From Bacteroidales bacterium (lineage in GTDB: Bacteria; Bacteroidota; Bacteroidia; Bacteroidales; VadinHA17): a stretch of DNA of 32,085 nucleotides. The notes under the pieces were generated by a model. It was not told the DNA's origin. It saw nothing but the letters and a program-made list of their open reading frames with translations, and made no database searches. Where the stretch lies: contig JANYIW010000122.1 in NCBI GenBank assembly GCA_025358645.1, positions 1-32,085 of the forward strand. The letters are read 5' to 3'. Positions 1-32,085 of the stretch are shown piece by piece. The first letter of the stretch is position 1; the number at the start of each line of letters is the position of its first letter. The translations under genes were made by a program, and so were the position numbers.

Positions 1-2993
1 GCTTTAATTTTTGCTTTAGTTTCCTCTATCATTTCCTTTGATTTGGGCGTTGTGTCGTACATTAAAGCGGTTGCAACGAATACTGATGAATATACACCGG
101 TTCCGATACCAACCAGGAGTGCGAACATAAATCCACGGATCACTGCACCACCGAAGATGAACATGGCAAGAATTGTAAGGATCACTGCAAAAGTTGTATT
201 TATAGTTCTGCTCAGGGTTGAGTTCAATGCCATATTAAGTACCTCTTTAAAAGGACGTTTACGGTATAAAGGAAGGAATTCCCTTGTCCTGTCAAAGACA
301 ATTACGGTATCGCTGACAGAGAATCCGATTACGGTAAGAATGGCTGCAATGAATGATTGATCTATCTCCATTGAAAATGGCATGTGCCCCCAAAGTAAAG
401 AATAGACACCGAGAACAAGAAGAACGTCGTGTGCCAGAGATGCGACAGCCCCAAATCCATACTGCCAGTAACGGTATCTCATGAAGATATATAAGAAAAT
501 GAGGAGAAGCGCTATGCCAACTGCATAGAAAGCGTTGATCTTGATATCTGCGGCAACTACGGGACCAACAGTCTCAGAACTTACCCTGTATTTATCCAAA
601 AAAACTTCTTTTGTAACATCAGCCGGAATGAAAGATTTTAATCCTTCATAAAGCTTGGTATCTACCTCATCTTCAACTCCATTTTCGTTGATCTTGTACT
701 TTGTTGTGATTTTAACCTGATCTTGTTTACCATAGGTTACAACCTGCGGAAGATCTCCGAATGCTATATTAAGTTTGGCAGCAATATCTTCTGTAATAAC
801 CGGTTTATCAAATCTTATCACAAATGAACGTCCCCCGGCAAAATCGATACCCGGATTAAGTCCTCTGACAAACAATGAAACTATACCTGATGTAATAATG
901 ATCCCGGAAATAATATAGAAGTATTTTCTCATACCTATAAAATCTATTTTGGTATGTTTGAAAATGTTAGCAGTAAGCTTAATCGAGAAATGAAGATTAA
1001 CATTCCTTTTCAGGAGAGCTTCATATATTATTCGTGTCAGGAATATAGATGCAAAAACTGAAGTCATAATCCCGATAATAAGGGTTGTTGCAAAACTTCT
1101 GATAGGACCCGTTCCAAAAATATAGAGTACTATACCTGTAAGCATTGTTGTTACTTTTGAGTCGATAATTGCGGGGTAAGCACGTTTGTATCCATCGTTT
1201 AATGCCAGTTTGATTCCTTTTCCACCTCGCAGTTCCTCCCTTATTCGTTCAAATATAAGAATGTTTGCATCAACGTCCATACCCATTGTGAGGACTATGC
1301 CGGCAATACCCGGAAGCGATAGAACAGCATTGAGTGAAGCCAGTACTCCGAAAAGGAGGAAGAGATTGGCAAAGAGAGCGATATCTGCAATTGTACCGGC
1401 GCTCTTGCTATAATAGAATACCATAAATCCCAATACAAGGGCGAATGCCACAAAGAATGAAATAAAACCGGAATTAATTGCTTCTTTACCAAGAGTTGGT
1501 CCGACAATTGTATCTGAAATAATGTGTGTTGGAGCTGGTAATTTACCTGATTTCAGTATGTTAGCAAGGTCATCAGCCTCCTCAATCGTGAAATCTCCTG
1601 TTATTTCGGTACTTCCGCCATTGATCTCATTTTGAACCCGGGGATAGGAACGTACATAACCATCAAGTACAACAACAAGGCATCGCTGGATGTTTTCACG
1701 TGTCATTCTGGCCCAGGTCTTAGAGCCTTCGGAATTCATCGACATATCAACTTTCACATCCCCACCTACTCCTGTAGAAGTTCTGGCTGAAGTAATAACA
1801 TCTCCACCAAGAGGAGGCCGTCCGTCGCGGGTAGTAATTTTAATTGCATGAAGTTCGTACATTGTTTTTGTGGGGTCCTGTTTATCGGGGTTCTGGCTCC
1901 ACATAAGTTTAAGATCGCGTGGAAACAGAGCTTTTATCTGGTTCATTTTCAGATAAGTATTAACCTTTGCAGTATCCTTTGAACTTGCAAGTCCTATCAT
2001 ACATGAAGGCAGAGGCTGTCCTTGAGCAGTTACCCTGGGAACAAGTATACCAAATAATGGATTCTGAAGGGTAAATCCTTCACGAGTACTTGCACCGGCA
2101 ACTTTCGTTGTATCTTTATTGATCAGGTCAAGAAGTGACTGATTTTTTTTGGTAGTATCAGATATTGCGCCCGTTACCGATGGTTCAGTTGTTTTTGATT
2201 TTGTTTTCTCAGTATTTGCCTGAATCTCTTTCAGAAGATTATTTGCTTTTGAAAGGTAACCGATTATCTCGCTGTTTTCGTATGTCTCCCAGAATTCAAG
2301 GTTGGCCGTTCCCTGGAGTAGTTCACGAACTCGTTTTGGATTATTCTGCCCGGGTAATTCAATCAGAATCTGACCTTTTGTTGAGAGCTGAGTAATATTA
2401 GGTTGAACTACACCAAAACGGTCGATCCTGGTTCGAAGGATATTAAATGCATTGGTTATAGCGCCCGTAACTTCACTGTCAAGGACTTTAAGAACCTGGT
2501 CGTTTGTTGAATTAAAATTGATTTTCTCTTTCAGTTCAACAGTTCCAAATACTGAAGCAAGCTTTGCATTCGGGTCAATCTCCTGGAAAGCTTTGCCGAA
2601 TAAAGTAAGATAATCTGACTGGCTGGATTTCTGAAGTTCTTTTGCCCTGATCAGAGCTGCATTGAAACTTTTATCAGGATTATAGTTTGAGAGAGCTTTT
2701 AAAATATCTTCAACAGAGACTTCAAGTATAACGTTCATCCCGCCTTTAAGGTCGAGACCGAGGTTCAGTTCTTTTTTCTGACACTCTTTGAATGTGTTTC
2801 CAAGAAAACTCCATTTTTCTTTTGGAAGTGTGGAAATTGAATCGAGGTACTGAGTTTCTTTTTCCAGGTCTCCATTTGCATATACTTTGGCTTCTTTCTT
2901 TACCTTATAGGTTGCACCTGTAAATGAAAGCTGATAAATTGATACCAACCCTAATGCAATTGCCAGAACGATGATAGCTGCTTTATTCTGCAT
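1..2993 (-). CDS. secDF: Protein translocase subunit SecDF (fused SecD-SecF), 3' end truncated by window start
   Basis: Minus-strand frame open from the ATG at 2993 to the window edge (absent from the ORF track because no stop lies in the window). Reads MQNKAAIIVLAIALGLVSIYQL..., LNLGLDLKGGMNVILEVSVEDI (SecD D1 motif), GIAGIVLTMGMDVDANILIFERIREEL, and SecF-like NPGIDFAGGRSFVIRF...IGFSVSDTIVVFDRTRE. Confidence 0.95.
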   Translation of the reverse strand, partial: MQNKAAIIVLAIALGLVSIYQLSFTGATYKVKKEAKVYANGDLEKETQYLDSISTLPKEKWSFLGNTFKECQKKELNLGLDLKGGMNVILEVSVEDILKALSNYNPDKSFNAALIRAKELQKSSQSDYLTLFGKAFQEIDPNAKLASVFGTVELKEKINFNSTNDQVLKVLDSEVTGAITNAFNILRTRIDRFGVVQPNITQLSTKGQILIELPGQNNPKRVRELLQGTANLEFWETYENSEIIGYLSKANNLLKEIQANTEKTKSKTTEPSVTGAISDTTKKNQSLLDLINKDTTKVAGASTREGFTLQNPLFGILVPRVTAQGQPLPSCMIGLASSKDTAKVNTYLKMNQIKALFPRDLKLMWSQNPDKQDPTKTMYELHAIKITTRDGRPPLGGDVITSARTSTGVGGDVKVDMSMNSEGSKTWARMTRENIQRCLVVVLDGYVRSYPRVQNEINGGSTEITGDFTIEEADDLANILKSGKLPAPTHIISDTIVGPTLGKEAINSGFISFFVAFALVLGFMVFYYSKSAGTIADIALFANLFLLFGVLASLNAVLSLPGIAGIVLTMGMDVDANILIFERIREELRGGKGIKLALNDGYKRAYPAIIDSKVTTMLTGIVLYIFGTGPIRSFATTLIIGIMTSVFASIFLTRIIYEALLKRNVNLHFSIKLTANIFKHTKIDFIGMRKYFYIISGIIITSGIVSLFVRGLNPGIDFAGGRSFVIRFDKPVITEDIAAKLNIAFGDLPQVVTYGKQDQVKITTKYKINENGVEDEVDTKLYEGLKSFIPADVTKEVFLDKYRVSSETVGPVVAADIKINAFYAVGIALLLIFLYIFMRYRYWQYGFGAVASLAHDVLLVLGVYSLLWGHMPFSMEIDQSFIAAILTVIGFSVSDTVIVFDRTREFLPLYRKRPFKEVLNMALNSTLSRTINTTFAVILTILAMFIFGGAVIRGFMFALLVGIGTGVYSSVFVATALMYDTTPKSKEMIEETKAKIK

Positions 2994-3051
2994 TTGTCTA
3001 TTCTTTTGGGATTATGTAAGAGTTTTTCGTTATTCTTCTTTGATTGAGGCG

Positions 3052-3084
3052 CAAAGATATTAAAATTTTGCAAAAACACTCAAA
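3052..3084 (-). promoter_or_regulatory. Bacteroidota-type promoter upstream of secDF (TTTG - 21 nt - TATCTTTG)
   Basis: On the minus strand: TTTG (3081-3084) then 21 nt then TATCTTTG (3052-3059), matching the Bacteroidota -33 TTTG / -7 TAnnTTTG consensus, about 60 nt upstream of the secDF ATG. Confidence 0.65.
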
Positions 3085-3110
3085 TTAAAGGCATTTGTTT
3101 CTGACGAAAA

Positions 3111-3137
3111 ACCCCTAAAAGGGAGGTTGGGAGGCAA
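3111..3137 (-). terminator. Possible weak intrinsic terminator or small dispersed repeat downstream of the tolC-like gene
   Basis: Minus strand reads CCTCCCAACCTCCCTTTTAGGGGTTTTTCG: short stem (CCCU/AGGG, possibly +1 bp) followed by a T run, just after the stop of the TolC-family gene. Confidence 0.3.
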
Positions 3138-3144
3138 AAATTTA

Positions 3145-4629
3145 TTATTGAAGCAGTTTTTCGTAATCAGTATCGAGTTGACTCCTATTTATAAAGTCGA
3201 ACAGTGTGAGGCTTCGGATATTATAGAAAAAACTCCAGTAATCCTGCAAGGACTGAACATAAGCTCTTTTGTTCTGATCCTTGCGGCTATCAGCATCATT
3301 CAAGTCAAGAACTGCAATCTTACCTATAAGGAATCGCTGTTTAGTAACCTCATATCTTTTCATTGCAACTGTGTCAGATTTTGCTGCAATAGCAACCTGG
3401 CTTTTCTGAAGGTTGAACTGTTCAACATCCAGGAATAGATTCTGCTGAAAATCGACCACCGCCTGATTTGCCTGAACCTGTGCCAGTTCAAGGCTTGATT
3501 TTGCCATCTGGTATCTGCCTTTACCCAGGCCCCAGTCAAGAATTGGCAAAGTAAACCCGACTCTCACTCTTTGGGAATTGCTCAGGTTATTATAAGCAGT
3601 TGCAAAATCAGTTGACTGTTGCGATAGACCAAGTGATGCCGTCACGCTGGCATTAAGCCCTTTTGACGCCTTAGCCTGCGCAGCATTACTCTGGGCATTA
3701 AGAACATTGATTTGTTGATTTAACAAATCCGGATTATTATTCATTGCCAGATCGAGGACTTCCTTCATCTCAACCTGCAAATCAGGTATTTTATCCGGAA
3801 GTATAAGTTCCAGTCTTACATTTTCATTATATCCAAGAAATGATCTTAACCTTATTTCTCTGTCACGTAAGTTCATATCAGCCTGCTTCCTGGAAGTTTC
3901 TGCATTTAGCCAGGAGAGTTGCATCTGTAAAAGTTCATCTTCAGCAATAGTACCTAATTGATATCTTCCCTTTGCTATCCTGAACAAAGTATCAGCGTTG
4001 GAATAGTTCATCTCTGATATCTGCTTATTTATCTGAGCTAAAGCCAGGGAAAAGAAATTCATAACGGCACTGAGGTGTACTCCTTCAATATTTGCCAGGT
4101 AAGCTTTCTTTGCAGCATTATATTTTACAGGTTCAATTTTCTTCTGCCATTTTAATGTATTATATTTCCTGATAGGCTGCGTAATATCTATACTAACAGG
4201 ATTAGTGATATAATTAGTTCGAAGGTTACGCTCAACGTCCCTGAAAAGTGTAAGGTCCGATCTCAACGATATTACTGTACCTGTTGGGCCTATATTTTGA
4301 GAAAGAGCTAAAGTTCCCAGATTACTAATTGTATTTTTGCGCTTGTAGATATAAAGATCATTTTGTGAATCGTAAACTTTATCCAGACCATTACTAAAGT
4401 CTGGTGTTGTACCGAACAAAGTAATTGATGGCAGATACTGTGCCTTAAATGATCTATACTGCCAGTAGCTGGAGCGATACCTGTGTTTGGCAATCAAAGC
4501 ATTCGGTGACTGCTCTTCAGCAAGCTTAATAACTTCCTCGAATGTGAGTTTTTTGACTTCCTGTGCAATTATTTCCTTCGAAGAAACAAGAAGCACAACT
4601 ATGAGTGAAAATAAAAGTAATTTCTTCAT
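3145..4629 (-). CDS. TolC-family outer membrane efflux protein
   Basis: ORF 3145-4707; the likely start is the internal ATG at 4629 (MKKLLLFSLIVVLLVSSKEIIAQ signal peptide). Long alpha-helical repeats typical of OEP/TolC (LAEEQSPNALIAKHRYRSSYWQYRSFKAQYLPS..., GRYQLGTIAEDELLQMQLSWLNAETSRKQA...). Confidence 0.88.
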   Translation of the reverse strand: MKKLLLFSLIVVLLVSSKEIIAQEVKKLTFEEVIKLAEEQSPNALIAKHRYRSSYWQYRSFKAQYLPSITLFGTTPDFSNGLDKVYDSQNDLYIYKRKNTISNLGTLALSQNIGPTGTVISLRSDLTLFRDVERNLRTNYITNPVSIDITQPIRKYNTLKWQKKIEPVKYNAAKKAYLANIEGVHLSAVMNFFSLALAQINKQISEMNYSNADTLFRIAKGRYQLGTIAEDELLQMQLSWLNAETSRKQADMNLRDREIRLRSFLGYNENVRLELILPDKIPDLQVEMKEVLDLAMNNNPDLLNQQINVLNAQSNAAQAKASKGLNASVTASLGLSQQSTDFATAYNNLSNSQRVRVGFTLPILDWGLGKGRYQMAKSSLELAQVQANQAVVDFQQNLFLDVEQFNLQKSQVAIAAKSDTVAMKRYEVTKQRFLIGKIAVLDLNDADSRKDQNKRAYVQSLQDYWSFFYNIRSLTLFDFINRSQLDTDYEKLLQ

Positions 4630-4654
4630 TTTTATAATATAATAATTTATACCA

Positions 4655-4701
4655 TCTTTCCCCGCCAGGCGGGGTGCCGAACTTGTGAGGCAGAAGGGGT
4701 T
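4655..4701. repeat. Short intergenic element containing a perfect 7+1+7 palindrome CCCCGCC-A-GGCGGGG
   Basis: Palindrome at 4660-4674 in the otherwise AT-rich macB/tolC gap; the GC-rich block abuts the macB stop codon. Confidence 0.45.
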
Positions 4702-6070
4702 ATTCATGCCTCAAAGATTCAATAGGATCTTTTTCTGATGCTCTTTTTGCCGGGGAATAACCAAAGATTACTCCAACAGCTGCTGATACCCCAAAAGCAA
4801 TAAATACGGAGAAGAAGGAGACAATTGTCATAATCCCGGCAATTTGCTCTATCAGTTTAGCCATAATGACGCCAAAGAACACGCCAATAAAACCTCCTGA
4901 TACGCTTATAAGAACAGCTTCAGATAGAAACTGTACAACAATATCCATTTTCTTGGCTCCTATTGCCATCCTGGTACCTATCTCTTTTATCCTTTCCATA
5001 ACCGAAGCAAACATGATATTCATAATTCCGATTCCACCAACGATAAGTGAGATACTGGCTATAGCTCCAAGAACAACATTAAAGATATCTTTTGTCCTTT
5101 GTTGCTGTTTAAGCAGTAATTCCGGCACGGTTATCTCAAAGTCCTTTACGCCTGTATGACGTCTTGTAAGCATACGGCTCAGAATTTCTGTTGTTGGTTG
5201 CAGCTGCTCGGTTTCAGTTACCTGAACGACTATTCTGTCGAGTTGATTATAATTTGTCTCAGTATTACTTGATGCATCAGCACTGCTGACAACTACTCTC
5301 GCCATTCCTCCACCATAAAACTGTCTTGAAGAGGCTTCCGAAACCAGTTTTGTATTAAGAAGGGCTCTGTTCTGGTATCTTAAAAGCATTGTCTGGATGG
5401 GAATATAAATGTTGTCGTTATAAACATTTACCCCTTTTTCTTCAAATCCTGTAAGACTCACGTTGGTTTTCTGGAGTACTCCGATTACCTTGAGCCAAAT
5501 CCCGTTAAATTTTATATACTGACCAAGAGGGTCAATTTTACTGAAGAATTTTGATCTGATATTTGCTCCAATAATACAAACCTGTATCCCATTCTCTTCC
5601 TGAAATGAATTAAAGAAAGCTCCACCTACAAGAGGCAAGTTGTATAAGAAAAAATAATCATTGGAGACTCCTACAAGCTTGGCAGTATACTTTACACCGT
5701 TAAGCATTGCTATTGAGTTAAATGAAATCTCAGGACTTATTCGCTTCACTGATGGAAGTGTTTCCCTAATTGCATCCACATCAAGTAGATTTAATCCCCT
5801 CGAGAATTTCTTTTGCTGTTTCTCCCCCTCAGTTGTGGAAGACGATTTATCTGCAATGACCGGATTGATGAGGATATTGTTTACTCCTACCATCTTCATC
5901 TGTTCCATTATCTCCTGTTTGGCGCCTTTCCCGATCGCGAGCATCGCGATAACTGCTGCCACCCCGAATATTATTCCAAGTGCTGTCAGCATTGATTTCA
6001 GCTTGTTTGAGACAATGGATTCAACAGCAATTTCAATATCGTGGAAATATCTTAATATAAATCTGAACAT
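4700..6070 (-). CDS. ABC transporter permease, MacB/FtsX type (MacB_PCD + FtsX domains, no fused ATPase)
   Basis: N-term MFRFILRYFHDIEIAVESIVSNKLKSMLTALGIIFGVAAVIAMLAIGKGAKQEIMEQM; C-term FtsX-like VVLGAIASISLIVGGIGIMNIMFASVMERIKEIGTRMAIGAKKMDI...PAKRASEKDPIESLRHE. No Walker A/B in the 456 aa. Confidence 0.93.
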   Translation of the reverse strand: MFRFILRYFHDIEIAVESIVSNKLKSMLTALGIIFGVAAVIAMLAIGKGAKQEIMEQMKMVGVNNILINPVIADKSSSTTEGEKQQKKFSRGLNLLDVDAIRETLPSVKRISPEISFNSIAMLNGVKYTAKLVGVSNDYFFLYNLPLVGGAFFNSFQEENGIQVCIIGANIRSKFFSKIDPLGQYIKFNGIWLKVIGVLQKTNVSLTGFEEKGVNVYNDNIYIPIQTMLLRYQNRALLNTKLVSEASSRQFYGGGMARVVVSSADASSNTETNYNQLDRIVVQVTETEQLQPTTEILSRMLTRRHTGVKDFEITVPELLLKQQQRTKDIFNVVLGAIASISLIVGGIGIMNIMFASVMERIKEIGTRMAIGAKKMDIVVQFLSEAVLISVSGGFIGVFFGVIMAKLIEQIAGIMTIVSFFSVFIAFGVSAAVGVIFGYSPAKRASEKDPIESLRHE

Positions 6071-6090
6071 ATTATTCCCGGTTTAATTAA

Positions 6091-7686
6091 TTATTTCTTA
6101 ACTGATGCAGGGGTAGCAACCTGACTGTTTTGTCGGGTACTCTGCTCTCCCGACTGTCTTCTCCTTGTTCCTGCAGAGGTATCCCTGACACCACCCTGCT
6201 GGTTATTCCGCCTTTTCATCATCCTTTTCATTGCCGCGGTATCTCTTGGAGCGCCATTCGGACCACCTGATTGATTATCTCTCCTGTTCTGAAATCGCTG
6301 CATCATCTCAGGAGTAATATTCATTCCCGGACTGCCAGACATTCTTCCACCTTCTACTTTGGCCTTTTCAGCTTCCTGCCTGAGACGCATCTCTTCAGCT
6401 TTTTTCGTTTTTGCGCGATCTTTAATGACCGAGACTAACTCTTCACCTGTCAATTTGAAATTTTCTGCTTTTGCAGGTGTATTAAGATAAATCTGAGTTC
6501 CAGGTTGCAATCCTTGTTCAATGACAACATTATTTTCGTTGGATTCCCCAAGTACAACAACTTGTCTTGTTCCGTTTTTCATATAAACATAAGGAATACT
6601 GTCAGTACCTGCCTGTACACTTTCAAGCGGGATATAAGTCACATTATCAATTGTTTTTGTGACAATCTTGTTACCTGTTGTCATTGAAGGTCTTAAGATC
6701 GGATCAGATCCGTCTACTTCGATAAGAACCTCAAAAACTTTTGCATCGGCATTTGGCAACTGCTCTCCTATATTAGCGACACTTGTGACTGTTCCGGTAT
6801 AAGATTTTTCCGGAAAGGCGTCTACCAGAATCTCAACATGCTGTCCAGTTTTGACTTTGCTTACATCGATTTCATTAACATAAGTTTTTGACATCATCGA
6901 CGACATGTCAGGGAGGGTAGCAACAACATTATCCCATGGACTGATTGAAGAGCCCAATTTCCTTTTGGCTCCCATCCTGTCGCGTTTATAAATAATCATG
7001 CCCGAGGATGGAGCAGTAATAATAAACTTCGACAGTACTGTCTGAAGATCGCTGACTCTTGTACGTTGTTCAGCAAGATTGGTTTTATTTGTTCTCATAT
7101 CTGACTTGGCCTGTTCAACTCTCAGAGAATAACCTCTTTTTGACTGGTCGAGTGTACGGTTAGCTTTATCAAGCGATATTTCTGCCTGTCGTATGGTTGT
7201 GGGAGGTTCATATTTTGATTGTTGAAGTGTTATTGCAGCTTCTTCAACTGAAAATCCCAGATTCTTGATATTATCCCTTAAATTACTGAGAGTAACCGCA
7301 GTATCAAGTATTTTCATTTCCAGATTAGTTTCAAAAGTAATAAGTCTTTCAAGTTCGTCTTTCAAACTATTATCAAATGCTGTCCTGTCGAGTGTTGCAA
7401 CATAATCTCCACCTTTTACCTCAGTACCTTCAGGGACTATATCCGTTAGTTTTATGTCCATTGCCCTGATACCTCTGCTCTGGGAAAAGTCCGGACCAAA
7501 AATGTCAGTCGATTTTTTTGCCTGCAATTCCCCGGTTGTAGTTACAACTATATCAAACTGCCCTTTTTCCGACTCAGCAAACAGGTTTGATACATCTTTC
7601 CTGGAGGTCAATTTGATGATAACAATCAGAACTATGATTGCAGCAACAACAATAATACCTGTGATAATAAATGTTCTTTTCATCAT
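6091..7686 (-). CDS. HlyD/MacA-family periplasmic adaptor with an extended basic, Gln/Gly/Arg-rich C-terminal tail
   Basis: N-terminal TM anchor (TFIITGIIVVAAIIVLIVII), membrane-fusion-protein hairpin and barrel (FIITAPSSGMIIYKRD..., GQHVEILVDAFPEKSYTGTVTSVANIG). Last ~85 aa low complexity. Confidence 0.9.
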   Translation of the reverse strand: MMKRTFIITGIIVVAAIIVLIVIIKLTSRKDVSNLFAESEKGQFDIVVTTTGELQAKKSTDIFGPDFSQSRGIRAMDIKLTDIVPEGTEVKGGDYVATLDRTAFDNSLKDELERLITFETNLEMKILDTAVTLSNLRDNIKNLGFSVEEAAITLQQSKYEPPTTIRQAEISLDKANRTLDQSKRGYSLRVEQAKSDMRTNKTNLAEQRTRVSDLQTVLSKFIITAPSSGMIIYKRDRMGAKRKLGSSISPWDNVVATLPDMSSMMSKTYVNEIDVSKVKTGQHVEILVDAFPEKSYTGTVTSVANIGEQLPNADAKVFEVLIEVDGSDPILRPSMTTGNKIVTKTIDNVTYIPLESVQAGTDSIPYVYMKNGTRQVVVLGESNENNVVIEQGLQPGTQIYLNTPAKAENFKLTGEELVSVIKDRAKTKKAEEMRLRQEAEKAKVEGGRMSGSPGMNITPEMMQRFQNRRDNQSGGPNGAPRDTAAMKRMMKRRNNQQGGVRDTSAGTRRRQSGEQSTRQNSQVATPASVKK

Positions 7687-7807
7687 AAATATAATTTGAT
7701 TTTAATGGTATGATGGAGCTCGTATGTTTAAAAATGTAGGCTATATAAACCTAAAGACATCGTTGCAGGTTGATTTATTCCGGCTGTGCTGACAAAATAG
7801 AATGAAA

Positions 7808-9190
7808 TTAGGTTTTTTTAACAATTCCTATAACTGAATCGGCCAGATCATTTGCCTCATCATTAGTTCTTCCTTCAGCATAAATACGCATAATTGGTTC
7901 GGTATTCGATTTCCTGATCTGAACCCATCCATTATTATGTTCAATCCATAAACCATCTCTCTCATCCATCAGATGCCCCTTAAAATAATCTTTTACAGCA
8001 TCGGTGATCTGACTAAATTCGACGGACGGATCAAGAGTGAGCTTTTTCTTGGCAATAACATATTGTGGATATATCTTTCGTAAAACTGAACAATTCATTT
8101 TACTTTTTGCCAGATGTGACAGAAACAGTGCTATTCCAACCAAGGCATCACGACCGTAATGCAGTTCAGGGTAAATTACGCCACCATTGCCCTCACCACC
8201 TATTACTGCATTTCTTTTTTTCATCTCTTCTACAACATTTACTTCACCAACAGATGCTGAGTAGTGTTTGCAGCCATACCCGGCAGTAATATCTTTTAAA
8301 GCTTTAGTTGAAGAAAGATTAGATACTGTATTCCCGGGAGTATTTTTAAGGATATAATCGGAGATCGAGACAAGAGTATACTCCTCACCAAACATCCTCC
8401 CATCTTCGCATACAATGGCAAGACGGTCAACATCGGGGTCAACAACAAACCCGATATCGGCGCTGCCCTTTACCACAAACTCTGAAATACCTTTAAGGTT
8501 TTCAGGCAGAGGCTCAGGGTTATGTGCAAAATTACCATCTGGAAATGTATTAAGCTCAATCACTTTGTCTACTCCCAAAGACTTGAGTAGATGTGGCAGA
8601 ATTATTCCGCCAACCGAATTGATACAATCTATAGCTACAGTGAAGTCTGCAGTTTTGATTGCTTTTATATCAACGAGCTTTAAAGCGAGTATCAGATCAA
8701 TATGCTTCTTTCCCCATGAGTCGTCCTGCTCAAGAGATCCGGTAAGATCATTCGAAATAAAATTAAAATCTTCTCTCGCGGCAATTTCCAATACATTCAT
8801 ACCATCCAGAGCTGAAAGGAACTCCCCTTTCTCATTAAGCAGTTTTAGAGCATTCCATTCTGCCGGGTTATGGCTTGCAGTAATAATAATTCCTCCATCA
8901 GCATGTATCCCGGTAACTGCAAGTTCTACAGTAGGAGTTGTTGCCATGCCAAGGTCAATCACACTAATTCCCAGACTACGCAAAGTGGTAATTACCAGGT
9001 TATTTACCATACTTCCTGATTTTCGGGCGTCACGACCCACAATTACTTTCAATCCACTCTTTTGATGTCGTGACTGGACCCAGGTTCCAAATGCCGCTGC
9101 AAATTTTACTATGTCTACCGGTGAGAGACTTTCTCCAGGTTTTCCGCCAATTGTTCCCCGGATTCCGGATATTGATTTTATCAGTGCCAT
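7808..9190 (-). CDS. glmM: Phosphoglucosamine mutase / phosphohexomutase family
   Basis: ORF 7808-9235; likely start at 9190 (MALIKSISGIRGTIGG). Contains the catalytic-serine loop TASHNPAEWNALKLL, metal loop DPDVDRLAIV, and GEGNGGVIYPELHYGRDALVG. Confidence 0.88.
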   Translation of the reverse strand: MALIKSISGIRGTIGGKPGESLSPVDIVKFAAAFGTWVQSRHQKSGLKVIVGRDARKSGSMVNNLVITTLRSLGISVIDLGMATTPTVELAVTGIHADGGIIITASHNPAEWNALKLLNEKGEFLSALDGMNVLEIAAREDFNFISNDLTGSLEQDDSWGKKHIDLILALKLVDIKAIKTADFTVAIDCINSVGGIILPHLLKSLGVDKVIELNTFPDGNFAHNPEPLPENLKGISEFVVKGSADIGFVVDPDVDRLAIVCEDGRMFGEEYTLVSISDYILKNTPGNTVSNLSSTKALKDITAGYGCKHYSASVGEVNVVEEMKKRNAVIGGEGNGGVIYPELHYGRDALVGIALFLSHLAKSKMNCSVLRKIYPQYVIAKKKLTLDPSVEFSQITDAVKDYFKGHLMDERDGLWIEHNNGWVQIRKSNTEPIMRIYAEGRTNDEANDLADSVIGIVKKT

Positions 9191-9258
9191 ATTGAGAGGA
9201 TCTTCAGATTTACAAAGGTGCAAAAAAAACATCAAATCAAAATATCATCAAATAATTG

Positions 9259-9266
9259 TACCTTTG
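9259..9266 (+). promoter_or_regulatory. Bacteroidota -7 box TACCTTTG upstream of the pseudouridine synthase
   Basis: TACCTTTGCACC at 9259-9270, 20 nt upstream of the ATG at 9287; matches TAnnTTTG. No clear -33 TTTG. Confidence 0.5.
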
Positions 9267-9286
9267 CACCCTGATAATTAATTGAT

Positions 9287-10141
9287 ATGGAGAACAGAAA
9301 ACCTGCAGGAAGGCCCGTGAGAAAATATGAAAGACCTGATGCAAGTGACAGAAGGAGCAGCAAACAGGGAGGAAATCCCAATGCAAGACCGGAGAAGTCA
9401 GCTTTGAAGGGCGTAAAAAAGGAAATTGAATTAATCAGACTTAACAGGTTCATTGCAAACAGTGGTGTCTGTTCCCGGAGAGATGCTGATGAACATATAA
9501 AAAACGGACTTATATCAGTTAATGGTCACATTGTAACAGATATGGGTACAAAGGTCAGTTATGATGATGATGTCAGGTTTAAAAATAAAAGACTTTCGGC
9601 TGAAAAAAAGGTTTATATACTCATGAATAAGCCAAAAGATTATGTTACTACCGTTGAAGATCCACATGCAGAACATACAGTACTTGAGCTCATCGGAGAT
9701 ACCTGTGCTGAAAGAGTTTATCCTGTCGGGCGACTTGATAAGGCAACAACCGGAGTCCTTCTGCTTACAAATGATGGCGATCTTGCAGGAAAACTCACCC
9801 ACCCTAAGTATAAAAGGAAAAAAATATATCATGTCTTTCTTGATAACCCTGTAACCAAAAATGATCTTTTTAAACTGACGGAAGGTGTCGAACTTGATGG
9901 AATGACAATTGTAGCAGATGCAGTATCTTATGCTGATCCTGACGATAAAAGCCAGATAGGGATAGAGCTTCACTCAGGGCAAAACAGAGTTATTCGAAGG
10001 ATGTTTGAAACGCTTGGCTATAGGGTTAAGAAGCTTGACCGGGTATATTTTGCCGGGCTTACCAAGAAAAATGTTCAAAGAGGAAAGTGGCGGTACCTTA
10101 ATGACAAGGAGGTAACTATGCTTAAAAGAGGTATATTTTAA
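9287..10141 (+). CDS. RsuA/RluB-family 23S/16S rRNA pseudouridine synthase with basic N-terminal extension
   Basis: S4 domain (IRLNRFIANSGVCSRRDADEHIKNGLISVNGHIV) followed by the catalytic motif VYPVGRLDKATTGVLLLTNDGDLAGKLTHPKYKRKKIY and GQNRVIRRMFETLGYRVKKLDRV. Confidence 0.93.
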   Translation: MENRKPAGRPVRKYERPDASDRRSSKQGGNPNARPEKSALKGVKKEIELIRLNRFIANSGVCSRRDADEHIKNGLISVNGHIVTDMGTKVSYDDDVRFKNKRLSAEKKVYILMNKPKDYVTTVEDPHAEHTVLELIGDTCAERVYPVGRLDKATTGVLLLTNDGDLAGKLTHPKYKRKKIYHVFLDNPVTKNDLFKLTEGVELDGMTIVADAVSYADPDDKSQIGIELHSGQNRVIRRMFETLGYRVKKLDRVYFAGLTKKNVQRGKWRYLNDKEVTMLKRGIF

Positions 10142-10150
10142 TCTTTAAAG

Positions 10151-11029
10151 ATGAGTCACAGAGCAGGTTTTGTAAATATACTGGGGAATCCTAATGTCGG
10201 GAAATCGACTATTATGAACGCTCTTGTCGGAGAGAAACTTTCTATTATTACTTCAAAAGCTCAGACAACCCGTCACCGGATAATGGGTATTGTTAATGGT
10301 GAGGATTTCCAGATTGTATACTCTGATACTCCCGGAATACTAAGACCTCAATATAAGCTTCAGGAGACAATGATGAATTTTGTCAATTCAGCCCTCTATG
10401 ATGCAGACTTGATTCTTTATGTTACTGATGTTACAGAACGGACTGCTGAAGAAGGTGAATATATTGATAAGATAAAAGAATCGGGAATTCCTGTAATTAT
10501 TGGTATAAATAAGGTTGACCTTACAACTCAGGATGACCTTGAAAAAGTTGTTGAATCATGGCATATTGCCTTTCCATCGTCACCTGTCATCCCGATCTCC
10601 GCACTTAAAAACTTTAACCTCGACTCTCTTCTGAACGCTATTCTGGTAAAACTTCCTGAGAGCCCTCCTTTTTTCCCAAAAGATCAGCTTACTGACAAAT
10701 ACGAACGGTTTTTTGCTTCAGAGATAATACGTGAAAAAATTCTTGTAAATTACCAGAAAGAAATCCCTTATTCTGTTGAGATAGAAATTGAAAGCTTTAA
10801 AGAAGAAAAAGATATCATTAAAATAAGAGCGCTTATCCATGTTACACGTGACAGTCAGAAAGGTATAATTATTGGTCATAAAGGATCTATGTTAAAAAGA
10901 GTGGGTACTGAAGCCAGGCGAGATATGGAGGATTTTTTCAGGAAAAAAATTTACCTTGAGTTATATGTAAAGGTAACTAAGGACTGGAGAGATAAACCGC
11001 TGATTCTTAAAAGATTTGGTTATCAATAA
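10151..11029 (+). CDS. era: GTPase Era
   Basis: G1 GNPNVGKST, G3 DTPG, G4 NKVD, C-terminal KH domain (GIIIGHKGSMLKRVGTEARRDMEDFF). Confidence 0.97.
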   Translation: MSHRAGFVNILGNPNVGKSTIMNALVGEKLSIITSKAQTTRHRIMGIVNGEDFQIVYSDTPGILRPQYKLQETMMNFVNSALYDADLILYVTDVTERTAEEGEYIDKIKESGIPVIIGINKVDLTTQDDLEKVVESWHIAFPSSPVIPISALKNFNLDSLLNAILVKLPESPPFFPKDQLTDKYERFFASEIIREKILVNYQKEIPYSVEIEIESFKEEKDIIKIRALIHVTRDSQKGIIIGHKGSMLKRVGTEARRDMEDFFRKKIYLELYVKVTKDWRDKPLILKRFGYQ

Positions 11030-11050
11030 GATAAATATTTTAAATATTTT

Positions 11051-12355
11051 ATGAGTAGAATAGTTGCAATAGTAGGAAGACCAAATGTTGGGAAATCGAC
11101 ACTTTTCAACAGGCTTACCACTTCAAGGGAAGCGATAGTTGATGAAGTAAGCGGAGTTACCCGCGATCGCAACTATGGAGTGTCGTTCTGGAATGGAATC
11201 GATTTTTCAGTAATCGATACAGGCGGGTATGTTCAAAACTCTGATGACATTTTTGAAGAAGAAATAAATAAACAGGTATTACTTGCCATCGAAGAGTCGG
11301 ATGTCATACTCTTTATGGTTGATGTAACATGTGGTATTCACGACCTGGATACATCAGTAGCCTCTCTTCTCAGAAGGGTTGACAAGAAAGTATTGCTTGT
11401 AGTGAATAAGGTAGATAATGGTGAAAGGCTTATGGATGCCAATGAATTTTACAATCTTGGTTTGGGTGATTATTTCCCGTTAAGCTCCATGAACGGCAGT
11501 GGCACAGGAGAACTTCTCGACGAGGTAGTAAAAAGCCTGCCCCGGGAGGAGCCCGTGCAGATCCCTGATCTGCCAAGGATTGCGATTGTTGGCCGGCCAA
11601 ACGTCGGCAAATCATCGTTGGTAAATTCTCTTCTCGGAGAAGAAAGAAATATTGTCACTCCGGTAGCCGGTACAACGCGTGATTCAATATACACCAGATA
11701 TAACAAATTTCAGCACGATTTTCTCCTCGTTGATACAGCAGGTTTACGCAAAAAGGGGAAAGTAAGTGAAGATATAGAGTTTTATTCTGTAATGCGGGCT
11801 GTTAAAACCATTGAAAATTCAGATATCTGTCTGCTTCTTATTGATGCTACAAGAGGAATTGAATCCCAGGATCTCAATATTATGTCGCTTATTCAAAAGA
11901 ATAACAAAGGGATGATAGTACTGGTTAATAAATGGGATCTTATTGAAAAAGAAAACAACACAACAAATTTGTTTGAAAACGATATAAAGGAAAAAACAGC
12001 CCCTTTCACCGATTATCCCATTCTGTTTATCTCTGCAATTAATAAACAGCGGATTCATAAAGTACTTGAATTGGTTGATCAGGTAAACAAGAACAGGAAC
12101 AGGAAGATCAGCACATCTGAATTAAACGAAGTGATGCTACAGGTTGTTAAAAACAATCCGCCGCCGGCGTTAAAAGGGAAATATGTTAAGATCAAGTATG
12201 TGACTCAACTTCCTATATATACCCCGGCTTTTGCTTTTTTTTGTAACCTCCCGCAATATGTGAAGGATCCTTATAAAAGGTATCTGGAGAACAGGATGAG
12301 GGAGAAATTTGAATTTACCGGCGTTCCGATAAGGATATTTTTCAGAAAAAAATGA
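11051..12355 (+). CDS. der: Ribosome biogenesis GTPase Der (EngA), tandem G domains
   Basis: Two GRPNVGKS P-loops ([16 protein letters not shown] and [16 protein letters not shown]), two G3/G4 sets, and a C-terminal KH-like domain. Confidence 0.97.
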
Positions 12356-12402
12356 TCAAATTTGGTGTGGTTTTTGTTGTGAAAATATATTGACTTTAAA
12401 CC

Positions 12403-12924
12403 ATGAAAGAAATCAGGTATCTATTATTAATTTTTGTTATTCTGATCTGTCTGGATTCATGCAGGAAGATAGTGCAATTGCCAGCAGTTCCTCATATTGA
12501 ATTTAACAACTTTACAATTTTCGATACAACAGATATTCTGGGCAATAAATCTAAGGGGGGAAGACTCAGGTTTCATTTTGAAGATGGCGATGGCGACCTT
12601 GGACTGAATGCACCATCAGATGGGATGGTGGATTCAACAAATTTGTTTTTCACTCTCTTCAGGAAAAAGGGAGGAGTTATGTTACCCACTCCGGACAATG
12701 ATCCATTAAAACCGTCATCCTGCAGGATACCATTTATGGAGAGGCTTGGGCAGAATAAAATATTGAAAGGAACAATCTCTGTTACTTTCGTTTACACATT
12801 CTATGAACCTAAAGATTCTAATATAATCAGATATGATTTCTATATTAAAGACAGGGCTCTGAACGAGAGCAATGTTGTTTCCACCACTGAAATAGCGCTT
12901 TCTGTAAATAATACGTATAAATAG
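12403..12924 (+). CDS. Hypothetical lipoprotein
   Basis: 173 aa with an N-terminal lipoprotein-like signal (MKEIRYLLLIFVILICLDSC) and an acidic FEDGDGDLGLN motif; follows der on the same strand. Confidence 0.75.
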   Translation: MKEIRYLLLIFVILICLDSCRKIVQLPAVPHIEFNNFTIFDTTDILGNKSKGGRLRFHFEDGDGDLGLNAPSDGMVDSTNLFFTLFRKKGGVMLPTPDNDPLKPSSCRIPFMERLGQNKILKGTISVTFVYTFYEPKDSNIIRYDFYIKDRALNESNVVSTTEIALSVNNTYK

Positions 12925-12929
12925 CCTTT

Positions 12930-15900
12930 TCACACTTTCACCCCGATCAGAAGGACATCATCGACCTGTTCATAAGAACCTTTCCAATCAAAATAGAATT
13001 TAGCCATAGCTTCCTTTTGCTCATCCATAGGGAGCTTTGAAACCTGCTCAATCATTCGTTTTAACCTTGCTATTTTCATTTTTTTGCCATCTGCTCCTCC
13101 AAATTGGTCGGGTAATCCGTCAGAGAACAGATAGATAGTGTCCCCTTCCTTAAGATAGTACTCCTGATCGTCGAAGAATTTCTCAATAACCGATTCACCT
13201 CCCACTGATGATCTGTTACCTTTAATATATAATGGTTCACCATCGAGTACGAGTATAACAGGTCGCATTGCTGAAGCGAATCTGATATGGCGTGTTGAAA
13301 TACTAAATTCACATACCACCATATCCATACCGTCATTGGAGACACCCAATTCCACATTCTGATTAAGTGTGGAGAAAATCTGTTCATCCAGCAGGCTAAG
13401 TATTTCGGAGGGTTTTGAAATTCTCTTTCGTGTAACTATATCCTGAAGGAGTGTTGATCCAATCATCGACATGAATGCACCAGGAACACCATGGCCTGTA
13501 GAATCAGCACAGACCAGAATAAACTTATCATCCTCAAGTTTATCGAACCAATAAAAATCACCACTAACAATATCCCTCGGATGGAACAGGATAAATGCAT
13601 CCTTAAAAGTATCTTTAAGTTTGTTGATATCTGGCAAGATGCTTGTTTGTATTCTCTTGGCATAGTTTATACTATCCGTAATCTCAATGTTCTGAAGTTC
13701 AATTTCCCCTTTCTGCTTCATTACAACACTGGTTCTGGCTGCAAGTTCTGATTCAAGGTATTCCTGAATCTTTTTTTGTGTTTTATCCCTTTCTCTTATT
13801 ATCAGAATTACAAAACCGGTCATAACAGCTATGGCAGACAGGATAAACCACCAGGTTCTATAGAAAGGTTTCTTGATCAGAATACTAATCGAAACCGGTG
13901 TTGCCTGAGAGAAACCATCTCCATTTACAGAAATAAGATTAAATTTGTATTTACCGTCACTCAGACTAAAAGTTGCTTCTCGTGAAGTATTCATTTTGCT
14001 CCAGTCAAGATCAACGTTTTCGAGAAAAGTACTGTAATAAACTTTTTCAGGTGAACTGAAATTAATACCCGAATAATAGACTTTGATCTTATACTTCATA
14101 AAAGGCAGGACAAAGGATGGTTGGTAAGGATATGACACATCATTTATCTCTATTATATTTATGTTATTTAATGGCGCATGCGCACTCTTCTTTTCCTTTA
14201 ACCGGTCATAGATAATTAAACCTTCAGTTGTCCCAATTAAGATTTTTTTGTCGTTCGATTCAAACATGCCTTCAGCATTGCACATTCCGACTTTAGCAAA
14301 ATCAGTCCCAAAAACTCTTACAGTTCCGGAATAAGAATTTATCATTGAAAATGCTTTGATATGACCAACCCAGATATTGTTATCTTTATCAGCCAGAATA
14401 CTATAGCAATAATTCGACATTAAATCATTTGATCGGTTAATTGCGGTAAGTGAATCGTTAATAAATTTGAATATCCCATTCCCTTCAGTTGCAGCCCATA
14501 TTGCACCATCGCTGGTTTGAGTAAATGAAAGTATTTTATTCCTGCTGCTTCCTGACATCGATACATTTAAGGTCTTTATATTAAATAAGGGATCAATCGT
14601 ATAAAGTTTATCACTCTCTGTACCAATATAAGCAACGCCTTCTCTTGTAAGAAATATTTTATTAATACTATTATGAGGCAATCCATTATTTATATCAAAT
14701 TTCTTCTTAATGTTCCCCTCTTTATCTAAAACAATTACCCCATTGGTAGTGGCCAGCCAGATATTCTTATTATCCATTTCAATATCTTTTATATCATCAG
14801 ATCCATAATCACCCGACCTGTAAATCCGTTTTACTGACCCGTTGCTATTTCTGACAAACAAGCCATTTCCGCCTGTTCCTATCCAGAGGTTCTTTGCCTG
14901 ATCGAGATAAAAAGATTTTATCTCTGAGTGTCCGATCTGATTTGTAAGATCTGTGAAAGAGAGAGACTTACCTGTATTCAAGTCAAAAATATGGAATCCT
15001 GCAGGTGTGCCAAGTAGATAATTGTTATCAATATTTTTTATGTAAAGAATATTATTTTCCAGCGGATTCTTACCGGGCGTATAATTGCTTAATGAATAGG
15101 ATGTCAGCATAGAAATTCCTTCCCCGTATAATCCGAACCAATAATTCCCTTCAAAATCCTGAAATACTAATTTTACATCATTCTCAGTCAGTCCGGAGTT
15201 AAGATCATAAAATTTCTCTGATTTCACTGCTGCATAATCATCAGACATATCAATCTGAATTACTCCTGAACCGGAGGTTGATATCCAGAATGAACCTTCT
15301 GAATCCTCGATGATAGATTGAACTTTAAGTGATTTCAACTCCGGATGGCCGGGGAGGCGCGTAAGGTCTTCACCCTTATCGGTTATTTTTAATTGAAACA
15401 AACCATTATCATCAGTTCCAAGAATAAATCTTGAGCCATCACCAGTCTTGTGGATCGAAGTGACACCGTAAGAATCAAATCCGTCAATGACTTTGATTAC
15501 CGAGATTGAATCTTTTTCCAGTCTGCAGACCAGAAGATTCTCCTGGGTACCAATGAGCATATTTCCTGAATTGGTAAAAGAAGCAGAAAACAATACCGGA
15601 TCAACTGATAGTGAGTACTGATGTACCTCCTCCGGGTTCAAAGGATTAACTGAAAAAACGGCCCTGCCTTGTGGTACTATGTAAATCAGTCCATCAGGTC
15701 CTTCAATAAGTTCACTTATGCTTTTTGTATTTGAAACAGGAACTGCAATCAGTTTATTATCCTTTGCATAAAGGACTGTCCCATCACTACAACCGAACCA
15801 CAATGTTCCCTGTTTATCTTTAAGGCTTTTTGTAGGGTACCGCCCGACTGAAGAATCCGGATATTGTACCCGGATAAAATTATAGCCATCAAACCTGGAC

Positions 15901-16091
15901 AGTCCGCCAGCAGTTCCGACCCATAGAAAACCATCGTTTGACTGAGTAATAGTATAAACAAAAGCATTTGGGATATCCCTCTCAATTCCATAATTCGTGA
16001 AGCTATAAGTCTGTCCGCTTGATATTGAAGAGAATAGAAAAAAGAACCAGACGGCGCTGATTAATATTTTAAAATTGATATTAAATCTCAT
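12930..16091 (-). CDS. Reg_prop beta-propeller + Y_Y_Y + TM + SpoIIE/PP2C-type serine phosphatase
   Basis: Signal peptide; repeated propeller motifs (NDGFLWVGTAGGLSRFDGYNF, EGSFWISTSGSGVIQID, KNLWIGTGGNGLFV, NIWVGHIKAFSMI); Y_Y_Y region; TM WWFILSAIAVMTGFVILII; SpoIIE core (HPRDIVSGDFYWF, CADSTGHGVPGAFMSMIG, LFSDGLPDQFGG). Confidence 0.93.
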   Translation of the reverse strand: MRFNINFKILISAVWFFFLFSSISSGQTYSFTNYGIERDIPNAFVYTITQSNDGFLWVGTAGGLSRFDGYNFIRVQYPDSSVGRYPTKSLKDKQGTLWFGCSDGTVLYAKDNKLIAVPVSNTKSISELIEGPDGLIYIVPQGRAVFSVNPLNPEEVHQYSLSVDPVLFSASFTNSGNMLIGTQENLLVCRLEKDSISVIKVIDGFDSYGVTSIHKTGDGSRFILGTDDNGLFQLKITDKGEDLTRLPGHPELKSLKVQSIIEDSEGSFWISTSGSGVIQIDMSDDYAAVKSEKFYDLNSGLTENDVKLVFQDFEGNYWFGLYGEGISMLTSYSLSNYTPGKNPLENNILYIKNIDNNYLLGTPAGFHIFDLNTGKSLSFTDLTNQIGHSEIKSFYLDQAKNLWIGTGGNGLFVRNSNGSVKRIYRSGDYGSDDIKDIEMDNKNIWLATTNGVIVLDKEGNIKKKFDINNGLPHNSINKIFLTREGVAYIGTESDKLYTIDPLFNIKTLNVSMSGSSRNKILSFTQTSDGAIWAATEGNGIFKFINDSLTAINRSNDLMSNYCYSILADKDNNIWVGHIKAFSMINSYSGTVRVFGTDFAKVGMCNAEGMFESNDKKILIGTTEGLIIYDRLKEKKSAHAPLNNINIIEINDVSYPYQPSFVLPFMKYKIKVYYSGINFSSPEKVYYSTFLENVDLDWSKMNTSREATFSLSDGKYKFNLISVNGDGFSQATPVSISILIKKPFYRTWWFILSAIAVMTGFVILIIRERDKTQKKIQEYLESELAARTSVVMKQKGEIELQNIEITDSINYAKRIQTSILPDINKLKDTFKDAFILFHPRDIVSGDFYWFDKLEDDKFILVCADSTGHGVPGAFMSMIGSTLLQDIVTRKRISKPSEILSLLDEQIFSTLNQNVELGVSNDGMDMVVCEFSISTRHIRFASAMRPVILVLDGEPLYIKGNRSSVGGESVIEKFFDDQEYYLKEGDTIYLFSDGLPDQFGGADGKKMKIARLKRMIEQVSKLPMDEQKEAMAKFYFDWKGSYEQVDDVLLIGVKV

Positions 16092-16103
16092 ATCGGATCT
16101 TTC

Positions 16104-17138
16104 TTATTTTTTGGGCTTCACTTTCTCATAACCTACTTTAGGCTGGTAAAAAGGTACGCCCCCAATGGGTGAACTAAAGAATTGCAATGCATCTCCTCTC
16201 TGGTTTTCAAGAGTAATTACAACATTATTATTTTTAACCAGTTCACCCTGTTTTTTATGAAACTGAAAGTCAAGTGATGATCCTACTTCCGGGGGTTCAA
16301 TCGGTATATTTGATTTGACCCAGTTATCCTCATTTGATATCGGGACCGAGATACCTTGTTTATATCTTGAAACCACCAGAATAGTACCATCATTATCCCA
16401 GTCAAAATTACTCTGCCTGATATATACGATACCGGTATCAATATAAGGATATATGTGTGCCACACTCTTAAAGTCATTCCACATCCTGAAATGATATGAA
16501 TATGTAAATGCGTTTGCTCCTTCAATAGGAATATTACTATTTTGATTACTGCTTAGAAAATACCTATAAAGATTTCCATCGTCACCGCTTATTCCTTCGC
16601 AGACAATTTTGAATATATTACTGTTCCATTTTGCATTGAAGTCCCCCTCAGAAGGATTAAACGGACCGAATGAATAATACTTGTTATCGTACTTTGCTTC
16701 ATTGCCAAATATCTTCGATGATAATAAGTTCCCTGATTTGTAATTCAATCCTTTTAACAGACCCCTGGATTCTTCATTTTTTTCAGGATCAACACCTTTA
16801 CCCCCATAAACGGAGAACTTTGTTTTTGTGTTGAATTCCCCCTGAATCTCATCATTTTCACCTCCGCAATCGGGGTCAAAAACTCTTATATAAAACGGTT
16901 GAGTATAATTCTTCAGGATGCTAAAGAAAAATATCTGGTAAAAATCAGCGTCGCCCCAGGATGTCTTACCATCCTTCCCAAAAGTTACCAGGAATGGAAT
17001 ATTTTCATCTTTACCCGGGACAGGCTGGGCATATAATCTGACGAAAACCGGAATCCCAAGTAAACAAACAAGCAGAACTATTTTAAATATTGATTTTTTC
17101 AATTCCATTAATGTCAAATTTAATGATTTCAGTATCAT
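16104..17138 (-). CDS. Exported protein of unknown family
   Basis: ORF 16104-17324. The likely start is the ATG at 17138 (ATGA overlap with the upstream stop) or 17108 (MELKKSIFKIVLLVCLLGIPVFVRLYAQ signal peptide). No recognisable domain; characteristic VTFGKDGKTSWGDADFYQIFFF...FYIRVFDPDCGGENDE...FNTKTKFSVYGGKG. Confidence 0.75.
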   Translation of the reverse strand: MILKSLNLTLMELKKSIFKIVLLVCLLGIPVFVRLYAQPVPGKDENIPFLVTFGKDGKTSWGDADFYQIFFFSILKNYTQPFYIRVFDPDCGGENDEIQGEFNTKTKFSVYGGKGVDPEKNEESRGLLKGLNYKSGNLLSSKIFGNEAKYDNKYYSFGPFNPSEGDFNAKWNSNIFKIVCEGISGDDGNLYRYFLSSNQNSNIPIEGANAFTYSYHFRMWNDFKSVAHIYPYIDTGIVYIRQSNFDWDNDGTILVVSRYKQGISVPISNEDNWVKSNIPIEPPEVGSSLDFQFHKKQGELVKNNNVVITLENQRGDALQFFSSPIGGVPFYQPKVGYEKVKPKK

Positions 17139-18571
17139 GGTTGTCGGAAAACAATAATATTTTTCGAAATACATGCTTCCTTTACCATTGCACCCGGTTC
17201 CGGTACTGTCGATACTATAAGCTGAATATTGTAAGAGCCGGGTTTGGTAAATCTTTTTTCTATATCCTTTCCAACTCCGATTGTTTCGTCTCCGAAGTTC
17301 CAGTAGTACTGTGATATATTCCATCCCGGAAGATTAGTACTGTCAGCGCTCAAGATTATTCTTTGATTTGTTCCAATCCTGTCGGGCGCTGAAATATAAG
17401 GTTGCTCAATTTTTGTTACTACTACAGTTTCAGATTTTTCATTATAGGTAACTTTTTTGGTAATAAGGTTTACTACGTCAAGTTGAACTGTGTATGTTCC
17501 GGGACCATTAAAACAATGTTCGACTACAGATCCGGTAGCTTTTTTACCATCGCCGAATTTCCATTCAAAGCGAAAAGGTATTGAGTCATATTTTACAGCG
17601 TTCTTTTCAAAAAAGCGGTAACAGTAATTATTTTCAAGAAGGGTGTCACATGAAGCTTTCCGAATGATATTCGAATTAAATTCGTAGATATCATCTTCTT
17701 TACTCCGATTTGAAGAAAAATAGCCTTTCTGAAGATCATCTTCTGCCACAAAAGCAAAATCATCAGCAGTGGAATTGATCGGCTCAGGCAGAAGTAGTGG
17801 ATTTTCCCAGGCACCATTACTTATTGAGGTATAATAAACATCGAGGTTGCCGATACCCCCGGGTCTGTTTGATGTAAAATATAATTTGCCCGAGGCGTGC
17901 ATGTAAGGATAATTTTCAGATCCCGCGGAATTCACAGTAGATCCAAGATTCACCGGACCGGACCAATTACCATCAATTAATTCACAGGAGTAAAGATCAG
18001 ATCCACCATGGCCCCCCGGCATATCTGAGGCAAAAAACATGGATTTTCCATCTCTGCTTATTGATGGCTGGCCCACATCAAACTGCGGATCATTAAATTT
18101 AAATGGTCGTATCGATACCAGATCTGTACCTGAAAGTTCAGCAATGAATATCCCACTATGATTTTTGAACTTCTTGTTCCCGGCAATTTTCCCTGTTTCA
18201 ACTTCACTTGTAAAATACACAGTTTTCCCATCAGGAGCAAAACATAACGGCCCGTTATTGAATTTGTTACTCCGCTCGCTTTTTATTACTCTTGATTTCC
18301 TGTATGCTGAGGTGTCTTTTTTCTCTGCTAAGTAAATATTGTAAAGACGGCTTCCATCATAACCAGTGCGATCTTTAATTGCACTAAACCGTCTGTCGGA
18401 GCAAAATACTATACCATCTTTGACTATCACAGGAGAAATATTATTAAAGCCATTATAATTAAATGGCATCCTTTTAATCCTATAAACAGAAGGTTGCTGC
18501 GCCTCAGTCTGAACTGAAACGAAAGGTACAATCAGAGCGAGTGTTATGATATATAATAATTTTTTCAACAT
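17135..18571 (-). CDS. PD40 (WD40-like beta-propeller) repeat protein with C-terminal PKD domains
   Basis: PD40 motifs LCFAPDGKTVYFTSE, PSISRDGKSMFFASDMPGGHGGSDLYSCELI, LYFTSNRPGGIGNLDVYYT; PKD motifs FEWKFGDGKKATGSVVEHCFNGPGTYTVQL and YYWNFGDETIGVGKDIEKRFTKPGSYNIQL. Confidence 0.88.
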   Translation of the reverse strand: MLKKLLYIITLALIVPFVSVQTEAQQPSVYRIKRMPFNYNGFNNISPVIVKDGIVFCSDRRFSAIKDRTGYDGSRLYNIYLAEKKDTSAYRKSRVIKSERSNKFNNGPLCFAPDGKTVYFTSEVETGKIAGNKKFKNHSGIFIAELSGTDLVSIRPFKFNDPQFDVGQPSISRDGKSMFFASDMPGGHGGSDLYSCELIDGNWSGPVNLGSTVNSAGSENYPYMHASGKLYFTSNRPGGIGNLDVYYTSISNGAWENPLLLPEPINSTADDFAFVAEDDLQKGYFSSNRSKEDDIYEFNSNIIRKASCDTLLENNYCYRFFEKNAVKYDSIPFRFEWKFGDGKKATGSVVEHCFNGPGTYTVQLDVVNLITKKVTYNEKSETVVVTKIEQPYISAPDRIGTNQRIILSADSTNLPGWNISQYYWNFGDETIGVGKDIEKRFTKPGSYNIQLIVSTVPEPGAMVKEACISKNIIVFRQP

Positions 18572-18575
18572 AATA

Positions 18576-19583
18576 CTAAAAGTACCTTGGATTAGCTGCG
18601 CTTACTTTATATCCGAATTCGTATCGCAAAATAATTTCGCTTGATCCTTTTGAATAAGAATTCATCCTGCCAACAGGATAATCATAAGAGAAACCGAACA
18701 TAAACTGCGGATTAAGCTGAACCTGAAGAATTCCTACAACAACTTCTTCTGATGTTCGATAAGAGGCGCCCAACCATATCAGATCCCCTAATATAAAATT
18801 GGCATTTATATCTAATTGCGTAAGCCTCTTTGTCTTCTTAAGAGAATAATCAATCAGTACCGAAGGTTTAAACTTGAAAACCTGTGAGAATGTAATAAGA
18901 CCGCCGGCAGAAAAGATAACATCATACTCTTTAACACTATGATATGGCTCGACAGAATTCGTTGATATGTTTTTCTTATAGTTCAGGAAAGAAGGAATAG
19001 AAGCTCCGGCAAAAAACTGATCGCTGAAATAGTAGACCCCGGCGCCTACATTTGGAAGAAGATATGGTTTGTCATTTGAACTAAATACCGGATCGTTTTT
19101 TGTTGTTGTCAGAATGCCTGTATAGTCTGTGTTTGACCTGTCAAAACCTCCTTTCAGACCGAGTGAAAGCTTCCCTTTTCCCAACTTTATATGGTAAGCG
19201 TAACTGGCATAAATACTCTGAGATTTAGTAAACCCGAATTTCATGAACTGAGCCATTATCCCGAGACCAACCTTGTCGTTTTTCAATGGAGCATTAAGCG
19301 AAGCCGTTTGAAAAACCGGAGCATCAGATATGCCCATCCACTGCATCCTGTATGACAAAAATGCACTCAGAGAACCCCTTGTCCCGGCATACGCGGGGTT
19401 GATCAACAGACCATTCTGCAGGTATTGACTATAGACAGGGTATCCCAGGCTTATCCCGGTTGCATCAGAAATTGCCTGACCCTGGACGCTTATGAAGGCA
19501 GTAAAGAAGAAAAAACAAAATAATACCTTTATCTTATTCATTCTATGGATATCACCAAAATACTTTACTAAAAACCTTGACAT
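18576..19583 (-). CDS. PorP/SprF-family outer membrane protein
   Basis: Signal peptide (MNKIKVLFCFFFFTAFISVQGQ); PorP/SprF hallmark YSQYLQNGLLINPAYAGTRGSLSAFLSYRMQWMGISDAPVFQTASLNAPLKNDKVGLGI; C-term FGFSYDYPVGRMNSYSKGSSEIILRYEFGYK. Confidence 0.95.
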   Translation of the reverse strand: MSRFLVKYFGDIHRMNKIKVLFCFFFFTAFISVQGQAISDATGISLGYPVYSQYLQNGLLINPAYAGTRGSLSAFLSYRMQWMGISDAPVFQTASLNAPLKNDKVGLGIMAQFMKFGFTKSQSIYASYAYHIKLGKGKLSLGLKGGFDRSNTDYTGILTTTKNDPVFSSNDKPYLLPNVGAGVYYFSDQFFAGASIPSFLNYKKNISTNSVEPYHSVKEYDVIFSAGGLITFSQVFKFKPSVLIDYSLKKTKRLTQLDINANFILGDLIWLGASYRTSEEVVVGILQVQLNPQFMFGFSYDYPVGRMNSYSKGSSEIILRYEFGYKVSAANPRYF

Positions 19584-22500
19584 TAATATCTTTTAAGAAT
19601 AATAAATCCACTCTTCTTGTAAACAGAACCACTTTGATCTATTGGAGTAATTTTCAGCATATAATAATATGTGCCTTCTGAAAGATCAAGTCCATTGGAG
19701 TTCTTCCCGTCCCAATCAGTCCATTCCTGATTATTTCGGTTAGAAGTGGAAAATACTTCAGTCCCGGCTCCATTAACAATACTAAGATCAAGATAATTAT
19801 CCTCCTTATTTAATCCTTCAATAACAAATTTATTATTCCATGCATCGCCATTTGGTGAAAAACCCTGTGGGATAAAATCTTTAAGTAATTCTATGGTTAC
19901 AGAATCCTTAAGGGTGCAAAGACCTCTGGAGATAGTCCATAAAAATGAGTTTTTACCTAAAGCCAGATACCTGACGATTGTTTGATAATTCGTTGTATCG
20001 TCGATAGAATTTGTTCCATTATAAAGAATCCTCCACGCTCCTGTTTCACCTGGGAAAAGCGATAGAGCTTTCATATGGTATATTTTCTCCACAGAAAAGA
20101 TCATAGTATCCGGCCCTGCATTAACCGGACTTGCCGGTAACGGGTCAATTCCTATATCAAAGACATTAGATATACTTGAACAACAGTCATTTAGACCTGA
20201 CTTAACAGTTCGTTTGTACTTTGTAGCCGCAAATAATGCCGGAGCCTGGTAAGTAGGGGTATTATCAGTTCCTGTAGCAGGTACCCATAAGCTCCCTCCA
20301 TCGGCGCTTTGCTCCCACAAATAATTAAAATTACCCGATCCTCCAGACAGGGTTATTCCGGTAATGATATCAGGGACTCTGCTATAACACACTTTTGTAT
20401 TGCCTGATATTATATTGTTTGTTATTAACGGAAGCACTGTAATGGTTATTGAATTACTGGTTAAAATACACGCGCCTGATGTTACCTGCCTTTTATATAA
20501 TGTAGTAGCTATTAGTGATGGAGGCGACATGGAACTTCCCAGAGTGGCGCCAGGAACAGGATTCAGGTTAGTTGTACTTGTCGAATCGAGCCATTGATAG
20601 CTAAATGTGCCAATTCCACCAGTGGCAACTGTTCCAATCAATTTATGAGGCTTTTGGCCATTGCAGATAGTTGTATCGGGAAGTCCACCCTGAAGAAGTG
20701 AGATGTTATTATTTAAAATTGGTTTATGAACAATGATTGTTATCGATTTGCTTATATCGGAGCAGGCTGAGGAAAAAACAGACCTTCTGTACCTGGTTGT
20801 ATCAGTCAGGAAAGGTGGTGGAAAATCACGATGCGTCGTATTAATCTCTCCACTGATGTCAGTCCAGGTATGAGATCTTGTGCTATCCTGCCATGTATAA
20901 GTATAAAATCCGTTTCCATCAAGAGGATTGGATCCAGTAAGTATTGCAGGTTTTGATCCTGAACAAATAACCTGATTTGCAGTGATAGTATTATTTCTAA
21001 TTACCGGAAAATCTTTCAGGAGAATAGAAGTACTTGTATTCACACAAACATCGTGTATTCCTGAATATACGACTCGCCGGAAGTAATATTGATTTAGCGG
21101 TGCCCTTTCAGGAAGCTCAGCAGGATTGTATCCGGCTCCATTGCTGATTCCTGTTGCAGTTCCCCATCCAGCCCCGTTTATATTGCTTTCCCACCTGAAC
21201 TTGTATAAATTATCTCCATCTCTCAGGGCCGGAGTAGTTGCAGAAGTTGTAGCTGTAAGATCAGTAAATGTCATTCCAAAACAGATGTCCTGTGGTACAG
21301 AAAGTATTTTATTGTTTCTTATGGTATCAAGAACTGAAATCTTAACTTTTGCAGTGGCGTCAATACAACTACCAGATTTTACAGTACGTCTGTACCAGGT
21401 AGTCTTAACAAGTCCGGGTGACGGGTCAAAATTCTTAGATGTAGCAATCGTTGATCCCCAGGTAGTTATATCGGTACTGTCCTGCCAGTTATAAGAAAGA
21501 GATTTTGTGGTTGGGACTATCAGATCAGGCATAAGTTGTTGTAATAAAGGAGGATTCCCTTTAAAACATATAGTATCCGGATTGCCAACAATATTATTCT
21601 TTATAAAAGGATGAACAGTAATTTTTAGCGGTTTACTTTTATCAATTATGAGCGGTGGACCGTTATCGGTTATTGTCCTCTGGAACCAGACAGTATCGGT
21701 AGGAGTTATTGCATCGGCCATTGTTGGTGTATAATTTGTCGGATCTGGATCATTTGCAAGAAGTATTGGTATTGAAAAGTTCTTGTCATAGCTTTTTTCC
21801 CATTTATAAGCATAGGTCCCTGATCCCCCGACAGGTTTGGTACCAGTTATCTTCGGAAGACGCATATTTGAACAGACAGAATCAACCAGATTGCCGGTAA
21901 CAGATGAACGAATCGAATTAAATAGAAAACCATTGAGAAGGGGAATGAAGGTTAAAAGGCTTTCTCCAGGAGAACCGGTTACTCCACCTAATGAGCCACC
22001 AGATCTGTTCCCGACAGCTCCTCCTGTAAAACTCTTAGTAACATTTATCGGATTTGAGATATTGTTAGTCAGGATCAGGCCGCCGCCGCCGCCGCCGCCT
22101 TCGCCAAATTGCCCATTATTATTTCCTCCTTTTCCACCGTTCGCAGAGATTTTTAATTCAGAGGTGGTAAATGGGGAAAAACTTTGCTGGTAAAGCGCAA
22201 TGGATCCGCCACCGCCGCCACCGCCTGCTCCACCACTACCATTGGCAGATATAGATGGCCATTCTCCATCAGCCTTAATTATTTTTCCTTTACCCTTAAG
22301 AGTATCACACATAATAATTATTATCCCTCCACCATGGCCTCCCGGAGAAGCAGTAGAACCTGTTAAATAAGTTGATGATCCGCCACCACCACCAAGGAAT
22401 ATACCACCATTCAAATCTGTATTTTTAATTGTCCTGTTTTGCAAACCATTACCACTCTGATTCCCAGCGCCACATGTACTACTTTCAACACCTCCATTAC

Positions 22501-23308
22501 CTCCTGCACCATAGTTTGAACCACCTCCTCCACCAGAATATCTCCCGTTGCCGCCGCCGCCGCCTGTAAAATTTGCTCCTTTCCCTTTGGAATAATCCGG
22601 AAAGTATGAAGGAATATCTGTGATATTCAGGAATACCTTAATTACCTGACTTTCTCCTTTAAAGCCTGAATTTGTGAAGCTTTCCGGATAACTGAATTTG
22701 TCATATATTGTAATATCTGTTGCTGTACAAATACCTGACCCCTGAGAAGTTGCACCGCCTGCAAAACCCTTCCCTGTAACGTCAATATTGGCTGCCAGAG
22801 AAAGAGTTCTTCCGACTATCATAGCCAGGACGCCACCGGTTTTTTTTGTACTGTCCCACGGCTGACAGGTCAGATTAGCTTTTACACTTGCTGAATTATA
22901 GAAGGGAACTTTTATTAGCTGAACTGCGCCTGCAATATTATAACTTTTCAAAATATTATTTGTGAAACTGATCATTTTTGTTCCCGTATTCACTGTCGCT
23001 ACTATAAGGAATTCACTTGAACCCGGGACTCCGAGAGATTCCCTGTAACTCCCGTATGAACCTGTTTCCGGTACATTAATAATTGACCCTTTCATCTGAA
23101 TAAGGAGCACGGTATCTAAGGGAGCAATAGAATCAACACTGTTCAGAGTAACATTGTCGGCACCCGGCCCGATTGCTGATACATGTCTGTAAACATTGAT
23201 CACACCACTGATCTGCTTATCCTGAGAAAAGAGTGAAACTGTTAATCCTGAAAGAATTAACAGACTTAAAATCATTATCCTAATATTGCGATCAGACCTT
23301 CCTATCAT
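19583..23308 (-). CDS. Large secreted Gly-rich adhesin-like protein with tandem repeats and a T9SS type-B-like sorting C-terminus
   Basis: ORF 19583-23479 overlaps the kinase 3' end; likely start 23308 (MIGRSDRNIRIMILSLLILSGLTVSLFSQ) or 23275. Poly-Gly region, about six Y(K/R)R-type repeats, C-terminal DFIPQGFSPNGDAWNNKFVIEGL...WDGKNSNGLDLSEGTYYYMLKI...KSGFIILKRY. Confidence 0.9.
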   Translation of the reverse strand: MIGRSDRNIRIMILSLLILSGLTVSLFSQDKQISGVINVYRHVSAIGPGADNVTLNSVDSIAPLDTVLLIQMKGSIINVPETGSYGSYRESLGVPGSSEFLIVATVNTGTKMISFTNNILKSYNIAGAVQLIKVPFYNSASVKANLTCQPWDSTKKTGGVLAMIVGRTLSLAANIDVTGKGFAGGATSQGSGICTATDITIYDKFSYPESFTNSGFKGESQVIKVFLNITDIPSYFPDYSKGKGANFTGGGGGNGRYSGGGGGSNYGAGGNGGVESSTCGAGNQSGNGLQNRTIKNTDLNGGIFLGGGGGSSTYLTGSTASPGGHGGGIIIIMCDTLKGKGKIIKADGEWPSISANGSGGAGGGGGGGSIALYQQSFSPFTTSELKISANGGKGGNNNGQFGEGGGGGGGLILTNNISNPINVTKSFTGGAVGNRSGGSLGGVTGSPGESLLTFIPLLNGFLFNSIRSSVTGNLVDSVCSNMRLPKITGTKPVGGSGTYAYKWEKSYDKNFSIPILLANDPDPTNYTPTMADAITPTDTVWFQRTITDNGPPLIIDKSKPLKITVHPFIKNNIVGNPDTICFKGNPPLLQQLMPDLIVPTTKSLSYNWQDSTDITTWGSTIATSKNFDPSPGLVKTTWYRRTVKSGSCIDATAKVKISVLDTIRNNKILSVPQDICFGMTFTDLTATTSATTPALRDGDNLYKFRWESNINGAGWGTATGISNGAGYNPAELPERAPLNQYYFRRVVYSGIHDVCVNTSTSILLKDFPVIRNNTITANQVICSGSKPAILTGSNPLDGNGFYTYTWQDSTRSHTWTDISGEINTTHRDFPPPFLTDTTRYRRSVFSSACSDISKSITIIVHKPILNNNISLLQGGLPDTTICNGQKPHKLIGTVATGGIGTFSYQWLDSTSTTNLNPVPGATLGSSMSPPSLIATTLYKRQVTSGACILTSNSITITVLPLITNNIISGNTKVCYSRVPDIITGITLSGGSGNFNYLWEQSADGGSLWVPATGTDNTPTYQAPALFAATKYKRTVKSGLNDCCSSISNVFDIGIDPLPASPVNAGPDTMIFSVEKIYHMKALSLFPGETGAWRILYNGTNSIDDTTNYQTIVRYLALGKNSFLWTISRGLCTLKDSVTIELLKDFIPQGFSPNGDAWNNKFVIEGLNKEDNYLDLSIVNGAGTEVFSTSNRNNQEWTDWDGKNSNGLDLSEGTYYYMLKITPIDQSGSVYKKSGFIILKRY
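20120..21905 (-). repeat. About six degenerate tandem protein repeats (~90-100 aa each) inside the adhesin
   Basis: Recurring pattern 'NNxI...(I/V)C.......GxGxYxYxW(Q/E)xS...WxxI.....Y.P..L..TTxYRRxVxSGxC', e.g. ITANQVICSGSKPAILTGSNPLDGNGFYTYTWQDSTRSHTWTDISGE...TTRYRRSVFSSAC and ISGNTKVCYSRVPDIITGITLSGGSGNFNYLWEQSADGG...ATKYKRTVKSG. Boundaries approximate. Confidence 0.75.
22079..22564 (-). repeat. GGC/GCC trinucleotide microsatellites encoding poly-Gly runs in the adhesin
   Basis: ccgccgccgccgccgccgcc at 22080-22099, ccgccaccgccgccaccgcc around 22207-22226, and gccgccgccgccgcc around 22550-22564. Confidence 0.8.
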
Positions 23309-23375
23309 TAAAACCTGATATGAACTGCTAATATAACTATTTTCTTGATTCTTTTTTATATATAGGCACTTAAAG

Positions 23376-26300
23376 TCATCCCGGTTTTTCGACTGTGTAC
23401 ATAACCGGCAATTCAAAATAAAAAACAGAGCCCTTCCCAACTTCTGATTCAAACCAGATCCTGCCGTTTGCACTTTCAATGTATTTTTTTGCTATCGATA
23501 ACCCGAGACCCATGCCTGACGACTTGGTAGTAAAATTAGGCGTGAAAAGATTTTTTCGCAAATCTGCCTGTATACCTGATCCGTTATCTGAAATCGATAC
23601 AACAACTTTATCTCTTTTTACATCAAGATTTAACATTATTAGTCCTTCTCGTCCGGTTGGAATTGATTGTATCCCATTCTTTATAAGATTAGAAAAGACT
23701 CCGTTAAGCTGCTCTTTATCAGCGTAAACAACTATTTTACTCTCATGAGGCCAATGAACGCTGAAGGTTACATTATCAGTATTCTTAAATAGTTCAAGAT
23801 TTATCCTGATCTGGTCGAGGATATTGACCTCTACCGGATTAGTTACAGGCATTTTGGCAAAAGACGAGAATGCGCTGGCAATTGAGGAAAGATTATCAAT
23901 ATATTCAATCTGGTTTTTAGTAAATCGTTCAAGCATCTTTTCAAATCCGGGGACTTTATCATTCCATGATTTAAAAAGCTGCTGTACATTTAATTTCATT
24001 GGAGTAAGTGGATTCTTAATCTCATGGGCAATCTGCTTGGCCATTTCTCTCCATGCATATTCCCTTTCTGAGTTTGCCAACTTATGTGTACTATCCTCAA
24101 TCTCATCAACCATCCTGTTATATTGTTTAACCAGCTCTCCTATTTCATCATTTCCGATATAAGTAAGATGTTCACTCTTCTTTCCCACACCTACGGTAGC
24201 AAGTCCTTTACTGAGCATTGCCAGCGGGGAAGTGAGACGTCCACTGATAAATACAGCAAGACTCATTGTTATCAGGATCAGAAGCAGAGTAAAATTAGTA
24301 ACAGCAACAATGAGGTTTGAAATCTCCTTTGCAAGTACACTCTGCATCCTGAAATAAGGCAGATTCAAATAAGCAATAACTTTATTTTCAGCGTTGAAAA
24401 AAGGAATATATGCTGATAAATACTCAAGCTCTCCGATTTTTTCTTTCTGGAAATATTCACTTTTGGCAAGATGTTTGAGATTATTAAATACGGTATTGTT
24501 AATTCGCTGGCTTGTAAGGTCCCTATCAAAAATTTCCTGCCGTGAAGTTGCGATAAGAAACCCGTTAATATTATAAAGATTAATATCCGTATTGAAAACA
24601 TTTGAAAGTTTAATCAGTAATTCATTCAATGATGAGTACCCATTGCCTTTCCAGTCAGGTGAAAGATACTTTTCCATCGAAAGTTTACTATCGAGATCGA
24701 GATAAACAGAGTTAAGTTTTTCTTTTATATTTTCATAATGTTTCGCCTTGTACTGACTTATTGTAATATACGCCACTACAATACCAATCAAAATAAATGA
24801 GAATAAGAGTATTCCTATATACGAGAGTTGCAACTTCTGTCGGAAGTTGAAAATATTCACACGCTTTGCTACCGGCCTTCTGATTAGAAGAATGACCATG
24901 TTTGAAAATAACAGTATAAAAGCGAATAGATACGCGAAGGAGATTATAATATCACCTGTAGTAAGGTCCGGTCTGGTTATAATTACCGTTGCATTCCCAT
25001 TTTTATAAAGTACATGTTTAAACCCATCTGTTCTGAAAATTCTGTAATCTGAAAATTTATCAACATATTCGGCATCAGTTTTATCATAAGGAAACTCAGG
25101 GGTTCTAAGAACAATCTCTCCGTTAATATATTTTGCAAAAGAGTAGTCTTTTAACCCTGCATACCCATGGTATTTCTTGTCAAGAAGCAATTCGGAATAT
25201 CCGGGCTGGAAAACATTTACATCGCTATATAATTCAATGAATAAACCATTTATTGTGTTTGTTCCTGATTTATAATATGCTCTGCAAAGATAATATGATC
25301 GTCCTCCCTGATTATCAATGAAATAAAAATTTGTATTGGTCAGTCTGTGGCCATATCTTTTTATACGTGCATCAAAAAAACCAAAACAGTTCTGAGTCAT
25401 TTCGGTACCTGAACCAAATTGCAAAGGCTGATCATTATGGCACAGATAAAAGCTGAAATGATAATTTTTCCAGAACCCGGTGAAATATGTGTCTTGCAGA
25501 TAGTTTGATATTCTTTCGAAATTGTCTTTATCAAAATTTTCAACCTTCATCATGCTGGTGAGTGAAGTGTCCTTTTCCATTACCGACCATAAGTCGAGCA
25601 AGAGGTGTTCAGCTTCAGGGTCATTTTCCGTTGAAAAAGAAACTGCCTGTATCTTAATATTTTCAGTTGCTTTTTCTTCAGACAGAATGGTAATAAAATA
25701 AAGAAAATAGATTCCTGAAATGATGGAAAAAGCTACAGTCATATTAAACAAACCTACATTTCTTTTCATTGAAATCCAGATGCACATTACCAGGACAGAA
25801 TAAAAAACAGCCAAAGGGATCAGAGTTCCGGGCTTGTCATAGAAAAAGAATGTCGGAACCACAAGAGAAGGAATTAAAGAAAAGATAACTTTACTTGTTT
25901 TGAATAGTTTTACACTTTTTAATATTTTAAACAGATAAAACACCGGAACCAAAAGAAGCAGGATAACGGATGTGAACCCTGCCATACTGGACATATTCAA
26001 GTCCAGCACTTTATAAGTCTCAAAATTTATATTGGAAGTTGAAATAAACTGACCGAATACCCATTGATATAAACTTAAAATAAAAGCTCCACCCATCAAC
26101 AAAACCAACAGGAACAGATAACTTTCTATTCTTTTACTCTCATTTCGTTCACTGACCGGAAAATGACGGTATAACACGGTGGTAAAAGCTGCAGCAAGAA
26201 TACTGAAAACCATCAGATGCCCTAAAGATGGTATTAACTTATTCATGGAAAACCCGTAGGGTGAAAAAAGTTCAGTCTGAAAGATAGCATGAGGTATCCC

Positions 26301-27074
26301 GGTAAAGAGAATAATTATGTAAATCAAAGTAAATACCAATAGGGAAACGCATATTCCAATCAGCACATTTCCCTTCCTAACCAGTAATTTAACAAGTTCG
26401 AAAGTAAGAAGAATGATCAGTATAAAAGCACCTGCCCAAAAACATAACGGGATGAAAATAAAACAAGTATTGCCTTTGACTTCAGGAAAAGAGAGGGAAA
26501 AGAGAAAATCGCCTTCTTTATCAAAAATATGATAATCAGATGCTCCCTTGTTGGTAATAAAGTCAACGTTTTCTGATACCATGAACTCCTTTTCGAATCC
26601 ACTTTTAATGATGTTATTTTCAAAACTATAATCAGTGTGTAGCCTTAGGAGTCCTATTACTTTTTCATTTCCGGACTGAATCGTTTTGGTAAGAAACCAT
26701 CCATTCTGCAAAAAAACCAAAGGCTTGTTAAAAAGAGAGTCTACAAAGACTGCAGGTACATCAAACTCATTATCAGACCAGTAAATAAGCTTATTGTCTA
26801 AATATTCAAGGATGCTGATCCTGTTCTGCTTTGCTATTGAAAAAAGGTTATTTTCAGAGATTGATCCATGATGATTCACATTCGCCAGAATAGGTTTCAT
26901 GGCATTAAGGCAATCCTCCATAATAGTCTCTTTCGCAACCAGCGTTTTGTTAAACATCTTCGTTCTGAAGCGATACTCAAAATCACTGAAATAAACTGAT
27001 TCTGCCACTAGTGCCAGGATCATGAGTACAACAGTCAGAATAGAGAGAAATATAGGATAACGATTAGCTCTCAT
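23376..27074 (-). CDS. Large multi-pass (about 12 TM) sensor histidine kinase, NtrY-like (HAMP-HisKA-HATPase)
   Basis: Nine or so N-terminal TM segments, a periplasmic region, two further TM helices, a second periplasmic region, a last TM, HAMP-like ISGRLTSPLAMLSKGL, H-box EMAKQIAHEIKNPLTPMKLNVQQL, N-box NLIKNGIQSIP, G boxes SISDNGSGIQ and TKSSGMGLGLSIAKKYIESANGRIWFESEVGKGSVFYFELP. Confidence 0.93.
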   Translation of the reverse strand: MRANRYPIFLSILTVVLMILALVAESVYFSDFEYRFRTKMFNKTLVAKETIMEDCLNAMKPILANVNHHGSISENNLFSIAKQNRISILEYLDNKLIYWSDNEFDVPAVFVDSLFNKPLVFLQNGWFLTKTIQSGNEKVIGLLRLHTDYSFENNIIKSGFEKEFMVSENVDFITNKGASDYHIFDKEGDFLFSLSFPEVKGNTCFIFIPLCFWAGAFILIILLTFELVKLLVRKGNVLIGICVSLLVFTLIYIIILFTGIPHAIFQTELFSPYGFSMNKLIPSLGHLMVFSILAAAFTTVLYRHFPVSERNESKRIESYLFLLVLLMGGAFILSLYQWVFGQFISTSNINFETYKVLDLNMSSMAGFTSVILLLLVPVFYLFKILKSVKLFKTSKVIFSLIPSLVVPTFFFYDKPGTLIPLAVFYSVLVMCIWISMKRNVGLFNMTVAFSIISGIYFLYFITILSEEKATENIKIQAVSFSTENDPEAEHLLLDLWSVMEKDTSLTSMMKVENFDKDNFERISNYLQDTYFTGFWKNYHFSFYLCHNDQPLQFGSGTEMTQNCFGFFDARIKRYGHRLTNTNFYFIDNQGGRSYYLCRAYYKSGTNTINGLFIELYSDVNVFQPGYSELLLDKKYHGYAGLKDYSFAKYINGEIVLRTPEFPYDKTDAEYVDKFSDYRIFRTDGFKHVLYKNGNATVIITRPDLTTGDIIISFAYLFAFILLFSNMVILLIRRPVAKRVNIFNFRQKLQLSYIGILLFSFILIGIVVAYITISQYKAKHYENIKEKLNSVYLDLDSKLSMEKYLSPDWKGNGYSSLNELLIKLSNVFNTDINLYNINGFLIATSRQEIFDRDLTSQRINNTVFNNLKHLAKSEYFQKEKIGELEYLSAYIPFFNAENKVIAYLNLPYFRMQSVLAKEISNLIVAVTNFTLLLILITMSLAVFISGRLTSPLAMLSKGLATVGVGKKSEHLTYIGNDEIGELVKQYNRMVDEIEDSTHKLANSEREYAWREMAKQIAHEIKNPLTPMKLNVQQLFKSWNDKVPGFEKMLERFTKNQIEYIDNLSSIASAFSSFAKMPVTNPVEVNILDQIRINLELFKNTDNVTFSVHWPHESKIVVYADKEQLNGVFSNLIKNGIQSIPTGREGLIMLNLDVKRDKVVVSISDNGSGIQADLRKNLFTPNFTTKSSGMGLGLSIAKKYIESANGRIWFESEVGKGSVFYFELPVMYTVEKPG

Positions 27075-27091
27075 AATATCAATTTCATGAC

Positions 27092-27565
27092 TTATTCATG
27101 GTGATATGGCTCTCCTTTAATAATTGTAAATACCCTGTAAAGTTGTTCAAGAAACAATAATCGTACCAGCTGATGAGGGAACGTCATTTTTGAGAGAGAC
27201 ATTTTATAATCGGCTCTGGCATAAACCAATTCAGAGAAGCCCCAGGGGCCGCCAATAATGAATAATATCCTTTTTTTTGGAAGGAAAAACATTTTCTCCA
27301 AAGCCCCGGAGAACTCGATTGTTTTAAGCTCCTTGCCATTTTCATCAAGTAAAATAACATAATCATCACCACCGATCGACTGAATAATTTTAGTTGCCTC
27401 TTTGACCTTTTGCTCCTGTATCGGCATATTCCTTGTATTTTTTACATCAGGAAGTGTTACAATATCAAAAACAGAGTATTTTTTTATACGATTTGCATAA
27501 AGATCAACTAATTCTGCCATGTTCTTATCAGTCGTTTTTCCTGTTTGCAATAAGGTGATCTTCAT
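27092..27565 (-). CDS. rlmH: 23S rRNA (pseudouridine1915-N3)-methyltransferase RlmH
   Basis: 157 aa; SPOUT motifs FIIGGPWGFSELVYARADYKMSLSKMTFPHQLVRLLFLEQLYRVFTIIKGEPYHHE. Confidence 0.97.
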   Translation of the reverse strand: MKITLLQTGKTTDKNMAELVDLYANRIKKYSVFDIVTLPDVKNTRNMPIQEQKVKEATKIIQSIGGDDYVILLDENGKELKTIEFSGALEKMFFLPKKRILFIIGGPWGFSELVYARADYKMSLSKMTFPHQLVRLLFLEQLYRVFTIIKGEPYHHE

Positions 27566-27611
27566 AAATGTTGCTTCAATTTTTTTTCCTGAGTGAACAA
27601 TACCACTGATA

Positions 27612-27619
27612 CAAAAATA
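27612..27619 (-). promoter_or_regulatory. Bacteroidota -7 box (TATTTTTG) upstream of rlmH
   Basis: caaaaata on + (27612-27619) = TATTTTTG on -, a perfect TAnnTTTG about 46 nt upstream of the rlmH ATG; no clear -33 element. Confidence 0.45.
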
Positions 27620-27695
27620 ACATTTTAAAGTCTCTTAATACAGCCGATAATACTATTGAATACGTACCTAAGGTCAATTATTATCAAATTAGTAT

Positions 27696-27703
27696 TAAAT
27701 TTG
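27696..27703 (+). promoter_or_regulatory. Bacteroidota -7 box (TAAATTTG) upstream of the DUF4783 gene
   Basis: TAAATTTG matches TAnnTTTG, 44 nt upstream of the ATG at 27748; no clear -33 element. Confidence 0.45.
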
Positions 27704-27747
27704 TAGTGCATTGATTTGTTTGTCCGCAATATTTAAACTGAATCGAT

Positions 27748-28152
27748 ATGAAATCTGTAAATATTATTCCTGTAGTATTAATTACTTTAAGCAGTCTTTC
27801 TGCTACAGCACAGGATCAGGTAAAAATACCAGAAGGAATTGCAATAGCCATAAAGGCAGGTAATGCAACTGAATTATCAAAGTACATGAATTCTACAATT
27901 GAACTTCTTCTGCTCGATAAGGAGGATTTCTATAAAAAGAATGTTGCCGAAACTATACTTAAAAACTTTTTTGCTGAATACCAGACAAAAGATTTTACAA
28001 TCCGTCATCAGGGGGCAAAGAATGATGCTCAGTATGCCATAGGTAATCTAAAGACAGAGAAAGGAGACTTCCGTGTTTATTTTCTGCTTAAGAAAGTAGA
28101 TCAGGAATTGCTGATTCATCAGATACGTATTGAATCTGACAATGGAAAATAA
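27748..28152 (+). CDS. DUF4783-like exported protein
   Basis: Signal peptide MKSVNIIPVVLITLSSLSATAQ; 134 aa NTF2-like fold style sequence (IAIAIKAGNATELSKYMNSTIELLLLDKEDFYKKNVAETILKNFFAEYQ...); immediately upstream of and overlapping nadC. Confidence 0.82.
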   Translation: MKSVNIIPVVLITLSSLSATAQDQVKIPEGIAIAIKAGNATELSKYMNSTIELLLLDKEDFYKKNVAETILKNFFAEYQTKDFTIRHQGAKNDAQYAIGNLKTEKGDFRVYFLLKKVDQELLIHQIRIESDNGK

Positions 28153-28984
28153 TTTTCTCAGAGAATTCATTTTAAGAAGCCTTGCTGAGGATTTAGGAGA
28201 TGGAGATCACTCATCACTTGCATGCATATCTGGAGAGAAAAAGGGAAAGGCAAAACTCCTTATTAAAGAGAATGGGGTAATTGCAGGAATCAGAGTAGCT
28301 GAGGAACTCTTCCTGACAATCGATAAAGATCTGAAATTTGATTTAATTCTTGAAGACGGGACCAATGTAGTTCCGGGAGATATTGCATTTTATCTCTCCG
28401 GCTATCAGCAATCAATTCTTAAAAGTGAACGTCTGGTTCTGAATATCATGCAAAGGATGAGCGGTATAGCCACTAGTACAAATGAATATGTAAGGCTTCT
28501 GACCGGATTGAAGACAAAGATCCTTGATACCAGAAAAACCACCCCTGGATTGAGGTTTCTTGAAAAAGAGGCAGTGAGGATTGGCGGAGGTGTGAACCAC
28601 AGGATGGGATTGTATGATATGATAATGCTTAAGGATAATCATATCGATTATGCCGGAGGAATTGCGAAAGCAATCCATAAAACCAGAGAGTACCTGATGA
28701 AGAATAACCTGAATCTGATGGTCGAAATTGAAGCAAGAAACCTGGAGGATGTAAAAACAATACTCTCAACCGGTGGTATCGATCGAATAATGCTCGACAA
28801 TTTCAATATTCAGGATACTCAATCCGCGGTCAGGATGATCGCCGGAAAATATGAAACAGAATCATCGGGAGGGATAACTCTTGCCACTGTCAGATCGTAT
28901 GCTGAATGTGGTGTTGACTTTATATCTGTTGGCGCACTCACACATCATATTAAAAGCCTGGATATGAGCCTTAAAGCAATGTGA
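28142..28984 (+). CDS. nadC: Nicotinate-nucleotide pyrophosphorylase (carboxylating)
   Basis: ATG at 28142 (the track starts at an upstream TTG, 28130). Motifs LNIMQRMSGIATSTNEYV, ILDTRKTTPGLRFLEKEAVRIGGGVNHRMGLYDMIMLKDNHI, IMLDNFNI. Confidence 0.96.
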   Translation: MENNFLREFILRSLAEDLGDGDHSSLACISGEKKGKAKLLIKENGVIAGIRVAEELFLTIDKDLKFDLILEDGTNVVPGDIAFYLSGYQQSILKSERLVLNIMQRMSGIATSTNEYVRLLTGLKTKILDTRKTTPGLRFLEKEAVRIGGGVNHRMGLYDMIMLKDNHIDYAGGIAKAIHKTREYLMKNNLNLMVEIEARNLEDVKTILSTGGIDRIMLDNFNIQDTQSAVRMIAGKYETESSGGITLATVRSYAECGVDFISVGALTHHIKSLDMSLKAM

Positions 28985-29062
28985 AGAAATGACGGGAAAA
29001 CTGGGTGACGGGGTGATGTGTGAAATTAAAACAGATTGAAGATGAAGAAAGGGTTAACACTG

Positions 29063-30571
29063 TCAGCTGCAATGAAGAAACTGATTGACGAGCTTGCTTA
29101 TCTCATCATTCCGGTTGTATAATTTCTCGCTCAGTCCTTTATCATCAAATGCTTTCAGTTTAGCGACAACATTGTCAATTACACCCGCAGGGAAAACACC
29201 GTCTTTTTCAAAATATTTTCTTTGGGTTATCAGGCATTCAGCTGATTCCCAGCATGATGCCGGCAGGGATTCCAGCTTTTTCTTTTTGCCTTTATCACTA
29301 TCATCAAAGATATTATAGTTAACATAAAGCTCTTCAGCTCTTTTTAGCCCGTCTTTCATCTCCAGTCCATATTCAGCAGCTATTACGAGTCCGGCAAAGA
29401 GTTTATAAATATCCGATGAACCATCCGGAGACCTGATTTCCACGGTCTGTTTAGAGGGCATCTTCTGAAACTCGGTTGTATCTGATGGATTAGCGTCTTT
29501 GATCATATTAGTTGCACCGTTCCATCCAAGGGGAACACGAATTAAGACTGACCTGTTCCTGTCACCCCAGCATATATTTGTCGGCGCTTCCTGATGGGGC
29601 ACAAGCCTCAGATAAGATGTAGGAATAGTATTCCCGAAAGCTGTAAGAGATTTGGAAAGATCAAGTATTCCGGCCATCATCTTTTTAGCTACATCGCTTA
29701 ATTTGCCGTTCTCAACCATAAGATTTTCTCCATCCTTTTCCAGCATCATGTGGATATGCATCCCCGATCCGGCCTTCCCGACGGTGATCTTAGGTGCAAA
29801 GCTAACCTCAACACCATATTTGGAACCAAGGATCCTGATAATCCATTTTGCAATAAGAAGCTGATCAACAGCTTCATCTATTTCAACGGGCATGAATTCA
29901 ATTTCGTGCTGTTCAAAATCTTCCCCGTCTTTAGAAAAGCTTCCCACCTCAGAATGTCCATATTTTATACGGCAACCCGCTTTGGCACATAGATCGAGGG
30001 CTTCAATACGCAGATCCTCAAACTTAGCAAAAGGTTTTGACTGATGGTAACCTTTTTGATCTACAAGTGGATACAAATCAGCATGACATGATTTAATATA
30101 ATATTCCAGTTCACCAAATGCTTTAAAAACATACCCGGTTTTCTTTGTAAAACGGGTATAAGCTTTCCTGAGAATATATTCAGGGGCACTTTCAAGTGGA
30201 TTTCCATCACTATTATAAAATGAACAAAGTATTTCAAGTGTGGGTGTCCCGGTAAAAGGATTGACAAAAGCTGTCCTGTACCTCGGGATAACATATAAAT
30301 CACTTGCACATGATTCAATGAATGAGAATAAACTAGATCCGTCTACCCGTTCGCCGGCAGTAAGTATTGATTCAAGATGATCCCTGTTGAAGGGTACAAA
30401 ATTCAGTGATTTAAGCTTACCATCATCAGCCACATACCTGAAATTCAGCATCGCGATTCCTTTGGCTTCTATAAACCTTATTATGTCTTCGCGTGTAAAA
30501 TCCTTTGATGGTTTTTTAAGGAACTGAACCAACTCATTCTGATTCATGAGAATATCGTTATTCTTCGTCAT
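29063..30571 (-). CDS. Glutamine synthetase family protein (divergent GSI-like)
   Basis: GERVDGSSLFSFIES, KAFGELEYYI, GSGMHIHMML, SYLRLVPHQEAPTNICWGDRNRSVLIRVP, QTVEIRSPDGSSDIYKLFAGLVIAA; ~500 aa. Confidence 0.9.
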   Translation of the reverse strand: MTKNNDILMNQNELVQFLKKPSKDFTREDIIRFIEAKGIAMLNFRYVADDGKLKSLNFVPFNRDHLESILTAGERVDGSSLFSFIESCASDLYVIPRYRTAFVNPFTGTPTLEILCSFYNSDGNPLESAPEYILRKAYTRFTKKTGYVFKAFGELEYYIKSCHADLYPLVDQKGYHQSKPFAKFEDLRIEALDLCAKAGCRIKYGHSEVGSFSKDGEDFEQHEIEFMPVEIDEAVDQLLIAKWIIRILGSKYGVEVSFAPKITVGKAGSGMHIHMMLEKDGENLMVENGKLSDVAKKMMAGILDLSKSLTAFGNTIPTSYLRLVPHQEAPTNICWGDRNRSVLIRVPLGWNGATNMIKDANPSDTTEFQKMPSKQTVEIRSPDGSSDIYKLFAGLVIAAEYGLEMKDGLKRAEELYVNYNIFDDSDKGKKKKLESLPASCWESAECLITQRKYFEKDGVFPAGVIDNVVAKLKAFDDKGLSEKLYNRNDEISKLVNQFLHCS

Positions 30572-30658
30572 TTTCGGGAAAAAATTAATTAAGGATTCAA
30601 AAATATATAATTAACACAACCCATATTATGACAAATAACTGCTTTCAGATAATCCGAT

Positions 30659-30685
30659 AAAAAAAGCTGTCTCAACTGAGACAGC
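30659..30685 (-). terminator. Intrinsic terminator-like hairpin (minus orientation) in the glutamine synthetase / lipoprotein divergent gap
   Basis: Minus strand: GCTGTCTC-AGTT-GAGACAGC followed by TTTTTTT; perfect 8-bp stem at 30666-30685, A7 on + at 30659-30665. Confidence 0.7.
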
Positions 30686-30709
30686 CCTTTCAACTAACTA
30701 AGTTCGTGC

Positions 30710-30741
30710 TTGACATTCTGTAATATTTTTCATTACTTTCG
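30710..30741 (+). promoter_or_regulatory. Near-consensus Bacteroidota promoter upstream of the lipoprotein (TTG - 21 nt - TACTTTCG)
   Basis: TTG at 30710-30712, 21 nt spacer, TACTTTCG at 30734-30741 (one mismatch to TAnnTTTG), 19 nt upstream of the ATG at 30761. Confidence 0.4.
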
Positions 30742-30760
30742 GGGCGACAAATGAGTGATA

Positions 30761-32062
30761 ATGAATAAATGGATATTTTTCCCACTCTTTCTAATGCTTA
30801 TAAGCTGTAAAGGGAAAAACAGTGAGACTTATTTTACACCTGATAAAGCATCCCGATACTTCAAAGAAATTGAGGAGATCTGCAATCGCGATAGTGGAAG
30901 GTTATGGGGAAAGAACCTTTACGGACCATTAATGTATGTAGAAAGAGGCTCTCGCCGGATTGTAGCTAATCAGCCTGACAATGAGGGTCTTCTGAAATTG
31001 AAAGATGGAGTCTATACAGGTCTGTATCCTAAAGAACTCATATTGAATAATGCTCCTGTAAAATTCGGCGGAACACAATTTGCAATGGTACCTCTTCTCC
31101 CGGAAGAGGATGAATACAGGATAAAAACCAGGGCAATACACAGCCTTTTTCATCGCTTTCAGGAGAATGAAGGAGCTACTGTTTCAAGCTTCAATGCAAA
31201 CAATATGGATGAAAAGGAAGCCAGGCTTTGGATTAAGCTTGAATGGAAAGCATTACGGAAAGCGATCAATAACGGAGGGGAAGAACGCCAGCTGGCAGTA
31301 CGCGATGCCCTGATCTTCAGAGGGTCCAACAGAGAACTTTATCACAAATATGCCGGCGATGAAAATAAGTTTGAAACTTATGAGGGTCTGGCGACATTCA
31401 CCTATACTCTGCTTTGTACAAATTCACGTGAGGAATTCAAGTCGAAACTTTTCGAAAATCTCGACCGGGTATATTCAATGCAATCTTATGCAAGATCATA
31501 CGGATTTATTCATGGTGCATTATATGCTTTTCTTCTATATGATAAAGGATATGATATTAAAAATATAAAAACAGACAATTTTGACATTGGAAATGCAGTA
31601 AAGGAACTCTACGATATTGAATTGCCATCCATCTGCAGGGATGTTGCAGGCAGCCTGGCAATAAATTATGATATTGCGACTGTTAATCTTGAAGAAGAAA
31701 AACGTGATACTGATATCCAGGAAAGTATTCACAGACAGACAAGCCTGTTCACCGAGAGACCAGTTGTATTCCTTGAACTCGAAAGTCCGTATTTTGATTT
31801 TGAACCGGAAGATGTTCATTCACTTGATACTCTTGGAACACTTTATAATTCGTTGAGAGTATCTGATAACTGGGGAAAACTTACAGTTGAAAAAGGTGGA
31901 TGTCTTGTTTCAAATAATCTTAAATTTCTACGCATTACTGCGAAAGCATTCAAAGCAGATAAAAGTCATATTTCTGGTGAGGGATGGCATCTGATCCTTA
32001 ATAGCGATTGGGAACTTATCCCTGTCGATCAGAACTATTTTGTAAGGAAACTGATGCCTTAA
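30761..32062 (+). CDS. Lipoprotein with metallopeptidase-like (degenerate HExxH...E) architecture, function unknown
   Basis: ATG at 30761 (the track uses a GTG at 30755). Lipobox MNKWIFFPLFLMLISCKGK; motif AIHSLFHRFQENEG ... LWIKLEWKALRKAI ... DALIFRGSNRELY ... FETYEGLATFTY. Confidence 0.7.
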   Translation: MNKWIFFPLFLMLISCKGKNSETYFTPDKASRYFKEIEEICNRDSGRLWGKNLYGPLMYVERGSRRIVANQPDNEGLLKLKDGVYTGLYPKELILNNAPVKFGGTQFAMVPLLPEEDEYRIKTRAIHSLFHRFQENEGATVSSFNANNMDEKEARLWIKLEWKALRKAINNGGEERQLAVRDALIFRGSNRELYHKYAGDENKFETYEGLATFTYTLLCTNSREEFKSKLFENLDRVYSMQSYARSYGFIHGALYAFLLYDKGYDIKNIKTDNFDIGNAVKELYDIELPSICRDVAGSLAINYDIATVNLEEEKRDTDIQESIHRQTSLFTERPVVFLELESPYFDFEPEDVHSLDTLGTLYNSLRVSDNWGKLTVEKGGCLVSNNLKFLRITAKAFKADKSHISGEGWHLILNSDWELIPVDQNYFVRKLMP

Positions 32063-32069
32063 TACTAAA

Positions 32070-32085
32070 CCCCCTAAATCCCCTC
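32070..32085. repeat. Start of a C-rich intergenic repeat (CCCCCTAAATCCCCTC), cut by the window end
   Basis: C-tract/TAAA alternation directly after the lipoprotein stop, similar in style to ACCCCTAAAAGGGAGG at 3111. Confidence 0.35.

Follow-up and report, generated by a model that had tools for sequence, protein, structure and literature searches.

Type-B substrates of the type IX secretion system (T9SS), gliding adhesins among them, are anchored by way of PorP/SprF and PorE. In Porphyromonas gingivalis, PorE carries TPR and OmpA domains and binds peptidoglycan (PMC9143113). There it is part of a complex with PorP and a type-B protein, and operons that combine these three kinds of gene are known from Flavobacterium johnsoniae (PMC9143113, PMC12618676). 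Another P. gingivalis T9SS surface protein, PorA, influences PorXY-SigP signalling (PMC7712824). A phosphatase of the type considered below is known from Pseudomonas aeruginosa, where the phosphorylation state of SiaC depends on the balance between SiaA and SiaB (PMC7647112). The literature that we found on PorP/SprF- and PorE-anchored type-B substrates contains no proposal of sensing through a dedicated phosphatase receptor, and our searches returned no paper on SpoIIE phosphatases with T9SS or with two-component regulator propellers.

We analyzed a stretch of 32,085 nucleotides from a Bacteroidales genome (the window), which contains a block of seven minus-strand genes running from 27565 to 12930. 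The block sits on contig 317 of a host genome of 4.06 Mb in 414 contigs, and within the genus it is conserved on all contigs that span the region. Named relatives in the public collection are mostly metagenome-assembled genomes (MAGs) of environmental Bacteroidales. The ORF list and profile searches placed all seven genes where a preliminary description had put them, with the domains that it had named. On the other strand, DUF4783 and nadC flank the block upstream, and a 173-aa gene, der and era flank it downstream.

Features of the seven-gene block and its borders, in window coordinates; module membership is as predicted from gene order
Feature	Position	Strand	Remarks
SPO (phosphatase)	12930..16091	(-)	1053 aa; Pfam Reg_prop + SpoIIE; in module
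UNK (undescribed, secreted, beta-rich protein)	16104..17108	(-)	334 aa from likely start; constant partner of SPO; in module
PorE-like PD40 propeller with two PKD domains	17135..18571	(-)	Pfam assignment; in module
PorP/SprF shuttle/anchor	18576..19583	(-)	PF11751 220 bits; TIGR03519 209.5 bits (cut-off 90.55); in module
Type-B T9SS adhesin	19583..23308	(-)	AgmC-like N-terminus, Ig-like repeats, CHU_C; in module
Large membrane histidine kinase	23376..27074	(-)	HAMP, HisKA, HATPase; goes with rlmH; outside module
rlmH, housekeeping 23S rRNA methyltransferase	27092..27565	(-)	PF02590 169 bits; RlmH model 197 bits; likely transcript head
Convergent 173-aa gene	12403..12924	(+)	Block boundary, followed by der and era; marker of the empty site of genome G057; outside module
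Promoter-like -7 box TATTTTTG (TAnnTTTG)	27612..27619	(-)	Upstream of rlmH

The tight junctions reported earlier were borne out on the sequence, with 17 bp between rlmH and the kinase gene, 67 bp between kinase and adhesin, a one-base overlap (TAATG) between adhesin and PorP, 4 bp between PorP and the PD40-PKD gene, and 12 bp between UNK and SPO. The ATGA overlap described for PD40-PKD and UNK is probably a misread start. The UNK frame has its first ATG at 17138 (16104-17138), an upstream codon that is not conserved in relatives; genus members begin at the ATG equivalent to window position 17108, which leaves a gap of about 26 bp. For the kinase, described with 12 transmembrane (TM) segments, a simple hydropathy count finds 11 hydrophobic segments, which gives 11 to 12 TM. 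As described, no response regulator, anti-sigma factor or antagonist was found among the other window genes scanned, and the SiaB kinase, SiaC antagonist and SiaD cyclase were likewise absent from the block and from the scanned rest of the window.

The adhesin gene encodes a CHU_C type-B signal (59 bits) and is followed directly by the PorP/SprF gene; its match to AgmC_N, at 141 bits, lies below that model's cut-off. The PD40-PKD protein matches the T9SS_PorE model with 167 bits, over the propeller only, and Pfam and NCBIfam searches found neither TPR nor OmpA in it, so the full PorE architecture of TPR, propeller, regulatory domain and OmpA-like peptidoglycan-binding domain is not present. 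Longer PD40-PKD copies elsewhere keep OmpA. We considered whether phosphatase-linked modules are distinguished by having lost OmpA and rejected this because some of them retain the domain.

SPO has an N-terminal signal-like segment and one TM segment at approximately 745-768. Its periplasmic part (residues 22-746) aligns with the hybrid two-component system (HTCS) sensor 4a2l (E 1e-31), and residues 779-1050 align with SiaA 6k4e (E 1e-29), with the PP2C motifs intact at 843, 862, 989 and 1044. The score against the SiaA equivalog NF038263 is 163 bits, from the PP2C part only and below the curated cut-off of 700. By these alignments, SPO is predicted to be an HTCS-type double-propeller periplasmic sensor fused to a SiaA-type PP2C (SpoIIE) domain.

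UNK had no match in Pfam, NCBIfam or the PDB sequences. It carries a signal peptide, whose end appears to fall at a conserved glutamine; no lipobox is visible, and Pfam shows no T9SS signal. Its conserved motifs include DPDxGGxxDE and N[FY]DWDxDG, with invariant acidic motifs. A first structural model (26 sequences, pLDDT 74.5) gave no significant fold match. The model from a deeper alignment (72 sequences) reached pLDDT 91.1 and pTM 0.88 and is nearly all beta; Foldseek returned six matches below 1e-3 for this second model (best E 4e-4, TM ~0.26), led by DeCLIC N-terminal domains. These weak beta-sandwich matches (DeCLIC N-terminal domains, CUB pairs and PNGase F) are insufficient to name the fold. 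From the model we infer that UNK consists of tandem beta-sandwich domains, which perhaps bind metal. Confinement of UNK to T9SS-bearing genomes was uninformative, as SprA occurs in 283 of the 295 class genomes.

We collected neighbourhoods from the genus and order, from a collection of 84,980 species genomes, which was scanned with an alignment of UNK, and from the 295 genomes of the class. Gene calls were mechanical ORFs, mostly on MAG contigs, and took their labels from BLAST comparison with the window proteins and relatives of these. After deduplication, 137 UNK loci remained, which are related by descent and do not count as independent events. SPO came directly after UNK, on the same strand, in 125 and did not in seven, and the contig ended in five; SPO thus follows UNK in 125 of the 132 distinct loci with coverage. 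A PD40/PKD-family gene precedes UNK in 113 of the 137 loci, and PorP and the adhesin also lie upstream, in the same order, in 92, although in distant loci the adhesin was labelled on weak similarity. The order adhesin-PorP-PD40-UNK-SPO is kept at sites away from rlmH, and in distant families too. A second copy of the module, without the kinase, lies on contig 28 of the window's own genome, which has nine SpoIIE and ten PorP matches in total, two of each lying together. Judged by gene order, the functional unit is the five-gene module at window positions 12930-23308. In a relative of another family, one locus (L091:7973-17412) has two adhesin/PorP sets in tandem and one UNK-SPO pair.

Three families (f32, f38 and f49) have the UNK-SPO pair without adhesin, PorP or PD40. 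Such neighbourhoods show UNK and SPO to be dedicated partners, with or without adhesin genes beside them; the pair is the core, and T9SS genes have joined it or dropped away from it repeatedly. Its ligand need not be the adhesin complex. At adhesin-free loci, a gene of 807-912 aa, viewed by its first residues, lies divergent from UNK. In the seven UNK loci where SPO is not adjacent, a PKD-family protein is encoded upstream. The scanned proteins preceding UNK included some with PD40-PKD-OmpA, some with PD40-PKD, one with TPR-PKD and one with PKD alone. PKD is the constant element before UNK, and we take it as the best candidate for the UNK-contacting surface.

In a maximum-likelihood tree of 80 Reg_prop-SpoIIE proteins, all UNK-linked phosphatases fall in one clade (SH-aLRT 100) and the 26 unlinked paralogues fall outside it. 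The single apparent exception inside the clade (L275) is one gene broken into two pieces, the first of which adjoins UNK. When we added the best full-length unlinked SPO matches from seven genomes whose UNK gene has no neighbouring SPO, 7/7 again fell outside the clade (SH-aLRT 99). Because unlinked proteins were chosen away from UNK, this is a measure of clade purity among the sampled proteins and not a census; it indicates that UNK adjacency marks one lineage of Reg_prop-SpoIIE phosphatases. The window SPO lies in this clade and adjoins UNK, and the two form a UNK-SPO pair as defined here. The UNK and SPO trees both separate window-locus copies from copies elsewhere; the PD40 tree agrees for the copies elsewhere, and the PorP tree is less clear.

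A sister group of SPO has an upstream partner of its own, a secreted TPR protein of ~780 aa (L134-L138, L302 and L313), and this pair is also present in the window's genome on contig 343 (L137:3149-8401). The TPR partner at L302 carries a caspase-like C14 domain. Different clades of Reg_prop-SpoIIE phosphatases thus seem to have different fixed partners. One class-level genome of 3.3 Mb (G103) holds an unusually large set of 35 SPO matches at E < 1e-40.

The reading that we favour, tentatively and at somewhat less than even confidence, is that the five-gene module encodes a PorE/PorP/adhesin complex equipped with its own outside-in UNK-SPO sensor and a partner-switching output, with the kinase outside the unit. 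PorP would hold the adhesin at the surface, and the PorE-like protein would sit in the periplasm beneath PorP. UNK would bridge the adhesin assembly and the periplasmic propellers of SPO. The PP2C domain in the cytoplasm would be switched by altered assembly, load or ligand binding of the adhesin, and through it SPO would dephosphorylate a SiaC- or STAS-type antagonist encoded elsewhere. It is possible, if doubtful, that the adhesin's assembly or ligand state passes from PorP through the PorE-like PKD protein and UNK to the inner-membrane phosphatase receptor, as a T9SS counterpart of TonB-receptor surface signalling with a partner-switching output. The retention of adhesin and export-helper genes beside UNK and SPO suggests that a large group of mostly uncultured Bacteroidales monitors the adhesin from inside the cell. 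Counting against the proposed mechanism, the PorE-like protein of the window is missing the regions by which PorE attaches to peptidoglycan, SPO is not next to UNK at seven loci, and no antagonist gene linked to SPO was found in the neighbourhoods.

The output probably runs through SiaC- or STAS-like antagonists. The window's own genome encodes five SiaC antagonists, one of them beside a SiaB-like DUF6272 gene, and RsbW-like (HATPase_c_2) genes away from the block. The DUF6272-SiaC pair lies on contig 227 (L324:906-1866), with no phosphatase in the stretch seen, and is a candidate downstream switch for SPO.

The main rival to adhesin sensing, which we consider somewhat less likely, is that UNK-SPO senses something else in the envelope, such as a glycan, a metal ion or envelope stress, and controls the amount of adhesin, making the adhesin genes the target and not the input. 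The occurrence of UNK-SPO without adhesin in several families fits this reading, as do the invariant acidic motifs of UNK and the HTCS-like periplasmic part of SPO. HTCS sensors usually sense glycans. However, UNK stays with PKD proteins even where SPO is not adjacent, which suggests that UNK is also physically on the PD40/PKD side.

Much the same independence of the parts could mean that the adhesin/PorP/PD40 genes and UNK-SPO share only an address and a promoter and are co-regulated without acting together, given that UNK-SPO and PorE/PorP/adhesin units each exist alone. We give this little credence, because the combination persists in distant families, at separate sites and in the same gene order, and because the window's genome has only nine SpoIIE and ten PorP matches, yet two of each adjoin.

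The neighbourhoods of the histidine kinase are of another kind. A kinase match was present in 60/60 relatives searched, and UNK in 37/60. With E < ~1e-80 taken to define true kinase relatives, the kinase occurs in 18 genera outside the window's genus, and UNK in 3 of those 18. Seven loci have rlmH and the kinase without the module (L111, L114, L116, L118, L119, L120 and L124). In genome G057, the site is empty: the kinase is followed directly by the 173-aa gene, der and era, and the module is missing (L113). In G042, the der-side gene still flanks the module (L090), and the kinase lies on a separate contig beside nadC (L109). The kinase is absent from 12/12 full modules elsewhere whose upstream side is covered. 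Kinase and module adjoin in the genus and several other groups (58 distinct loci), and in such loci the opposite-strand der and era are equally persistent, so this adjacency says little about function. On this distribution, the kinase gene looks like an older neighbour outside the unit, and the module may have been inserted beside it or lost from some lineages. Some loci encode a membrane protein of 374-376 aa between kinase and adhesin (L094:10999-12123, L206:1984-3114 and L208), which by its first residues looks like an AI-2E-type transporter.

The TAnnTTTG motif is the -7 element of Bacteroidota promoters. Of 27 distinct relatives, 21 have this box ahead of rlmH, in nearly all cases 47-63 nt from the start, and the rlmH upstream regions contain 22 matches against 4.1 expected from mononucleotide shuffling, a count that kinship inflates. 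The kinase-adhesin gap has seven matches against 4.3 expected, mostly in loci with long gaps, and shows no clear enrichment. A single long transcript across the block is plausible in the genus, and the kinase is probably co-transcribed with the module in this lineage. A further promoter-like sequence, TAAATTTG, lies at window positions 17115-17122 (-), a few bases 5' of the likely UNK start. Many genus members have a similar motif in the PD40-UNK gap (13 matches against 1.8 expected by shuffling, with kinship left in), and the motif is possibly an internal start for UNK-SPO.

That all seven genes form one sensory-secretion operon, with kinase and phosphatase both serving the adhesin, draws on the 58 adjacent loci, the tight junctions and the conserved box before rlmH with no clear one before the adhesin. 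Against it, many genera carry rlmH and the kinase with no module, G057 shows an empty site, kinase and module lie apart in G042, and 12 modules have no kinase; these observations rule out the kinase as a module part and leave the seven-gene arrangement unlikely. The preliminary description had tied the adhesin to two signalling outputs, and neighbourhood conservation upholds the phosphatase, which follows UNK almost throughout and lies with adhesin, PorP and PD40 at several sites; the kinase, found beside rlmH in module-free genera, drops out, leaving one dedicated output.

The module is a concrete candidate for adhesin sensing with named genes. UNK represents a new protein family, modelled with confidence, and the relatives of SPO have a known type of substrate. 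The phosphatase to which HTCS-like sensors are here coupled has a fixed, secreted partner, and a clade of orphan Bacteroidota phosphatases gains a testable input.

Compared with the PorE-PorP-type-B systems of P. gingivalis (PG1035) and F. johnsoniae (PorE/SprF-like loci), the window likewise encodes the three kinds of protein together, which are predicted to form a complex here as well. In contrast to known PorE, the window protein has two PKD domains and lacks TPR and OmpA, and the module adds UNK and a phosphatase receptor to the PorE/PorP/type-B set. As with PorA and PorXY-SigP, a T9SS surface protein is proposed to relay a signal inward; the PorA output consists of a histidine kinase and an ECF sigma factor, whereas the output linked to the window module is a phosphatase. 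SPO resembles the SiaABCD system in that SiaA is the nearest PDB and NCBIfam match to its PP2C domain and that SiaC and SiaB-like genes are present in the genome, but its sensor is an HTCS-type propeller, and siaB, siaC and siaD do not lie beside it. Finally, SPO shares periplasmic propellers and a Y_Y_Y-like domain with the Bacteroides HTCS sensors (4a2l and 3v9f); unlike those sensors, it has a SpoIIE/PP2C phosphatase as its output in place of a histidine kinase, receiver and HTH regulator, and it has a constant partner gene, UNK.
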